Below, one piece after another: positions 1 to 64,000 of a stretch of 64,000 bases of DNA (position 1 is its first letter; each line of letters opens with the position of its first letter). Source of the stretch: Mucilaginibacter sp. 44-25 (GTDB lineage: Bacteria; Bacteroidota; Bacteroidia; Sphingobacteriales; Sphingobacteriaceae). The stretch lies in the NCBI GenBank assembly GCA_001898335.1, contig MKTS01000001.1, positions 124,001-188,000 of the forward strand, read 5' to 3'. Under the pieces are notes generated by a model, which worked only from the letters and a program-made list of their open reading frames with translations, was not told the DNA's origin and made no database searches. The position numbers were made by a program, and so were the translations under genes.

Positions 1-860
1 AGCGCCTGTTTTAAGTAAAATATAGCCATAGGCTGATCTTTTATGGCTTTGTAGGTAAGCGCAGTATAGTAATATGACGACTCGTTTTGTGCTAACTTAG
101 GTATAGATAAAAACGCGTCCAATGCGCACTCGTAACTTTTAATATTGTAATAAGCAACGCCCATTTTACTTAATACCAGGCCCGAGTTATCACCATTGGC
201 TATTAGCTTAGTGCAGGTGTTAATGGTTTCGTTCCACTTTTTTTGTGTGTATTGCAATCGCATGAGGCTATTCAGCAGGATAATATTTTCCTGGTCGGCT
301 TCAATAGCTTTGTTTAAGATCTGCTCCGCTTTTGGCGTAAGCTTAAGATTGATATACAGATTGCTCAGGTCTGATGCTATATCTGGTTCGGTAGGGTTAA
401 GGGCATTAGCTTTTTGCAGATAATTGATTTCTGCCGGAAGATCATTCTTATCGGTACTTATCTTAGCTAATTGTTTATATACCAAAAAATTACTGGTATC
501 CCGTTCAACTATCCGTTTATAGTATATCTCCGCTTTCGCGTTATTTCCACGCCTCATATTAATACCTGCAAGGCTAAACAATACACTTTTATTAGTTGAA
601 TCGATATCATAAACGCGCTGATAGTATTTTTCGGCTTCGCTAAGTTTACCTGCCATGCTGGTAGTGTAGGCCAATTGCCCCAGAGCTTTTACGTTTTGAA
701 TCGGCTCGGCATAACTCTGTTTCAAATAATCCGCTGCTTCGGCAAAGCGTTGGGTTTGATAATATTCGAGTAGTAATTCATCATTTATCTTAATAGCTTG
801 CTGTGCGTTAACGCCTATGGAAATGAACAAAAGTGAGAGGGATAGGAGGTAATATTTCAT
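1..860 (-). CDS. TPR-repeat secreted protein, 3' end outside window
   Basis: The minus strand is open from an ATG at 858-860 to the left edge, giving 286 residues without a stop. The N-terminus MKYYLLSLSLLFISIGVNAQ is a signal peptide ending in the typical Bacteroidota ...NAQ cleavage site. The rest is a run of helical pairs with TPR spacing, such as AEKYYQRVYDIDSTNKSVLF, AEIYYKRIVERD and AINYLQKANALNPTEPDIA. TPR proteins act as protein-binding scaffolds, here presumably in the periplasm. No catalytic domain is visible in the part present. It is divergent from the DUF1080 gene, with a short palindrome between them. The C-terminus lies beyond the window, so a further domain cannot be excluded. 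Confidence 0.8.
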   Translation of the reverse strand, partial: MKYYLLSLSLLFISIGVNAQQAIKINDELLLEYYQTQRFAEAADYLKQSYAEPIQNVKALGQLAYTTSMAGKLSEAEKYYQRVYDIDSTNKSVLFSLAGINMRRGNNAKAEIYYKRIVERDTSNFLVYKQLAKISTDKNDLPAEINYLQKANALNPTEPDIASDLSNLYINLKLTPKAEQILNKAIEADQENIILLNSLMRLQYTQKKWNETINTCTKLIANGDNSGLVLSKMGVAYYNIKSYECALDAFLSIPKLAQNESSYYYTALTYKAIKDQPMAIFYLKQA

Positions 861-880
861 ATAACTAATTTATTAGTTAT
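861..880. promoter_or_regulatory. Perfect 8-4-8 palindrome between divergent genes
   Basis: ATAACTAA-TTTA-TTAGTTAT forms a perfect inverted repeat directly abutting the start codon of the TPR gene and about 50 bp ahead of the DUF1080 gene. It could be an operator or simply AT-rich chance; nothing else supports a function. Confidence 0.3.
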
Positions 881-929
881 ACCTCTTAATTGCAAATGTT
901 TTGTAGCTTTAACTACTCAATAACCAATT

Positions 930-1895
930 ATGAATAAACAATCACTCGTTAACAAATTTTTTAAAGGTACACTGGCTGTGCTATTTGCTGCATCAGCATG
1001 GACTACCGCACATGCGCAGGAAGTAAAGAAAGCACCGGATGTAATAGGCCGCTGGGATATTACCATGGAGAAGGACGGTAAGATGCAACCATCATGGCTG
1101 GAAGTACAAAAATCAGGTTTTCATACCATGATCGGCCGTTTTACCTATGCCTTTGGTAGCGCACGCCCTATTGCAGAAGTAAAATCGGAAAACGGGAAGT
1201 ACACGTTTTCTATACCACCACAATGGGAGCCGGGTACCCGTAATATGGATTTCGAATTTGAAGCGAATGGCGATGCCATAAAAGGCACCATGGTTTATAC
1301 TGATGGCAAAACATACAGCTTTACAGGTGTACGCGCGCCTGAATTACTGCCTACAAAAGCACCGGTTTGGGGTACTCCCGTAAAACTTTTCAATGGTAAA
1401 GATACTAAGGGCTGGCATACAGATGGCAAGAACCAGTGGGTGGTAGAGAATGGTATATTGCGCAGCAAACAATCAGGCGCTAACCTCATTACCGATCAAA
1501 AGTTTAAAAACTTTAAGCTGCACATCGAGTTCAGGTACCAGAGAGGCAGCAATAGCGGCGTTTACCTGCGTGGCCGTTACGAAACGCAGATCATTGATAC
1601 CAAAACAGGAGATCCTGAACCGCTGATGAACCAGTTTAGCTCTATCTATGGCTTTATGCAGCCTAACCGCATGATGGCTAAAAACGCCGGCGAATGGCAG
1701 TCGTACGACATTACTTTAGTTGGACGGGTAGTGACCATTGTTGCCAACGGTAAAGAGGTGATCTGCCAGCAGGTGATCCCGGGTATTACCGGCGGTGCCC
1801 TTGATAGTAACGAAGGTGAACCAGGCCCGCTAATGCTACAAGGCGACCATGGCCCTATCGACTACAGGAATATTGTAATAACACCGGCTAAGTAG
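930..1895 (+). CDS. Secreted DUF1080 (3-keto-disaccharide hydrolase-like) protein
   Basis: A 321-residue protein with a signal peptide (residues 1-29, ending TTAHAQ). Residues about 35-135 form a beta-rich leading domain (GRWDITMEKDGKMQPSWLEV). Residues about 145-321 match the DUF1080 / laminin-G-like fold, with the usual signatures VKLFNGKDTKGW, WVVENGIL, FKLHIEFRYQRGSNSGVYLRG and GPLMLQGDHGPIDYRNI. Family members are periplasmic; characterised ones act on 3-keto-glycosides or bind sugars, and many are uncharacterised. Transcription is monocistronic: a divergent gene lies upstream and a strong terminator immediately downstream. The domain call is firm; the substrate is unknown. Confidence 0.8.
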   Translation: MNKQSLVNKFFKGTLAVLFAASAWTTAHAQEVKKAPDVIGRWDITMEKDGKMQPSWLEVQKSGFHTMIGRFTYAFGSARPIAEVKSENGKYTFSIPPQWEPGTRNMDFEFEANGDAIKGTMVYTDGKTYSFTGVRAPELLPTKAPVWGTPVKLFNGKDTKGWHTDGKNQWVVENGILRSKQSGANLITDQKFKNFKLHIEFRYQRGSNSGVYLRGRYETQIIDTKTGDPEPLMNQFSSIYGFMQPNRMMAKNAGEWQSYDITLVGRVVTIVANGKEVICQQVIPGITGGALDSNEGEPGPLMLQGDHGPIDYRNIVITPAK

Positions 1896-1906
1896 TAGTC
1901 GTAACC

Positions 1907-1947
1907 AAAAAACAAAGGCCTTGCTAAAAGCAAGGCCTTTGTTTTTT
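1907..1947 (+). terminator. Intrinsic terminator after the DUF1080 gene
   Basis: An 18-nt perfect stem (core CAAAGGCCTTGC / GCAAGGCCTTTG) with loop TAAAA is flanked by A- and T-runs, so it could terminate in both directions. It starts 11 nt after the stop codon. Confidence 0.9.
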
Positions 1948-1961
1948 ATTAAACGATGTCG

Positions 1962-2116
1962 TTGCGAGCGATAGCGTGGCAATCTCATAGAAAGGAAATA
2001 ACAAGCTAATCATACCAGTCAGCACTCAGAAACCAACCCATCAGCATTGGTGGTACACTGTTGAATATGCATTGTTACGTATTTGTCCTATAAGATTGCC
2101 ACGCTATCGCTCGCAA
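1962..2116. repeat. Inverted-repeat intergenic element (copy A)
   Basis: A perfect 24-nt inverted repeat: left arm 1962-1985 (begins TTGCGAGCGATAGCG), right arm 2093-2116, bracketing about 107 bp without coding potential. The same arm, with one base changed, recurs at 37153-37176, so this is a dispersed family rather than a local hairpin. It lies between convergent genes. Confidence 0.8.
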
Positions 2117-2175
2117 TGAAACAATTTATTTCGACAACCTAATCTCTGATCAACCAACCTCCAATCTCTAATAAA

Positions 2176-5100
2176 TTACTTCACCACTTCAACCCATTTG
2201 CCCTGTATCAGCGCGTTAATGTTGTGGTCATACATGGCTTCGGTGTAGGCTGCGGGCAGGTAATACTTGCCCGCGTAGGCCGCGTTTAGCATAACATAGT
2301 AAACCACTTCCTTACCTTCCGGCAGGCTGAAATAGGTGTTCACCCTGTCGTCACGGATGTCGCGGTAGTCTGATGGTGAGGATTTAAACGCCTCGTCATT
2401 GTTCAGCATACGGCTGTTCAGTATCTCCCAGCCTGACGGGAATATCTGCGTAAGCGCCAGGTTATCATACCGGCCGCGTTTACCCGGATTTTTAATGGTT
2501 ACCTGCGCAACAAAGTCAGTACCCTGTTTTAGAGATGTTGGGTCGATAAGATTCCCCGCTAAGGAGAAGTAAGCCACCTTCATCTGCAGTACATCGGGGT
2601 TTACATAAGTTTTTACATCCTGTCCGGATGAAGGCTGTCCTTGCTGTATCAGCCTTACGTAAAGCCGGTTATTGCCAGTATTCTTTAAGGAGAATTTACC
2701 GCCATTAGGCGCGAGTTCCTGCTGCCATACGTATGATTTAGCGTTGATATTTCCTTTACTATTACCGGCATTATAAGTGAACTGCACCTTACCGCCATTT
2801 TTATTAACGCCACAATACTGCGCTATGGCTATTAACGAGTAAGCAGTGGTTTGGGTACTGTACCAGCTATCCTGCGATAATTTAGCTGCTACCGTCCTTA
2901 CCAAACCGGCTGCGCGTTGCTGTTGCCCAAGCAGAGTTAGGGTTTCCAATATCATTGCCTCATCGCGCAGGTCGCTGCCGTAAGTGCCATACATGCTATT
3001 GTAAGGTTTAACAGTTGTTGGCAGCCTGGCTATCAGGCGTAAGCCCACTTCCGGCTGGCCGGCCAATTTGTAAGCAGCGGCTAATCTCCAGCGGCCCTCG
3101 TTGCTCAGGTAGTTATACTCCCTTAAACGGTTCATGGCGCCCAATTCAGGAGAGCCAGCCAGGGCCAGCAGGTATAAACGGTAAGCCTGCACCAGATCGG
3201 TATAATAATAACCACCGTGTATGTTGCTGTTAGGGTTAGGCGACCAGTCAACCGCTTTTTGTTTTTGATAGCGTTTCCAGTCGTCCAGCATGCCCGATGG
3301 CAGGCTGTAGCCTTTGGTTTGCGCCAATATCAGGAAGTGGCCGGCATAATTGGTTCCCCACTCGTCGGCATTGCCACCATCGGGCCAGTAGCTTAAACCA
3401 CCACCCGCAACACGGAAGCCATTCAAGCGTGCAATGGTCGATTTGATATTCCGCTCCGTTTCCGCCTTTTGGCGAGGAGTAAGATCAAGCAGGTCATTCA
3501 GGTACAACTGCGGGAAACCCGACGAAGTGGTTTGCTCAACACAACCATGCGGGTAGGTAATGAGGTAGTTAAGGCGTTTGGCCAGGTTAAGTGATGGTAT
3601 GCTCGATACCTCCAGCGTAGCCTTGTTGGTACCATTAATGCCGATGGCATTATAAATAGCGCCATAAGCAGCACCCGGTGTAAGTTCTTTTTCAGAAATG
3701 CGCGTTACCGGCGGGTTAGGGTTACGCACGTTCAGCTCAACATCGTAAGCCGAGATTTCGCTACCCGCTTTGGCAATGATCTTCACTTTACCAACGCCCA
3801 CAAAATCCTTCACATCAAGGTCAAAGGTTACCAGTTGGTCGCCCGGTTTAGCAAATCTGATCACCTTGGTGTTGTTACCGGCTAAATTGCTGAACGCGTT
3901 TGATTGTACCTGTACGGTAACCGCTTTAATATTGTTCTCCATCGCAAATACGGTTACCGGCAGTTGGATCTTTTCTGACGGACCCAATACACGCGGGAGC
4001 GTTGCCAATATCATCAGTGGTTTTTTAACAGCTACTGCTTTTTCAGCAGCGCCATAAGCGCCACCATGGCCGGCAATAACCATCGCCTTAACCGAGCCCA
4101 CATATTGCGGCAGGGTAAATTTGGTGGTTTGTTTATCGCCTGCATCGAGGTGAAAAGGCCCCAGAAATTTTACTACCGGTTTAAACCGGTTTACGGTAAC
4201 ATCCTTTTTAACGCCGTTGGTGCCATCGCCTCCAATGCTCAATATACGCTCCAAACCGCCACCAAAGGCACCTATTACATAATCGAACAAGTCCCAGGTT
4301 TTAACGCCTAATGCTTCACGCGCGTAAAATGCCTCATGCGGGTCAGGGGTCTTATAGTTGGTAATATCCAGCAAACCTTCATCCACAATAGCAATGGTAT
4401 AGGTCATTTCCTTGCCGGAGGCTTCTGAAACGGTAATAGCGGATTGCGTTTCCGGCCGTATCTTATCCGGCATGCTGATCACTGGTTTCAGCACGGTGGC
4501 AGGGTCATCTACTACTAACGGTATAGCACCATACATACGGATAGGCAGGTCATTAACAGTTTGCGCATGCCGTTGCAGCAGGGTAACGTTCACAAAAACG
4601 TTTGGCGCCATTGTTTCGTCTATCTTAAAGCTGTAACGCGTTTCTCCTTTCTTAGTATCTATCCAGGTGGTTTTAAGCACTTTGCTGCCATTCTCAAAAC
4701 TGATCAAAGCCCTGCCATCGCCACCGGTAGGGATGGTCAGCGTAGCCTCTTCGCCCACTTTATAGTTAGGTTTATCTGAGGTAAACGACAGCATGGCCGC
4801 CTCTGTAGGGTCGGTGTTTTGCAATCGCTCAGACCAATTTGGCCAATCCACATAAATGATCTTACCGGTAGAGTGGCCGGTTTGCGGGTCTTTTATACGA
4901 ATGAGGTAACGGCCCCAGTCGGCTTTGTTTATCCTTAAGTTCCACTTTCCCCGGCCGTTGCTTAGCTGTACATTGTCTGTTTTTACAAGCTTGTTGTAAC
5001 GATCCTGCGTAAAGTTGCTTAGTTCGTTACCGGTTTCATCCCACCACCAGCGCCATTGTATCTTGTAAAGTTCAACCTCAACATTGCGGCTGCCTGCTAA

Positions 5101-7793
5101 AGGCGAACCATTTACATCTACATCGGCTATGTCTATCTGGTGGTCTTTATCTGTTACCAGCATACCACTAAGGTCACTGCCTTTAGGCGTTTTTATGCCT
5201 ACATAACCACTGTAAACGTTATAAGGCATACTGGCTTGTTGTATGCTGAAGTTACCGCCCGCCTCAAACACTTTAACTACGAAGTTTGCGCGTAACTGGC
5301 CGGGAGCCTGTTTTTCAACATTGATATCAGGGTTTACCTGTGCTACGCCGTTCTCGTTCAGTTTGCCATCAAAAACAGTTTGCGTTTGGGTGTTGAACGC
5401 CAGGGTGGGATCATCAAAGTTATAATCCTCAAAACCTTTAAAGTCTGTTTTTTGTGATGACAGGAATGCATCAACCTTCGCCTTTAAATTTTGCGCCGCA
5501 CCGCCAAACAGCCATTGCGCGCTTAGGGTACTATTAATGCCGTCGTTTTTGGTGAGTTCTTTAACGTTGCCAAAGTCGAGTTTTATCTTCAACCTGTTTG
5601 GCATAATGGTTTCCACCTTGATGTTCTTTTGGAAAGACGCGCCACCAACTTTTACCACCGCGCTCCAGTTTCCTGTGGGTGAGCTGGTTTCAGTAGCGGT
5701 ATGGAAACTATAAAAACCATCTACAGAACTGGTACGTGTTATCTTTTTATAGAGCTGGCCGCTTGGGTTGTACAATTCAAACTCCACCGGATGGTCTGCC
5801 GGCAGGGTTTTAAGTTTGTCTTCCAGGATAAAGGTAACGAATATGGAATCGCCGGGGCGCCACACACCACGTTCGCCGTACAGGAAACCTTTAAGGCCGT
5901 TTTGCACCTGCTCGCCGCCAACATTAAAGCGGGAGAGGGGGAGCGAACTACCATCGTCAAGCTTTAGATAACCGCGCTCGTTGCCTTTTTTGGCTACCAG
6001 CAGGTATGGCTTACGTTTTAAGTTAAAGTGGCCATGCCATCGCCGTCAGACTTTGATTTAAGGATCACTTGTTTCTGGTAATCCAGCAATTCGAGCTCAA
6101 CACCGCCCATTGGCTCGGCACTCAGAATGTTGGTTACCGCAACCGTCATGGTATTATCGTTTCCGCGTTTAGCAATTAGGCCGATGTTTGACGCGATGAT
6201 ATTACGCGTTGCCCAACGGTTTTTGGTGAAGTACGATTCTGTGCAGGGGTCATTGCGGTCCTGCCAACTGTAACCTTCAGGGTAATAATTATCGTATCGC
6301 TGCCAAAAGTCGTCGTCTTCATCATTTACACGGCCGGTGTTGTTGCCACCATATTCACCTCCTTCATAGTCCTCGCCATCATCATCGTTGCTTTTGGCAA
6401 CCAGTTTGCCGGCACTGCAGTTATAAAGCGAATATTCTTTACGGAAACCGATGATAACGCGATAAATAGCACCAGGTTCGGCACGCATCAGCTGATCAAC
6501 ATCCAGCATAAAGCGGTTCTTTTTGGTGAGGTTTATGCCTTTATCTACATCAAGCCTGATGGTTTTTTGTACAACAGGTTTACCCACCTGCCTTAACTCC
6601 ACGCCACCATCAAAGCCATTGCTCTGGAAGTATTGCGGAACATTGTTCTCGTAAATTTTAATAATGCTTACATCAACCGCGTTCAGGTTAACGGCTTCAA
6701 AAGGCATCATTAATTTACCCGAATCGGGCAGGATAACACCCTTGCCCGGGATGATCACCTGCGGTAAGCGGTTCTCAAAGAAAACGTTAGCCGTGTAAGC
6801 CTTTTTTATCTTTTGGTGACTGATGCTGTAAATGCCCTCATTAACAAATACATTGTAGTTACCCTGTAAACGCTCCGGCGCATAAACTTTAACAATGCTG
6901 CCATCAATAGTGTACGCGGCATCGGCAACATTGGTGATGCCGATAAGTCCGCTCAATTCCTGCCCAACCAGGATAGGATCGGAAAACTGCACGGATACAT
7001 ACTGGTCGTTATCCTGCACGGCGCGTACTTCCAGTACTTTAAAATCGCCTTTTGCAGGAACCTCATAATCCTGCTTGCCCTTCTTATCAATATCTAAAGC
7101 ATCCCCGTCCCAATCTACAGCGAGGGGAGTGGCGCTTTCTGTACGTGTAATATTGTCAACTGTAAACTGGTGTGATTTTGCCAACCCATTGTGCTGCCAG
7201 CTAATTTTGGTCGCTGTTGGATAGTTTATTTTTATCAATTTCTCCACTTTGGCCGGGTCTTCCACATCAGCGGTCTGTATGGTACCCGTCAGCTTCATTC
7301 TGTCTGTAGAGGTAGAGGTGGCAGAACGGAGACCTGCGAAAGAAATGGTAAAATCGGGCTTTACGGTTTGGAAATTGAATTTGAAGTGCTCAAAGTCACT
7401 TTCAACCTTTACTACCTTTCCTAAAGCAAAATCAACGGCGTAATCTTCATTAGCGTCCATGGCCTCCGCGGGCCTGAATTCTATTGTACGATCATCAATC
7501 CAATAGGCTTTTCCTTTAACCGATGGCGAAAAATCAAAGATATCGTCTTTGAGTTCTTCATTTTGGGCATGACTTACCTGCAACTCGCCGGCAAGTTTTA
7601 TGCGGATAGGACTTTTTTTAGAAATTACACCAGTGGTATATGATTCTATATATTTACTGAAAGCAATATCAACCTTTTGATTTTGGTGTTTGTGGCGACG
7701 GGCAAAGAAGATGACCAGCGCGATCAAAATAAGGGAAACAGCTACAATAACCTGTCCTCTGCGATAGCTGACAAGTTTAATAAGGTTTTTCAT
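2176..7793 (-). pseudogene. Alpha-2-macroglobulin family protein, interrupted by one-base frameshift
   Basis: Two minus-strand frames together make one protein of about 1,870 residues, normal for Bacteroidota alpha-2-macroglobulins. The upstream part (7793-6018, 591 aa) has an N-terminal membrane anchor (residues about 14-31) and beta-rich macroglobulin domains, and ends DGMATLT-stop at 6018-6020. The downstream frame is open across the stop and reads FNLKRKPYLLVAKKGNERG before the later ATG at 5907. One missing T near 6025-6027 (ACTTTAAC instead of ACTTTTAAC) explains the break. The downstream part keeps the MG2 segment (GVWRPGDS), the bait/alpha-2-macroglobulin region and the thioester motif GCVEQ (Cys codon 3541-3543). 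The family traps proteases in the periplasm. The break is either a real recent pseudogene or a base-call error; all other domains look intact. No pbpC partner is adjacent. Confidence 0.85.
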
Positions 7794-7886
7794 AGAGTAA
7801 GGTAAATTGCCATGAATTTAAAACTTTTAGAAGTTTAAAGCAATTTTAGTCCTTATCTTTTTGGACGATCACATAAATTTATAATT

Positions 7887-8279
7887 ATGGATGCCGGATT
7901 TAAAGCACATATATTACCCACACTCACCGTGAACAATGCCTTAGCCGCCATAACGTTTTATCAGCAAGCGTTTGGCGCTCAGTTGCTAACCAGTAATACA
8001 GCCGACGGGCACACGGTTGGCGTGTTAGCTATAGAGGAAGCACAATTTGTTGTAGCAGATGAATCGCCGGCGAATGGAACAGTTGGGCCGGATAAACAAA
8101 ACGGCGTAAGTATCAGGATCGGGTTAATGGTATCCGACCCTGATGCCGTTGCGAACCGTGCTGTTGAGGCAGGTATTACAACTGTTTATCCTGTGGCCGA
8201 CCAGGATTATGGTTACCGCCTTGGGTGTTTTATTGACCCGTTTGGGCACCATTGGGAAATAGGTAAGCCGCTTTTTTAG
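7887..8279 (+). CDS. VOC / glyoxalase-like (PhnB-type) protein
   Basis: A 130-residue protein of the vicinal oxygen chelate superfamily, made of two beta-alpha-beta-beta-beta modules. It opens AHILPTLTVNNALAAITFYQQAFGAQ, and ends with YGYRLGCFIDPFGHHWEIG, which are the hallmarks of the PhnB / bleomycin-resistance-like group. Members are small cytoplasmic metal-binding enzymes or antibiotic-binding proteins; the substrate cannot be told from sequence. It is divergent from the alpha-2-macroglobulin gene, and its 3' end overlaps the stop of the NRPS-like gene by 4 nt (convergent). Confidence 0.8.
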   Translation: MDAGFKAHILPTLTVNNALAAITFYQQAFGAQLLTSNTADGHTVGVLAIEEAQFVVADESPANGTVGPDKQNGVSIRIGLMVSDPDAVANRAVEAGITTVYPVADQDYGYRLGCFIDPFGHHWEIGKPLF

Positions 8280-10909
8280 CCCTTTGAGCTTTTACCGGCG
8301 GCCTCGTCTAAGCATTTTTGCAATACCTGTGCAAATTCCTTATCATTAGGCGGCGCGAAGATGGTGTTATGTTCGCCGGGTATATCGTGCACATGCACGC
8401 CTTTTAACGCAAAAGGTTTCCAGCCCAGGTATTTAAAATCGTTCATGTAAAACGTTTTCTTTTTGGCACGGAAAAGTTCAATAGCAATATTTACAGGTGT
8501 AAGCAGATAGTTTTTCTGCGCAGCCAGGCTGCGTTCATGTATATCATCTGTATAGGCCGAGAAGCCCTCTTTTTTATCAGCAGGCAACACGTTTTTAAAT
8601 AGTTTTTTTATTCTGCGGCCTATTTCACGGCTTTTGTACTCAATGGTACGTGCAGGGTCCTGAGCAAACAGTACAGGCGTGTAAGCTATTTGTTTAACCA
8701 GCAACCAGGCATTATCAACAAAACGTTTGAGGGGAGAGTCGAACTTTTGGGTTTGGTCGGCATAGGTATCAAACATGGCCAGCATCTTTACATCCTTTCC
8801 CATTGCCAGCATTTGCTTGGCCATTTCGTACGCAATTAAGCCGCCGAGCGAATAACCTGCTACGGCGTAAGGGCCTACCGGGTCGTGGTTAATAATTTCA
8901 TCCACATAATTGGCAGCAATTTCTTCCATCACATCAAGAGGTTCATCAATACCATTAAGGCCTTTTGCCTGTAAACCATAAACAGGCTGTTCGTCGTCCA
9001 TATTCATAGCCAGGGCGTTAAAAAGCAATACGTTTAAGCCTGCGCCATGCACAATATACAGAGGCATTTTACTGCCCCTGGGTTTAATGGGTACTAATGA
9101 TTCCCAGGTAATAGCCTCGGCATCAATTTCCAGCCTTGAGGCCAGTTTCTCAACGGTTGAGTATTCAAATAAAGTGGCCAACGGTAGGCGTTTGCCTGTT
9201 TCCTGCTCCAGGCGCGCCATAATTTTCACGGCTACCAAAGAGCGGCCCCCTAACTGGAAAAAGTTATCAAATATGCTCACCTTTTCCAGCCCCATCATCT
9301 CTTCCCAAATGCCGGCAACCAGTTGCTCGTTACTGGTGCGGGGGGCTACATATTCGCCATCACGGTTAATGTGGCTGTAATCGGGCTTAGGTAAGGCCTT
9401 ACGGTCAATTTTACCATTGGGAGTCGAGGGTATAACATCCAGTAACACATAATCATCAGGTACCATGTATTCAGGCAAAACATCCAATAGTGCTTTGTCC
9501 CATTTATCTAAGTCGGTTTTGTCTGGTATACCAATTTGACCCGATTCCAGTACTAAATAGGCAACCAGGCGGGGGATGCCCGGCGTATCTTCACGGGCTA
9601 TCACTACGGCTTGTTTAATGCCTTCCTGCTTACCCAGGTTATGTTCAATCTCGCCCAGTTCAATACGGTAGCCACGTACTTTTACCTGGTGATCAATACG
9701 CCCCAGGTAAACAATATCGCCATCGGGTTTTATTTTGGCCAGGTCGCCGGTGCGGTATATTTTTTCACCTGGTGTAAACGGGTTATCAATAAAGCGTTCG
9801 GCATTAAGTTCGGGCCGGTTGAGGTAACCGCGTGCAACGCCATCGCCACCAATGTATATTTCACCTATTTCACCATTGGTCAGGTTGTTTTTTTCTTCGT
9901 CAAGAATGTATACCTGTGTATTGGCAACCGGCCAGCCAATGGTAATATCATTGGCATCGGTAATGTGCTTAATAATGGAGTAGATGGTAGTTTCGGTAGG
10001 CCCGTACATGTTCCAAACCGCTTTACTACGTGGTATCAACCGTTCGGCCAGGTCTTTAGCAAGCGCCTCGCCACCGGTAAATACGGTGAGTGGCAGGTAT
10101 TCGTCCCAACCCACTTCCAGCATCATGCGCCAGGTGTAGGGGGTAGCCTGTAAAATATTGATGTTTTGGGTGCGTACAATATCTAAAAGCGCCCGGCCGT
10201 CTTTCGCGGTTATTGAATCCGCAAGCACAATTTCGGCCCCACTGCTGAGCGGCAGGTACAGATCAACCCCTGCTATATCAAAAGAAATGGTTGCTACGGC
10301 CAGCATCCTTTCGCCCGGCTTGATACCCGGCTGCTTTTGCAGGCTCAGCATTACATTTACCAAACTATGATGCGCTATCTGCACGCCTTTTGGCTTGCCT
10401 GTTGAGCCCGAAGTATATAGAATGTAAGCAAGATCAGCTCCTGTAACGGTTTTCTCCGGTTCATTAGCCGGATGATCTTTCGAAGCAACCAGCGCATCCT
10501 CTATTAAAATTTCCCTGGTATTGGAGGCAAAGTGGCCTTTGTATTTTTGTGAGGTGAGCAATATGCGGGCGCTTGAATCATCCAGCATAAACTCGATACG
10601 ATCTTTTGGATATTCCGGATCAAGCGGTACGTAAATACTACCCGATTTTAAAATAGCCAGTAGAGATATTACCATTTCTGCGCACCTGTCAAGCGCAAGG
10701 CCAATTACCACACCTTTGCCGGCGCCTTGCTTAAGCAGCTCGCGGGTTAGGCGGTTAACGATTTGGTTAAGCTCGGTATAGGTATAGCTAACATGGTGAA
10801 ATGTTAAAGCGGTGTTATCAGGATATTTTGTTACGCTTTCAGTAAAAAGCTCAAATAACGTTTTTTCCTTAGGGTATAGTAGGTTAGTATTATTCACTAA
10901 GTATTCCAT
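8276..10909 (-). CDS. NRPS-like A-T-TE enzyme at the end of the exopolysaccharide operon
   Basis: An 877-residue single-module enzyme. An adenylation domain fills about residues 1-520 with all core motifs: YILYTSGSTGKPKG near 170, NMYGPTETT, YRTGDLAK, GRIDHQVKVRGYRIELGEIE and NGKIDRKALP. The Asp of FDIAGVD is at the position that normally binds the amino group of an alpha-amino acid. A carrier domain follows with FFQLGGRSL (near 553, Ser for phosphopantetheine). A thioesterase has GYSLGG (near 686), a FDTYAD acidic region and the His of GEHNTIF. There is no condensation domain, so it should activate a single acid and release or transfer it. It is the last gene of the polysaccharide operon, 87 nt after the GT2 gene. 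A role in aminoacylating the glycan is inference; an unrelated small metabolite is the alternative. Confidence 0.85.
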   Translation of the reverse strand: MEYLVNNTNLLYPKEKTLFELFTESVTKYPDNTALTFHHVSYTYTELNQIVNRLTRELLKQGAGKGVVIGLALDRCAEMVISLLAILKSGSIYVPLDPEYPKDRIEFMLDDSSARILLTSQKYKGHFASNTREILIEDALVASKDHPANEPEKTVTGADLAYILYTSGSTGKPKGVQIAHHSLVNVMLSLQKQPGIKPGERMLAVATISFDIAGVDLYLPLSSGAEIVLADSITAKDGRALLDIVRTQNINILQATPYTWRMMLEVGWDEYLPLTVFTGGEALAKDLAERLIPRSKAVWNMYGPTETTIYSIIKHITDANDITIGWPVANTQVYILDEEKNNLTNGEIGEIYIGGDGVARGYLNRPELNAERFIDNPFTPGEKIYRTGDLAKIKPDGDIVYLGRIDHQVKVRGYRIELGEIEHNLGKQEGIKQAVVIAREDTPGIPRLVAYLVLESGQIGIPDKTDLDKWDKALLDVLPEYMVPDDYVLLDVIPSTPNGKIDRKALPKPDYSHINRDGEYVAPRTSNEQLVAGIWEEMMGLEKVSIFDNFFQLGGRSLVAVKIMARLEQETGKRLPLATLFEYSTVEKLASRLEIDAEAITWESLVPIKPRGSKMPLYIVHGAGLNVLLFNALAMNMDDEQPVYGLQAKGLNGIDEPLDVMEEIAANYVDEIINHDPVGPYAVAGYSLGGLIAYEMAKQMLAMGKDVKMLAMFDTYADQTQKFDSPLKRFVDNAWLLVKQIAYTPVLFAQDPARTIEYKSREIGRRIKKLFKNVLPADKKEGFSAYTDDIHERSLAAQKNYLLTPVNIAIELFRAKKKTFYMNDFKYLGWKPFALKGVHVHDIPGEHNTIFAPPNDKEFAQVLQKCLDEAAGKSSKG

Positions 10910-10996
10910 TGTGTATTGATGCCGTATAATAACTTATTGGGTACTAAATTCCCCGTTCACATTTGTCCCAACCGCGAAACGCAACAATAAATAGGA

Positions 10997-12184
10997 TTAT
11001 TTGGTGCCTGTACTGTGCGGAGTATGGATAAATTTTTTGTTTGCGCCCTTTAATTTAAACAACAATGCAAACATGGTAAAGAATATCAGCGGGATACGCA
11101 TGACAGCCCCAAGCAGTTTGCTGTTAAAGAACGACGAAGGTATTGCAACTAATATACCAATATAACAGCAAACAGTGGCACCAAGCCATAATTGCCAACC
11201 GGGCCCTATACCAGGTAGCAAAATTGATACAAACAACATAAAGGGCATAAGGCCCAGCATGAGTATGCGGGGAAGTATGGCAGTTTGATATATTTCGTTG
11301 AAGTAGTCGAAATTTCCATGCACAAACAGTTCTTTAAAACCGGTTAACCCATAAGTTTTAAGCAGGTTAAACTGCGCTGATAACCAACGCCTGCGCTGCT
11401 TTTTAAAAACTTCGGGGTTACTTACCTTTTCGTCAAATACATACGCCTTATCGGCATAGTTCACATGGATCTTTTGGCGGGTAAGTACCAGGCCCATTTC
11501 CTTATCAAAGCCTCCAACAGCATCAATCTGGGCCATGGTTTCTTTAAACAGCTTGTATTCCAACACCATGCCTGAGCCAATAATAGCAGCAGATAGTTTA
11601 AAAACCTGCTGCGCCTTACGGAAAATATGATTGTTGATCTCTTCGCTGATCGCGTCAAGTATGGCTACCGGTGTTTCGGTGTTTTTAGCCACGCGGTGGC
11701 CCTGTACCACGCGGTTACCATCATGCAGGTAGTTGTTTATCTGGTGCAGGTAATCGGGCGCGGCTATGTTATCTATATCAAATACTACGGCGGCATCGAA
11801 ATCCTCATGTGTAGCTGCGATGGCGGCATGTAACGCTTTTGATTTTGTACTGCTTTCGAATACTACCTCAACCACCTGCAAAGGCATCGCTTTTAGCTTT
11901 ACAATAGTTTCGGGCTGCATGGAGTCGGCAATAACGCACACATGAAATTTGTCTTTCGGATAATCGATCTTTAAAGCCTCCGCGGCCGAGTGCAGGATGA
12001 TCTCATCCTCTTTATACGCACAGATGTAAATAACAAATTTGCTGTAGCTGGTAGCAGCAGGGGGGACACGTAGTTTAATTAACTTACCCAATACCGAAAA
12101 AACGAACAGGTAAAGGCTGTATATACCCAGGTATATAAATATCAGCGTGAAGATGATGGATAGAATAAGCGTAATAACAGCCAT
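10997..12184 (-). CDS. Membrane-bound family 2 glycosyltransferase
   Basis: A 395-residue GT2. It has an N-terminal membrane helix (residues about 5-30), a GT-A catalytic domain and a C-terminal helix pair or triplet (about 300-375). The catalytic acidic motif is VVFDIDN (near 135), and KKQRRRWLSAQ (near 265) matches the Q-x-x-R-W motif of processive or cellulose-synthase-type enzymes. This arrangement places it in the inner membrane, transferring sugar from a nucleotide donor to a lipid-linked or growing glycan. It is the only glycosyltransferase in the operon apart from the initiating sugar-phosphate transferase. It starts 3 nt after the flippase stop, so the two are translationally linked. 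Confidence 0.88.
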   Translation of the reverse strand: MAVITLILSIIFTLIFIYLGIYSLYLFVFSVLGKLIKLRVPPAATSYSKFVIYICAYKEDEIILHSAAEALKIDYPKDKFHVCVIADSMQPETIVKLKAMPLQVVEVVFESSTKSKALHAAIAATHEDFDAAVVFDIDNIAAPDYLHQINNYLHDGNRVVQGHRVAKNTETPVAILDAISEEINNHIFRKAQQVFKLSAAIIGSGMVLEYKLFKETMAQIDAVGGFDKEMGLVLTRQKIHVNYADKAYVFDEKVSNPEVFKKQRRRWLSAQFNLLKTYGLTGFKELFVHGNFDYFNEIYQTAILPRILMLGLMPFMLFVSILLPGIGPGWQLWLGATVCCYIGILVAIPSSFFNSKLLGAVMRIPLIFFTMFALLFKLKGANKKFIHTPHSTGTK

Positions 12185-12187
12185 AAT

Positions 12188-13531
12188 TTATACCTCGTGT
12201 TTTTCGGTGTTCGATTTATCAAGCAGGTGATTCACCACGGTTTTAATTTCTTGCCACCCCAGGCTAAAAATATCTCTGATAGTAAATTTAAGATGTTTTT
12301 TTAAAGCGATATAGCCAAATATCACTCCTGAAAAGAATGTGAAAAGCGAAGCAATTGCAACAGCATAAAGGCTATGGAAAAGCCATATACCTATAAAATC
12401 ACCGGCTACGTTTACCACCAGCATAATAATTACCTTAAGCATGTTAAGGTGAGGCTTATTAATGATATCCAGCGTTATGCCAAAAAAACGATCTATCGGC
12501 ATCAGCATTACATAACACATAAATAGCCTGAAGATATTTACCGCTTCTGTTTCGTGGTACTGTTTGCCAAACAACAGCCCAATAACAAACTGGGCAAGTA
12601 AAAAAGCTACTACAGCAATGGGGATTAGCACTACCGTAAGCATACCTGCATATCGCTTCATTATCCTGGCTACGTTTTCTTCATCGCCTTTGTGTACAGC
12701 TGCAGAGAGTTCGGGCAGGGCGGTGGCCACACCCGCGCGCATCGGGATCTCAAAAACTTCCATTAAACGCTGTGGGATGTAATAAACTGCCAGCAGGGCC
12801 GGGTTAAACATCAGCTTAATGATAAAGGTGTCCGAACTGCGCAGCAAATAGGAACTGATGGATGTACCCACGCTGTATTTACCAAAATGAGCAAGTTTTG
12901 ACACCATTCCTTTACTCCGGAACCTGATGGTCTTTAATTTTGACCACCCATTAAAAATGGTAAACAGCGAAGTGATAGCGCTGCCGGCAAAATAGGCATA
13001 TACGGCTGTTTGGAAATTGATATGATGAGCAAATATCAGGGCGAGTATAAATATCAGAAACAAGCCCTGGTTAATAAGCTGGAGCATGAGCATGCGGCCA
13101 AATTTTTCTTCGGCCTGTAGTATGTAAGAGGCTATGGCACCAGGGAGCGTGGTAAAATAAATAATGCCGAACCATTGTATGGTAATTTCAACATCGGGTG
13201 TTTTACTGCGATGAACGAAGTAAATAATAGTATCAATACCAACAAATACAAGCGTTTGTATAATGCCCACATACCATGCGGATCCTGCTACTTCGGCGGC
13301 TGTTTTTTTATTAGTACCGGCGTAAAACTTAATAAGAGAGGTCTGTACGAAACCATTTCTGAAAGTATCGGCAAGTAAGATGCTAATTAACAGGAAAATA
13401 TAATTACCAAATTCTGCCGCCGACAGGTTATGCGCCATTAACGATAGCACCAGCATGCCAATAACGGGCATCGCGGCGTTGGTAGCCAGCGATATCGTAT
13501 GCTTGTTAATCAGCTTGTTTAAAATGGGCAT
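12188..13531 (-). CDS. Wzx-like polysaccharide flippase
   Basis: A 447-residue, strongly hydrophobic protein with about 12-14 predicted membrane helices. It has the MATE/MVF-superfamily layout of O-antigen and exopolysaccharide flippases (LNKLINKHTISLATNAAMPVIGMLVLSLMA at the N-terminus split over helix 1, LLRSSDTFIIKLMF in the middle). It would move undecaprenyl-linked repeat units across the inner membrane. Its position between the acyltransferase and GT2 genes, with 14-nt and 3-nt gaps, fits a Wzx/Wzy pathway. No catalytic motif is expected for this family. Confidence 0.85.
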   Translation of the reverse strand: MPILNKLINKHTISLATNAAMPVIGMLVLSLMAHNLSAAEFGNYIFLLISILLADTFRNGFVQTSLIKFYAGTNKKTAAEVAGSAWYVGIIQTLVFVGIDTIIYFVHRSKTPDVEITIQWFGIIYFTTLPGAIASYILQAEEKFGRMLMLQLINQGLFLIFILALIFAHHINFQTAVYAYFAGSAITSLFTIFNGWSKLKTIRFRSKGMVSKLAHFGKYSVGTSISSYLLRSSDTFIIKLMFNPALLAVYYIPQRLMEVFEIPMRAGVATALPELSAAVHKGDEENVARIMKRYAGMLTVVLIPIAVVAFLLAQFVIGLLFGKQYHETEAVNIFRLFMCYVMLMPIDRFFGITLDIINKPHLNMLKVIIMLVVNVAGDFIGIWLFHSLYAVAIASLFTFFSGVIFGYIALKKHLKFTIRDIFSLGWQEIKTVVNHLLDKSNTEKHEV

Positions 13532-13545
13532 TTATATGTATACGT

Positions 13546-14160
13546 TTAAACTCTGTCCCAGTTACCTGTTTCAAAATTATATTTTTTTATTACCCTGGCC
13601 GGGTTACCCAACGCCACGCAGTATTCGGGGATATCTTTTGTAACTACGCTGCCGGCACCTATAACCGAGTGCTTACCAATAGTAACACCGGCTGTTATTA
13701 CACAATTTGACCCTATCCATACATCATCGCAAACGGTAATTTGTTTGGTAATTACCTTTTGCAGGCGTATAGGGGTGTGGATGTCTTCAAAGCCATGGTT
13801 AAGGCCCGAAAGTGTTATATTTTGCGCTAAGGTAACATAATTGCCCAATGTAACCGGTCCTATAAGCGTATTACGTAAACCTATGCCGGTGTGGTGGCCT
13901 ATAATAATATCGCCTACACCGTTGTTGATCACCGAAAAGCTTTCAACGGCGCTATGTTCGCCTAATGAGAACTTATTAAACGGAAATACGTCAAGCCGGG
14001 CGCTGAAACTTACCGTTGAATGCCTGCCCCTGTGATGGTAAAAAGGTGTTACAAACCAGCGTACCCACAAACGAGGGGTAGCACGCCCGGGCGTAACGAT
14101 CATCCAGTGAACGAGTTTTTTTAAACGAGGGTTTGATTTTACAATAGATAGTAACGACAT
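13546..14160 (-). CDS. Left-handed beta-helix acyltransferase (WbbJ/maltose-acetyltransferase type)
   Basis: A 204-residue protein taken from the ATG at 14158-14160 (MSLLSIVKSNPRL), 10 nt after the upstream stop; a longer reading would overlap that gene by 65 nt and adds an unlikely leader. The C-terminal two thirds are hexapeptide repeats (IGHHTGIGLRNTLIGPVTLG, DVWIGSNCVITAGVTIG, SVIGAGSVVTKDIPEY). They end in the usual NPARVIKKY. The His in LNHGFED sits where the catalytic His of this family is found. It should O- or N-acetylate a sugar of the repeat unit with acetyl-CoA in the cytoplasm. Confidence 0.85.
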   Translation of the reverse strand: MSLLSIVKSNPRLKKLVHWMIVTPGRATPRLWVRWFVTPFYHHRGRHSTVSFSARLDVFPFNKFSLGEHSAVESFSVINNGVGDIIIGHHTGIGLRNTLIGPVTLGNYVTLAQNITLSGLNHGFEDIHTPIRLQKVITKQITVCDDVWIGSNCVITAGVTIGKHSVIGAGSVVTKDIPEYCVALGNPARVIKKYNFETGNWDRV

Positions 14161-14170
14161 ACTGTTTGTA

Positions 14171-15685
14171 TTAACCTGCGTTTGCCGGGATAATTGATTG
14201 CGTGCTGCTATTTTTTTCCCTCTCCTGTTTATCAAGCCTTAAGGTTACATTTAATAACGCGCAAGCAAGATAAAATAAAATATTTGACGGATACTGCACC
14301 AGGGCCTGTTGTGGATAATTACCAATATTAAACACAAATATAATGAGCACCATGGCCAAACAATACATTTTGAGTTCGGGGTCCTGTATTAAAAAATAGT
14401 TGTTGATACCCGTTTTAAGGATAACAAACATCAGCGTGCAAAAAAGGATAAGCCCCACATAACCCATCTCAACGGCTACCCTTACATAGCCACTATCCGG
14501 CGGGAATTTAGCCAGGAAGGAGTTGGGCGCGAAACGCCTTCCCCATATACCAACAGAGCCCAAACCACCCCCAATTGGGTGCGCGAGGATGTAAGGTTTT
14601 ATACGTCGCTGGTTTTCGGCCCTAACGTTAAAGGACGCGTCATCCGAAGGGCGAAAAGCCGTTTGGAAACGTTTAATGAATTGGTTTGATGTAGGCATAA
14701 ATATCAGCCCGGCCAACACCAGTCCGGCGGCACCAACTGTGATGAGTACCTTTTTGTTATAATTCATTACCGCGAGCAAAGCCAGTGCAGCGGGCGGTAA
14801 CACAAACGCGCCTCTGGTACCTGAATATAGCATCACTAAAAAGAAAAACATTATAGCTAAACCAAGCAATACTTTTTTGTAAGTTTTAATTTTAGTGAAT
14901 ATGAGGCACAGGCACAGTAAGGCGGCCACTACCATATTATAGGCAAAAGTAACCGGATCGGGATATATGGCCACCTTGCGGAGGTGCCCGTTAATGTAAA
15001 GGAAGCTCAAACGTACCGGATCCTGGTAATACCAGGTCTTTTCCATAGGCAGCAAGCCAAAGTTTTCCTGCTGAAAGCCTGAAATAGCTGATAATAAGGC
15101 TAATAATAACCAAAGCTTAAATAAAAATTTTATAGTTGCCCGGGTACGTATCTGGTAAACAAAAATAAAGTACATGAGCATGATAAAAGCTACAGTACGT
15201 ACAGTATATACCCATGCTAATATAGAAGGCGAGGCGGGATTAATGGCTTCAAAAAAATTGTATGCCAGCCATACCAGTATCCAGTAACTGATAGGGGTTT
15301 TAAAGTAGCTCCAATCCTTATCGAACTTAAATTTAAGCAGGAAGCCAAAAATAAGCAGATACGTCATTACATCCAGTATAATGCCGGTTGGTGTTGCAGG
15401 AGGCAGCGGTTCTGACAGGTAGTTGAGAAAGAATGATAAAAACATGAACACAGCTATCCCAAAAATAGGGTAGGCTATGATAGCTAATACTAACGGGATG
15501 CCTATGGCAATAGCCAGTATAGCACCTGCTGCAATAAAACCGCCAAATGCAATAGCCATAGCAATAATTATGGCTATGGGCAAAAAAAGCAATATTAAGT
15601 TGAGTGTGGAGAGTTTTCCAATAATTAGCTTTCTGTAAAAGCCGCTGATAACTTTGCTTATTTGTACCTGCCTATTCAACATCAT
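14171..15685 (-). CDS. O-antigen ligase / Wzy-type polymerase
   Basis: A 504-residue integral membrane protein with about 10-12 helices and a large periplasmic loop between residues about 330 and 400. The Wzy_C signatures are present: YSGTRGAFVLPPAA at the start of the loop region and HPIGGGLGSVG within it. In the family, Arg and His residues of this loop are essential for glycan transfer. In this operon it is the only candidate polymerase, so a Wzy role is more likely than lipid A ligation; the two are not separable by sequence. It starts 6 nt downstream of the 48-residue membrane-protein gene. Confidence 0.82.
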   Translation of the reverse strand: MMLNRQVQISKVISGFYRKLIIGKLSTLNLILLFLPIAIIIAMAIAFGGFIAAGAILAIAIGIPLVLAIIAYPIFGIAVFMFLSFFLNYLSEPLPPATPTGIILDVMTYLLIFGFLLKFKFDKDWSYFKTPISYWILVWLAYNFFEAINPASPSILAWVYTVRTVAFIMLMYFIFVYQIRTRATIKFLFKLWLLLALLSAISGFQQENFGLLPMEKTWYYQDPVRLSFLYINGHLRKVAIYPDPVTFAYNMVVAALLCLCLIFTKIKTYKKVLLGLAIMFFFLVMLYSGTRGAFVLPPAALALLAVMNYNKKVLITVGAAGLVLAGLIFMPTSNQFIKRFQTAFRPSDDASFNVRAENQRRIKPYILAHPIGGGLGSVGIWGRRFAPNSFLAKFPPDSGYVRVAVEMGYVGLILFCTLMFVILKTGINNYFLIQDPELKMYCLAMVLIIFVFNIGNYPQQALVQYPSNILFYLACALLNVTLRLDKQEREKNSSTQSIIPANAG

Positions 15686-15691
15686 TGCGCT

Positions 15692-15838
15692 TTACAAGAA
15701 CAGAATTTTAACCGCCCAAACAAACACCCCAATAAAAGCCAAAACAATGGCCGCTTTGCGTGTGCGTTGCTGTAATGGCGTAAGGTGTGCAAAATCATCG
15801 CTGCCACTTTCAGCAATATGTTGAGGTTTTATTGGCAT
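15692..15838 (-). CDS. Small single-helix membrane protein in the polysaccharide operon
   Basis: A 48-residue reading frame fills the gap between the Wzc-like and Wzy genes. The ATG is at 15836-15838 and the TAA at 15692-15694. The first 30 residues are polar (MPIKPQHIAESGSDDFAHL, then a basic LQQRTRKA). The rest is one hydrophobic helix (AIVLAFIGVFVWAVKILFL) that reaches the C-terminus. Spacing is operon-like: 33 nt after the upstream stop and 6 nt before the next start. It is not a family I recognise; it may be an accessory subunit of the export complex. Confidence 0.6.
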   Translation of the reverse strand: MPIKPQHIAESGSDDFAHLTPLQQRTRKAAIVLAFIGVFVWAVKILFL

Positions 15839-15871
15839 ATATAATAACAGGTTGTAACAAATATAGCCTTA

Positions 15872-18022
15872 TTAAAACTTCTCGGCAGCCGGATCGGTCT
15901 TGTTTAAAACCCACCCTGCAAATTTGTTATTTAAGTTGCGTAAATAATCAATATTATCTTTTTGCGATTTGGTTATGCCCTTGTTGGTCTCAAATATGGC
16001 GATCACTTTGTTCGCGAACAATATCCATTCCTTTGATTTGTTAAGTGTTGAAAGCGGGGGCGTTTCAATAATGATCATATCATACTTCATTTTCAGCTCG
16101 TTAAAGCGCGACCGGATGTAGTTTTCGTCGCTTAGTTCAAGCAGGGTAACATCACCACCATGGTTACCTATTACGTTGGTAGTGTTGTTTAAAGAAGCAT
16201 AATTATCAGGGTTGTTCTTAAAATAATCTTCGAGATATGTTTTGGGTTGTGCTACTTCCGTAATGGTGGGGTGGTCAAAGTTCCCGTCAATCAATAACAC
16301 TTTTTTGTTGATCATGGCATAGGAGTAAGCCAAGCTTATCCCTACAACAGATTTACCCTCATGGTTAACTAAGCTCGTAATAGCCAGTATCTTTTCTCCG
16401 CGCAATTCCTGGTCAATCTCAAATCGTAATGATCTTGTGAGCTCCTTAAATAAACGCATCTTGTCCCGGTTTTCTACGTCCCATAGTTTACGCAGGTCTA
16501 ACGAACCCTCCACCAGGTTTAAGTGGCTAAGCAGGGGTAGGTGGGTACGTTTGACCAGGTCATTAGGCTCTTTAATGGTATCATCAAAAAACCAGCCTAT
16601 AAACAGTACAACTACGCATATTACAAAAGCTAATACGCCGGCTACAACTGTTAGCAGCATCTTTTTAGATGGTTCTGCTGTTTCAGGCATAGCAGGCTCA
16701 ACCTGGCGCAGCTTAATAGAGAACGTCGACTGCAGGTTGGTTTGGTTGTATTTATTTAAAACATCCAGGTATTCCTTGCTGGCTATGTCAATATCATAGT
16801 TATAAGTTTTTACCCGTGCGTCAAAGGGTACCAGGCTTTTGAATTTGGCGTTTAATTCGTCAAGACTGCGGTTAATGGCACGTATGCTGTTCTGGGCCAT
16901 GTCGCGGTTAACTTCCAGGCCAATCTTTTGCCTTACCAATTCGTCTTTACCGGTCAATGGGCTGCTGATATATTTATCAGAGGTTTGGTTGATCTGTGTA
17001 GTGAGCCTGTTTGACAGCGAATCAAGCGCTACTTTTAATTTTGGGTCGAATCCGCTACGTACATAGCGGTCATTCAGGATGTGTAACTGATCCTGGGTGT
17101 TGGTAATGGCCTGGTTGTATTTGGCAACAGCCGATTCCAGGTAACCGCGTTCTTTTGGGGTGAATTTATTATTTAAGCCGCGTATTGCACCGGTGTAAGA
17201 GGCTACATCTTTTTCTGCCTGTTGTTTGCGGTCATTAAACACCATGATCTGGTCGAAAATCGATTTCGATTGTTCGTCCAGGTTCAGAATGCCGTTCTGG
17301 ATCTTGTAATTCTGCAACTCAGCCGTTTTGGTATTTAATATCTTGCGTTTTTCGTCAAGTAACTTTGCCAGATAGTTCACCGCGTCTGTTTCGTTTTTAT
17401 GAACGGTATTGGTGTAATAATCAATAAATTCAGTGCAAAGCGTGTTCACCACAAAAGCTGAAAGTTGGGGGTTTTCAGACTCGTAGCCTACGGTTATAAA
17501 ATCGCTGTCCTCGTCTCTGATAACATACAGATTTTTACTGAGAGAACGGTCATCATAACCCATAGAACGAAGTAAGCCATTAAGGCCATTTTCATCTTTG
17601 TTGTAGTAAGAAAGGGGCTCTTTTTTACTTAACTTTTCCTTAAAAACCATAATGGCATGCTTTCGGGCCGCCTCATTCATGGTTTGATATAACTTGCTTT
17701 CGGGCTTAAAGGGGTAACCGCTGGTAAGATCATGCAACATCAACTGGTACGAAACCTGGTTAAGCAGCGTTTTCAGCTTCATGATCTCTATGAGATTACT
17801 GAACTCATGCGCTATAGACTGCTCCCTGGAAGAACGGGTGGGGTCGGTATCCAGCAACTGGCGTGATTGGTCAACAATACCCGTAGCGATCTGTGAACTT
17901 GAAATATATTTATCCGGCAGGTTCTTAACAGCAAAAAAGGCTACAACAATGGTAACCAATGGTATTACGATGAGCAGCAGGCGGCGTTTCCACAGCAATT
18001 TAAAAAAGTTACCTAACTCCAT
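15872..18022 (-). CDS. Wzc-like chain-length determinant / BY-kinase, degenerate
   Basis: A 716-residue polysaccharide co-polymerase. Two membrane helices (about 15-35 and 458-480) bracket a long coiled-coil periplasmic domain (Wzz plus GNVR-like, ending QVEPAMPETAEPSKKM). The cytoplasmic C-terminal half is the BY-kinase ATPase fold. Walker A reads VNHEGKSVV, Walker A' LLIDGNFDHP (Asn where the second Asp is usual) and Walker B MIIIETPP (Glu for Asp). The terminal tyrosine cluster is missing: the tail is GWVLNKTDPAAEKF. It probably controls chain length and export, with doubtful tyrosine-kinase activity. Its start overlaps the TolC-like stop by one base. Confidence 0.85.
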   Translation of the reverse strand: MELGNFFKLLWKRRLLLIVIPLVTIVVAFFAVKNLPDKYISSSQIATGIVDQSRQLLDTDPTRSSREQSIAHEFSNLIEIMKLKTLLNQVSYQLMLHDLTSGYPFKPESKLYQTMNEAARKHAIMVFKEKLSKKEPLSYYNKDENGLNGLLRSMGYDDRSLSKNLYVIRDEDSDFITVGYESENPQLSAFVVNTLCTEFIDYYTNTVHKNETDAVNYLAKLLDEKRKILNTKTAELQNYKIQNGILNLDEQSKSIFDQIMVFNDRKQQAEKDVASYTGAIRGLNNKFTPKERGYLESAVAKYNQAITNTQDQLHILNDRYVRSGFDPKLKVALDSLSNRLTTQINQTSDKYISSPLTGKDELVRQKIGLEVNRDMAQNSIRAINRSLDELNAKFKSLVPFDARVKTYNYDIDIASKEYLDVLNKYNQTNLQSTFSIKLRQVEPAMPETAEPSKKMLLTVVAGVLAFVICVVVLFIGWFFDDTIKEPNDLVKRTHLPLLSHLNLVEGSLDLRKLWDVENRDKMRLFKELTRSLRFEIDQELRGEKILAITSLVNHEGKSVVGISLAYSYAMINKKVLLIDGNFDHPTITEVAQPKTYLEDYFKNNPDNYASLNNTTNVIGNHGGDVTLLELSDENYIRSRFNELKMKYDMIIIETPPLSTLNKSKEWILFANKVIAIFETNKGITKSQKDNIDYLRNLNNKFAGWVLNKTDPAAEKF

Positions 18023-18705
18023 TATTTAATATCTTCTAATTTAACGCCCAGGTATTCTTCCAAATTTGCCTTAGCGGTTAATACATTAAGTTCTGTTACC
18101 ACCTTAAACGAGTTTTGGTTGTATAAGCTTGTTAAGGCCTCGTTGTAATCATGAAAAGATGTTTCACCTTTCTGGAAGGTGTATTTTAACTGTTTTACCG
18201 CTATTTCACCATCAGTAACCGCTCTTGACCGGTTACGAAGATCGGCTTGGGCCTCAAGGTAAGCATAGTACAGGCGTTTTACAACGGCTTCAATATTCAG
18301 GTTGTATTGTTGTTGCTGATACATGGCAATATTTACATTTTCCCTCGCCGCCCTGGTAGCGAAGGGTTTAGCCAAAAATGTACCTAAGTTGATAGATATG
18401 CTTAACTGGTAGCCGTTAAATATGGTAGGGTTTACCAGGTTAAGGGCGTTTCGGGGGCTATAAATATATGAAGCTGTAAAAGCGTCCAGCCATGCTATTT
18501 TTGATTGATTTAAGGTAGCTTTTGCCGCATTGATAGCGGCTTGCCTTGCTTTTACTTCGGGATAGTTCTTCTTAGCCGTAGCGATAAGCTTATCCAGATA
18601 CGCGTAATTAACATCGTTTAGAAATGATTCCTGCTGAGCGCTTACCCTTGTTGCTGATAGTGATATGATCAGGAGTATACTTAGTAGAGTAAATTTTGCT
18701 TTCAT
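18022..18705 (-). CDS. Half-length TolC-like outer membrane efflux protein
   Basis: A 227-residue protein with a signal peptide (ending TRVSAQQ). It then has a single TolC/OEP repeat: long helix (KLIATAKKNYPEVKARQAAI), beta hairpin (ASYIYSP...GYQLSISINLGTF) and a second long helix pair (EAVVKRLYYAYLEAQADL, LTAKANLEEYLGVKLEDIK). Ordinary TolC proteins contain two such repeats in about 430-480 residues. Here only one is present and the reading frame is clean on both sides. It sits where Wza, the usual outer-membrane exporter, is found in related operons; no Wza is in the window. A homomer of more subunits, or a periplasmic adaptor, are both possible. Confidence 0.75.
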   Translation of the reverse strand: MKAKFTLLSILLIISLSATRVSAQQESFLNDVNYAYLDKLIATAKKNYPEVKARQAAINAAKATLNQSKIAWLDAFTASYIYSPRNALNLVNPTIFNGYQLSISINLGTFLAKPFATRAARENVNIAMYQQQQYNLNIEAVVKRLYYAYLEAQADLRNRSRAVTDGEIAVKQLKYTFQKGETSFHDYNEALTSLYNQNSFKVVTELNVLTAKANLEEYLGVKLEDIK

Positions 18706-18709
18706 AAAT

Positions 18710-19804
18710 TTATACTTTCTCTTTCTGGAACAAGGCGGGCACGGTACCGATTATAATCTTCAGATCGAGCCACAATGAATATTTCTGTGCGTAAAAATTA
18801 TCCAGTTTTTTGCGTTCACGCTCACTCATATCTTCTTTTCCGCGTTTACTTATCTGCCACAAGCCGGTTAAGCCTGCAGGCCCTAAAAAACGCATAGACC
18901 ATTCATTAGACGTCAGCATTTCGGCTTCGTAAACCGGCAGTGGCCTGTTACCCACAACAGACATATCGCCCCTTAAAATGTTAAACAGTTGCGGAAGCTC
19001 GTCAAGGCTGCTGCTGCGTAAAAAGCTGCCCAGTTTGGTAATGCGAGGGTCGTTCTTAAACTTAACAAATGCCGCCTTGTTTGCACCTTCTTCTTCGGCA
19101 GCGTACTGGTTATGCTCCTCGGCCATTTTAGCCAGCAGCTGGTCGGCATCGGTGCGCATGCTACGGAATTTGTAAAAATCAAATACTTTGTAACCGGTGC
19201 CCACACGCTTACTTTTATAAAACACAGGGCCCTTTGAATCCAGCTTGATCAATATGGCTACAATGAGCATAATGGGCATAAGGCAAATAAGCATGGTACA
19301 TGAAATAAACAAATCAAGCGCGCGCTTGCCCCATGGCATTCTGTAGGTAGTATCAACCTCTTTTGAAAGTTCAAGCAGGCGGGGTTTGATCAATTTAAAC
19401 CGCACCAGGAAATTGAGCCGTTCCCTAAGGTCTGATGTAGCGAAAGGGTAAGTATAAAAGTCATGCAGTTTCATACGCATAGCCTTTAGTACTTGCTCTT
19501 TATTCTTTTGGGTTGATAACATCACGATGATCAAACCGTTCATCAGCATATTTTTTCTAAGGCGCTCTACCAATGCAAAGCACTCTTCATCTTTATCTAC
19601 CTCTACCAGGATAATATCAGGCACGGTAATAATAGATTGTTCGCCCAAAAAAGTTTCCAGCTCCTGTACGGTATCATTAAAGGTGATGCTAAAGGAGTTG
19701 CTTAGGTCCGCGGCAATCAGGTCTTTTAATTCCGTGCCCGCATACGCCACCCTTACCTGCCCATTTGAACTCTGGTTCCAATCAGTTGCTGTGCTCGGCG
19801 TCAT
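18710..19804 (-). CDS. Pseudo-receiver fused to initiating sugar-phosphate transferase
   Basis: A 364-residue protein. Residues about 165-364 are a bacterial sugar transferase (WcaJ/PglC-type). It has a membrane helix (LFISCTMLICLMPIMLIVA), then GPVFYKSKRVG, FDFYKFRSMR, SSLDELPQLFNILRGDMSVVGNRP and GLTGLWQISKRG, the catalytic and substrate loops of the family. It transfers a sugar-1-phosphate to undecaprenyl phosphate, the first step of the repeat unit. Residues 1-125 look like a receiver domain (IILVEV, IVMLST, YPFATSDL). The phospho-acceptor Asp is replaced (PDIILVEVDKDE) and the conserved Lys of KPF is Tyr, so it should not be phosphorylated. It overlaps the response-regulator gene by 23 nt. 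Confidence 0.88.
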   Translation of the reverse strand: MTPSTATDWNQSSNGQVRVAYAGTELKDLIAADLSNSFSITFNDTVQELETFLGEQSIITVPDIILVEVDKDEECFALVERLRKNMLMNGLIIVMLSTQKNKEQVLKAMRMKLHDFYTYPFATSDLRERLNFLVRFKLIKPRLLELSKEVDTTYRMPWGKRALDLFISCTMLICLMPIMLIVAILIKLDSKGPVFYKSKRVGTGYKVFDFYKFRSMRTDADQLLAKMAEEHNQYAAEEEGANKAAFVKFKNDPRITKLGSFLRSSSLDELPQLFNILRGDMSVVGNRPLPVYEAEMLTSNEWSMRFLGPAGLTGLWQISKRGKEDMSERERKKLDNFYAQKYSLWLDLKIIIGTVPALFQKEKV

Positions 19805-20171
19805 AAACTTTTAAAGCTTGATTAATGGCGTTCTTTAGTTCGGTGGGATTAAAGGGCTTGTGCATGTACGCGTCAACCTTAAAAGGCATATTGGCCACCT
19901 GTTCGTCCAGGTCATGCGCGGCCGAAAGCATAATAACCGGTATATCGCGGTAAAAACCGCTTATCTTCACGTTCTTCAGGAATGATTGTCCGTCAAAATA
20001 GGGCATTTGCAGGTCAGATATGATAAGTTTAGGTAAATTACCATCCTCAAGCCAGCTAAAAGCCTCGATACCGTTGTTTTTAACAACTATTTCATAGTCC
20101 TTAGAGAGGATGAAATTTAGCAGTTTTAGTATGCTGAGGTCATCATCAACAATCAGTAAGGTTTTTTTCAT
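19782..20171 (-). CDS. Stand-alone CheY-like response regulator
   Basis: A 129-residue single receiver domain with the full phosphorylation site: acidic pair VDDD (9-11), acceptor Asp in IISDLQMP, Thr/Ser switch in VIMLSAA and Lys in MHKPFN. There is no output domain. It is the first gene of the polysaccharide operon and overlaps the next gene, whose own receiver domain is degenerate. It may act by contacting that pseudo-receiver or the co-polymerase; a cognate kinase is not in the neighbourhood. Confidence 0.9.
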   Translation of the reverse strand: MKKTLLIVDDDLSILKLLNFILSKDYEIVVKNNGIEAFSWLEDGNLPKLIISDLQMPYFDGQSFLKNVKISGFYRDIPVIMLSAAHDLDEQVANMPFKVDAYMHKPFNPTELKNAINQALKVYDAEHSN

Positions 20172-20466
20172 GCCAACTCAAATAGGTGTTTGCTGCTATA
20201 AATATGAAGATTTTTACGTTAAAACTTATCTAAAAATATTGTGCCAAAAAGCTTTAATACTTAATAGCATCTTTCAATTGCCTATATTTCAGGTAACAAC
20301 ATAAAATTTCAACCTTTGATTAGCTAATTAAAATTAAATTAATTTTTTCATAGTGAATTAATTTCCGCAATTCGGGAAATCAATTGTTAAAAAATAGTGC
20401 CATTGTGAATTATTTCAGGCCTTACTGTTTTAAGTTTACGGCATTTTATTTATTAGGTTACATGGT
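20172..20466. other. AT-rich divergent intergenic region
   Basis: No reading frame or RNA gene is visible. The region holds the start of the polysaccharide operon (leftward) and of the FGGY kinase gene (rightward). GTGAATTA occurs twice (near 20353 and 20406), followed by runs of T; no full TAnnTTTG box was found. Confidence 0.4.
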
Positions 20467-21957
20467 ATGCGAATGTATTTTGTAGGTATTGATTTAGGAA
20501 CCGGCAGCACCAAGGCTATTGCTATAGATGAAACGGGTAATACGTTGGCATCAGTGAATAAGCACTACCCAACCATTAGCCCACAACAGGGCTATAGTGA
20601 GCAGGACCCAGAGCTGATATGGCAAGCTTTTGTTTATTGCTTAAAAAAAATAACTGCGGATGTAGGTTACCCGCCAAACGCCATCAGCTTTAGCAGCGCC
20701 ATGCACAGTTTAGTGCCGGTTAACCAAAATGGAGAAGCGTTAATGAATGCCATATTATGGGCTGATGGGCGCAGCGGCGATATTGCGGCTAAATTACGCG
20801 AGAGCGATGAAGGGGAGGAGATATACCGGAACACCGGCACTGCCGTTTACGCCATGTCGCCGTTGTGTAAGCTTATTTGGTTACGCGAGAACCAGCCTCA
20901 AATTTTTAACACGACCCATAAATTCATCTCTATTAAAGAGTACGTATGGTTTAAATTATTTAAGGTTTATGAGATAGATTATTCTATCGCTTCGGCAACC
21001 GGGATGTTTGATATCCTGGAATTGCAGTGGTATGCTAAATCCCTTGAAAAAGCAGGTATAAACGCTTCATTCTTATCTGAACCGGTTTACACGACGCATT
21101 ATCGTACAGGTGTTACAAATGAAGATATTAAAAGCCTTTTTACTCATACAACCTTTGTGATTGGCGCAAGCGATGGATGTTGCGCCAATTTAGGCGGAGA
21201 TGCCATTAAACCGGGTGTAGCGGCCCTTACCATAGGTACCAGCGGCGCGGTACGGATAAGCAGCAACAGGCCGATATACAACTACAAGGCCATGACTTTT
21301 AATTACCTGCTCAGATCAAAAGTTTTTATTTGCGGGGGCGCGGTGAACAATGGCGGCGCAGCGGTTGACTGGCTAATTAAAAACTTTTTAGAACTGCCCG
21401 AAATTAACAAGGACGCATATAAGCAGCTGTTTTCCAGTATAGAAAAAGTTAAACCCGGAAGTGATGGTTTAATATTTCTCCCATACCTGTTTGCAGAACG
21501 GGCCCCTGTTTGGGATGCCAAAAGTTCGGCATCGTTTATCAATATAAGCGCTATGCACCGTAAGGAGCATTTTCTACGGGCTGCGCTTGAAGGCATATGT
21601 TTCGCGCTGTATGATGTACTTAAAGCGGTTGAGCAACCCGAACAACCTATCGAGCATATAGTTATTAGTGGTGGCTTTATCACCTCTGCCATATGGGTAA
21701 AGATGCTTGCAGATATAACGGGAAAAAGATTGGTAATATCCCAAACTGATGATGCTTCGGCTATTGGGGCGATTTACCTGGCCATGGAGGCTTTAGGCCT
21801 TGATACGCCGGCGTTACCCAATAATACCGGGAATGTTATAGTAGAACCTGATATGGAGCTGCACAGGTTTTATGATAGACTGTTTGATGTTTACAGTAAA
21901 CTTTATGAAAACATCAAAGCCTCGGTACACCAATTATATGATCTTAACCAACTATAA
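20467..21957 (+). CDS. FGGY-family sugar kinase, gluconokinase-like
   Basis: A 496-residue FGGY kinase with two actin-like ATPase domains. Seen motifs are the phosphate-1 loop GIDLGTGSTKA (residues about 7-17), AILWADGRS with the sugar-contacting Asp-Arg, the second phosphate loop TIGTSGAVR, and GGAVNNGGAAVDWL. HIVISGGFITSAIWVKMLADITGKRLV matches the adenosine-binding region of the family. The length and DGRS motif fit gluconate or xylulose kinases; I favour gluconokinase with low certainty. A second ATG six bases on (MYFVGID) is an alternative start. It is transcribed alone; its end overlaps a convergent gene by 6 nt. Confidence 0.8.
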   Translation: MRMYFVGIDLGTGSTKAIAIDETGNTLASVNKHYPTISPQQGYSEQDPELIWQAFVYCLKKITADVGYPPNAISFSSAMHSLVPVNQNGEALMNAILWADGRSGDIAAKLRESDEGEEIYRNTGTAVYAMSPLCKLIWLRENQPQIFNTTHKFISIKEYVWFKLFKVYEIDYSIASATGMFDILELQWYAKSLEKAGINASFLSEPVYTTHYRTGVTNEDIKSLFTHTTFVIGASDGCCANLGGDAIKPGVAALTIGTSGAVRISSNRPIYNYKAMTFNYLLRSKVFICGGAVNNGGAAVDWLIKNFLELPEINKDAYKQLFSSIEKVKPGSDGLIFLPYLFAERAPVWDAKSSASFINISAMHRKEHFLRAALEGICFALYDVLKAVEQPEQPIEHIVISGGFITSAIWVKMLADITGKRLVISQTDDASAIGAIYLAMEALGLDTPALPNNTGNVIVEPDMELHRFYDRLFDVYSKLYENIKASVHQLYDLNQL

Positions 21958-22356
21958 GATCATTACTCCCGGTTTGTTTACTACCGGTAATTTGATAAAG
22001 TTGTTGTCTACAATACTTTCGGGCAGGAATATGAACTTTTTATCGAATATATCGCGGCCAATGTAATCGCTTATCCAGTACTCATTGTTTAAACCAAATG
22101 TTTGCTCATCAATTGGTTCAATCAATTTATATTGGTTGGGGCCAATATGCGGTATAGAGTGCCGAAGCACAGATGTTTTAACCAGCTCTCCGTTTTTCTC
22201 CCCATAGCCTTTTGAAGTGATCAGTACGTTTTCAATCGGCTCGTTTTTAAGATTGATGATATACACATACCAGGTTTTGCTTTCGGCAGTTTCACCTTCG
22301 AGGGCTACCGCAACGGCAATATCTTTAACAATATTAGGAGGGAGGTCTTTAATCAT
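21952..22356 (-). CDS. Conserved hypothetical protein
   Basis: A 134-residue soluble protein with a mixed beta-rich composition (TWYVYIINLKNEPIENVLITSKGYGE, EYWISDYIGRDIFDKKFIFLP). No signal peptide, membrane helix or motif I recognise is present. Codon use and length are ordinary. It overlaps the kinase gene tail-to-tail by 6 nt, and sits upstream of a hairpin that separates it from topA. Function unknown. Confidence 0.65.
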   Translation of the reverse strand: MIKDLPPNIVKDIAVAVALEGETAESKTWYVYIINLKNEPIENVLITSKGYGEKNGELVKTSVLRHSIPHIGPNQYKLIEPIDEQTFGLNNEYWISDYIGRDIFDKKFIFLPESIVDNNFIKLPVVNKPGVMIL

Positions 22357-22379
22357 TTTTTTAGTTGTAAGGTTAAAAG

Positions 22380-22425
22380 GTTGTAAAGTTGGAATGTTAA
22401 CCTTTTAACGTTCCAACTTTACAAC
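22380..22425. repeat. Long hairpin next to topA
   Basis: Two 21-nt arms pair with one mismatch around a 4-nt loop (CCTT). The left arm begins GTTGTAAAGTTGGAA and the right arm ends TTCCAACTTTACAAC. The motif GTTGxAAxGTTGGAA also fills 24881-25073 on the other side of topA. It could act as a terminator for topA, though a clean U-tract is lacking. Confidence 0.7.
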
Positions 22426-22436
22426 ATTCCAACATA

Positions 22437-24812
22437 TTACTTCTTTTTCTTCGCAGGTGCTTTTGATGCAGTCTTTGCAGGAGCAGCCTTGCCGAAACGT
22501 CCTTTTTTGGGCGTTGCCGGAGTAGCGTCTGCAAGGGCTTTACATTCTGCGTATGTAAGTGATTTAGGGTCTTTATCCTTCGGTATCTTAACGTTTAATT
22601 TACCAAACTCGATGTAAGGCCCCCAGCGGCCGTTCAATACTTTAACATCCGGGTCTTCATCAAAGCTTTTAATGAGTTTTTCGGCGTCTTTTTTACGCTT
22701 GTCCTCAATGAGCTGTATGGCCTGTTCCTCGGTAACATCCAGCGGATCAATTTCTTTGGGCAATGAAACAAAAGCTCCGTTATGGCTTATATAAGGCCCA
22801 AACCTGCCAATGGCTACCTTCATCACTTTACCTTCGTATTCACCTACGGCTTTTGGAAGTTTAAATAATTCCAGCGCGTCTTCGAGGGTAATGGTTTCAA
22901 TACTCTGGCCTGTGCGCAAGCTGGCATAAAGCGGTTTCTCGTCTTTCTCATCAGTGGCGTTTTCGCCAACTTGTACAAACGGACCGAAACGCCCGATACG
23001 TACCGATACCTTTTTGCCGTTCTCGGGATGTACACCTAATTCGCGCTCGCCGGTAGCTTTATCGGCGGTTTTTATCGTGCTTTCTACATCCTTATGAAAA
23101 GGATCATAGAAAGTACGTATCATTTTGGTCCAGTCCTTAAGGCCCTGGGCTATTTCGTCAAATTGTTTTTCAACGCTGGCGGTAAAGTTAAAATCAACAA
23201 TACCGTTAAAGTGCTGTACCAGGAAATCGTTCACCACTGCACCGATATCGGTAGGGAAGAGCTTCCCTTTTTCCGCGCCGGTGTTCTCGGTTTTAGTTTC
23301 TTTGTTGATAGTGCCGTTCTTCAGCGTCAGTACCTTAAACTCACGCTGGCGTCCTTCCCGCTCTTCCTTTACTACATAACCACGGTTTTGGATGGTAGAA
23401 ATGGTTGGTGCATACGTTGATGGACGCCCAATGCCCAGTTCTTCCAGCTTCTTCACCAGGCTGGCCTCTGTGTAACGTGCCGGTGGGCGCGAGAACCTTT
23501 CGGTGGCGCTTAATTCCTGCAACTCCAGCGACTGACCTTTTGCCAAAGGAGGCAATATGGCGTTATCGCCTTCGGCGTTTTGGTTATCATCGTCGTCGTC
23601 GTTACTTTCCAGGTAAACTTTCAGGAAGCCGTCAAACTTCATCACTTCGCCGTTGGCAACCAGTTCCTCCTTGCGGGTTGAAATGCCAATGCGTGCAACG
23701 GTTTTTTCAAACTGTGCCTCACTCATTTGCGATGCTATGGCACGTTTCCAGATCAGCTCATACAGGCGTTTCTCGCTACTTTCACCATCAATGGTATGGT
23801 TGTTAAAGTATGTAGGGCGAATAGCCTCATGGGCTTCCTGCGCGCTGGCGTTTTTGGTTTTATATTTTCTCAGCTGATGGTACTTATCCCCGTAAGCTGA
23901 GGTGATCTCTTTTTCTGCCGCGTTCAAAGCGGTATCGCTCAGGTTCACTGAGTCGGTACGCATGTAAGTGATATAACCTGATTCGTACAGGCGCTGCGCA
24001 ACCTGCATGGTGCGTGCTACCGAAAAACCCAGTTTGCGGCTGGCTTCCTGCTGTAGGGTAGAGGTAGTAAATGGCGCAGCCGGTGAACGTTTGGTTGGCC
24101 TTGTATCTAAAGAGTTTACATTGAACGCGGCGTTAGCGCAATCCTGCAAAAACTTTTCGGCGTCTTCCTGCTTAGCAAACCTTTCGGGAAGCTCGGCTTT
24201 AAAAGCATTTCGGCCTTTATCAAAAATGGCTACAATCTTGTAAGCGGCTTCGCTTTTAAACTTGTTTATCTCGCGTTCACGTTCAACGATCAAACGCACG
24301 GCAACCGATTGTACACGGCCGGCAGACAATGATGGTTTAACCTTTTTCCATAAAACCGGCGATAACTCAAAACCCACCAACCTGTCCAGCACGCGCCGTG
24401 CCTGTTGAGCGTTAACAAGGTTGTAATCAATTTTGCGCGGGTTTTCAATAGCGCGCATAATTGCCGGTTTGGTGATCTCGTGGAAAACAATACGGCGTGT
24501 AGCGGGCTCTTTTAAACCCAGTGTTTCATATAAATGCCATGATATCGCTTCTCCCTCGCGGTCCTCATCGGATGCGAGCCATACCATGTCGGCTTCTTTA
24601 GCTAATTTCTTTAATTCGCTAACTATCTGCTTTTTATCAGCAGGTACCTCATATTTTTGTTGAAAGTTATTATTGATATCTATGGCATCCTCAGACTTTA
24701 CCAGGTCGCGGATATGGCCGTAACTTGATTTTACGGTAAAGTCTTTTCCAAGGTAACCTTCGATGGTTTTGGCTTTCGCCGGTGATTCAACTATGAGTAA
24801 GTTTTTAGCCAT
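22437..24812 (-). CDS. topA: DNA topoisomerase I
   Basis: A 791-residue type IA topoisomerase, which relaxes negatively supercoiled DNA. The TOPRIM domain opens with NLLIVESPAKAKTIEGYLG and contains the metal site SDEDREGEAISWH. The catalytic tyrosine is at about residue 283 in GYITYMRTDS. Further family motifs are SAGRVQSVAVRLIVERE, FTTSTLQQEASRKLGFS and RPPARYTEASLVKKLEELGIGRPSTYA. The C-terminus carries three or four Toprim-C repeats (GRFGPFVQVG, GRFGPYISHNG, GRWGPYIEFG) in place of Zn-finger cysteines, and a lysine-rich tail (APAKTASKAPAKKKK). Length and layout match Bacteroidota TopA. Confidence 0.97.
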   Translation of the reverse strand: MAKNLLIVESPAKAKTIEGYLGKDFTVKSSYGHIRDLVKSEDAIDINNNFQQKYEVPADKKQIVSELKKLAKEADMVWLASDEDREGEAISWHLYETLGLKEPATRRIVFHEITKPAIMRAIENPRKIDYNLVNAQQARRVLDRLVGFELSPVLWKKVKPSLSAGRVQSVAVRLIVEREREINKFKSEAAYKIVAIFDKGRNAFKAELPERFAKQEDAEKFLQDCANAAFNVNSLDTRPTKRSPAAPFTTSTLQQEASRKLGFSVARTMQVAQRLYESGYITYMRTDSVNLSDTALNAAEKEITSAYGDKYHQLRKYKTKNASAQEAHEAIRPTYFNNHTIDGESSEKRLYELIWKRAIASQMSEAQFEKTVARIGISTRKEELVANGEVMKFDGFLKVYLESNDDDDDNQNAEGDNAILPPLAKGQSLELQELSATERFSRPPARYTEASLVKKLEELGIGRPSTYAPTISTIQNRGYVVKEEREGRQREFKVLTLKNGTINKETKTENTGAEKGKLFPTDIGAVVNDFLVQHFNGIVDFNFTASVEKQFDEIAQGLKDWTKMIRTFYDPFHKDVESTIKTADKATGERELGVHPENGKKVSVRIGRFGPFVQVGENATDEKDEKPLYASLRTGQSIETITLEDALELFKLPKAVGEYEGKVMKVAIGRFGPYISHNGAFVSLPKEIDPLDVTEEQAIQLIEDKRKKDAEKLIKSFDEDPDVKVLNGRWGPYIEFGKLNVKIPKDKDPKSLTYAECKALADATPATPKKGRFGKAAPAKTASKAPAKKKK

Positions 24813-24874
24813 TTAAGCGCTTATTTTTTGCAAAGAAAACATAAAGTAATAGAAACGCAAATTGTTTATCGCGT

Positions 24875-25073
24875 TTGGAAGTTGTAAGGTTGCAAAGTTT
24901 TAATGTTGAAAAGTTGCAAAGCTTTACTTTTGAAAGGTTTTTCTGTGGGAAATGTTTTGATTGTTTTTTAGCGGGTTGAAAAGTTTTAATGTTGGAAGGT
25001 TGGAATGTTTTTTTTGAAAATGAAATCAGGCATAAACAACCTTGTAACTTTTCAACCTTCCAACTTTAAAACA
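24875..25073. repeat. Cluster of GTTGnAAnGTT-type repeats between topA and mnmA
   Basis: At least six imperfect copies of a decamer-like unit occur, for example GTTGTAAGGTTGCAAAG, GTTGAAAAGTTGCAAAG, GTTGAAAAGTTTTAATG and GTTGGAAGGTTGGAATG. They are followed by an inverted block (CTTTTCAACCTTCCAACTTT, 25047-25066) able to pair with the last copies. The block is non-coding. The same unit forms the hairpin at 22380-22425. Confidence 0.7.
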
Positions 25074-25082
25074 AATAGATAT

Positions 25083-26171
25083 TTATAATAAAAATCCTCC
25101 GCCAAGCAAGTCATTACCTTCATAGAACACTGCCGACTGACCCGGAGCTATGCCTGATACCATGTGATCAAACGATACCTTCATATGGTCGCCTATCTGC
25201 ACAATTTTACTTTCGGCACCCCCATCTTTGTACCTGATCTTGGTTACAGCGGCAAGTGGTTCCGTAATGCTTTCATATTTAATGAGGTTAAGGTTACGCA
25301 CCCAGGCTTCCTTGCGTTCCAATTCTTTGGCAGTACCCAACACCACCGTATTGGTATCAGCCTGTATCTGAGTTACAAACATCGGCTGACCTAAAGCGAT
25401 GCCTAAACCCTTACGCTGCCCTATGGTGTAGTATGGATATCCCTGATGTTTACCCACAACTGTACCATCGGTTAATACAAAATTACCCTGACCAATACGT
25501 TCATCCAAGTCTTGTACCTTGTGGCGCAGAAAGGCGCGGTAATCATTATCAGGCACAAAACATATCTCGTAACTTTCGCTTTTGCCGGCAAGTTCCAACT
25601 GGCCCATATCTAAAGCCATCTGGCGTATCTCCGGTTTAGAAAAATTGCCTAAAGGGAATTTGGTACGAGCAAGATTCTCCTGGGATACTCCCCAAAGTAC
25701 ATAGGATTGGTCCTTATTTTCGTCTTTCCCTTTTGAGATCACGTAGCGCCCGTTATCCTGCTGGCGGATATTGGCATAATGCCCTGTCGCGATAAATTCG
25801 CAGTCGAGTTTATCCGCACGTTTTAGAAGCGCTTCCCATTTAATGTGGGTATTGCAAAGCACGCATGGGTTAGGGGTACGGCCTGCCAGGTATTCGTCAA
25901 CAAAGTTATCGATCACAAAGTCGCCAAACTCGTTGCGGATATCCAATATATAATGCGGGAAGCCATAACCAACGGCTAATGCACGGGCATCGTTAATACT
26001 ATCGAGGCTACAGCAACCGGTTTCTTTTGAGCTACCGCCAGCAGATGCGTAGTCCCAGGTTTTCATGGTAAGGCCTATTACCTCGTAGCCCTGCTCATGC
26101 AGCATTACTGCCGCTACAGAACTATCAACACCGCCACTCATGGCCACCAGGATTCTACCGTGCTTACTCAT
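25083..26171 (-). CDS. mnmA: tRNA 2-thiouridine(34) synthase MnmA
   Basis: A 362-residue tRNA-specific 2-thiouridylase that thiolates U34 of Lys, Glu and Gln tRNAs. The PP-loop SGGVDSSVAAVML lies at about residues 12-24. The two catalytic cysteines sit in NPCVLCNTHIKWE (near 100) and SYEICFVPDNDYRAFL (near 200). ATGHYANI and YYTIGQRKGLGIA are further family signatures. The C-terminal beta-barrel ends GIAPGQSAVFYEGNDLLGGG, as expected. It appears to be transcribed alone. The sulfur donor system is not in this window. Confidence 0.96.
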   Translation of the reverse strand: MSKHGRILVAMSGGVDSSVAAVMLHEQGYEVIGLTMKTWDYASAGGSSKETGCCSLDSINDARALAVGYGFPHYILDIRNEFGDFVIDNFVDEYLAGRTPNPCVLCNTHIKWEALLKRADKLDCEFIATGHYANIRQQDNGRYVISKGKDENKDQSYVLWGVSQENLARTKFPLGNFSKPEIRQMALDMGQLELAGKSESYEICFVPDNDYRAFLRHKVQDLDERIGQGNFVLTDGTVVGKHQGYPYYTIGQRKGLGIALGQPMFVTQIQADTNTVVLGTAKELERKEAWVRNLNLIKYESITEPLAAVTKIRYKDGGAESKIVQIGDHMKVSFDHMVSGIAPGQSAVFYEGNDLLGGGFLL

Positions 26172-26280
26172 AATAGCTGCAAAGATAAGCTTTACTTATG
26201 GATAATGGCTGTGGGTAAGGTCAGTATAGGGTAAAATGGTGAGAGGTGAGAAGTGAGTGGTAAGTGCATAATAAACAGTC

Positions 26281-26667
26281 TTAACTGCTTACAGGCTGTT
26301 TACTCTCCTGTTTCATGTGCTCCACTATCCTTGCGCGATGCTGTGTGCCCCATTCCTTTAAGCTGTTAATTATCGGGTCGAGCGTTGCGGCGTAGGGCGT
26401 TATCTCGTAAGTCACCGTCACAGGGACGGTGTTAAACACCTTGCGCTCTACAAATTCGTTTAATTCCAGCTCGCGTAATTCTTTTGATAGAACTTTGGGC
26501 GTGATATCTACTAAAGAGCGCTGTAATTCATTGAACCGCATAGGCCCATCGCGCAACAGAACGATCACCTGTATTTTCCATTTACCGCTCAGCACGTAAA
26601 GCGTGTCTCTTATGGCGCTAAGGGCGCCGTTACATTCGTTGCTGATGTGTTTTACCCTGGTTGACAT
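26281..26667 (-). CDS. HxlR-family regulator, probable redox/quinone sensor
   Basis: A 128-residue winged-helix protein of the HxlR/YodB family (YVLSGKWKIQVIVLLRDGPMRFNELQRS, then ITPKVLSKELRELE and a wing ending VTYEITPYA). It has a single N-terminal cysteine (NECNGALSAIRD), the position of the sensing cysteine in YodB/HypR-type members. It is divergent from an azoreductase gene; in Bacillus subtilis YodB likewise represses azoR1. A tandem palindrome lies between the two genes, suggesting autorepression plus control of the neighbour. The ligand or oxidant is inferred from this context only. Confidence 0.88.
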   Translation of the reverse strand: MSTRVKHISNECNGALSAIRDTLYVLSGKWKIQVIVLLRDGPMRFNELQRSLVDITPKVLSKELRELELNEFVERKVFNTVPVTVTYEITPYAATLDPIINSLKEWGTQHRARIVEHMKQESKQPVSS

Positions 26668-26672
26668 ACTTA

Positions 26673-26680
26673 CAAAACTA
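26673..26680 (-). promoter_or_regulatory. -7 promoter box of the HxlR gene
   Basis: TAGTTTTG on the minus strand fits the Bacteroidota TAnnTTTG box. It ends 5 nt before the ATG, implying an almost leaderless mRNA; the operator at 26684-26719 covers the upstream promoter half. Confidence 0.55.
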
Positions 26681-26683
26681 ACA

Positions 26684-26719
26684 ACTATCCCAAAGGATAG
26701 TGCTATCCTTTGGGATAGT
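26684..26719. promoter_or_regulatory. Double palindromic operator between hxlR-type gene and azoreductase
   Basis: CTATCC-CAAA-GGATAG (26685-26700) and CTATCC-TTTG-GGATAG (26703-26718) are two copies of the same dyad, 18 bp centre to centre. Together they form a perfect 16-bp inverted repeat (arms 26684-26699 and 26704-26719). Placement between the divergent promoters is that expected for the HxlR repressor. Confidence 0.75.
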
Positions 26720-26745
26720 GATACCTTTTTAATAGTAGAGCGCTG

Positions 26746-26753
26746 TAGGTTTG
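26746..26753 (+). promoter_or_regulatory. -7 promoter box of the azoreductase gene
   Basis: TAGGTTTG fits TAnnTTTG, 23 nt before the ATG at 26777 and 26 bp downstream of the operator. It supports the internal start chosen for the azoreductase. Confidence 0.55.
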
Positions 26754-26776
26754 CATGGTATCAAAAACACAGAAAA

Positions 26777-27373
26777 ATGAAAATATTACATTTAATATCA
26801 AGCCCGCGCGGCGACGAATCCGTTAGCATTAAATTGGGTAATGCCATTGTTGAAAAACTTTTGGCAGCAAATCCAGGCAGCACAGTTAAAACCCACGATC
26901 TTGTGAAACACCCCTTTCCGCACCTGGAGGAGGCACACCTAACCTCTTTCTTCACGCCGGCAGAACAACATACACCGGAGCTTGCCGAGGCGATAAAGCA
27001 TTCTGATGAGGCTTTAAAAGAGTTATTCGATGCCGATGTGATTGTGATTGGCGTGCCCATGTATAACTTTAGTATCCCCTCAAGTTTAAAAGCATGGATA
27101 GATCATATCGTACGTGCGCAAAAAACTTTCAGGTATGGCGAGAACGGGCCGATTGGTTTGGTTGAGGGCAAACGTGTGTACGTGGCAATCGCATCAGGCG
27201 GTGTTTACTCGGAAGGCAACCTTAAAGGGATAGATTTTATCGAGCCTTACATCAAAACGGTATTTGGGTTTTTGGGCATGACGAATATCAGTTTCCATCG
27301 TGCGGAAGGTTTAAAAATTCCGGGGGTACAGGAAACAGCACTTGAAAAAGGCATCGCCTCTGTTGAAGTATGA
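26777..27373 (+). CDS. FMN-dependent NADH azoreductase (AzoR family)
   Basis: A 198-residue flavodoxin-like quinone/azo reductase, started at the ATG at 26777 (MKILHLISSPRGDESVS). The longer in-frame reading to 26603 would run through the operator and the divergent gene. FMN-binding features are SSPRGDESVSIKL, VPMYNFSIPSSLKAWIDHIVRAQKTFRY and IASGGVYS; IDFIEPYIKTVFGFLGM is the usual C-terminal helix. The enzymes reduce quinones and azo dyes with NADH in the cytoplasm and protect against electrophiles. A hairpin follows the stop. Confidence 0.92.
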   Translation: MKILHLISSPRGDESVSIKLGNAIVEKLLAANPGSTVKTHDLVKHPFPHLEEAHLTSFFTPAEQHTPELAEAIKHSDEALKELFDADVIVIGVPMYNFSIPSSLKAWIDHIVRAQKTFRYGENGPIGLVEGKRVYVAIASGGVYSEGNLKGIDFIEPYIKTVFGFLGMTNISFHRAEGLKIPGVQETALEKGIASVEV

Positions 27374-27382
27374 TTTAAAAAG

Positions 27383-27402
27383 AGCGGGACTAAAATCCCG
27401 CT
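27383..27402. terminator. Short hairpin between convergent azoR-type and proA genes
   Basis: AGCGGGA / TCCCGCT with loop CTAAAA, followed by TTCCTTTT on the plus strand and preceded by an A-run. It is a modest bidirectional terminator. Confidence 0.6.
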
Positions 27403-27407
27403 TCCTT

Positions 27408-28655
27408 TTAACTTTGCCTTATCTGCCCGGTTCCTTTTACTATCCATTTGTAGCTGGTAAGTTCTTCTAACCCCATTGGCCCGCGGGCATGTAATTTTTG
27501 AGTACTGATGCCAATTTCGGCCCCTAAGCCAAATTGCGCGCCATCGGTAAAGGCGGTTGAAGTATTTACGTAAACGGCGGCCGCGTCTACACGGTTAAGA
27601 AAAGTCTCGATATTCAACTCATCTTCTGATATAATGGCCTCGCTGTGTTTTGAACTATACTGAGCAATGTGTTGCAAAGCCTCCTCAAGTGTATCGACAG
27701 TTTTTATTGCCATTTTCATGGATAAAAACTCTGTACCAAAGTGTGAAGACTGCGCTTCGTTAAGCAGTTCGGCAGGGTAGTGGCCATCAAGCGTTTCAAA
27801 GGCCCTTTTGTCGGCGTATAATACTACGCCTTTTTTTGCCAGCGGTTCGGCGATATGTATCAGATCGCCCAGGCGCTTGCTGTTGATGAGCAGGCAATCC
27901 AGCGCGTTGCAAACGCTCACCCGGCGGGTTTTGGCATTGTCAATGATGGGTATGGCCTTATGAAGGTCGCCGGTTTCATCCAGGTAGGTGTGTACGATAC
28001 CTGCGCCGGTTTCAATGACCGGTACTTTACTGTTGCTTCGTACATGATCTATAAGCGATTGACTGCCACGGGGTATCAATACATCCACATAACCAACCGC
28101 ATTCAGTAACGCGTCGGTAGCCTGGCGGTCAGCAGGGAGCAGGGTAACCTTATCGGTATTTATATGATGCTTATTTAAAACAGCGTGTACAATGCTCATT
28201 ATTGCCCGGTTGGAATAATCGGCATCGCTGCCACCTTTTAATATGCATATATTGCCGGTTTTAAAGCAAAGAGCAAATACATCCAGTGTAACATTTGGCC
28301 TGGCCTCGTAAATAACACCAACTACTCCAAGTGGAACGCTTATTTTTTTTATATCCAGTTTGTTGGGAAGCTTTTTTTCAAGTAAAACTTTATCCAAAGG
28401 GTGTGGTAACGAAGCCACATTACGGACGTCAGCAGCTATACCGCTGATACGCTCTGCAGTGAGTTTCAACCGGTCGTACCGCGGATCTGCCTTATCCATC
28501 CGTTCCAGATCACGCTGGTTCTCCTGTAAAAGAAAGTCGGTTTGTTCAATTACAGCTTCAGCAACATCATTTAAAACACTGGCAATGAGCTGTTCAGGTA
28601 ATATTGCTTCGTGCGATGCTGCCAGCGCTTTTTCAAAATATAGTTGATAGCTCAT
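27408..28655 (-). CDS. proA: Gamma-glutamyl phosphate reductase
   Basis: A 415-residue NADPH-dependent aldehyde dehydrogenase-fold enzyme making glutamate-5-semialdehyde, the second step of proline synthesis. Signatures are [41 protein letters not shown] and NALDCLLI, whose preceding Cys (RRVSVCNAL) is the catalytic nucleophile. [30 protein letters not shown] is the family's C-terminal motif (split here: [15 protein letters not shown]). The gene starts 2 nt after the proB stop, forming a proBA operon. Length is normal. Confidence 0.97.
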
Positions 28656-28657
28656 GG

Positions 28658-29737
28658 TTAAACCTGTAAGTATAAATAGTTGTAATGTACCAAAGGGCGC
28701 TGGTTCTTTTGGCCCGCGATTTCACGGGCTTTTTCAGCACCATATTCTGCCAGTCCCCAACCTATCGGTTGCTTATCCTGGTCAATTATTTTGATGATGT
28801 CGCCCTTCTTAAAATCTTCCAGAACGCTGGTGATGCCAACGGGCAGTAAACTTGTTGCCCTGGTTGCTGTAAGGGCTTGTTTAGCACCATCGTTGATCTG
28901 CACTATACCCTTAGCCATCGTTCCGGAATGTGCTATCCATTTCTTTTTACCCGACGCGAGTTTCGCGGGCACAAAGCGCGTATGTTCCACCTTGTTCTGC
29001 AGCACATCTGTAAGGATATTATAGTGAGTACCATTGGCTATGTGAACGGCGATACCCAGCTTAGCTACTTTTTGTGCAATGGTTGATTTAGTGATCATGC
29101 CTCCACGGCCAAACTGCGATTTGCCGGCACTTACAAATGAGGCGAAATTGAGGTTGCCATTATTTACTTCTGTAATAACAGATGCACCTGGTAATTTAGG
29201 GTCGCCGTTGTAAATACCATTTACGTTGGTGAGCACAATTAATGCCTGTGCGTTCAGCATAGAAGCGATAAGGCCCGCTAACTCGTCATTATCTGTGAAC
29301 ATCAGCTCCGTTACCGATACCACATCGTTCTCATTAATTATTGGTATTACCTGGTGTTGGAGTAAGATCTCCATGCAGTTGCGCATATTCAAATAATGCG
29401 TCCTGTCCCTGAAATCTTCTTTAGTTACCAGTACCTGCGAACATACTATCTGGTGGCGTTCAAATAAGGCAGAGTAGGTATTAATAAGCTTTACCTGGCC
29501 AACAGATGCCAGCAATTGCCTGGCTGCTACCGCGTCGGCCTTTTCAGTTATTTTGATCATGCTTCGCCCCGAAGCCACCGCGCCTGATGATACGAGGATC
29601 ACTTCAATCCCTTGCTTTTTTATCTCGGCGATCTGGTCAACCAGGTGTGCCAAACGTGCATGATCAGGCAGGCCATCAGCCTGTGTAATTACATTGGATC
29701 CAATTTTTACAATGATACGGCGGTAGGGGAAGGACAT
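28658..29737 (-). CDS. proB: Glutamate 5-kinase with C-terminal PUA domain
   Basis: A 359-residue enzyme phosphorylating glutamate to commit it to proline synthesis. The ATG at 29735-29737 ([19 protein letters not shown]) is preferred, because upstream residues do not fit the family. The amino-acid kinase domain shows [41 protein letters not shown] and FGRGGMITK (glutamate, ATP and proline-feedback loops). Residues about 275-359 are the PUA domain ([18 protein letters not shown]). It is followed directly by proA. End-product inhibition by proline is usual in the family. Confidence 0.96.
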
Positions 29738-29836
29738 TAATGTATATAATTTTAGTAGACAATTATAGCAAATTATGCTGTTAAACACATAAATCCTTGT
29801 GTCTTAAACTTTAAAAACCTGATTTTTCATAAATTT

Positions 29837-29867
29837 TTTGTCAGGATTAAAACAAATTATATTTTTG
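29837..29867 (+). promoter_or_regulatory. Consensus Bacteroidota promoter of the TonB receptor
   Basis: TTTG (29837-29840), a 19-nt spacer, then TATTTTTG (29860-29867). This is a full match to the TTTG-N17-23-TAnnTTTG pattern. Transcription should begin near 29872, about 150 nt ahead of the receptor ATG and about 57 nt ahead of the leader ORF. Confidence 0.75.
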
Positions 29868-29928
29868 TCGAGTAATTCTATAGACAATGTATAAATTTTA
29901 CTTCTTTTCATTGAACTTTAAAAGAACC

Positions 29929-29964
29929 ATGCAGCTCCCGGTTGCCTGTTGTTGCTGTCGTTGA
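29929..29964 (+). CDS. Poly-cysteine leader peptide MQLPVACCCCR
   Basis: An 11-codon ORF lies in the 5' leader of the TonB receptor mRNA: ATG at 29929, then TGT TGT TGC TGT (29947-29958), CGT and TGA at 29962-29964. Four consecutive Cys codons are very unlikely by chance, and the position downstream of a consensus promoter fits a cis-acting leader peptide. Poly-cysteine leader ORFs that sense cysteinyl-tRNA are known from mycobacteria. After the stop, 56 nt up to the receptor ATG contain 18 C and 2 G, a Rho-loading type composition; there is no intrinsic terminator. TTGCC (29942-29946) can pair with GGCAA (29975-29979). A regulatory role is inferred. Confidence 0.72.
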   Translation: MQLPVACCCCR

Positions 29965-30020
29965 TTTTACATACGGCAATTACCATATCACTTTCATACA
30001 CATATACCCCAACCCAATTC

Positions 30021-32966
30021 ATGAAATCTTTTAAAAGTTTACTCAAACTTACTATACTTCTTGTATCGTTTATGCCAGGTATTGCACTGGCGCAACTTAA
30101 TGGCAGCTACGTACTTAGCGGTGCCGTAAAGGACGATCACGGCCAGCCTCTTGTAGCTGCAACAGTAACGGTTAAAGGTACTCAATACAGTACTTCAACA
30201 GATAGTGCCGGCCGTTTTTCCTTAACCACTAACGCCAAATTCCCTTTTACATTAAAATTTAGCGCTGTTGGCTATCAGGCGCAGGAGTTTGTTATCCGTA
30301 ACGCAGGCAGCGCGGTAAACATTCAGCTAACTACGCAATCATTGTTGATCAACGAGGTGGTGGTAACCGCTTCGCGCCGGGAGGAAAAGCTATTGAGGTC
30401 ACCCGTAGCTATTGAGAAACTGAGCATAACCGCTTTAAAGCAATCGCCGGGCCCCAGCTTTTATGATGCGCTGGAGAATGTAAAAGGCGTACAAATGACT
30501 ACCACCAGTATCACGCTTAAAGTCCCTAACACACGCGGTTTTAACAGCCCCAACAATTTCAGGTTTATGCAACTGGTTGATGGTGTGGATATGCAGTCGG
30601 CAACCCTGGGCGTGCCGCTGGGTAATGCTATAGGCCCAACCGAGTTGGATATTGCCAGCCTGGAGATAACGCCGGGCGCCGCCGCCGCGCTTTATGGTAC
30701 CAACGCTATCAACGGGTTATCTAACTTATTTACCAAAGATCCTTTTAAAACACAGGGATTGAGCTTTTATCACCGCACGGGGGTGAACCATGTTGACGGT
30801 ATTGGTTTGGACCCCAGCACCATCAACGAAACAGCTATACGTTACGCAAAGGCCTGGAACAACAAGTTTGCGTTTAAGGTTAATGCCAGTTACCTGACCG
30901 GTACCGACTGGCAATCGAATACCCGTATAGACCAAAACCCAGGTAACCTTAAAACGGCCAACCCTGCTTATCCGGAATTAACAGGTGCAAACAACGCGGC
31001 ATATGATGGCTGGAACAAATACGGCGACGACGCGCTTGCCGGCAGCAACACCGTATCTATTAAAGGTATTACTGTAAATGGGGTTGCAAGGCCTAACCTT
31101 ACCGTGGCCCGTACCGGGTATAACGAGGTGGACCTGGTTGACCCTAAGGTAACCAACCTTAAACTCGACGGAACGCTGGCCTATAAATTTACGCCTGACC
31201 TGCAGTTATCTTATACCTACCGTTATGGCCGTATGGACGGCGTTTTTCAGCGGGGTAATAAGATATCGTTAAATGGCGCCACAGTACAAAACCATAAACT
31301 GGAGTTAAAAGGGACTGATTTTTTGGTGAGGGCTTATGAGTCGATTGAAAATACAGGCAATTCTTTTAACGTTAAGCCGCTTGCCGATAATCTTGATTTG
31401 AACCATGCCAGCAACAGCGTATGGGCTACAACTTACAAAAACGCATTAACGGCTTATGCTAATGCCAATGGCGGACTGACCTCTGCTAACCTTGCCGCTG
31501 CCACACAGGCAGCGCGCACCGCCGCGGATGCCGGGAGGGTGGAGCCCGGCACCCCGGCTTTTGATGCCCTACGCAAAACCATTATCGGCATTAATAACTG
31601 GGATATTAAATCAAGCCTTATTCCTGATGCACCGGTAACAGGCGGCGCGGCTTTATTGCAAAAAAGCCACATGTATAATGCCGAAGCACAATGGGATCTT
31701 AGTAAAAAAGTGAGGTTTGTTGACCTCCTTGTTGGGGGAGATGTACGTGTATACTCGATTATTCCTGACGGAAACAATTTTGTAGATTTTAGCCGCTCTA
31801 TTGCCGACCGTAACAAGCCGCTTGCCAATGGCAGCTTTGGTAATAATGTGATCTATAAAAAGTACGGAGCATTTACACAAGTAACCAAAACCTTTTTTGA
31901 AGAGAAGCTTAAGTTATTCGGTTCAGTGCGATGGGATTACAACCCTTATTTCGATCCGAAATTTACACCGAGGCTGGCCGCAGTTTATTCGCCAAATACC
32001 AATCATAATTTCAGGTTTACCTTCCAGAATGGATATCGCTTCCCGTCGTTGTTTGAGGCATTATCATATGTAAATAATGGTCGTGTTAAGCGCGTGGGTA
32101 GCCTTGAATTTATTAATGATGGCCTGGGTTATCTAAACAACAGCTATACCCAGCAATCTGTTACGGCGTTTAATGCCGCGGTTAAAGCGCAATCTGCGAC
32201 AGGCGACGATGCTACAGCCTTAAAGAACAGAAGCCTTTTGCAGGTGGCCGACCTGCCAAAAGCCCGGCCTGAGCAAATAACATCTTATGAAGTAGGTTAT
32301 AAAGGTATTTTCTTAGACAACAAGGTGTTTTTTGATATAGATGCCTATGCCAACCGTTATGATGGCTTTTTAGGCCAGGTACAGGTTTTTGTACCTAACG
32401 GCACTACAGTAGGCACTGATGCAGCGGTTTTAGCCATGTTGGATATTAACCGCGACCCAACAACTGCTACCGCTAATAACGCGGCCAGCCAGGGGCAAAG
32501 CCGGTACCGTGTGTATACGAATGCCAAAAACGTATACCACAATTACGGTTCATCGGCAGGATTGACCTATAATTTTTATAAACGTTACACTGTATCCGGC
32601 AATGTAAGCTTTAATAAGCTGAAAGCACAGCAGGCATCAGACATTTTTGTTACCGGTTTCAATACACCTGAGTGGAGTGGTAATTTCTCTTTCGGTAACC
32701 GTGAGGTAGTTAAAAATTTCGGTTTCAACGTGGTGTACAAATGGCAGCAGGCATACTTATGGGAAAGCCCTCTGGTAACAGGCACAGTACCGGCAATACA
32801 CACGGTTGATGCACAAGTAACACTGCGCGTACCTGTTTACTATGCTACGTTTAAATTAGGTGCAAGCAATGTATTTAATAAACGATACATACAATACGCC
32901 GGTGGGCCTACTATCGGTGGTATCTACTATGCGTCTGTTACGCTGGATGGCTTGTTGAGCCGATAG
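30021..32966 (+). CDS. TonB-dependent outer membrane receptor, probably sulfur-regulated
   Basis: A 981-residue receptor started at the ATG at 30021 (MKSFKSLLKLTILLVSF), which gives a proper signal peptide ending GIALAQ. Residues about 30-115 are a carboxypeptidase-D regulatory-like domain (YVLSGAVKDDHGQPLVAATVTVKG). The plug follows (INEVVVTASRREEKLLRSP, VEKLSITALK-like start, ALYGTNAINGLSNLFTKDPF), then a large 22-strand-type barrel with insertions up to RYIQYAGGPTIGGIYYASV. No SusD gene, ABC transporter or enzyme is adjacent, so no ligand follows from context. The poly-Cys leader ORF upstream suggests uptake of a sulfur-containing compound when cysteine is scarce. The C-terminal residue is Arg, not the usual aromatic. 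Confidence 0.9.
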   Translation: MKSFKSLLKLTILLVSFMPGIALAQLNGSYVLSGAVKDDHGQPLVAATVTVKGTQYSTSTDSAGRFSLTTNAKFPFTLKFSAVGYQAQEFVIRNAGSAVNIQLTTQSLLINEVVVTASRREEKLLRSPVAIEKLSITALKQSPGPSFYDALENVKGVQMTTTSITLKVPNTRGFNSPNNFRFMQLVDGVDMQSATLGVPLGNAIGPTELDIASLEITPGAAAALYGTNAINGLSNLFTKDPFKTQGLSFYHRTGVNHVDGIGLDPSTINETAIRYAKAWNNKFAFKVNASYLTGTDWQSNTRIDQNPGNLKTANPAYPELTGANNAAYDGWNKYGDDALAGSNTVSIKGITVNGVARPNLTVARTGYNEVDLVDPKVTNLKLDGTLAYKFTPDLQLSYTYRYGRMDGVFQRGNKISLNGATVQNHKLELKGTDFLVRAYESIENTGNSFNVKPLADNLDLNHASNSVWATTYKNALTAYANANGGLTSANLAAATQAARTAADAGRVEPGTPAFDALRKTIIGINNWDIKSSLIPDAPVTGGAALLQKSHMYNAEAQWDLSKKVRFVDLLVGGDVRVYSIIPDGNNFVDFSRSIADRNKPLANGSFGNNVIYKKYGAFTQVTKTFFEEKLKLFGSVRWDYNPYFDPKFTPRLAAVYSPNTNHNFRFTFQNGYRFPSLFEALSYVNNGRVKRVGSLEFINDGLGYLNNSYTQQSVTAFNAAVKAQSATGDDATALKNRSLLQVADLPKARPEQITSYEVGYKGIFLDNKVFFDIDAYANRYDGFLGQVQVFVPNGTTVGTDAAVLAMLDINRDPTTATANNAASQGQSRYRVYTNAKNVYHNYGSSAGLTYNFYKRYTVSGNVSFNKLKAQQASDIFVTGFNTPEWSGNFSFGNREVVKNFGFNVVYKWQQAYLWESPLVTGTVPAIHTVDAQVTLRVPVYYATFKLGASNVFNKRYIQYAGGPTIGGIYYASVTLDGLLSR

Positions 32967-32990
32967 TCCATAGCCGATAGACCATAGATG
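32961..32990. repeat. Short degenerate direct repeat after the receptor gene
   Basis: GATAGtCCATAG and GATAGaCCATAG repeat around the receptor stop codon (CCGATAGTCCATAGCCGATA, then GACCATAG). The stop codon itself lies inside the first unit, so a repeat expansion may have shaped the C-terminus. Confidence 0.5.
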
Positions 32991-33073
32991 ATTGTACTTT
33001 TTACATAGTTGAGATAGCCATAGCTAAGGCAATTTATTCAATGAAGATTTTAGGTATAATTTAGTTTTTCTCA

Positions 33074-33106
33074 GAAAAAGCGGACGGGCGAGCTGTCTGC
33101 TTTTTC
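33074..33106 (+). terminator. Terminator after the TonB receptor
   Basis: GAAAAAGCGGAC / GTCTGCTTTTTC, a 12-bp stem with one G-T pair and a 9-nt loop, is followed by ATTTTTATTT. It lies 108 nt after the receptor stop. Confidence 0.75.
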
Positions 33107-33177
33107 ATTTTTATTTACCACTTATACGCAATTGGCATTGTATTGGCTATACCAAGTATATTTAAAGACAGATACGT

Positions 33178-33474
33178 ATGGATAAGTTAAAAAAGTTTGA
33201 ATTGATGGAAAAGATCGTTCACGAGTTGGAAGATCTTAAGAACAGTAATCAGGCGTTGATACAAAAGATCACCAAGATAGAGGTGGATAACCTTGACCTT
33301 GGTAACAAACGATTAGAAAAAGACCTGCCTGATATGCACCAGCGTGTATCAGACAACCTGGATACCATTAGCAGCATATTAGATGACTTTGCCAGCCAAA
33401 CAGAAGAGTTTAGCGACAAAAACAACATCGCTGCCCTAAAGGAACAGGAAGCTATTAATGAAGTAACTAAGTAA
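33178..33474 (+). CDS. Small coiled-coil protein of unknown function
   Basis: A 98-residue, highly charged and almost wholly helical protein (KKFELMEKIVHELEDLKNSN, IQKITKIEVDNLDLGNKRLE) with heptad spacing through most of its length. It has no signal peptide or membrane segment. A promoter-like TATATTTA lies about 20 nt before the ATG and a clean terminator follows the stop, so it is transcribed alone. I do not recognise the family. Confidence 0.7.
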   Translation: MDKLKKFELMEKIVHELEDLKNSNQALIQKITKIEVDNLDLGNKRLEKDLPDMHQRVSDNLDTISSILDDFASQTEEFSDKNNIAALKEQEAINEVTK

Positions 33475-33478
33475 TAAT

Positions 33479-33504
33479 AAAAAATCCCCGAAAGGGGATT
33501 TTTT
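33479..33504. terminator. Bidirectional terminator after the coiled-coil gene
   Basis: AAAAAATCCCC-GAAA-GGGGATTTTTT is a perfect hairpin with A- and T-tracts on both sides. It serves the coiled-coil gene and the convergent secreted-protein gene. Confidence 0.9.
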
Positions 33505-33513
33505 ATTAAGTAG

Positions 33514-34500
33514 CTATTGGTACTGGATATAAATAGGAGCAGGTTGCAGACTCAATACCTCTTTAGGTGTCAACATTCTGTTTGGCGCCTTTTTAATGTC
33601 GTTTTTATAAAAAAGTTTAAAACCTGTAAACTGTACGGGTTCAGCAGCAACAAAATACTTGTAGGTTCCTTTTTTCAGATCAGGGCCACCCCAGCCATCC
33701 ATGTCCATTACAAATTGTATATTGCTGTCTAACTTAATGTTTTTGTAATTGGTAACCATGCGTTTAGTAAAGCGGTGCACCACAAATATTTTGGGCGGCA
33801 GGTTGTACTTGTCGCAAAGTTTGCTTAAATATTTGGTTACAAAGTTAATATCATCCGCGTCAAAAGTACCTATACGTTTACCGGGAACGCTGCCTTCTTT
33901 CATAGAAAATTCAGGGTCGATACCGAAATGTACATTAGGCATTTTCAAATATTTCTCTAACAAAGGCAGTTCTTTTTGTACGGTGCTATAGCCAACCTGT
34001 ATATCCAGAAAAACCAAGGCATTAAGTGGCTTAGCCATCTCAATCACTTTGTCTATCTGGCTAAAGGGCATGCGCAGGTTATGCAAGCCGTTACTTCCGG
34101 CATCGGCCTGGGCGGTCACACATATGTAGTGCAGGGCCGGTTTAGCCGGGATCTTGGGGTCCGCGGCTTCCCAGTTTTTGAGTTCGGCTTTTAGTTTATC
34201 CCTCATCACAGATGGTTCATACTGGCCAAGCACGCCCATATTTTTAGAATACATGTTGCCATAATAAGCTACTACCCTGTAAAATGGTAAAATAGCGCCG
34301 GGCTTGGGGTAAGGCGCGTTTTTCACGGGCCATTTACCTGTTTTATCGCCGTTTGCCAAATGAACCATTAATGAGTCGTATCGTGCGGTATCGAGTTTAG
34401 CCGCCTTAAGCGTGCTATCCGGCTGGGTTATTTGTGCTGATGCGGTAAATGATAAAGCCGCACAGCACATAGTTGCGGCAAATTTTACGATGTTTTTCAA
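33514..34500 (-). CDS. Secreted protein of unknown function
   Basis: A 328-residue protein with a signal peptide (residues 1-22, ending TASAQ). The mature part alternates beta strands and helices in the way of a TIM-barrel enzyme: ALHYICVTAQADAG, ALVFLDIQVGYS, VHFGIDPEFSM, KIFVVHRFTKRM, IQFVMDMDGWGG and APIYIQYQ. Acidic residues at strand ends (LDIQ, IDPEF, MDMDGW) could line an active site. I do not recognise the family by name. It is flanked by a terminator at its 3' end and by the 431-bp repeat element upstream. Confidence 0.7.
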   Translation of the reverse strand: MKNIVKFAATMCCAALSFTASAQITQPDSTLKAAKLDTARYDSLMVHLANGDKTGKWPVKNAPYPKPGAILPFYRVVAYYGNMYSKNMGVLGQYEPSVMRDKLKAELKNWEAADPKIPAKPALHYICVTAQADAGSNGLHNLRMPFSQIDKVIEMAKPLNALVFLDIQVGYSTVQKELPLLEKYLKMPNVHFGIDPEFSMKEGSVPGKRIGTFDADDINFVTKYLSKLCDKYNLPPKIFVVHRFTKRMVTNYKNIKLDSNIQFVMDMDGWGGPDLKKGTYKYFVAAEPVQFTGFKLFYKNDIKKAPNRMLTPKEVLSLQPAPIYIQYQ

Positions 34501-34633
34501 ATATGTTAGTTTATATATTGCTACAAATAACGCATTTTAATTGGATGAGTTTTGAAGGATTTAAAAAGGTTATGCTATCTGATACTTATTCTGTAGCATT
34601 CATCAGGAATGGGAGTAGGGAATATTAAGCGTT

Positions 34634-35064
34634 AGTGGATGTCACTTTCTTTTTTTCCGCAAAAAAGAAAGTAACCAAAGAAAAAACTCGCGACTTGGTA
34701 ACGCGCTCCAATGGTTGTGCTTTTGCAGTGCCTGTGCTATCCGCACGTTACGCTATGTCGCAATTTTCGGTAACGTTGGATTCATCGTTGCAGTTTGTTT
34801 TTCTTGTTCTTTCTTTTCTGTCAGCAGAAAAGCTTTAGTTGAAAGCGGGCAGAACGAAGGCGGCCTTTTGGGTACCTGGAGCATGATAACACTTGCCAGA
34901 AATAAGAAAAAAAGCACTGACAGAACGCGTTACCTAACCAATACGGCCTTCGCAAAAAGCGGTAAACACAGGCATTGCCAAAGAAGAGGCTTTAAAGCAT
35001 TTTGCAGCAGCCGCGACTTTTCTTTGGTGACTTTCTTTTGAGAGAAAAGAAAGTCACATCCACT
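34634..35064. repeat. 431-bp non-coding element with imperfect terminal inverted repeats
   Basis: The ends are inverted copies of each other: left 34634-34695 (starts AGTGGATGTCACTTTCT), right 35011-35064 (ends AAAGAAAGTCACATCCACT), with a few mismatches. Each end also folds on itself (ACTTTC-T-run / A-run-GAAAGT). Inside, TGGTAACGCG (near 34696) pairs with CGCGTTACC (near 34927). No convincing gene is inside. It fills nearly all of the gap 34501-35132 and looks like a MITE-type or structured RNA repeat. Confidence 0.75.
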
Positions 35065-35132
35065 GACGATCATAAAGCATAACCATTCCTAACGAAGAAC
35101 TGATATTGAAGGATTACTTCGGTATACTAATG

Positions 35133-37001
35133 TTATTCTTCTGCACCATCAATACTCTTTCCCTTCATTGCGGTAGCAATAGCCACATCCATAACCCGTT
35201 CTGCAAATGGGCGGGTAAGGTTATTCAGCTCATCAATTTTAGCGTGGATAAGGTCTTTGTCGCCTGATGATAATGCAGCTTTTAGGGCTTCGGTGTATTG
35301 TTTGGTGTCGTTAGTTTCCTGTTCAGATAATAGCTGGCCGTTCTTTTCCAGGAAACGCTCAACAGTGTAGATCATCTGTTCCGCTTCGGTCTTGGCTTCG
35401 ATCAGCATGCGGGCGCTAACATCATCTTTGGCGTTGGTAATGCTGTCCATTAGCATTTGCTCAACCAGGTCGTCGGTAATGCCGTAAGCCGGTTTAACTT
35501 CTACTTCCTGTTTTACACCGCTGCGCAGTTCAATAGCCTGTACTTTAAGGATGCCATCGGCGTTTAGGATAAAGTTAATATCTACCTTGGGGAAACCCGC
35601 AGGCATGGCGGGGATACCCTTCAACTCAAATTCTGCCAATTTGCGGTTCTCTTTTATCAGGTCGCGCTCGCCCTGGTAAACGGCAATTTTCATATTCACC
35701 TGGCCATCTTTGGATGTGGTGTATTGGCGGCCCGCTTTGGTTGGGATCTTTGAGTTGCGCGGGATAATGGTATCCATCAATCCGCCCATGGTTTCAATAC
35801 CTAACGAAAGCGGCGTAACATCCAACAGCAAAATATCGCTGCGGTTACCTGCTAAAACATCGGCTTGTATGGCCGCGCCAAGCGCAACCACTTCATCGGG
35901 GTTCAGGTCATCATGCACATCACGACCGAAAAACTCCGATACCATCTTCTTTACCAAAGCTGTACGCGTGCTGCCACCTACCATTACCACTTCGTCAATA
36001 TCGGCAACGGTAAGTTTAGCGTCTTTAAGCGCGTTTTGGCAACTGGCAATGGTTTGTTTCACTTTCGGAAGGATAAGTTCTTCAAAAGTATTGCGGTCAA
36101 GAGTACACCAAATATCGCCCAATTGCTCGTTAAATACACTTTGATGCGAGAACGCTTTTTTAGCTTCCTCAGCTTTTAAACGGAGGGCCTGCGTTAGTTC
36201 ACGGTTATTAGCCAGTTCATTCTTATCGATGTTGTTTTTCTCGATCCAGTAATCGGCAATGGCGCGGTCAAAATCGTCGCCACCCAGGAAGGTATCACCA
36301 TTGGTAGATAATACTTCGAAGATGCCGTTCTGTATCTGTAGTATGGAAACGTCAAAAGTACCACCGCCCAGGTCATAAACGGCAATGGTTTTAGTTTCTT
36401 CGGGGTTTAGGCCCAGGCCGTAAGCCAAACTTGCAGCGGTAGGTTCGTTAAGAATACGGAGCACATCCAGTCCGGCCAGTTTACCTGCGTCGCGGGTTGC
36501 TTGGCGTTGCGAATCGTTAAAATATGCCGGGACGGTTATCACCGCACGGGTAACGTTTGTTTTTAGCGCGTGCTCGGCACGCTCTTTTAGTTCTTTTAAT
36601 ATCAGGCCGGATAGCTCGATAGGGGTATAAAACTTATCACCTACCTTGATTTTTACCAGGCTTTCGGTATCATCATCTATCACTTTATAGCTGAAAAAAC
36701 TTTGATAATCTTTTACATCGGCATAAGAACGGCCCAGTAAACGTTTAACAGAAAATATGGTGTTCTGCGGGTCGGTGATCAAAAATTCTTTGGCTTCGTT
36801 ACCAACCGTAATATCGCCCGTAGGGCTAAAATGCACTACCGATGGTACCAACACGCCCTTGCCCGCGTCGTTTATCACACGAGGGTTTTTATCCGGGTCG
36901 ATAAATGCGACCAGTGAATTGGTAGTACCCAGATCAATGCCTACAATAATATCTTCTTTTTGTATAGAACCTGTTGCCAGGTTGATAGAAACTTTAGCCA
37001 T
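35133..37001 (-). CDS. hscA: Hsp70 chaperone, HscA-like
   Basis: A 622-residue Hsp70. The ATPase domain has the phosphate loops [14 protein letters not shown] and [14 protein letters not shown] and the adenosine motif [10 protein letters not shown]. The substrate-binding domain begins [17 protein letters not shown]. Compared with DnaK, the 20-residue lead before the first loop, [31 protein letters not shown] and [16 protein letters not shown] agree better with HscA, the Fe-S assembly chaperone. The tail lacks the long acidic DnaK C-terminus. No iscU, hscB or fdx gene is adjacent, so the specialised role is inferred from sequence only. A TACATTTG box lies upstream. Confidence 0.78.
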
Positions 37002-37018
37002 GGTAAAATTTTACAGGG

Positions 37019-37026
37019 CAAATGTA
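37019..37026 (-). promoter_or_regulatory. -7 promoter box of the Hsp70 gene
   Basis: TACATTTG on the minus strand, 17 nt before the ATG, matches TAnnTTTG. No clear -33 TTTG accompanies it. Confidence 0.5.
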
Positions 37027-37114
37027 CTTAGTTTTAAGGCAAGGAGTGTCATTTGGATTTAAATGTCTGAAGATGTCTAAACTTGAATTGAAAAAACTTC
37101 GAGAATTAAAGAAT

Positions 37115-37176
37115 GTGCGAGGAACGAAGCAATCTTAGAGGACAAACTGATGAGATTGCCGCGCTATCGCTCGCAA
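37115..37176. repeat. Inverted-repeat intergenic element (copy B)
   Basis: Left arm TGCGAGGAACGAAGCAATCT (37115-37134) and right arm 37153-37176 (AGATTGCCGCGCTATCGCTC and four more bases) pair imperfectly around an 18-nt loop. The right arm differs by one base from that of copy A at 2093-2116. This is a compact version of the same family. Confidence 0.75.
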
Positions 37177-37267
37177 AGACACGGCTTCATGTTACAGCTA
37201 TTAGATTTCTATTAATTCTTTTACTTCCGGCAATTTCTGTTGCAACAATTTTCATACTTTCAGGGCA

Positions 37268-40066
37268 ATGAAGCGCCTGCTGTTAACCCTGTTGATTTTT
37301 ACCATAACTATTGCCAAAGCGCAGCAATTTGGCGGTAACCCGCCATCCATCAAATGGAAGCAAATTAAAACTCCGGAAACGCGGGTGATATTTTCGCAGG
37401 GGATGGATAGCGTGGCGCAGCATGTGGCGGCTACCATTTTGCAGATGAACAACCTGATAGAACCCACTATAGGTTTTAAGCAAAGGCAGGTGAACATTGT
37501 GCTGCAAAACCAAACTACGGTATCAAATGCCTATGTAGGCTTAGCGCCTTTCCGAAGTGAGTTTTACTTAACACCATCGCAAAATAGTTTTGATGTAGGC
37601 AGCCTGCCCTGGTGGCAGCAACTGGCCATACATGAGTTTAGGCACGTGCAGCAATACAATAACTTTAATGTAGGTTTTTCGCGGGTGCTGAGGGTTGTAT
37701 TTGGCGAAGGCGGGCAGGCCCTGGGTAACGCCATGACCGTACCCGACTGGTTCTTCGAGGGCGATGCCGTATTTAACGAAACGCTGGTAAGCAACCAGGG
37801 CAGGGGCAGGCTGCCGTATTTCTTTAACGGCTATCGTTCACTTTGGGCGGCCGGTAAGGATTATAGCTGGATGAAGCTTCGCAACGGCTCATACCTCGAT
37901 TTTACGCCCAATCATTATCCGTTGGGTTACATGATGGTAGCTTACGGCCGTGAAAAGTATGGTGATGTATTTTGGAAAGACGTTACACATGACGCAGCGG
38001 CTTTTAAAGGCATTTTTTATCCATTGCAGGGAGCAATCAAAAAGTATTCGGGGCAAAATTATACGACGTACCGCAACAGCGCCTTAGATTATTTTAAGGA
38101 AGAATATAAAGATGACGCACAGGTAAAATTAAAAAGTAAACACTTTGTGGCTGATGAAGAATATCCGGCTTATGTGAACGATAGCACTTTGGTCTATCTG
38201 CGTACCGCTTATAACCACGTGCCAAAGTTTGTGATACGTGAGGGCGGTAAGGAAAGATCACTCGCTGTACAAAGCGTAACTAATGACAACTATTTCAATT
38301 ACAACGATGGTGAAATAGTATACAGTTCTTACCGGCCCGATCTGCGTTGGGGGTACCGCAATTACGGGGAGTTGCGCGTTTTAGATATCGTAACCGGTAA
38401 AGAACGTTTACTTACACGGAAAACCAAATACTTTGCACCGTCATTCAGCGACGATAACAAAACCATAGTTGCTATAGATGTACCTGCAACGGGACTAAGC
38501 AGGGTACATTTGCTTGATGCACAAAGTGGCAAACGGCTCACCGCCATTCCAAACCCTGATCACCTGTTTTATACCTATCCCCAATTTTACGGTGCAGACC
38601 AGATAATAGCCGCTGTACGAAACAACAAGGGTGAAATGAGCGTTGCTGTGATAGATGCAAAAACCGGCAGCAATACCTATCTATTGCCATTCAGCTACGA
38701 GCCGGTCGCGTTTCCGCAGGTTAAAGGGGATACGGTATATTTCAGTAAAACCAATGGCAAAAACGATGAGCTTTTTGCTATAAATGTTAAAACCCGGCAA
38801 GTGTTTAGCGTTGCAGGAGCGCCAAAAGGTTTGATAGGGTATTATCAACCGAACTTATCTAATGCCAGGATGGCTTTTACCACATTCACAGCAAATGGGT
38901 ACCAGGTAAAGCAAATAGCCTTAGATAGTATTCAACTAATTGCAACACCATTAAGCGTTAAGCTCTCTGATATGGGCGTTGCGGCACTTGAAAAGGATAG
39001 CGCAAGCCATTTTCTTAATGATGCGAAACCGCAGCAGTTTGCAGAGACAAAATACAGCAAAGCCCATGGCTTGTTCAACTTTCATAGCATATTCCCAACC
39101 ATTAACGACCCCAACTATTCACTGGAACTTGCCGGGCAGAATATATTGAACACGCTGCAATCCAGCCTGCTATTTAACTACAACCGCGATGAGGGCTACA
39201 AGCAAATAGGGTACGAGGCTACTTACGGAGGCTTATTTCCCTATATTTCTGCAGGGGGAAGTTATATCATAGACCGTCGTGGATTTTATAAAGGCAATAG
39301 TATTTACTATAATGAAACCACATTACAGGCGGGCCTGCAATTGCCATTTAATTTAAGTGCAGGGAAAGATTATACACGTTTTTCTGTAGGAAGCAGTATC
39401 AATTATAGCCGTAACACCTTTCAGCAAGCCTATCGTAGCATGTTTAAAGATGCCGATTATACCTACGTGAGCAATACGTTTAATTTTAGCCACCAGATAC
39501 AGCAGGCACGCCAGCAAATTAATCCCCGCTTTGCGCAGAGTTTAACGGTTAACTACAAAACAGCTCTGTGGGGTAAGGAGGCATCGCAGTTATTGGCGGT
39601 AGGCGCGCTTTACCTGCCCGGGCTGTCTATGAACCATAGCCTCGTGATCAGCGGCGCCTATCAACAAAAAGGTAAAAACAACACGATAGGTTTCTCTAAT
39701 GATTTTCCGTTCTCATACGGTTACACGGCAGAGAGCCTCGACCGCATGCAGCGCATAGCTGCCAACTATCACTTTCCTTTGGCTTATCCGGATGCAGGGT
39801 TGGGTAATTTGATTTACTTGTTGCGTTTACGTGTCAATGTGTTTTTCGACTATACCCATGCCACGGCTGATAACTTGTTTGTAAGCGGTGTTAAGTTCAA
39901 AGGCGATTTTAGGTCGGCCGGTGGCGCTATTTTCTTTGATACCCGCTGGTTCAACCAGGGCGCGGTATCTTTCGGGATACGTTATAGCCGATTACTTGAT
40001 GCTGATATTTTTGGAGGCACCGGGCGTAACAGGGTTGAGGTTGTTTTGCCGGTAACGATATTTTAA
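37268..40066 (+). CDS. Secreted peptidase-MA-like / beta-propeller / outer-membrane-barrel protein
   Basis: A 932-residue protein with a signal peptide (residues 1-18, ending IAKAQ). Residues about 30-260 resemble a gluzincin metallopeptidase: HEFRH at 122-126 is an HExxH zinc site, and Glu in WFFEGDAVFNE near 164 is a candidate third ligand. Residues about 290-610 contain WD40/TolB-like propeller blades (VDIVTGKERLLTRKTKYFAPSFS-type, e.g. ERLLTRKTKYFAPSFSDD). The last 300 residues are amphipathic strands ending RYSRLLDADIFGGTGRNRVEVVLPVTIF, typical of an outer membrane beta-barrel. The enzyme would therefore be tethered at the outer membrane. Substrate unknown. Confidence 0.78.
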   Translation: MKRLLLTLLIFTITIAKAQQFGGNPPSIKWKQIKTPETRVIFSQGMDSVAQHVAATILQMNNLIEPTIGFKQRQVNIVLQNQTTVSNAYVGLAPFRSEFYLTPSQNSFDVGSLPWWQQLAIHEFRHVQQYNNFNVGFSRVLRVVFGEGGQALGNAMTVPDWFFEGDAVFNETLVSNQGRGRLPYFFNGYRSLWAAGKDYSWMKLRNGSYLDFTPNHYPLGYMMVAYGREKYGDVFWKDVTHDAAAFKGIFYPLQGAIKKYSGQNYTTYRNSALDYFKEEYKDDAQVKLKSKHFVADEEYPAYVNDSTLVYLRTAYNHVPKFVIREGGKERSLAVQSVTNDNYFNYNDGEIVYSSYRPDLRWGYRNYGELRVLDIVTGKERLLTRKTKYFAPSFSDDNKTIVAIDVPATGLSRVHLLDAQSGKRLTAIPNPDHLFYTYPQFYGADQIIAAVRNNKGEMSVAVIDAKTGSNTYLLPFSYEPVAFPQVKGDTVYFSKTNGKNDELFAINVKTRQVFSVAGAPKGLIGYYQPNLSNARMAFTTFTANGYQVKQIALDSIQLIATPLSVKLSDMGVAALEKDSASHFLNDAKPQQFAETKYSKAHGLFNFHSIFPTINDPNYSLELAGQNILNTLQSSLLFNYNRDEGYKQIGYEATYGGLFPYISAGGSYIIDRRGFYKGNSIYYNETTLQAGLQLPFNLSAGKDYTRFSVGSSINYSRNTFQQAYRSMFKDADYTYVSNTFNFSHQIQQARQQINPRFAQSLTVNYKTALWGKEASQLLAVGALYLPGLSMNHSLVISGAYQQKGKNNTIGFSNDFPFSYGYTAESLDRMQRIAANYHFPLAYPDAGLGNLIYLLRLRVNVFFDYTHATADNLFVSGVKFKGDFRSAGGAIFFDTRWFNQGAVSFGIRYSRLLDADIFGGTGRNRVEVVLPVTIF

Positions 40067-40080
40067 ACTGTTGGTGTAGG

Positions 40081-40845
40081 CTATTTATTAGCTTCAGCCA
40101 ATATACGTCTCACCTTATCGGCGTCTGTAAAATCGAGGCTAAATTCATCTGCCATACCAACGCTCATCAAAATATGATCATTCTTGTATTGCATGCCACT
40201 TTTTTTGCTGCTCCTGGCTGATGAATGTACTTCGGTAACTTTAGTGAAATGAACCAGGTGGGCTACGTTACTTTCAGTAATGCCGCTACCCGCCATAATA
40301 GTGATACGGCCGGCGGCTTTATCAACCAGGCTGGCCAGGTGTGTAGCGCCTTCCATAGCCGTTGTTTTTCCGCCCGAAGTGAGTATACGCTCGCAGCCTA
40401 TGTCAATAATATCCTCTAATGCCTGCAACTGATCATTACACATGTCAAACGCGCGGTGGAAGGTTACGCCTAAGCCACGCTGGGTGGCCAAATCAACCAG
40501 TTGCTTACAGCGTTCTTTATCAATACTACCGTCAGGATTAAGCATGCCAATTACCACACCATCGCAGCCTGCATCAGCGCAGCTGATAACGTCTGCTTTC
40601 ATGATCTCAAACTCCAGGTCGCTATACAAAAAATCTCCGCGACGTGGGCGTATCAGTACATAAAGCTGGATCTTCAAATGCTTACGGGCCAATATTATTT
40701 GGCCGATGGACGGAGTGGTACCTCCTTCAGCAAGGTTTTCGCAAAGTTCTACACGAATAGCACCACCTTCCTGTGCCGCTATGGCTGACGTTGCCGAGTT
40801 AGCGCATACTTCGAGTTGGATATGTTGAGATTGTTCGGTAGTCAT
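40081..40845 (-). CDS. cutC: CutC family protein
   Basis: A 254-residue TIM-barrel protein of the CutC family, originally linked to copper homeostasis, though its true reaction is not settled. Family signatures are LEVCANSATSAIAAQEGGAIRVELCENLAEGGTTPS at the N-terminus (e.g. RVELCENLAEGGTTPS), LIRPRRGDFLYSDLE, GVVIGMLNPDGSID, VTFHRAFDMC, ILTSGGKTTAMEG and IMAGSGITESNV. Cysteines lie in strands near the barrel mouth. It is cytoplasmic. It is convergent with the peptidase-barrel gene, 14 nt away, and has no obvious operon partner. Confidence 0.93.
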   Translation of the reverse strand: MTTEQSQHIQLEVCANSATSAIAAQEGGAIRVELCENLAEGGTTPSIGQIILARKHLKIQLYVLIRPRRGDFLYSDLEFEIMKADVISCADAGCDGVVIGMLNPDGSIDKERCKQLVDLATQRGLGVTFHRAFDMCNDQLQALEDIIDIGCERILTSGGKTTAMEGATHLASLVDKAAGRITIMAGSGITESNVAHLVHFTKVTEVHSSARSSKKSGMQYKNDHILMSVGMADEFSLDFTDADKVRRILAEANK

Positions 40846-40920
40846 AGAAAAAATAAGGCAACAAGCATTTAAAACTCATTAGTATCAAATAAGTTTTAGT
40901 GAGCTGTTTGTAGCTGTTGT

Positions 40921-41946
40921 TTATTTATGGTTAGCGTCCTTGTAAAAAAACTTACCGGGAACAAGCAGGTCCTGTTTGTTTTGGTCGCACACGGCATATG
41001 AAAAGCCGTCCTGCAACGCATAAGCGCCGTATTCTCCTTTTTTATTGATGGCCAGAAAACCTACCTGTATCTGTTTGGCTATTTCTGGTTTCTTTTTGAT
41101 GATGCGTTGTACCGCCTCTTTACAGGCGTTCTCGGGCGAATAGCCCTGGCGCATGAGTTCAACCACCAGGAAACTGCCCACATTACGTATCACCTCTTCA
41201 CCAACGCCGGTAGAAGTAGCCCCACCTACTTCGTTATCAACATATAAGCCTGCACCAATAATAGGGCTGTCGCCTACACGGCCGTGCATTTTAAACGCCA
41301 TGCCGCTGGTAGTACAGGCACCGCTGATATTCCCTTTGGCATCAAGCGCCAGCATACCTATGGTATCGTGATTGTATTTGCTTCCCTGTGTGCGTTGTTT
41401 GTTTTCGATATTCATCATTGGCGAATACTTGGCTGTTTTAAGCCATTCTTTCCAGGCTTTGCGTGATTCATCCGTCAGTAATTCTTCGGCTTTAAAACCC
41501 TGTTCAATGGCAAACTGTCGGGCGCCATCGCCAACCAACATTACATGAGGTGTTTTATCCATCACTAAACGGGCTACAGAAATAGGGTGCGCGATGTTTT
41601 CTATAGCTGCTACAGAACCGCAGTTACCATACTCATCCATAATGCACGCATCGAGCGTCACGTGGCCATCTCTGTCGGGGTAACCGGCACGCCCTACAGT
41701 ATGGTTATGCATGTCGGCTTCAGGTACGCGCACACCCGCCTCAACGGCATCAACCGCCCGGCCGCCTTTTTGTAAAACTTTCCAGGCTTCCTTATTGGCA
41801 GCTACGCCAAAATCCCAGGTAGAAATGACTATGGGGTAATTATTGGGTACCTGTACATCTGTGTTTTTTGCTTTAACAGATCTTGAAATAGCAGCTACAG
41901 AAGCAGTTGCGGCAGAGAGTTTTAAAAATTTACGGCGGTTAAACAT
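40921..41946 (-). CDS. Tat-exported N4-(beta-N-acetylglucosaminyl)-L-asparaginase family Ntn-hydrolase
   Basis: A 341-residue enzyme started at the ATG at 41944-41946 (MFNRRKFLKLSAATASVAA), which opens with a twin-arginine signal, NRRKFLK. The fold is the isoaspartyl peptidase / glycosylasparaginase Ntn-hydrolase. The precursor should cleave itself before Thr of HDTIGMLALD (near residue 195), leaving that Thr as nucleophile. GRVGDSPIIGAGLYVDNEVG and TSTGVGEEVIRN form the active-site loops. Periplasmic removal of GlcNAc-asparagine links or beta-aspartyl groups is the family role. TATATTTA at 41952-41959 just ahead supports the start. Confidence 0.88.
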   Translation of the reverse strand: MFNRRKFLKLSAATASVAAISRSVKAKNTDVQVPNNYPIVISTWDFGVAANKEAWKVLQKGGRAVDAVEAGVRVPEADMHNHTVGRAGYPDRDGHVTLDACIMDEYGNCGSVAAIENIAHPISVARLVMDKTPHVMLVGDGARQFAIEQGFKAEELLTDESRKAWKEWLKTAKYSPMMNIENKQRTQGSKYNHDTIGMLALDAKGNISGACTTSGMAFKMHGRVGDSPIIGAGLYVDNEVGGATSTGVGEEVIRNVGSFLVVELMRQGYSPENACKEAVQRIIKKKPEIAKQIQVGFLAINKKGEYGAYALQDGFSYAVCDQNKQDLLVPGKFFYKDANHK

Positions 41947-42052
41947 GACGTTAAATATAACAATAGCCAATAGAGTAGCGCTAATGTATCAGTTTTTATA
42001 CAATTATTGTTTATAGCTAATTCCTCTACACGAATAATGGGGTTTAAAACGC

Positions 42053-42478
42053 TTAATCAAAATTCTGCTGGCAATTGTTGCAATGCCACTGTTCCGGACC
42101 TTTAAATGTGAACATACTGGTTAATGCAGACAGCAAGCCAGAGCCGCCTCCGTCCTGTTGCAGATGAGTTACATTGGTAGAGGCGCAATAGGGGCAAACT
42201 ACGGCCTGGTCGTGTTCATCTGTTTCCACATGGTCTTGTTCATGCAGGTCAGGCTCACCTGCAAGTATTTCCCGGCAACGTTCCAGGTCTCGTTCAAATA
42301 TCTTGAGCTTAATACCGCCAACGGCAGTATTTAAAAGTGGGTTGGCGGTAATCACGTTATCATCAGCAATAAAACAGGGTATGCCGTTATCTTCCAGGCG
42401 GGTGCGCACAATATGCGCCAGCATAGGATCATAGTAACGCTCAAATGTGATGATCTTATCGTCGGTATCGCTTGCCAT
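42053..42478 (-). CDS. DUF2007 protein with C-terminal zinc ribbon
   Basis: A 141-residue cytoplasmic protein. Residues about 8-72 match the DUF2007 ferredoxin-like fold (KIITFERYYDPMLAHIVRTRLEDNGIPCFIADDN, e.g. LAHIVRTRLEDNGIPCFIAD). Residues about 95-140 carry two CxxC pairs (CPYCAST and HCNNCQQNF), a probable zinc ribbon. The family is annotated as putative signal-transducing but has no known mechanism. It is divergent from the WYL regulator, 51 bp away. Confidence 0.78.
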   Translation of the reverse strand: MASDTDDKIITFERYYDPMLAHIVRTRLEDNGIPCFIADDNVITANPLLNTAVGGIKLKIFERDLERCREILAGEPDLHEQDHVETDEHDQAVVCPYCASTNVTHLQQDGGGSGLLSALTSMFTFKGPEQWHCNNCQQNFD

Positions 42479-42529
42479 AGGTATTTAAGATTTTTACTAA
42501 GGTAGTTAGTTTTTTGCTTAATTTGAGCC

Positions 42530-43483
42530 ATGAACCGTATTGATCGTATCTCGGCTATCCTTATACAATTGCAATCGCGCAGAGTGGTAAAGGCCGGGGA
42601 TATTGCCTCGCGCTTTGGAATAAGCCTTAGAACCGTATACCGTGATATACGCACCCTCGAAGAAGCGGGGGTACCCATTATTGGCGAAGCCGGTATTGGC
42701 TATTCGCTGGTTGAAGGGTATCGTTTGCCGCCCATTATGTTTACCCGTGAAGAGGCGACAGCATTTTTAACCGCTGAAAAGTTTGTAGAAAAATTAACCG
42801 ACGTTTCCACCACGGCCCACCACCGGTCGGCCATGTATAAAATAAGGGCGATATTGAAAACTGCTGAAAAAGACCTGCTGGATACCATGGAAGGTAGCAT
42901 AGAGGTATTAAAAAGCAGATCGCAGCGAGTGGTAGACAATCAGGATCACATACAAACGATACTTAACGGCATCATTAACAAAAGTGTGCTTTGTATAGAA
43001 TACCTGGCCGGGTATATGCAAACCTACAGCAGGCGGGAGATAGAACCCGTTGGCATTTTTTACCTGGATAGTTACTGGCACCTTATCGCTTATTGCCGGT
43101 TGCGCAGCGATTACCGTGATTTCAGGCTCGACAGGATCAGAGAATTAAATATTACTGATAGCAAATTTGAAGGCAAGCACCCCTTATTGAAGGATTATAT
43201 TGCGCAAACTGCTTCCGAGCATCATCTGGAAACCATCATTATACGGGTTGATAAAAAGATATTACCCTATATTAATGAGCAGAAATACTATAACGGCTTT
43301 GTATCTGAAATTGACGCGGACGACCAAATGGAGATAACTTTTTTAACCACATCGCCCGGATATTTTGCGCGCTGGTTTTTAATGTTCGGCGATCAGGCAG
43401 AAATAGTATCTCCGCCTGACGTTATTAAACGGGTAACCGAACTGGTGGAAAATATCACCAGGCGAAACGTCTTACCTGTTTAA
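42530..43483 (+). CDS. YafY-type HTH-WYL transcriptional regulator
   Basis: A 317-residue regulator with an N-terminal HTH_11 domain (RIDRISAILIQLQSRRVVKAGDIASRFGIS-like, with GISLRTVYRDIRTLEEAGVP as recognition helix region). The middle linker contains RLPPIMFTREEATAFL. The WYL domain (about residues 140-235) has CIEYL, EIEPVGIFYLDSYWHLIAYC and DFRLDRIRELNI, and a WCX-type tail follows. WYL domains bind nucleotides, nucleic acid or small ligands. It may be the regulator of its divergent neighbour or of distant genes; nothing decides this. Confidence 0.9.
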   Translation: MNRIDRISAILIQLQSRRVVKAGDIASRFGISLRTVYRDIRTLEEAGVPIIGEAGIGYSLVEGYRLPPIMFTREEATAFLTAEKFVEKLTDVSTTAHHRSAMYKIRAILKTAEKDLLDTMEGSIEVLKSRSQRVVDNQDHIQTILNGIINKSVLCIEYLAGYMQTYSRREIEPVGIFYLDSYWHLIAYCRLRSDYRDFRLDRIRELNITDSKFEGKHPLLKDYIAQTASEHHLETIIIRVDKKILPYINEQKYYNGFVSEIDADDQMEITFLTTSPGYFARWFLMFGDQAEIVSPPDVIKRVTELVENITRRNVLPV

Positions 43484-43497
43484 CTGAAACATTGTTT

Positions 43498-44748
43498 TTA
43501 CTCTGCTGATTGCCTGAGCATTAATGCGCCTACCGTAACGTTGGTACGGCTATCGATGATGATGGCGCCACCATTCGCTTTGTTTTCCTGGTAAGGGTCA
43601 AAAGCCAAGGGTTCAGCAGTTTTGATGACCACGCGGCCTATATCATTCAGTTTAAAATCTTCGTCAAAATCCTTTTCAAGCGTGTTGATATTCACCTTGT
43701 AAAGTATCTCGCGTATTTTGCAACGTACCGTTTTGGTGTTATGTTGTACCAGGTAAGTTAACGAAGTGTCTAAGCCTCGGGTATCCATCCAGCACAGGTC
43801 GGCTTCAATGGCGCTGCTCAATTGCGGCTCTCCGGCGCTGTTTACGATCAGGTCGCCACGACTGATATCGATGTTATCCTTTAAATGAACCGTTACCGAC
43901 ATGCCCGCCAAAGCTTCTGCCGGCTCTTTATCATACATCTCAATTTTAGATATGGTAGAAGTAAAGCCCGATGGCAGGATGGTTACTTTATCGTTCACTT
44001 TAAAAGCACCACTCGCTACACGGCCGGCATAGCCCCGGTAATCGTGCAACTCATCAGTTTGCGGACGTACTACCCATTGTACCGGCAGGCGCGCATGAGC
44101 AGCTGTGTTATCGCGGTTTACCTCAACGGTTTCTAAATGTTGCAATAGGCTATCGCCTTTATACCAATCCATTGTAGTGGATGGGTAAACAATATTATCG
44201 CCCTTAAGCGCACTTACCGGGATAAACGTTACATCGGTTAATTTAAGCTTCGCAGCTATCTTTTGATAATCAGCAACGATACTGTTGAATGTATCTTCGC
44301 TGTAATCAACCATATCCATTTTATTGATGGCGATCACTACTTTCTGGATCTGCAGCAGCGACACCAAAAAAGAGTGACGCGTAGTTTGCTCAACCACGCC
44401 CTTACGCGCGTCAATCAGGATAATGGCCAGGTCGGCATTGCTGGCACCGGTAACCATGTTACGGGTATACTGGATATGACCGGGGGCATCGGCAATAATA
44501 AATTTGCGCTTATCGGTCTCGAAGTATTTATAGGCCACATCAATGGTGATGCCCTGCTCACGCTCGGCTTTGAGGCCGTCGGTTAAAATAGCCAGGTCAA
44601 TAGTACCATCATCATTTTTACGGTTCGATGCATGCAGGGCTTCTAACTGGTCGGCCAGTATGGCATCGCTATCATATAGTAACCTGCCGATAAGCGTGCT
44701 CTTACCGTCATCAACACTACCTGCCGTTATAAATTTTAGTATATCCAT
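43498..44748 (-). CDS. cysN: Sulfate adenylyltransferase, GTPase subunit
   Basis: A 416-residue EF-Tu-like GTPase that drives ATP sulfurylase, converting sulfate and ATP to APS with CysD. GTPase motifs are GSVDDGKSTLIGRLLYD (residues about 9-25), DAPGHIQYTRNMVTGAS and INKMDMVDYS. RLPVQWVVRP and GYAGRVASGAFKVND belong to the following beta-barrel domains. The protein stops after the barrels and has no APS-kinase (CysC) fusion. It is the last gene of the sulfate operon, but separated from cysD by 234 bp of tandem repeats instead of the usual tight coupling. Confidence 0.95.
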   Translation of the reverse strand: MDILKFITAGSVDDGKSTLIGRLLYDSDAILADQLEALHASNRKNDDGTIDLAILTDGLKAEREQGITIDVAYKYFETDKRKFIIADAPGHIQYTRNMVTGASNADLAIILIDARKGVVEQTTRHSFLVSLLQIQKVVIAINKMDMVDYSEDTFNSIVADYQKIAAKLKLTDVTFIPVSALKGDNIVYPSTTMDWYKGDSLLQHLETVEVNRDNTAAHARLPVQWVVRPQTDELHDYRGYAGRVASGAFKVNDKVTILPSGFTSTISKIEMYDKEPAEALAGMSVTVHLKDNIDISRGDLIVNSAGEPQLSSAIEADLCWMDTRGLDTSLTYLVQHNTKTVRCKIREILYKVNINTLEKDFDEDFKLNDIGRVVIKTAEPLAFDPYQENKANGGAIIIDSRTNVTVGALMLRQSAE

Positions 44749-44756
44749 TATTGGAT

Positions 44757-44921
44757 TTTAGATTTTTAGATTTACGATTTTAGATTGATGAAAACTTTAT
44801 CACAGTCTACATTAGTGGATGTTAGATTTTTAGATTTACGATTTTAGATTGATGAAAACTTTATCACAGTCTATATTACTGGATGTTAGATTTTTAGATT
44901 TACGATTTTAGATTTTTTTGC
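44757..44921. repeat. 64-bp tandem repeat between cysD and cysN
   Basis: Two full units and a partial third with a 64-bp period; the marker GATTTTTAGATTTACG starts at 44761, 44825 and 44889. Full units are almost identical (TACATTAG versus TATATTAC near their ends). Each contains sub-repeats of TTTAGATT. An inverted, diverged copy of the motif (CGTACATCTAAAATC) lies at 44972-44986, abutting the cysD 3' end. No reading frame crosses it. Confidence 0.9.
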
Positions 44922-44982
44922 TTGATTAAATTTTTGAATTCAGTTTAACACCAAGACTAAATCCGAAATCGTACATCTAAAA

Positions 44983-45888
44983 TCAAAAGTATCCGCCTTT
45001 TTTTCTTTCCTCCATGGCCGCCTCGCTCACCTTATCGTCCATACGGGCGCCGCGTTCGCTTATTTTTGATTCAGCTATTTCGTTGATAATATCATCTATC
45101 TCAAAAGCATATGATTCAACCGCTGCGGTACAGGTCATATCACCTACGGTGCGGAAGCGTACGTTTTTGCGTGTTATCACATCTTCTTCATCCATATTCA
45201 GGAATGGCGATGCCGCCATTAGCTGGCCGTTACGGGTGATACAATCGCGCTGATGCGCAAAGTAAATGGTAGGCAAGGGAATGTTTTCCCTGCGGATGTA
45301 ATTCCACACATCCAGTTCCGTCCAGTTACTTATGGGGAACACGCGTACGTTCTCGCCTTTGTGGATCTTACCGTTGTAGATATTCCAAAGCTCGGGGCGC
45401 TGGCGTTTGGGGTCCCACTGCCCGAACTCATCACGTACCGAAAATATGCGTTCCTTGGCACGGGCTTTTTCCTCATCGCGGCGGGCACCACCTATACAGG
45501 CGTCAAAGCCATGCTTGGCAATAGTGTCCAGCAGGGTTACGGTTTGTAATGCATTCCGACTGGCATTTTTACCTTTTTGTTCTATCACCTTACCTTCATT
45601 AATACTATCCTGCACATGACCGATGATCAGTTTTTCGCCGATACGCTCGATCATTTCATCACGGTATTGGATGGTTTCTTCAAAGTTGTGGCCGGTATCA
45701 ATATGTACCAGCGGAAAAGGGAACTTACCCGGCCTAAAGGCCTTAATAGCCAAATGCATCAGTGTGATGGAATCTTTACCACCGGAAAAAAGTAGCGCAG
45801 GTTTTTCAAACTGCCCGGCAACTTCGCGCAAAATATATATAGCCTCGGCCTCTAATTCGTCCAGGTAATCTAAACGGTTTCTGCTCAT
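44983..45888 (-). CDS. cysD: Sulfate adenylyltransferase, small subunit
   Basis: A 301-residue PP-loop ATP pyrophosphatase, the catalytic half of ATP sulfurylase. LLFSGGKDSITLMHLAIKAF (residues about 32-51, in two parts FSGGKDS and LMHLAIKAF) is the PP-loop. FPLVHIDTGHNFEE, GGARRDEEKARAKERIFS, FPISNWTELDVWNYI and the C-terminal RGARMDDKVSEAAMEERKKGGYF are diagnostic (e.g. SEAAMEERKKGGYF). It works with CysN in the cytoplasm. Its start overlaps the cysH stop by 4 nt (ATGA), so translation is coupled. Confidence 0.96.
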   Translation of the reverse strand: MSRNRLDYLDELEAEAIYILREVAGQFEKPALLFSGGKDSITLMHLAIKAFRPGKFPFPLVHIDTGHNFEETIQYRDEMIERIGEKLIIGHVQDSINEGKVIEQKGKNASRNALQTVTLLDTIAKHGFDACIGGARRDEEKARAKERIFSVRDEFGQWDPKRQRPELWNIYNGKIHKGENVRVFPISNWTELDVWNYIRRENIPLPTIYFAHQRDCITRNGQLMAASPFLNMDEEDVITRKNVRFRTVGDMTCTAAVESYAFEIDDIINEIAESKISERGARMDDKVSEAAMEERKKGGYF

Positions 45889-46604
45889 TCTTTTAAATCA
45901 TTTAAAGTAGCTGCATGCAGGCCACATTCTTTCTTGCTTTGGTCTTCCCACCACCAGCGGCCGGCCCTGAAATCCTCTCCGGGTTGAACCGCGCGGGTGC
46001 AGGGCTGACAGCCTATGCTTGGGAAACCCCTATCATGCAATGTATTGTATGGTATATTGTATTGTTTGATGTAAGCTTTCACATCATCTAATGTCCATGA
46101 GAAAATAGGGTGGAACTTGATGAGCTGGTTACCCTCGTCCCATTCCACATTGCTCATTTCTTCACGGTTGGGTGATTGCTCGGCACGTATGCCGGTTATC
46201 CAGCACTGATTCCCTTTTAAGGCGCGATGAAGCGGCTGTATCTTCCTGATACCACAGCATTCCTTACGGTTAGCTACAGATTCATAAAAACTGCTTGGGC
46301 CTTTGGCATTTACCATCGCTTCCAGTCTATTGTTATCGGGGTAATAGGCATAAATGGGCTGGTTGTACATTTGCATGGTACGGTTCCACACATAGTAGGT
46401 TTCCGGAAATAAACGGCCGGTTTCCAGTGTGAAAACCTTAATGGGGATGTTATTGGTGAATATCATGTGCGATATCACCTGATCTTCCCAGCCAAAACTG
46501 GTTGAGAAAACGATCTCTCCCGGAAACAGTGCGGCCAAAGCCTGCAACGCCGCCACAGGGGCTTTATCTTTTACCAGTTGCGATATGTAAGAAGTATCTG
46601 CCAC
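45885..46604 (-). CDS. cysH: Adenylylsulfate (APS) reductase, 4Fe-4S type
   Basis: A 239-residue CysH-family reductase. FSTSFGWEDQVISHMIF is the substrate PP-loop region. Four cysteines, KECCGIRK and GCQPCTRAV, form the CC...CxxC set that holds a 4Fe-4S cluster in assimilatory APS reductases and is absent from PAPS reductases. The catalytic cysteine is in KKECGLH at the C-terminus. It should therefore reduce APS directly to sulfite, using thioredoxin, in agreement with the absence of an APS kinase in this operon. It lies 1 nt after the fusion gene and overlaps cysD. Confidence 0.94.
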   Translation of the reverse strand: MADTSYISQLVKDKAPVAALQALAALFPGEIVFSTSFGWEDQVISHMIFTNNIPIKVFTLETGRLFPETYYVWNRTMQMYNQPIYAYYPDNNRLEAMVNAKGPSSFYESVANRKECCGIRKIQPLHRALKGNQCWITGIRAEQSPNREEMSNVEWDEGNQLIKFHPIFSWTLDDVKAYIKQYNIPYNTLHDRGFPSIGCQPCTRAVQPGEDFRAGRWWWEDQSKKECGLHAATLNDLKE

Positions 46605-46605
46605 T

Positions 46606-48117
46606 TTAAAATGTCTTCAATAAAAAATTAACAATACTGCGGATGCTGATTGCAACCACTATAACAGCAACGGCCATCATTATAGCTTTTGCCGATATTT
46701 TGTTTGAGATCTTGGCCGCTACCGGTGAGGCTAACGCGCTGCCAATAACGAGCCCCGCAACGGCATCCCAATGCGTGCTTTTAAGCATGGTGATAAACGT
46801 TAAAGAACCCATCAACGCTATAAAAAAACGCGACAACTTTACCGTACCTAAAGAGAAACGCGGGTGACGACCTCCGGCTATTAAGGTGGATAACACGATG
46901 GAGCCCCAGCCGCCGCCGCCAACAGCATCAATAAAGCCACCACCCAAACCCAAAAGCGATATACGTTTGATCTTTCCCTCAGTACGCTTCTTTTTAAGGC
47001 TCAAAGCTTTTTTAAATATGACGATGCCTAATACCAGTGTATAAACTGATACTGCAGGTTTGGTATACATAGCGTAATGCTCTAATGACGATAGCAGGTA
47101 AGCGCCGGTTACCGCGCCAATAATGCCCGGAAGCAATAAGAGCTTAAACAACTTCCAGTTTACATTTCCCATACGGTAGTGCATCCAGCCGGCAATGCCA
47201 TTGCTCATGATCTCGGATAAGTGAACACCCATACTTGCCGAAGCGGGAGGGACACCCATTGATAATGAAAATGTGGTTGAGGTAACACCGTACGACATGC
47301 CGATGGCGCCGTCTATCAGCGCGAAAACGAAACCGGCACCCAAAAAGTAGTAAAACATGGGAGAGATATTCTCCACATAGGCCTTAAATTCCGGGTCTTT
47401 AAACCAAACCGCTGCTATGGTGATCAGGAGGAATAATACAAACGTGGCCCATACGATCAATTTTAGCCTCGCATTACTCGGGGCTTTTTTTGGGCCGAGT
47501 AGCACCGCAGTAACTCGGTTAAGCTCTTTAACCTTGTGAGTAAAATCGCCGCTAAGGTTATTTCGAATATCCTGCATTTGTTGCAAGGTAGTATCCAGTT
47601 CATCAGGCAAGGCCTCGGTTAAAACTTCGCGCAGGCGCTTGGCAATAGTTGGCGATTTTCCGTTGGTTGATATGGCCAGTTTTAAATCACCTTTTTGAAC
47701 GATGGAGCCTAAATAGAAATCGCACAGTTCGGGCTTATCGGCAACGTTGATAAGCAATTTACGATCATGTGCCGATTGGCGAACGTACCTGTTCAGGTCG
47801 CTGTCATCGGTAGCGGCTATCACTATATCGGCAGTGTCCAGATCGGCTTCCTCAAAAGCTTTTTTAATTATTTTGACATTGGGGTGCTGCGCCACCAGGT
47901 CTATCACCTGCGGCAGCACTTCTTTAGCAACTATAGTAACAGCAGCAACCGGGCAGTTAAGCAGCAGGGCGGTAAGCTTTTCAAGGCCCACCTTTCCGGC
48001 GCCGACCAGCACGGTATGCAAGTGCTCCAACTTCAAAAACACCGGGAACAACTGGTTTCCCTGCGGCTTTTGATGCGGGCGCGCTGCTAATTGATTATCC
48101 TGCGGTAACAACGTCAT
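46606..48117 (-). CDS. Fusion of siroheme synthase N-domain (precorrin-2 dehydrogenase) with TauE/SafE transporter
   Basis: A 503-residue two-part protein. Residues about 22-205 match CysG N-terminal / Met8p precorrin-2 dehydrogenase: Rossmann motif VLVGAGKVGLEKLTALL, DIVIAATDDSDLNRYV, INVADKPELCDFYLGSIVQKGDL and STNGKSPTIAKRLRE. From about 217 to the end are eight to nine membrane helices of the TauE/SafE (TSUP) family: YFLGAGFVFALIDGAIGMSYG, GVHLSEIMSNGIAGW and GGGFIDAVGGGGWGSI. TSUP proteins move sulfite, sulfonates or sulfate. One polypeptide thus joins siroheme cofactor synthesis to sulfur-anion transport. The 5' end overlaps cobA by 23 nt and cysH follows after 1 nt. Confidence 0.92.
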   Translation of the reverse strand: MTLLPQDNQLAARPHQKPQGNQLFPVFLKLEHLHTVLVGAGKVGLEKLTALLLNCPVAAVTIVAKEVLPQVIDLVAQHPNVKIIKKAFEEADLDTADIVIAATDDSDLNRYVRQSAHDRKLLINVADKPELCDFYLGSIVQKGDLKLAISTNGKSPTIAKRLREVLTEALPDELDTTLQQMQDIRNNLSGDFTHKVKELNRVTAVLLGPKKAPSNARLKLIVWATFVLFLLITIAAVWFKDPEFKAYVENISPMFYYFLGAGFVFALIDGAIGMSYGVTSTTFSLSMGVPPASASMGVHLSEIMSNGIAGWMHYRMGNVNWKLFKLLLLPGIIGAVTGAYLLSSLEHYAMYTKPAVSVYTLVLGIVIFKKALSLKKKRTEGKIKRISLLGLGGGFIDAVGGGGWGSIVLSTLIAGGRHPRFSLGTVKLSRFFIALMGSLTFITMLKSTHWDAVAGLVIGSALASPVAAKISNKISAKAIMMAVAVIVVAISIRSIVNFLLKTF

Positions 48118-48880
48118 GAACTTCTTTAACCAATTTATATTGAGGATGCAAAGCCACTACTTCGCCAAATATGATAAGCGCAGGCGAGGCAATACCTTTT
48201 TCGGCTACCAAAGCGGCGATTGTATCTACTGTACCTACAGCAACCTTTTCATCAGCTGTGGTGCCGCTTTGTATGACGGCTGCTGGCAGGTTTGCTTTAC
48301 CTTCCGCTTTAAATAATTCTGCTATCTCTCTTAATTTATGCAAGCCCATCAGTACAACTACCGTTGCATTGTTTTTTGCCGCCTGGTACAGACCAGCAGA
48401 AATTTGTCCTGCGGTTGTAGTGCCTGTTATCACCCAGAAACTTTCGCTTAAGCCGCGATGAGTAACCGGTATGCCTTGCAAGCCCGGTACGCCAATAGAA
48501 CTTGAAATACCAGGCACCACCTGCGTTGGTATATTATGCTCAGTGGCAAATTCCAATTCCTCATGCCCACGACCGAACACGAAAGGATCGCCGCCTTTAA
48601 GGCGTACCACGTGGCCGTAGTTTATGGCATAATCAACCATTAACCGGTTGATGTTGTCCTGAGAAAAAGTATGATCGCCCGAGCGTTTACCCACGTAAAC
48701 CTTTACAGAAGTAGTTGGCGCAAGCTCCAACATTTCTTCGTTCACCAATGCATCGTACAAAACCACATCCGCTGTTTGCAGCGCTTTGATGCCCTTAAGC
48801 GTTATCAGTTCGGCATCGCCGGGGCCTGCGCCAACAAGCGTAATACGTGGTTCTTTTATATGGTTATTATTTGATATCAT
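48095..48880 (-). CDS. cobA: Uroporphyrinogen-III C-methyltransferase
   Basis: A 261-residue SAM-dependent methyltransferase making precorrin-2, the first step toward siroheme. Signatures are ITLVGAGPGDAELITLKGIKAL (in parts VGAGPGDAELIT), VLYDALVN, VRLKGGDPFVFGRGHEE, VVPGISSSIGVPGLQGIPVTHRG and VVVLMGLHKLREIAE. Product then passes to the dehydrogenase domain of the next gene. Siroheme is the cofactor of the sulfite reductase encoded just upstream, whose stop overlaps this start by 4 nt. Confidence 0.96.
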   Translation of the reverse strand: MISNNNHIKEPRITLVGAGPGDAELITLKGIKALQTADVVLYDALVNEEMLELAPTTSVKVYVGKRSGDHTFSQDNINRLMVDYAINYGHVVRLKGGDPFVFGRGHEELEFATEHNIPTQVVPGISSSIGVPGLQGIPVTHRGLSESFWVITGTTTAGQISAGLYQAAKNNATVVVLMGLHKLREIAELFKAEGKANLPAAVIQSGTTADEKVAVGTVDTIAALVAEKGIASPALIIFGEVVALHPQYKLVKEVHDVVTAG

Positions 48881-50970
48881 GATGGTAATAAAGCCTCTCT
48901 TTTGGTTTTAACTGCTTCTAAAAATTCGGTTGCCTGTGCTTTATAAGTGGTGGCAAATGCTTCAGAAGGTTCATTTTTGTTGATCTGCAGCACCAACTCA
49001 TTAAAAGTTGTAGCTAATGGCAGTTCGCCTGTTTCTACATAGTTGGCATCAAACTCTTTGATAATACCAGCCTGTGTGCTGGTGTTAATGCCTTTATCGA
49101 GCAATAATGCTTTTGCCGAGCTGATGAAAGTGTTATATGAGTGATAAATGGCATCGGCCCATAAACCTTTTGCGTAAGCACCGTTTGCCCAGCCTAATTT
49201 TTCATCCGCTTCGTACAGTAAAGTTGCAACCAGATCGATGATCACTCCGGCACATTCGCCTACGCCTATGGCTGTTGCAAAAGTTTCCTGGTGTCCCCAG
49301 TCAACAAATTCATCATCGGTGAGTGTAGTAAGGTCGGCCAGTGGTTTCAGCAGTCGATAGAAGTAGTCTTTGCCTTGTCTATCGTAATAAGCGTGATATG
49401 TTTCGCCTTCTATTGATTGTGCTTTGTAGTCATCTAACAAAGTCCGTAAAACATCGGTAGCACGTTTTGATGGTACTTTTATTACACGCTCGGCAGCACG
49501 ACCCAAACCGTCGCCAACCGTTCCGCCTCCCAGCATTACCTGTACTGATGGTAATACACGCGCGCCCGCCTTTAAAGAACTGCCGTGGAAACCGATGTGC
49601 GCCAAACCGTGCTGGCCGCAGCTGTTCATACAGCCGCTTATTTTGATCTTGATCTCACGATTGTAGATAAAATCTTCGTACTCGTTAAAAATCACATCCT
49701 CCAGCACTTTGGCCATGGTCATGCTATTGCTAATGCCCAAATTGCAGGTGTCGGTACCGGGGCAGGTGGTTACGTCAGCAACGCTATCAAAGCCGGGGGC
49801 AGCCATATCTAAAGCGTGCAAGCCTGCATACAAAGCTTCCAAATTTTCCTTGCGGACGAACTTCAACAGCAATCCCTGATTTTGGGTAATACGTATCTCA
49901 TCCGCTACATAAGCTTTTACTGCTTCGACAAACTTGCGCGCTTCGGGTGTATGAATATCGCCCACAGGTACTTTTACGTACACGCTGTAAAAGCCTTTTT
50001 GCTTTTGCTCAAATACGTTGGTTGCCAGCCATTGTTCATAACGCAACGGGTTATCGATCTGAACCGGCTGAGTAGAAATGGCGTCCGGAATGGCAGGTTG
50101 AGGCACTGCACCACGATTGATAGGGTAGCTTTTAACCTTTAAAGCCAGGTGTTCTTCTTTAGCCAGACGAAGCACTTCGTCCAATCCCAGTTTTTGAACA
50201 AGGTATTTTAAACGCGCTTTGTTACGGTTGTTGCGCTCGCCATAACGGTCAAAAACGCGGATGATGGCTTCTATATAAGGTATCAGCTGATCTTCAGGTA
50301 AAAACTCCTCAACAATGCTGGCCAGCAAAGGCTGCGCGCCAAGGCCGCCGCCAAGGTTTACCTTGAACCCGCGCTCTCCTTTTTCATTCAGTTTGGGTAT
50401 AAAACCCAAATCATGAATGTAAGAGAAAGCCGTATCGGCATCACTTGATGAGAATGAGATCTTGAACTTGCGGCCCATTTCCTGGCAGATGGGGTTGCGC
50501 AAAAAATATTCAAAGGTAGCCTGTGCATAAGGCGAAACATCAAACGGCTCCTGCGGATCAATACCCGCATTAGGCGATGAAGTAACGTTACGGACGGTAT
50601 TGCCGCAGGCTTCGCGTAGGGTAATATCATCCTTTTCCAGTTCGGCCCATAGTTGAGGGGTACGGTCGAGGCTTACATAATGGATCTGGATATCCTGGCG
50701 GGTGGTCAGGTGCAGGTTACCGCTGCCGTACTCGTCGGCTATGTTGGCGATCTTAAGTAGTTGCTTAAAGGTTACCTTCCCAAACGGCAGCTTAATGCGC
50801 ACCATTTGTACGCCGGGCTGACGCTGGCCGTAAACGCCACGGGCCAAACGCAGACTGCGAAATTTCTCATCATGGATCTTGCCTTCGCGAAACGCGCGGA
50901 TCTTACGCTCCAGGTCAATAATATCCTGCTCAACTATAGGGTTCTCCAGTTCTGTCCTGAAGCTTTGCAT
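48877..50970 (-). CDS. Siroheme sulfite reductase with C-terminal HEPN-like extension
   Basis: A 697-residue ferredoxin-type sulfite/nitrite reductase. The two ferredoxin-like/parachute repeats begin VRIKLPFGKVTFKQL and YVKVPVGDIHTPE. The 4Fe-4S/siroheme ligands are Cys in TTCPGTDTCNLGIS and SGCMNSCGQHG. NLHLTTRQDIQIHYV binds siroheme. Context with cobA and cysHDN makes sulfite, not nitrite, the likely substrate, reduced by six electrons to sulfide. Residues from about 560 onward are an extra all-helical domain (GVGECAGVIIDLVATLLYEA, AIYHSYNTFISSAKALLLDK) resembling HEPN; its role is unknown. First structural gene of the operon, directly behind the attenuator. Confidence 0.92.
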   Translation of the reverse strand: MQSFRTELENPIVEQDIIDLERKIRAFREGKIHDEKFRSLRLARGVYGQRQPGVQMVRIKLPFGKVTFKQLLKIANIADEYGSGNLHLTTRQDIQIHYVSLDRTPQLWAELEKDDITLREACGNTVRNVTSSPNAGIDPQEPFDVSPYAQATFEYFLRNPICQEMGRKFKISFSSSDADTAFSYIHDLGFIPKLNEKGERGFKVNLGGGLGAQPLLASIVEEFLPEDQLIPYIEAIIRVFDRYGERNNRNKARLKYLVQKLGLDEVLRLAKEEHLALKVKSYPINRGAVPQPAIPDAISTQPVQIDNPLRYEQWLATNVFEQKQKGFYSVYVKVPVGDIHTPEARKFVEAVKAYVADEIRITQNQGLLLKFVRKENLEALYAGLHALDMAAPGFDSVADVTTCPGTDTCNLGISNSMTMAKVLEDVIFNEYEDFIYNREIKIKISGCMNSCGQHGLAHIGFHGSSLKAGARVLPSVQVMLGGGTVGDGLGRAAERVIKVPSKRATDVLRTLLDDYKAQSIEGETYHAYYDRQGKDYFYRLLKPLADLTTLTDDEFVDWGHQETFATAIGVGECAGVIIDLVATLLYEADEKLGWANGAYAKGLWADAIYHSYNTFISSAKALLLDKGINTSTQAGIIKEFDANYVETGELPLATTFNELVLQINKNEPSEAFATTYKAQATEFLEAVKTKREALLPS

Positions 50971-50996
50971 ATCGGTACGTGTTTAGTTTTCTCATA

Positions 50997-51029
50997 TAAA
51001 AAAGCCCCTTCTGCAATGGCTGAAGAGGC
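50997..51029 (-). terminator. Intrinsic terminator/attenuator ahead of the sulfate operon
   Basis: On the minus strand GCCTCTTC (51029-51022), a 10-nt loop, GAAGGGGC (51011-51004) and TTTTTT. It lies after the leader ORF stop and 26 nt before the sulfite-reductase ATG, so it must be read through for the operon to be expressed. Its loop and 5' arm contain CAGCC (51022-51018), which can instead pair with GGCTG at the end of the leader ORF (51058-51054). Confidence 0.78.
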
Positions 51030-51050
51030 GAATATTCTTTATTTACACAT

Positions 51051-51125
51051 TTACAGCCGCGATGTATTTATCCGCATACAGCAGAAAATCAGGTTGTTGT
51101 GAGTTGTTACGAATATTGTTGTCAT
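51051..51125 (-). CDS. Cys-Cys-Met leader peptide of the sulfate-assimilation operon
   Basis: A 24-codon ORF, ATG at 51123-51125, TAA at 51051-51053, starting MTTIFVTTH and containing LIFCCMRIN (TGC TGT ATG at 51083-51075). It lies between a TATATTTG promoter box and an intrinsic terminator, upstream of sulfite reductase. In the classic model, stalling at the Cys codons leaves GGCTG (51058-51054, the last two sense codons) free to pair with CAGCC in the terminator, allowing read-through. A ribosome reaching the stop codon covers GGCTG and termination follows. The ORF, terminator and complementarity are seen; the cysteine response is inferred. Confidence 0.72.
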   Translation of the reverse strand: MTTIFVTTHNNLIFCCMRINTSRL

Positions 51126-51135
51126 CTTATGGTGT

Positions 51136-51143
51136 CAAATATA
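51136..51143 (-). promoter_or_regulatory. -7 promoter box of the sulfate operon
   Basis: TATATTTG matches TAnnTTTG; an imperfect TTTC lies 22 nt upstream. Transcription would start near 51131, only about 6 nt before the leader-peptide ATG, so the leader mRNA is almost leaderless. Confidence 0.65.
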
Positions 51144-51236
51144 TATATAGTATATGGAATTAGTAGAAATTAATTGAAAATTTTTTACTTCGGATTTTTA
51201 ATCACGCAAACGGGAGGGTACAAGAAAGTAAGTTTA

Positions 51237-52637
51237 TCAATTAAATATCTTACCGGGGTTTAATATACCATTAGGGTCAAATACTTGTTTAATACCTTTC
51301 CAGATAAGGAAATGGGTATTGGTGTATTTCAAGGGCATATAATCTTTTTGTACCAGGCCAATGCCGTGCTCGCCGGAGAGCGTGCCGCCTAATGAAATGG
51401 TAAGCTTGAATATTTCGGTAATGCCGTCTTTCAGTTTATTGTTCCAGTCGGCATCGCTCATGCCTGCCTTTACAATATTTACGTGCAGGTTACCATCGCC
51501 GGCATGGCCATAGCAAACAGACTCGAAGCCATATTTTGCGCCTATCTCTTTTATACCTTTTATCAGCTGCGGTAATGCCGCGCGTGGCACCACGGTATCT
51601 TCTTCTTTGTAAACCGAGTTTGATTTAACGGATACGGCCATTGTTCTGCGAATGCGCCACAGTTCCTCTTTCTGGGCTGCCGAATCAGCGAATAACACAT
51701 CAGCACAATTATGGGCTTCCAGTACGCCGTTTATCACTTCGCAATCACCAAATATCACATCCTGGTTACTGCCATCAACTTCAATCAGCAAAAAAGCACC
51801 AATGCCATCCTTTAAATCGAAGGCAATGCCATCGTGCTCAATTACCCATTCCATACCGCGGCGTTCCATAAATTCCAACGCAGACGGTATAACGCCGGCC
51901 CTGAATATAGCAGATACCGCCGCACAAGCATCCTCGTTTGTAGGGAATGAAGCCAGCATAAGTACGTCTTGGGTTGGGCGCGGAATCAATTTGGTAACTA
52001 TTTTGGTGACCACACCCAATGTACCTTCCGAGCCGATCATGAGTTGTGTAAGGTTATACCCCGATGCATATTTAAGTGTGTTGGCACCCGTCCAGATCAC
52101 ATCGCCGTTCGGTAAAACCACCTCCAGATTAAGCACATACTCGCGTATGGTGCCGTATTTTACCACGCGCGGCCCACCACTACAGTTAGCCACATTGCCA
52201 CCAATAAAGCAACTGCCCTTACTTGCAGGGTCAACCGGGTAAAGCAAGCCTTTTTCGGCAACCGCGTTCATAAACACTTCGGTGATAACACCAGGCTCCA
52301 CGGTTGCCTGCAGGTTTTGCTCGTCAATCTCAATGATGTTATTAAAGCGTTCCATTGAAATTAATAAGCCTCCTTTAACAGGCAAAGCGCCCCCGGCCAA
52401 ACCGGTACCCGCGCCACGAACGGTTACCGGTATTAAAGCCTCATTACAAATTTTTAGCAGTGCAGAGATATGTTCAACTTTTTGCGGCTTTGCTACCACT
52501 TCAGGGTAGTAAATAAGGTCCTCCGTTTCATCATGGCTATAATCTGCAACTTCCTCTTTGGTGGTTACAACAGCGCTATCGCCTACAACAGCCTCAATTC
52601 GGGAAAGTATATCTTCGGTGATCTTGTTAAAATCCAT
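51237..52637 (-). CDS. FAD-linked oxidase, GlcD/D-lactate dehydrogenase type
   Basis: A 466-residue flavoenzyme. The FAD-binding (PCMH) domain has VTVRGAGTGLAGGALPVKGG, ATVEPGVITEVF, DPASKGSCFIGGNVANCSGGPRVVKYGT (in parts) and LMIGSEGTLGVVTKI. The FAD-oxidase C-terminal domain has CYGHAGDGNLHVNIV and LSGEHGIGLVQKDYM, with metal-binding His residues. Enzymes of this type oxidise glycolate, D-lactate or D-2-hydroxyglutarate; the substrate here is not decided, and no GlcE/GlcF partner is present. It starts 6 nt after folB, forming a two-gene unit. Confidence 0.9.
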   Translation of the reverse strand: MDFNKITEDILSRIEAVVGDSAVVTTKEEVADYSHDETEDLIYYPEVVAKPQKVEHISALLKICNEALIPVTVRGAGTGLAGGALPVKGGLLISMERFNNIIEIDEQNLQATVEPGVITEVFMNAVAEKGLLYPVDPASKGSCFIGGNVANCSGGPRVVKYGTIREYVLNLEVVLPNGDVIWTGANTLKYASGYNLTQLMIGSEGTLGVVTKIVTKLIPRPTQDVLMLASFPTNEDACAAVSAIFRAGVIPSALEFMERRGMEWVIEHDGIAFDLKDGIGAFLLIEVDGSNQDVIFGDCEVINGVLEAHNCADVLFADSAAQKEELWRIRRTMAVSVKSNSVYKEEDTVVPRAALPQLIKGIKEIGAKYGFESVCYGHAGDGNLHVNIVKAGMSDADWNNKLKDGITEIFKLTISLGGTLSGEHGIGLVQKDYMPLKYTNTHFLIWKGIKQVFDPNGILNPGKIFN

Positions 52638-52643
52638 TGGTGT

Positions 52644-53000
52644 TTATTTTTTGTAACTCAAGCTGATGACCGACTGTTTTATCGGCCCATTGAACGGCGG
52701 ATTTTGTTTTTTAATAACGACCTCTGCCGCATCTATAAAACTGAATGCTGCCTTCACCCGCTCTAAAATGGCTTCGGCAACAGTTTCAATTACCTTGCGC
52801 GTATTGGCCATTTCTTCTTTAATGATGGTGTAAAGCTCTTCGTAATTAACGGTATGGTTTAAAGTATCGTCTTTAAAGGAGCCATTTTGCTCAAAACTCA
52901 CATAAACATCTAACAAAAATTTGGTGCCTGTTTTTTGTTCCTCAGGATAAAAACCGTGGTAAGCAAAAATCTCAATACCCTCTAAAGCTACTTTAATCAT
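52644..53000 (-). CDS. folB: Dihydroneopterin aldolase
   Basis: A 118-residue T-fold enzyme of folate synthesis that cleaves dihydroneopterin to 6-hydroxymethyl-dihydropterin. Signatures are VALEGIEIFAYHGFYPEEQKTG with the family Tyr/Glu, LNHTVNYEELYTIIKEEM, VIETVAEAILERV with the substrate-binding Glu, and a C-terminal VVIKKQNPPFNGPIKQSVISL containing the catalytic Lys (KKQNPP). Length is normal; it should form an octamer in the cytoplasm. It is first gene of the pair with the FAD-linked oxidase. Confidence 0.93.
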   Translation of the reverse strand: MIKVALEGIEIFAYHGFYPEEQKTGTKFLLDVYVSFEQNGSFKDDTLNHTVNYEELYTIIKEEMANTRKVIETVAEAILERVKAAFSFIDAAEVVIKKQNPPFNGPIKQSVISLSYKK

Positions 53001-53036
53001 GGCTTCAAAAATAATGGATTATGTTGAAGTTTACTT

Positions 53037-53138
53037 ACTCACTCCGCTATGCTTTGAAAAGAGCGTTAAAACTGTTTTCTTATACCCTATTTTACCGCAG
53101 CGAAGAGAGGGGTGTTCACGAAGTGCCGCGGGGTGAGT
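53037..53138. repeat. 102-bp element with short terminal inverted repeats
   Basis: ACTCACTCCGC (53037-53047) is the inverted partner, with one mismatch, of GCGGGGTGAGT (53128-53138). Internal pieces CGCTATGCTTTGAAAAGAG and CGCAGCGAAGAGAGGGG also look like diverged inverted relatives. It lies in the divergent gap between folB and the acyl-CoA dehydrogenase gene. Confidence 0.45.
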
Positions 53139-53148
53139 CCAAATTTCC

Positions 53149-53156
53149 TATATTTG
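53149..53156 (+). promoter_or_regulatory. -7 promoter box of the acyl-CoA dehydrogenase gene
   Basis: TATATTTG, 21 nt before the ATG at 53178, matches TAnnTTTG and supports that start over the upstream in-frame ATG at 53112. Confidence 0.6.
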
Positions 53157-53177
53157 GATAACCAATTATCTACTGCC

Positions 53178-54359
53178 ATGGCCAAGACCGATTTATATGA
53201 AGCGCCCGATTACTATTTATTAGATGAACTGCTTAGTGATGAGCATAAGCTTATCCGTGCCAGCGTACGCGATTGGGTGAAAAAGGAAGTGAGCCCCGTA
53301 ATTGAAGATTACGCGCAGCGTGCAGAGTTCCCTAAACACCTGCTGAAAGGCCTTGCCGAAATTGGTGCCTTTGGCCCAACCATACCGGTTGAATATGGCG
53401 GTGCGGGTTTAGATTATATGGCTTATGGCATCATAATGCAGGAAATTGAGCGGGGCGACTCGGGCATACGTTCTACCGCTTCGGTACAGGGCTCGCTGGT
53501 GATGTATCCTATTTATGCCTACGGCAGCGAGGAGCAAAAACACAAATACCTTCCTAAACTGGCAACCGGCGAATTGATGGGCTGCTTCGGCCTGACAGAA
53601 CCCGACCATGGATCAAACCCGGGCGGAATGGTTACCAATATTAAAGATGCAGGCGACCACTATATTTTGAATGGCGCCAAAATGTGGATATCAAACGCAC
53701 CTTTTGCCGATATTGCCATTGTTTGGGCTAAAGACGAGGATGGAAAAATACGCGGACTAATAGTGGAGCGTGGGATGGAAGGTTTCAGCACGCCGGAAAC
53801 GCATAATAAATGGTCGTTACGGGCATCTGCAACAGGTGAGTTGGTTTTTGACAATGTTAAGGTTCCGAAAGAAAACCTGCTACCCAATGTATCAGGCCTT
53901 AAAGGTCCACTGGGATGTTTAAACCAGGCGCGCTATGGAATTGCGTGGGGTGCTTTGGGCGCTGCCATGGATTGTTATGATACTGCATTGCGTTATTCAA
54001 AGGAACGTGTACAGTTTGACAGGCCTATAGCGGGCTTCCAGTTGCAGCAAAAAAAACTGGCTGAAATGATCACCGAGATAACCAAAGGGCAATTACTGGT
54101 TTGGCGCCTGGCAACACTCAAGAATGCGAACCGGGCTACAGCCGCTCAAATATCTATGGCAAAGCGCAATAGTGTTGAAATAGCTATTAACATTGCCCGC
54201 GAGGCCCGGCAAATGCTGGGGGGTATGGGTATCACCGGAGAATACCCAATAATGCGCCACATGGCTAACCTTGAATCGGTAATTACGTATGAAGGTACAC
54301 ATGATATTCATCTCCTGATCACCGGGATGGATATTACCGGCGAAAATGCCTTTAAGTAG
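53178..54359 (+). CDS. Acyl-CoA dehydrogenase, glutaryl-CoA dehydrogenase-like
   Basis: A 393-residue flavoprotein, started at the ATG at 53178 (MAKTDLYEAPDYYLLDELLS). The acyl-CoA dehydrogenase layout is complete: CFGLTEPDHGSNPGGM (FAD/substrate loop), KMWISNAPFADIAIVWAK, RYGIAWGALGAAMDCYD, RVQFDRPIAGFQLQQKKLA and RQMLGGMGITGEYPIMRHMANLE (in parts). The catalytic Glu is in VITYEGTHDIHLLITG. The closing motif TGMDITGENAF and overall length resemble glutaryl-CoA dehydrogenases, which oxidise and decarboxylate glutaryl-CoA in lysine and tryptophan breakdown. It is transcribed alone. Confidence 0.9.
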   Translation: MAKTDLYEAPDYYLLDELLSDEHKLIRASVRDWVKKEVSPVIEDYAQRAEFPKHLLKGLAEIGAFGPTIPVEYGGAGLDYMAYGIIMQEIERGDSGIRSTASVQGSLVMYPIYAYGSEEQKHKYLPKLATGELMGCFGLTEPDHGSNPGGMVTNIKDAGDHYILNGAKMWISNAPFADIAIVWAKDEDGKIRGLIVERGMEGFSTPETHNKWSLRASATGELVFDNVKVPKENLLPNVSGLKGPLGCLNQARYGIAWGALGAAMDCYDTALRYSKERVQFDRPIAGFQLQQKKLAEMITEITKGQLLVWRLATLKNANRATAAQISMAKRNSVEIAINIAREARQMLGGMGITGEYPIMRHMANLESVITYEGTHDIHLLITGMDITGENAFK

Positions 54360-54411
54360 CTATGTATCAAAATAAATATAGCTGCAAGTGGTAAATGCGC
54401 CATTATAGTTT

Positions 54412-54419
54412 TATATTTG
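54412..54419 (+). promoter_or_regulatory. -7 promoter box of the sensor-kinase gene
   Basis: TATATTTG, placing transcription start near 54424, about 20 nt before the TTG start at 54445. It supports a start at or after that codon. Confidence 0.55.
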
Positions 54420-54444
54420 TTTGGTACCTCTAACTGTTTAAGAT

Positions 54445-56586
54445 TTGACGCCGATATTCGTCAACCGCGTAAAAAAAACTATTGTATTCTATTGGATGCT
54501 TTTATTAGTAATCCTGTTTGCTTCGTGCCGTGAAAACTCGAAGAAGAAAGATACCGGTGAATACTCCAAAGAGTTTTTAAGTATACAAAAGGAAACCGAA
54601 TACAAGCTTGGCCATAACCAAATAAAACAGGGTTATGAGTACATTGATTCGGCCTTCGCTACGTTAAAATACCCTACAGTTAATGATCGTTTTAGGTACT
54701 ACTCTTTTAAATACGTTTATAACCAGCAGGTAATAAAGGACTATGACAAGGCTTTGCTTTATGCTGATAGTATGCTGGCTATGGCAAATAAAAGCGTTAC
54801 TCCCCGGCAGTATTCTATGAATTATGCCGAGGCTAATTTTGCCCGTGGCGATTCGTTTTTTGAATTAAAGCAATTTAGCGAAGCTTATCAGTCTTACTAT
54901 CAGGGCTATTTAACAGGAAAAAATTATCTCAATATTGCCGCGCTTGCCGACTATACCTATCGCATGGGTATGATCATGTATAAAAAGGGGCGTTATAAAT
55001 TAGCTGCTAATTATTTTAAGGATAGCTACCACCATGCTGTTACAGAAAGCCGAACAATAGATAGGGGTTTTCCGGGATTTTATCGTCGACAGGAATTACT
55101 TGATAACATTGCTTTAAGCTACAAGCATAATAACGAGCCAGATAGCGCCCTGAATTATTTTAATGCTACTTTGGCTTTAATAGATGCCAATGTTAAAAAC
55201 TTCCCTGACAGAAGGCGTGATCTTGACAGGGCGAGTGGTGTTGTGTATGGTAATAAAGCCGAGCTTTATATGCAAACCGGGCAGTACAATAACGCTGTTG
55301 AGTTACTAAAGAAAAGTATTGCCATTAACCTACAACCGGGTTTTGATAACCGCGATGCCGAGCTTTCTGAAATTAAACTGGGCCAGATCTACCTGGATAT
55401 GCAGCAGCCTGATTCGCTTATTGCTCTGCTGCAGGATATCCACTCGCAACTGGATACTGTGGCAAATGCCGATGTAGAAGCGGATTATCATCGTTTATTA
55501 GGTAATTATTATCTGCAAAAAAACAACCTGCGACAAGCGATTGACCATATACAACGATATAACCTGATGAAGGATTCTATTGCCAAGCGCTCAAGCTTGT
55601 TAATGGAGAGCGATGTAAACCAGCAGTTGGCCAACTATGAGAAACAACACGAAATAGATAAACTCAACACCAAAGGAAAAATTCAAAAAATATACCTGTA
55701 TGTTAGTATATTTATTGGGCTAATGGCGCTTGTTATTATTTTGCTGGTGTATCGTAACTTTAAGCAAAGCCGCAAGGAAGTTAATACGGTTAGTGCTCTT
55801 AATAAACAAATTAATGAGCAAAACTACCATCTGGAAAAGGCGCTTCAGGAGTTAAATACCAATAGCCAGGAGAAAGATCGCATATTACGTGCCGTTGCCC
55901 ATGACCTGCGCAACCCGATAGGAGGGATTGCCTCGCTCACCAGCTTAATGGCAGAAGATAACTATTCAGACGAGCAGAAAGAAATGATCAATCTGGTGAA
56001 GGAAACATCGCTTAATTCGCTTGAGTTGATCAATGAAATACTGGAAGCGGCAAACATTAATTCTGTTGAACTTAATATTGAACCGGTTGAGATCAATTCC
56101 CTGGTAAGCAATAGTGTAGAGCTGCTACGTTTTAAAGCCGCGGAAAAGCAGCAGGAAATTTCTCTTGAAACGCTTGACCATCAAAAGGGACTTTTTATTA
56201 GCCGCGAAAAAATATGGAGGGTTATCAGTAACCTCATCAGTAACGCCATTAAATTTAGCCCTACAGCAGGCAAAATCCATGTTAAGGTAGCTGAGTTTGA
56301 ACACAAGATAGTTATTGCTGTAAAAGACCATGGCATAGGCATCCCCGATCATTTGAAGGACAAGATATTTAACATGTTTACCAGTGCCCAGCGACCGGGT
56401 ACCGCAGGTGAAAAGTCATTTGGCCTGGGCCTTTCTATCTGCCGGCAAATAATGGAAAAGCATCACGGTAAAATATGGTTTGAAAGTGATGTGGATAAAG
56501 GTACCACGTTCTTTATCAGTTTGCCATTGATAACAGCAGAGTCAATGCGAAATTCAGCCCAGCAGTTGAGCGAACCAATGGCCTGA
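54445..56586 (+). CDS. TPR-containing sensor histidine kinase, lipoprotein-like N-terminus
   Basis: A 713-residue kinase. The proposed start is TTG at 54445, giving a basic leader (VNRVKKTIVFYW), a hydrophobic core and the lipobox LFASC; the first ATG (54496) would lose the basic residues. Residues about 35-390 are periplasmic TPR repeats (ALLYADSMLAMANKS, NNAVELLKKSIAINLQ). A membrane helix (about 412-434) and a coiled coil follow. The HisKA domain has VAHDLRNPIGGI (His near 485), and the ATPase domain has NLISNAIKFSP, DHGIGIP and FGLGLSIC. No response regulator is adjacent. It overlaps the convergent GH1 gene by 33 nt. Confidence 0.88.
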   Translation: MTPIFVNRVKKTIVFYWMLLLVILFASCRENSKKKDTGEYSKEFLSIQKETEYKLGHNQIKQGYEYIDSAFATLKYPTVNDRFRYYSFKYVYNQQVIKDYDKALLYADSMLAMANKSVTPRQYSMNYAEANFARGDSFFELKQFSEAYQSYYQGYLTGKNYLNIAALADYTYRMGMIMYKKGRYKLAANYFKDSYHHAVTESRTIDRGFPGFYRRQELLDNIALSYKHNNEPDSALNYFNATLALIDANVKNFPDRRRDLDRASGVVYGNKAELYMQTGQYNNAVELLKKSIAINLQPGFDNRDAELSEIKLGQIYLDMQQPDSLIALLQDIHSQLDTVANADVEADYHRLLGNYYLQKNNLRQAIDHIQRYNLMKDSIAKRSSLLMESDVNQQLANYEKQHEIDKLNTKGKIQKIYLYVSIFIGLMALVIILLVYRNFKQSRKEVNTVSALNKQINEQNYHLEKALQELNTNSQEKDRILRAVAHDLRNPIGGIASLTSLMAEDNYSDEQKEMINLVKETSLNSLELINEILEAANINSVELNIEPVEINSLVSNSVELLRFKAAEKQQEISLETLDHQKGLFISREKIWRVISNLISNAIKFSPTAGKIHVKVAEFEHKIVIAVKDHGIGIPDHLKDKIFNMFTSAQRPGTAGEKSFGLGLSICRQIMEKHHGKIWFESDVDKGTTFFISLPLITAESMRNSAQQLSEPMA

Positions 56587-57909
56587 TGCTTTGATAATGC
56601 GTTGCTGATTTTCAAAGTCAACATACACTAATCCAAATCTTGGATGATAGCCTTCTGCCCATTCAAAATTATCGGTCAGCGTCCATACAAAATATCCTTC
56701 TACATTATAACCTTCCTGTTTGGCTCTTAAAACCTGTTGCAGATGCGTTTGTAAATAGGTTAAACGCCGCTGGTCATGTACCTTACCATCAAAAACCACG
56801 TCGGGGAAAGCTGCGCCGTTCTCTGTAATGATGAGTTTCTTTATTTGAGGATAGTTGTTATATTTTTTAATCATCTCATAGATAGAAGGTGGATGTACTT
56901 CCCACTTCATTTCGGTGAGTTCAACACCCCTGTCCTGGGCTTTTACGAGGCTGGCGCCAATGTAGGGCGTAAAAAACGAATACTTTACAATTTCCCTGGT
57001 GTAATTCTGGATGCCAATAAAGTCAAAATCAAAACTCATATTGGCCTCGTCGCCGGGTTGTACATATTTATATATGCCTTTTAGCGCTTTTACTTCCTGG
57101 GTAGGGTAACCGAGGCCCAGCAGTGGTTCAATGTAAAGGCGGTTAATGAGTGCATCAGCACGTTTAGCGGCTGCAATGTGGCGGGGTTTATCGGCATAGG
57201 GCTCAATGTATGAACATGAAAAAGTGTTGCCTATCTGTGCATCGGGGCAAATATGGCGGAGTATCCGCGCACCTGCAACAATGCTTAATACCACATAATG
57301 TATAGCTGGAAGAAAATTTCTCAACCCGGTTCGGCCGGGAGCGTGTATACCTAAAAAATAACCCGCTCCGGTAAACACAGCTGGCTCATTCATCACCATC
57401 CAGTGTTTAACTCGGTCGCCAAAGTTTTTGGCGCATATAGTGGTAAAATTGCTAAACCACTCAACAATTTGCCTGTTTGTCCATCCACCTTTATCCTCAA
57501 GTACTTGTGGCAGGTCCCAATGGTATAAAGTCACCCATGGAGTTATCCCTTGTTGGATGCAATAGTCTATTATCTTATTGTAATGATCAATCCCTGCCTG
57601 GTTTATTTCTCCTTCTCCGGAAGGTAATATCCTTGTCCAAGCGATAGAGAACCTGAAGTTGGGAATGTTTAGTTGTTTAATCAGGTCGATATCCCTGCGG
57701 TAATCGTTATAAAACTCGCACGCGTGAGTTGGTTTATGGCCATTTAATATTTTACCACGCTTGTTACTAAAAGTATCCCATATGGAAGGTCCTTTGCCGT
57801 CAGCGTCGCATGAGCCCTCGGTTTGTAGCGCTGCTGTAGAAACTCCCCAGGCAAAGTTATCGCCGAAAAGATTTTTATCGAGAGAGGTGAAGCTTTTGTC
57901 GGTATCCAT
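56554..57909 (-). CDS. Family 1 glycoside hydrolase, beta-glucosidase
   Basis: A 451-residue GH1 TIM-barrel enzyme. The acid/base Glu is in WMVMNEPAVF and the nucleophile Glu in LIITENGAAF. Other family motifs are FAWGVSTAALQTEG at the start, FRFSIAWTRILPSGEGEINQ, TLYHWDLPQVLEDKGGW and the C-terminal VWTLTDNFEWAEGYHPRFGLVYVDF. It hydrolyses beta-linked glucosides or related sugars. It has no signal peptide, so it is probably cytoplasmic. A candidate TACATTTG promoter box lies about 175 nt upstream. Transcribed alone. Confidence 0.95.
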   Translation of the reverse strand: MDTDKSFTSLDKNLFGDNFAWGVSTAALQTEGSCDADGKGPSIWDTFSNKRGKILNGHKPTHACEFYNDYRRDIDLIKQLNIPNFRFSIAWTRILPSGEGEINQAGIDHYNKIIDYCIQQGITPWVTLYHWDLPQVLEDKGGWTNRQIVEWFSNFTTICAKNFGDRVKHWMVMNEPAVFTGAGYFLGIHAPGRTGLRNFLPAIHYVVLSIVAGARILRHICPDAQIGNTFSCSYIEPYADKPRHIAAAKRADALINRLYIEPLLGLGYPTQEVKALKGIYKYVQPGDEANMSFDFDFIGIQNYTREIVKYSFFTPYIGASLVKAQDRGVELTEMKWEVHPPSIYEMIKKYNNYPQIKKLIITENGAAFPDVVFDGKVHDQRRLTYLQTHLQQVLRAKQEGYNVEGYFVWTLTDNFEWAEGYHPRFGLVYVDFENQQRIIKASGHWFAQLLG

Positions 57910-58235
57910 CTATTGAGCCAATAAAGCCCAAAATGTGCATTATAAATTAATTAATGAAGCAATAAAGAAAATTAATGCATAAAAGATGACCGGATACTGC
58001 GCATAAATAACCATTGGCGCAAATCGCTTATCATAGCACTTATTCTGTTAATTAATTTCATGGTACAATTATTATATACTATCCAAATGTAATGCCCTCA
58101 TATTGAGTTATTATATAGTTTACATTATCTAATTGTAAATAGCCTTAGTACTATCAATTGCTTTTTGGTAAATAATACCACAATATGACAGGTGCTTTTT
58201 ACTATTGTTACCAACGTTGATTACATTTGCTGCTG
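57910..58235. other. AT-rich divergent intergenic region
   Basis: No reading frame or structured RNA is evident in these 326 bp. It holds two outward -7 candidates: TACATTTG on the minus strand (58091-58084, for the GH1 gene, implying a long leader of about 170 nt) and TACATTTG on the plus strand (58222-58229, for the DinB gene). Confidence 0.45.
58222..58229 (+). promoter_or_regulatory. -7 promoter box of the DinB/SCO1/cytochrome operon
   Basis: TACATTTG ends 6 nt before the ATG at 58236, so the transcript is expected to be nearly leaderless. This decides the start in favour of the ATG over the TTG at 58227. Confidence 0.6.
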
Positions 58236-58715
58236 ATGAAAGATCACTTTATTTGTTTGTTTAATTATGACCATTATTGCAATAAGCAAATGATAGAAAT
58301 TTTGCTGAACGCAGGTATACAAGGCAAAGCAGCAGACCTGATGGCCCATATCTTTAACGCCCAGCAGATATGGCTAAACCGATGCACTCAAAAACCCATG
58401 AATGATCTTAAACCATGGGATAGGATTGAGGCTAATAATTTAACAGACACAAACGATAAGAATTTTAGCCAATGGTGCGATTACATAAATGGCCTGCAAT
58501 TGTCTGATTTTGAGCGTGTGATCAATTATATAAATTTTTCGGGATTATCTTTCAACGACCAACTGATTGATATTGTTTCACATGTTGTTAACCATGGTAC
58601 GCATCATCGTGCGCAGGTAGGCCAGTTGCTTAAAGCAGCCGGAGCAGAATTGCCCGCAACTGATTACGTGCATTACATACGAACATTAAAAACATCTATA
58701 ACTAATACACAATGA
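58236..58715 (+). CDS. DinB-like four-helix metal-binding protein
   Basis: A 159-residue protein of the DinB/YfiT superfamily, started at the ATG at 58236 (MKDHFICLFNYDHYCNKQM). Candidate metal ligands are the His in FNYDHYCN or LMAHIFNAQQIW, and the paired His in HVVNHGTHHRAQVGQLL. This three-His arrangement on a four-helix bundle is usual. Members include thiol-dependent transferases (bacillithiol and mycothiol types), but many are uncharacterised. It heads a four-gene operon whose other members are exported lipoproteins; overlap with the next gene is ATGA (4 nt). Confidence 0.82.
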   Translation: MKDHFICLFNYDHYCNKQMIEILLNAGIQGKAADLMAHIFNAQQIWLNRCTQKPMNDLKPWDRIEANNLTDTNDKNFSQWCDYINGLQLSDFERVINYINFSGLSFNDQLIDIVSHVVNHGTHHRAQVGQLLKAAGAELPATDYVHYIRTLKTSITNTQ

Positions 58716-59122
58716 AAAAAATATTTGCCGCTGTAATTTTAAGTACCGCGCTTTTTGGCTGCGCCGATAAGCAAAAACAGGAAAAAGACCTCTTGAACGA
58801 GGTTATAAAGGTGCATGACCGTGTAATGGCTAAAGACGAGTTGATCATGATCAATAAAATGAAATTGGATACCATTATCAAGGAAAATAAATCGCCGGAT
58901 ATAAGCGCGAAAGCTACAACCTTAAGGGCCGGCCTGGATAGCGTTGACAGCCGAATGGAAACCTGGATGCATAATTTTGATGCTGAAAACAAAGGTAAAA
59001 GCCATGAAGAAATTATCAGCTATCTTACTGATCAAAAAAAGCAGATCAATGCTATTGACAGTAATTTCAATATTGTAGTAAAAGCGGCTGATACCTTTGT
59101 AAAGCAAAACAACATCAAATGA
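58712..59122 (+). CDS. Small helical lipoprotein of unknown function
   Basis: A 136-residue lipoprotein: MKKIFAAVILSTALFGCADK has a basic start, hydrophobic core and lipobox LFGC. The mature part is charged and helical (DLLNEVIKVHDRVMAKDELI, SVDSRMETWMHNFDAENKGK) with conserved His and Met residues (HDRVM, WMHNF). Such residues could bind copper, but this is speculation from the SCO1 neighbour. It is coupled to both neighbours by 4-nt ATGA overlaps. Confidence 0.72.
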   Translation: MKKIFAAVILSTALFGCADKQKQEKDLLNEVIKVHDRVMAKDELIMINKMKLDTIIKENKSPDISAKATTLRAGLDSVDSRMETWMHNFDAENKGKSHEEIISYLTDQKKQINAIDSNFNIVVKAADTFVKQNNIK

Positions 59123-59775
59123 AAAAAATAGCAGGCGCAATTTTTTTACTACTTGCGGTAGCGGCATGTAATCTTAAAGAGAATAAAAGTAAACTGCCCA
59201 TATTAGGTACCCGGGAACCGGTAACTAAAACCGTAAATGGTAAACACGTAACAGATACCGTTTACCAAACTATACCCGATTTTAAGTTTGTGAACCAGTA
59301 TGGGGATAGCATCACTCAAAATAGTCTGAAAGGTGATATTTATGTGGCGGACTTCTTTTTTACAACCTGCCCATCTATTTGCCCTATTATGCACCGCAAC
59401 ATGCTAAAGGTATATAAGGAGTTTAAAAACGTGCCTGATTTTAAGATCATATCGCACACGATTGATCCTAAACATGATAGTGTTGCTGTATTGAAAAAGT
59501 ACGCCGACAAATTGGGTATTGCAGGTAATAGCTGGTGGTTGCTGCAGGGCAATAAAGAAGCAACCTACACGCTGGGGCAAAAGCATTACCTGGTAGCTAT
59601 GTCGCAGGACGATGGTACGCCGGGTGGTTATGTACACCAGGGTTGGTTTGTGCTGATAGACAAGCAACACCGGATAAGGGGTTATTATGATGGCACCAGG
59701 GAAGATGAGGTAAACAAGCTGATAGGGGATATAAAAACATTGCGTGCCGAAGTTAATACAGAAATAGCTCAATGA
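59119..59775 (+). CDS. SCO1/SenC-family copper chaperone lipoprotein
   Basis: A 218-residue lipoprotein (lipobox VAAC at about residues 14-17). The thioredoxin-like SCO domain runs from about 50 to 215. The copper site is TTCPSICPIMH, a CxxxC pair, with the third ligand His in GYVHQGWFVLID. SHTIDPKHDSVAVLKKYA is the family's central motif. SCO proteins insert copper into the CuA centre of cytochrome c oxidase or act as thiol oxidoreductases. Its position just before a cytochrome c lipoprotein fits respiration, though no oxidase genes are in the window. Confidence 0.92.
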   Translation: MKKIAGAIFLLLAVAACNLKENKSKLPILGTREPVTKTVNGKHVTDTVYQTIPDFKFVNQYGDSITQNSLKGDIYVADFFFTTCPSICPIMHRNMLKVYKEFKNVPDFKIISHTIDPKHDSVAVLKKYADKLGIAGNSWWLLQGNKEATYTLGQKHYLVAMSQDDGTPGGYVHQGWFVLIDKQHRIRGYYDGTREDEVNKLIGDIKTLRAEVNTEIAQ

Positions 59776-60194
59776 AATTTAAGCTGATTGCCGGTATATT
59801 ACTGTTGGTTGTTGCTTTAATTAGCGCTTGCCAGAACGATGGTGAGCTGGAATTTAAAAGATATTACACCGGTGGCGCTGCCATATACAAGCAAAAATGC
59901 CAGAACTGCCATGGTAATAACGGCGAAGGGCTGAGTAGCCTGATCCCTCCGCTTACCGATAGTGTGTTCCTGAAAAAGAACAGAGATTACCTGCCTTGTT
60001 TGGTGCGCAATGGCGTAAAAGAAACAGTGCTCACTATAAATAGCAAGGCTTATGAAGGCTCTATGCCGCCCAATGGCGATCTGGCGCCTATGGATATAGC
60101 CAAGGTGCTTACCTTCGTAACTAATTCCTTTGGAAACCGGCAGGGTACTATTACGGTGGATGTAGTGGAAAAAGACCTGGCGGCATGCCGTTAG
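59772..60194 (+). CDS. Cytochrome c lipoprotein
   Basis: A 140-residue protein with a lipoprotein signal (ALISAC). A single class I c-type heme site, CQNCH, lies in AAIYKQKCQNCHGNNGEGLS near residue 44. The likely axial Met is in YEGSMPPNGDLAPMDIAKVL, and VLTFVTNSFGN is the usual final helix. It is a periplasm-facing electron carrier or subunit. Last gene of the DinB-lipoprotein-SCO1-cytochrome operon, overlapping the SCO1 gene by 4 nt. It ends just ahead of the RNase P RNA promoter. Confidence 0.9.
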   Translation: MKFKLIAGILLLVVALISACQNDGELEFKRYYTGGAAIYKQKCQNCHGNNGEGLSSLIPPLTDSVFLKKNRDYLPCLVRNGVKETVLTINSKAYEGSMPPNGDLAPMDIAKVLTFVTNSFGNRQGTITVDVVEKDLAACR

Positions 60195-60226
60195 CAGATA
60201 TTCCATTTTCCTGTTAACATTTAATT

Positions 60227-60234
60227 TATATTTG
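60227..60234 (+). promoter_or_regulatory. -7 promoter box of rnpB
   Basis: TATATTTG ends 5 nt before the first base of the RNase P RNA stem, as expected for a direct start at the mature 5' end. A TTTC lies 16 nt upstream. Confidence 0.65.
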
Positions 60235-60239
60235 TAACT

Positions 60240-60600
60240 GCAAAACGTTCTATCGCTTCGGGCTTGTACCGGGGAGGAAAGTCCGGGCAACGCAGAGCAT
60301 CCTGCTTCCTAACGGGAAGGCGCCGGCAGCCGGCGACAGCAAGTGCCACAGAGAATATACCGCCCGCAAGGGTAAGGGTGAAAACGTGAGGTAAGAGCTC
60401 ACGGCTTTCCCGGGCGACCGGGATCGCGGTAAACCTCAGGAGTTGAAAAACCAAATAGGTTCTGAAAGCGGAGTTGCTCGCTCCCGTGCCCGTAAGGGCC
60501 GTCAGAATGGGTAGGTTGATAAAGCATGCTGGTAACAGCATGATCAGATTAATGATAGAAATCTCCGTTAGGAGATACAGAACCCGGCTTACAGATTTGC
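60240..60600 (+). ncRNA. rnpB: RNase P RNA (class A)
   Basis: The catalytic RNA of RNase P, which matures tRNA 5' ends. Universal core segments are present in order: GAGGAAAGTCCGGGC, ACAGAGAATATACCGCC, GGTAAGGGTGAAAACGTG, GGTAAGAGCTCACGG and, near the 3' end, GATAGAAAT...ACAGAACCCGGCTTAC. GCAAA (60240-60244) pairs with TTTGC (60596-60600) to close helix P1. Ends are approximate to a few bases. A consensus promoter box lies just upstream and a strong terminator just downstream. Confidence 0.96.
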
Positions 60601-60606
60601 TGCTGT

Positions 60607-60634
60607 AAAAATCCCCTTTCGAGGGGATTTTTTT
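60607..60634 (+). terminator. Intrinsic terminator of rnpB
   Basis: AAAAATCCCC / GGGGATTTTT with a 6-nt loop and a seven-T tract, directly after the RNase P RNA. The A-tract also lets it serve the convergent thioesterase gene. Confidence 0.92.
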
Positions 60635-60642
60635 ATGCCCAA

Positions 60643-61089
60643 TTAGTTTGTGTTCAAGATCAGCCTGGGTTCGTCATAATCTATCATGCGTTGCCGGCCC
60701 TCGGCAGGTATCGGTATGGATTTACCCGCGGAATAGTCATAGCTAATACATGCTGTTTTGCAGGTGGTGCATATCTCTTCCCCCTTATCTGTTTCTTTTA
60801 CCAGTACATGCATTACATCAAAACTGCTGTTGCCAATACGTACCACGCGCACATAACAAGCTATTTTGTCGTCAATAGTTACCGGTTTTAAGTAGTTGAT
60901 CTCCGAGCGCCCTATAATAATACCATGATTGCGGATATTCCATCCGGCTACGTCTTTCCAGTAATTGATCCGGGTAAGTTCAAAAAAGGTGAGGTAAACG
61001 GCATTGTTTACATGTCCTACCGCGTCAATATCTGAGAAGCGGATGGTGATTGGGGATTTATACCTGTAATCTGTTAGTTTTTCAGCCAT
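60643..61089 (-). CDS. Acyl-CoA thioesterase, 4HBT/YbgC-like hotdog protein
   Basis: A 148-residue single hotdog-fold protein. The active-site region FSDIDAVGHVNNAVYLTFFE, with Asp and the HxxN segment, is typical of the 4-hydroxybenzoyl-CoA thioesterase group. EINYLKPVTIDDKIACYVRV is the following strand pair. It should hydrolyse small or medium acyl-CoA thioesters in the cytoplasm as a tetramer. It is divergent from the Hsp20 gene and converges on the rnpB terminator. The physiological substrate is not evident. Confidence 0.9.
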   Translation of the reverse strand: MAEKLTDYRYKSPITIRFSDIDAVGHVNNAVYLTFFELTRINYWKDVAGWNIRNHGIIIGRSEINYLKPVTIDDKIACYVRVVRIGNSSFDVMHVLVKETDKGEEICTTCKTACISYDYSAGKSIPIPAEGRQRMIDYDEPRLILNTN

Positions 61090-61210
61090 AAAAAGACATT
61101 TTGTCTGTAATAAAATATTATTTCGGACTTTTTGTCTTTTAAAATTTCCGAAATACCTGTTGGTATAACAGTTGATTAATTGGTAAACGAAGTTAATAAA
61201 ACAAAATTTT

Positions 61211-61217
61211 AAAGGAG
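61211..61217 (+). promoter_or_regulatory. Strong Shine-Dalgarno sequence before the Hsp20 gene
   Basis: AAAGGAG lies 10 nt before the ATG at 61228, in a window where most genes have no such sequence. It suggests high translation of the heat-shock protein. A small dyad CTGTT-GGTAT-AACAG lies at 61157-61171 in the promoter region. Confidence 0.6.
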
Positions 61218-61227
61218 ATATATAGCC

Positions 61228-61653
61228 ATGACTTTAGTAAAATTCAACAACGGATTAAAAAACAATTTCAGCGATGCTTTTGAAACATTATTTAACGATT
61301 CATTTATCGCTGACAGATTAGTAAGTAGGGTACCTGCTGTAAACATTGCAGAAAATGATGCAGAATTCCATATTGAATTGGCTGTTCCCGGTTTGAAGAA
61401 GGAAGATTTCAAGATCAACCTTGACAAAAACGTGCTTTCTATATCAGCAGAGAAAAAATCAGAAGATGCTGAAGATAATAAAAAATACAGCAAACGCGAA
61501 TACAGCTATAGTTCATTTGTAAGGTCATTTACCTTACCAGAAACTGTAGATTACTCTAAGATAGAGGCCGATTACACCGACGGTATATTGAAACTTACCG
61601 TTGCTAAAAGAGAAGACGCTAAATACCAGTCGAGAGAAATTGCTGTGAAATAA
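61228..61653 (+). CDS. Hsp20/alpha-crystallin small heat-shock protein
   Basis: A 141-residue holdase chaperone. The alpha-crystallin domain runs from about residue 35 to 135: VNIAENDAEFHIELAVPGLKKEDFKINLDKN (in parts), KYSKREYSYSSFVRSFTLPE and the signature ADYTDGILKLTVAKRE. The short N-terminal arm and C-terminal SREIAVK complete it. Such proteins bind unfolding proteins in oligomers without ATP. A strong ribosome-binding site precedes the gene and a terminator follows, so it is a single unit. Confidence 0.95.
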   Translation: MTLVKFNNGLKNNFSDAFETLFNDSFIADRLVSRVPAVNIAENDAEFHIELAVPGLKKEDFKINLDKNVLSISAEKKSEDAEDNKKYSKREYSYSSFVRSFTLPETVDYSKIEADYTDGILKLTVAKREDAKYQSREIAVK

Positions 61654-61705
61654 TATCACAGGCAAAGTTTTAAAGAATTTGTTTTCATAGAAGTTGGTTT
61701 AATAA

Positions 61706-61735
61706 AAAGGCCGCCCAATAACAGGGCGGTCTTTG
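61706..61735 (+). terminator. Terminator after the Hsp20 gene
   Basis: AAAGGCCGCCC / GGGCGGTCTTT with a 7-nt loop (AATAACA) and flanking A- and T-rich tracts; bidirectional between Hsp20 and yajQ. Confidence 0.85.
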
Positions 61736-61764
61736 TTATTTACAGGCTACTCGCTGACATCGAT

Positions 61765-62256
61765 TTAGTTCCTCATGTTAATATATTGCAAGGGTTGCCC
61801 AAAATCTTCCCCACGGCAAAGGCTGATTACCGCCTGTAGGTCGTCAATTTTTTTACCTTGCACACGTACCTGGTCGTCCATAATGGAAGCCTGCACTTTG
61901 ATGCCGCTGTCTTTAATTTTCTTTACGATTTTTTTGGCGGCTTCTTTATCAACGCCTTCCTTAATTTTAATTTCCTTACGGATCATATTGCCCGAAGCAG
62001 CCTGTTCGTCGCCAAAGTCTAATGCTTTGGGGTCCAGGTTTTGTTTTACCATACGGCTAATAATACTATCCTGAATGGCTTTAAGGCGCATATCATTCTC
62101 GGTAACTATGGTAACAACGTTTGTTTTTTTATCCAATTCAACCGTGCTTTTTGAGTCGTTAAAATCATAACGGTTAAGTATCTCTTTTTTAGCGGTATTA
62201 ATGGCGTTATCTAATGTTTGGCCATCTATCTTGCTTACAATATCAAATGAAGGCAT
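61765..62256 (-). CDS. yajQ: YajQ-family nucleotide-binding protein
   Basis: A 163-residue protein with two ferredoxin-like domains. Family motifs are MPSFDIVSKIDGQTLDNAIN at the N-terminus, EILNRYDFNDSKSTVELD, DMRLKAIQDSIISRMVKQ and, at the end, VRVQGKKIDDLQAVI followed by FGQPLQYINMRN. YajQ proteins bind nucleotides; some bind cyclic di-GMP and affect transcription. Length and ends match the family exactly. Transcribed alone, with a TAGCTTTG box 22 nt upstream of the ATG. Confidence 0.95.
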   Translation of the reverse strand: MPSFDIVSKIDGQTLDNAINTAKKEILNRYDFNDSKSTVELDKKTNVVTIVTENDMRLKAIQDSIISRMVKQNLDPKALDFGDEQAASGNMIRKEIKIKEGVDKEAAKKIVKKIKDSGIKVQASIMDDQVRVQGKKIDDLQAVISLCRGEDFGQPLQYINMRN

Positions 62257-62277
62257 ATACAGGTAGTTTTTTAATTA

Positions 62278-62285
62278 CAAAGCTA
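62278..62285 (-). promoter_or_regulatory. -7 promoter box of yajQ
   Basis: TAGCTTTG on the minus strand fits TAnnTTTG, 21 nt before the ATG. A TTTG lies 14 nt further upstream, shorter than the usual spacer. Confidence 0.5.
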
Positions 62286-62406
62286 AGGTACATTTTTTAC
62301 AAACTGTATCACTATTTTGTGCCATAGCTTGTTTATAAACACAACACATGCTAATTAGTTAATATTAACTTAACAAATAAATATACAGCTTTGCAGCTAC
62401 AGCCTT

Positions 62407-64000
62407 ATGGATACTAAGAACGGCCCCCTAATAAACCGGGAAATAAGTTGGTTATACTTCAACGACAGGGTATTGCAGGAAGCTGCAGACCCAACGGTTC
62501 CGCTTATTGAGCGTATTAAGTTTTTGGCCATATTTTCATCAAACCTTGATGAATTTTATCGTGTACGCGTAGCTACTTTAACGCGGCTTGCTAATTTAAA
62601 CGAGCGCGCTAAAGAAATTTTAGGTTATAACCCTAAAAAGATCCTCGGACAGATAAAAAGTATCGTAGTAAAACAGGAAAAGAAATTTAATAACCTGTAC
62701 GAGAACATTATTGTTAAGCAGTTGGCCGAGGAAAAAATATTTATATTGAATGATAAGCAGCTTAACGTTACAAGGGGCGAGTTTGTAAAGAATTTCTTTA
62801 GGGATAAACTTTTATCAACCCTGGTACCCATCATGCTGGATGATGACCTGCCCATGCCCGAATTACGCGACAGGGCTATCTACTTTTTCGTAAGGCTTAC
62901 CAAAAACAAAAAATCAAGGTTTGCGCTCATTGAGTTTCCTGATAACCTATCGAGGTTTTTGGTGCTGCCCGAAACCAATAAGCTCAAATTTATCATTCTG
63001 CTCGACGACATTATCCGTTACAGCCTCGAAGACATCTTTTTTATTTTCGAGCATGATTCTATTGAAGCTTATTCGTTACAGCTCACACGCGATGCCGAGC
63101 TTGACCTGGATAAAGCGGTGAGCGTAAAATTTGTTGACGCACTTTCTAAAAGCCTTCAAAAACGCAAAAAAGGTAAGCCTATGCGTTTACTGTATGATAG
63201 CGAAATGCCGCCGGATATGGTTGGCTACCTGGTAAAAAAAATGAAGCTGGATAAATCCAGTTTAATACCTGGCAACCGCTACCATAATTTCAAAAACTTC
63301 ATATCGTTCCCCAACGTAGGCCGCCCCGATCTGGAGTATAATAAAAACCCGGCATTACCGGTAAACGGTTTGTCATTCGGCAAAAGCCTGATGGATCTTA
63401 TAGCTAAAAAGGATTATCTCATCAGTACCCCGTATCAGTCGTTTGATTATATCATTCACTTTTTGCGGGAAGCGGCTATCGATCCTAAGGTGCGTGAGAT
63501 CAGCATTACGGTATATCGTCTTGCTGAAAATTCCAAGATAATACACGCGTTGATAAACGCCGCGAAAAATGGTAAAAAAGTAACCTGCCTGGTAGAGTTA
63601 CGTGCCCGGTTTGATGAGCAAAACAATATTTACTGGAGCAACCGTCTGGAAGAGGAGGGAGTAACCGTACTTTACGGGATCGACGGTTATAAAGTGCACT
63701 CAAAAATATGCCTGGTAACCCGCATGGAAAAAGGAAAGCCCATGCATTATGCCTGCCTTTCAACCGGTAATTTCAACGAAAAAACAGCCAGTATATATGC
63801 CGATCATAGCATACTTACAGCCGACAAAAAGATCACAACAGACCTGGTGGCTGTGTTTAAGGCCTTAACACGAGGTGTGCTGCCTAAAGGTTTAAAAAGC
63901 CTGATCGTATCACCGGTTGATTCGCGTCCGGCCATCTATAAGCTTATTGATAACGAAATCAAGATCGCTAAAAGCGGTAAACGGGCATACATGATATTTA
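62407..64000 (+). CDS. ppk1: Polyphosphate kinase 1, 3' end outside window
   Basis: An open frame from the ATG at 62407 runs to the right edge (531 residues visible of about 690 usual). The N-domain has INREISWLYFNDRVLQEA and FLAIFSSNLDEFYRVRVA. The head domain follows. The catalytic domains show LISTPYQSFDYIIHFLREAA, VRLAENSKI-type ISITVYRLAENSKIIHALI (in parts) and GYKVHSKICLV, whose His is the autophosphorylated residue. YACLSTGNFNEKTASIYAD is a further PPK1 signature. The enzyme makes polyphosphate from ATP at the membrane. The gene continues beyond the window. Confidence 0.96.
   Translation, partial: MDTKNGPLINREISWLYFNDRVLQEAADPTVPLIERIKFLAIFSSNLDEFYRVRVATLTRLANLNERAKEILGYNPKKILGQIKSIVVKQEKKFNNLYENIIVKQLAEEKIFILNDKQLNVTRGEFVKNFFRDKLLSTLVPIMLDDDLPMPELRDRAIYFFVRLTKNKKSRFALIEFPDNLSRFLVLPETNKLKFIILLDDIIRYSLEDIFFIFEHDSIEAYSLQLTRDAELDLDKAVSVKFVDALSKSLQKRKKGKPMRLLYDSEMPPDMVGYLVKKMKLDKSSLIPGNRYHNFKNFISFPNVGRPDLEYNKNPALPVNGLSFGKSLMDLIAKKDYLISTPYQSFDYIIHFLREAAIDPKVREISITVYRLAENSKIIHALINAAKNGKKVTCLVELRARFDEQNNIYWSNRLEEEGVTVLYGIDGYKVHSKICLVTRMEKGKPMHYACLSTGNFNEKTASIYADHSILTADKKITTDLVAVFKALTRGVLPKGLKSLIVSPVDSRPAIYKLIDNEIKIAKSGKRAYMIF

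Follow-up and report, generated by a model that had tools for sequence, protein, structure and literature searches.

A gene encoding a TonB-dependent receptor in Mucilaginibacter sp. 44-25 is preceded by a 25-codon ORF with a run of cysteine codons at its end, and we consider it likely that this ORF serves as a cysteinyl-tRNA-sensing leader peptide under a sulfur-regulon promoter. The receptor would probably be switched on when cysteine is short. Sequence comparison argues for this reading through a codon-constrained run, a link between the leader and sulfur genes, an operator, a compositional bias of the spacer, and the lack of a terminator. Control by cysteinyl-tRNA supply had been proposed in an initial annotation of the locus and stands as the best reading because the Cys run is conserved in the genus, the leaders recur as a class, and the receptor is linked to sulfur genes; the annotation had, however, overlooked the operator-like palindrome at the predicted transcription start. 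The features of the window, by which we mean the whole stretch of 64,000 nucleotides analysed, are collected in Table 1.

Table 1. Features of the receptor and sulfate loci and their positions in the window
Feature	Position	Strand	Basis or content
Promoter-like elements TTTG-N19-TATTTTTG	29837..29867	+	direct reading
TTTG, then N19, then TATTTTTG	29837-29840 and 29860-29867	+	direct reading
Operator-like palindrome GTCGAGTAATTCTATAGAC (consensus GTCTA-N9-TAGAC), at predicted transcription start	29867..29885	+	
Leader ORF MYKFYFFSLNFKRTMQLPVACCCCR, 25 codons	29887..29964	+	reading and translation
Inner ORF MQLPVACCCCR	29929-29964	+	ATG CAG CTC CCG GTT GCC TGT TGT TGC TGT CGT TGA
Inner ATG of leader	29929	+	
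Weak hairpin inside leader, just 5' of Cys run	29931..29945	+	TGCAG-N7-CTGCA type in relatives
Four-Cys codon run TGT TGT TGC TGT	29947..29958	+	reading and translation
Spacer, candidate Rho-loading region	29965..30020	+	C-rich and G-poor, 56 nt with 18 C and 2 G
Spacer segment complementary to Cys-codon run, possible hairpin	29972..29984	+	
Receptor start codon ATG	30021	+	
TonB-dependent receptor, 981 aa	30021..32966	+	CarboxypepD_reg-like, Plug and beta-barrel
Sulfate-assimilation operon	43498..50970	-	Pfam: GTP_EFTU/CysN-like, two PAPS_reduct, NAD_binding_7+TauE, TP_methylase, NIR_SIR sulfite reductase
Sulfate-leader terminator-like hairpin and T run	50998..51029	-	
Sulfate-operon leader ORF MTTIFVTTHNNLIFCCMRINTSRL, CCMR motif	51051..51125	-	
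Bacterial RNase P class A RNA	60237..60607	+	

Results

Structure of the receptor locus

The promoter letters were confirmed as first read, and we take TTTG-N19-TATTTTTG to be of the Bacteroidota -33/-7 promoter type; an element similar to the -7-like one of the window also stands ahead of the leader in most of the orthologous loci displayed. In the window, the -7-like element and the outer AUG are 19 nt apart, the transcription start being predicted near 29872. The leader had been described as the 11-codon MQLPVACCCCR, whose letters and position are right; its start and length are not, as the frame is open back to the ATG at 29887. All 24 rows of an alignment of 24 of the 44 leader-bearing loci have the outer ATG, and 20 of them have the inner one; the outer is therefore probably the start actually used. 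The composition reported for the spacer ahead of the receptor ATG also proved correct. Searches of PDB and NCBIfam for the ligand of the receptor returned generic TonB matches only.

Conservation of the leader

We searched for the receptor in 100 genomes of the genus and took matches of at least 62% identity as orthologues, which gave 42 including that of the own genome. The initial annotation had made its reading depend on the Cys run being conserved in orthologous loci, and within the genus this conservation is complete: 42 of 42 orthologues have a Cys-run leader, with 2 to 6 Cys codons that adjoin the stop or are one codon away from it (four codons in 17 leaders, three in 16, two in 7, five in 1, and six in 1). 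A CCC leader was found in none of the 28 paralogues at 35-47% identity (0/8 at 44-47% and 0/20 at 35-41%).

A second collection comprised 80 named loci, about half of them from Mucilaginibacter and the others from Hufsiella, Solitalea, Pedobacter, Niastella, Segetibacter, Dyadobacter, and others; both collections overlap (G051 and L262 are an example) and are not independent samples. The 39 loci titled Mucilaginibacter had terminal CCC in 32 cases and terminal CC in 7, and the upstream ATG ORFs of the 41 loci with other titles had CCC in 8, terminal CC in 4, CC elsewhere in 4, and none in 25. We saw the class in Mucilaginibacter, Hufsiella, Solitalea, a Pedobacter, a few Chitinophagaceae, and one Dyadobacter, and found no Cys run at the leader end in the seven Niastella-titled loci or in three of the four Dyadobacter loci. 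Most receptor orthologues outside Mucilaginibacter lack the leader, and most of those outside the Mucilaginibacter-titled loci retain the operator. The suggestion that such leaders may be widespread in Bacteroidota is borne out here for Mucilaginibacter and some relatives, and 25 of the 41 loci with other titles have no Cys pair.

Pattern scans added little. A scan with TGYTGYTGYYGNTRA was uninformative, its matches being dominated by codon runs within genes and TGN being accepted as well. Equally uninformative was a CCCC-stop scan of 148 genomes of the phylum, where most places were without a locus and where, following up the first place per genome, we found an ATG-started intergenic Cys leader in 0 of the 29 examined loci (L203-L231). 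The pattern CCCFRA occurred at 10 places in 8 of 151 genomes, and as a leader ahead of a TonB receptor only in this genome and its nearest relative; L371 contains a short CCCFRA ORF. One candidate, C15:106981, lies 122 nt upstream of a receptor match and was rejected, as it falls in Ala/Val codons of the preceding ORF. Separately, a leader MKTTFTTASLNRYSIDPRNFTYGQCCCCFRA on the minus strand of L109 (1990-2085) lies between a cysteine desulfurase-like gene and a TonB receptor; it was seen only in this genome and its nearest relative, and a SAM riboswitch is located farther upstream of the desulfurase-like gene.

Codon-level constraint

Across 24 loci, the Cys run had a diversity of 0.09 at the first codon position, 0.07 at the second, and 0.40 at the third, compared with 0.53, 0.44, and 0.50 in the first 14 leader codons and 0.53 in the spacer. 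The runs of the 44 loci, which were chosen for having the leader, contain 114 TGT and 60 TGC codons in 16 distinct strings. As positions 1 and 2 of the run are conserved with position 3 free, and the N-terminal part is as variable as the spacer, it is the Cys codons and not the N-terminal peptide sequence that are kept, a pattern that a codon-sensing leader should show.

In the 80 named loci, a leader that begins with ATG and contains CCC stands ahead of 40 of 78 receptor starts (2 of the 80 were left out for having <90 nt upstream) versus 6 of 561 other starts; the loci are related and P values are therefore inflated. ORFs with Leu triplets were also raised, with 18 of 78 receptor starts against 15 of 561 others, and this excess is probably an out-of-frame shadow of the TGT/TGC run.

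Palindromic operator-like site

The palindrome of the window has 0 mismatches to the pattern derived from the orthologues, with a chance expectation of 0.05 in the window at ≤3 mismatches. Over the 10 half-site bases, all 42 orthologues match at ≤2 mismatches and 32 of 42 at ≤1. Among the 28 paralogues, 2 (L171 and L176) have a chance-like match. In 1.6 Mb of named loci, GTCTA-N9-TAGAC with ≤1 mismatch occurred 103 times at spacing 9 versus 3-19 times at any other spacing. Of the 103 sites, 85 sit ahead of the receptor, in 65 of the 80 loci, and 4 ahead of cysH genes with a Cys leader. Scrambled half-sites matched the same sequence 28-116 times at every spacing, which makes the raw count say little, and it is the preference for spacing 9 and the position before the receptor that are informative. 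Of 61 genomes of the genus, 49 contain an extended pattern at ≤3 mismatches, whose reversed control gave 0 matches. In the own genome, the 19-nt operator at ≤3 mismatches, a loose pattern, gave 4 matches versus 11 for the reversed control, and the loose match upstream of the sulfate operon of the window (51150-51168) is therefore no evidence alone.

As in a regulon of the Rrf2/CymR type, the palindrome is common to sulfur genes within the minority of them that was tested: it stands at the receptor and four cysH genes, and also, with 3 mismatches, at a gene of the cysteine desulfurase type and, with 2, at a hexapeptide transferase gene. An Rrf2-family gene is present in 22 of the 80 named loci and adjoins sulfate genes in those looked at. 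The own genome has a homologue with 64% identity (C1:103027-103455), and the Rrf2 protein scored 78 bits against the CymR model, under the cut-off of 195. Judged from gene position, the trans-acting factor may be an Rrf2-family (CymR/IscR-like) protein. Inspecting the Niastella/Longitalea loci L299, L303, L306-L309, L316, and L328 by eye, we saw several copies of a palindrome of the form AGTCTA...TAGGCT or ...TGGACT before the receptor, alternating with CCCGG...CCGGG-T hairpins, possibly as tandem promoters and terminators.

Operator and leader at other genes

Poly-Cys small ORFs had been suspected to form a recurring class, and we did find them before other TonB receptors, PhyH dioxygenases, redoxins, sulfite reductase, and cysH. 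Nine of 20 distant TonB receptors have a CCC leader, and a palindrome (≤2 mismatches) stands ahead of 8 of these 9 versus 1 of the 11 leaderless ones. Away from the orthologous receptor, we examined 56 operator sites of the 77 places listed: a strict Cys leader followed in 21 of the 56, versus 2 of 56 antisense and 1 of 168 further-downstream windows, and 35 of the 56 were without one. The 21 leaders are followed by genes for, among others, further TonB receptors, dioxygenases of the PhyH type, AhpC/TSA-type proteins, one sulfite reductase, and one protein resembling serine carboxypeptidases; ten proteins at these and other operator sites were tested by Pfam. Leaderless operator sites precede a class-V aminotransferase of the cysteine desulfurase type, a hexapeptide transferase that we read as CysE-like, and AI-2E-type transporters. 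In L407, L422, L430, L436, and L444 (Pfam for L407 only), an operator-like site without a Cys leader lies 430-586 nt ahead of the AI-2E-type transporter gene. PhyH-type dioxygenases lie behind an operator in L394, L424, L435, and L438 (Pfam for L394 only); the short leaders there have terminal runs from CCC to CCCCC, and such leader-bearing enzymes are candidates for organosulfur use.

These elements (GTCTA-N9-TAGAC at the start site, a poly-Cys ORF, and a C-rich spacer) could constitute a portable cassette, acquired by receptors of different lineages and defining, for Mucilaginibacter and some relatives, a regulon of sulfur starvation in which outer-membrane receptors, dioxygenases, and redoxins would be under direct control by Cys-tRNA charging without an intrinsic terminator; we see the case for this as evenly balanced.

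Link to sulfur genes

All six non-receptor CCC leaders among the 561 other starts precede sulfur genes, cysH in four cases and sulfite reductase in two. Homologues of six sulfur proteins of the window, identified with BLAST, account for 86 of the 561 starts: the CCC leader is found at 6 of these 86, with the other 80 lacking it, versus 0 of the remaining 475. The receptor is often a neighbor or member of the sulfate-assimilation cluster. Sulfite reductase was searched in 41 genomes, at least 10 of which have it no more than about 8 kb from the receptor; in the window, the gap is about 16 kb. A homologue of the NAD_binding_7/TauE protein of the window is present in 56 of the 80 named loci, of which some are short, one of the cysH-like protein in 40, of the CysN-like protein in 37, and of the CysD-like protein in 36, and in Solitalea and Niastella the receptor stands among cys genes (named by eye except for the window-operon proteins, which were tested by Pfam). 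Two genomes without an orthologue, G258 and G243, have another TonB receptor with operator and Cys leader at most about 10 kb from a sulfite reductase. Its gene neighborhood suggests that the receptor would import a sulfur source.

Among 30 sulfite reductase loci, one of which was without a start found, 19 had an ATG leader containing CC, and 18 of these 19 also had a terminator-like string. In L256, L259, and L260, only 74-83 nt separate the promoter motif from the ATG of the sulfate operon, and we found no CC leader there; the sulfate-promoter motif was scored by a pattern from those same sequences and is descriptive. Elsewhere in the same genome (L006:1283-1640), a SAM riboswitch is followed by a leader ORF (1405-1518) ending in MCMCCCCC and an O-acetylhomoserine sulfhydrylase-type gene, giving two sulfur sensors in one leader; in another genus, one genome shows a Cys leader ahead of what is, by eye, apparently the same sulfhydrylase-type enzyme.

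RNA features

We found no terminator-like site between the leader and the receptor, the sole plus-strand one of the region being inside the leader (29931-29945), and the intrinsic terminator between leader ORF and gene that typifies the classical trp-type attenuator is absent. The initial annotation had expected a mechanism other than the terminator-based one of the sulfate operon, and this is supported, as the sulfate-operon leader is followed by a stable hairpin and T run. In 24 of the 44 loci, RNAalifold gave 5 pairs, none with double changes, and no conserved spacer helix. The hairpin inside the leader shows modest covariation, with 86% of the cells paired and double changes in 3 of 6 pairs in the 24 aligned loci.

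The spacers of the 44 receptor loci contain 27% C and 5.6% G, compared with 18.8% and 14.0% before 284 other genes and 21.9% and 11.2% before 26 of the 28 paralogues. Spacers with such an excess of C over G could simply be unstructured 5' UTRs. A Rho step is plausible, as it fits the C-rich and G-poor spacer, the lack of a terminator, and the presence of a rho gene.

Discussion

The mechanism that we envisage has two layers. A transcription factor, possibly of the Rrf2 family (CymR/IscR-like), would act at GTCTA-N9-TAGAC at the transcription start, and ribosomes would then initiate at the AUG at 29887 near the 5' end and reach the terminal Cys codons, of which orthologues have 2-6. With Cys-tRNA charged, the ribosome would finish and leave, exposing the bare spacer and leading to an early stop of transcription, most likely via Rho. 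With charged Cys-tRNA short, the ribosome would stay on the run, shield the start of the spacer, and block any hairpin between the Cys run and the spacer, such that the receptor would be transcribed. In tnaC-like logic, a Rho site is covered at its beginning by a ribosome that stays at the leader's end. By analogy, our leader would fit this logic, and the sign would fit too, low cysteine giving more receptor. Rho shielding of the tnaC-like kind is also sketched in excerpts of PMC9973294.

The Cys codons might be sensed in the same manner with a translational output, a Cys-run/spacer hairpin or the released ribosome governing initiation at the receptor AUG without Rho; we regard this as possible, though rather unlikely. 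The complementarity between the Cys run and its own spacer exceeds that of shuffles (mean z -1.08 in 44 loci), and the run pairs its own spacer better than those of other loci (P = 0.0002 in 27 loci after dereplication of the 44), and mycobacterial cysteine regulation is termed translation attenuation in the portion of PMC13236596 available. The covariation test, however, also fires on a coding-region control (P = 0.005), for which reason the hairpin is suggestive only, RNAalifold found no conserved structure, and pairing of the spacer or run with the start region was not beyond chance.

It is improbable that the operator alone regulates, with the leader ORF a passenger or an artefact of a TG repeat. 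The seven Niastella-titled and three of the four Dyadobacter loci, which have operator-like palindromes and no terminal Cys run, would agree with that explanation, but TGT and TGC exchange synonymously while positions 1 and 2 are fixed, differing leaders with the same C-terminal run occur before cysH, PhyH, and redoxin genes, and the strict Cys leader follows the operator sites in sense far more often than in antisense windows (21/56 versus 2/56). Highly improbable in our view is a peptide that itself senses metal or redox state in the manner of CruR/CutF, its cysteines binding copper or becoming oxidised. Some leaders do precede redoxin-type genes, and CruR, the product of a uORF before a TonB receptor, is Rho-dependent according to excerpts of PMC9973294 and PMC12914433. 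Yet the Cys run is at the extreme C terminus and within the ribosome until release, the remaining peptide is unconstrained, and the non-receptor CCC leaders of the 80 named loci, six of six, precede sulfur genes. We also did not find the conserved exported Cys-motif protein of copper operons that characterizes the CruR/CutF type in the text available to us, the 25-aa peptide being constrained only in its terminal run and having a sulfur neighborhood.

If the cysteinyl-tRNA-sensing reading is true, cysteine-codon attenuation, described in Actinobacteria and in a cysS case of Rhodobacterales, would also operate in Bacteroidota, and it would reach outer-membrane uptake beyond biosynthetic operons. 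The leaders could then flag uncharacterised TonB receptors as importers of sulfur sources.

Polycysteine leaderless short ORFs of mycobacteria, reportedly described by Canestrari in 2020, are said to act as cysteine-responsive attenuators. Excerpts of PMC4633059, PMC9094748, and PMC13236596 likewise report mycobacterial polycysteine short ORFs as cysteine-responsive and, as here, these are short ORFs near the 5' end with C-terminal Cys codons before cysteine/sulfur genes. In our case, the upstream ORF has the Cys run adjoining the stop and the position before cysteine/sulfur genes, the latter by gene neighborhood only for the receptor. The present leaders differ in belonging to Bacteroidota, in preceding an outer-membrane TonB receptor, and in having a palindromic operator at the start site and a C-over-G spacer; the mycobacterial ORFs are leaderless, whereas in our case some transcribed nucleotides are predicted ahead of the AUG.

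Candidate leader peptides with Cys runs have been described before actinobacterial cys operons and cbs, with no conserved terminator hairpin and with Rho as a weak possibility (PMC1262725). The Cys run near the stop, the lack of a conserved terminator hairpin, and the consideration of Rho are shared with our leaders; the phylum and genes differ, and here an operator and codon-position constraint were found. The uORFC-8-2 motif before cysS in Rhodobacterales, a uORF with tandem Cys codons as in our leader, is read as ribosome-mediated attenuation in the available text of PMC8632094. That motif folds into stems and ends in an intrinsic terminator, which the receptor leader lacks, and the sulfate-operon leader of the window is closer to it. 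Searching the main texts of the open-access literature, we met no description of poly-Cys leaders from Bacteroidota or ahead of TonB receptors linked to sulfur. A flavobacterial transcriptome study describes leader-peptide attenuation before amino-acid operons, cysteine not being named in the accessible portion (PMC9723704), and the words "leader peptide" are absent from the searched text of a Bacteroides transcriptome study (PMC7366714). CruR of Bordetella resembles our case in being a uORF before a TonB-dependent receptor and in its link to Rho, a feature of CruR that is plausible here, but from the parts of PMC9973294 and PMC12914433 at hand it is a copper-sensing protein, whereas the locus described here conserves its Cys codons and has a sulfur context.
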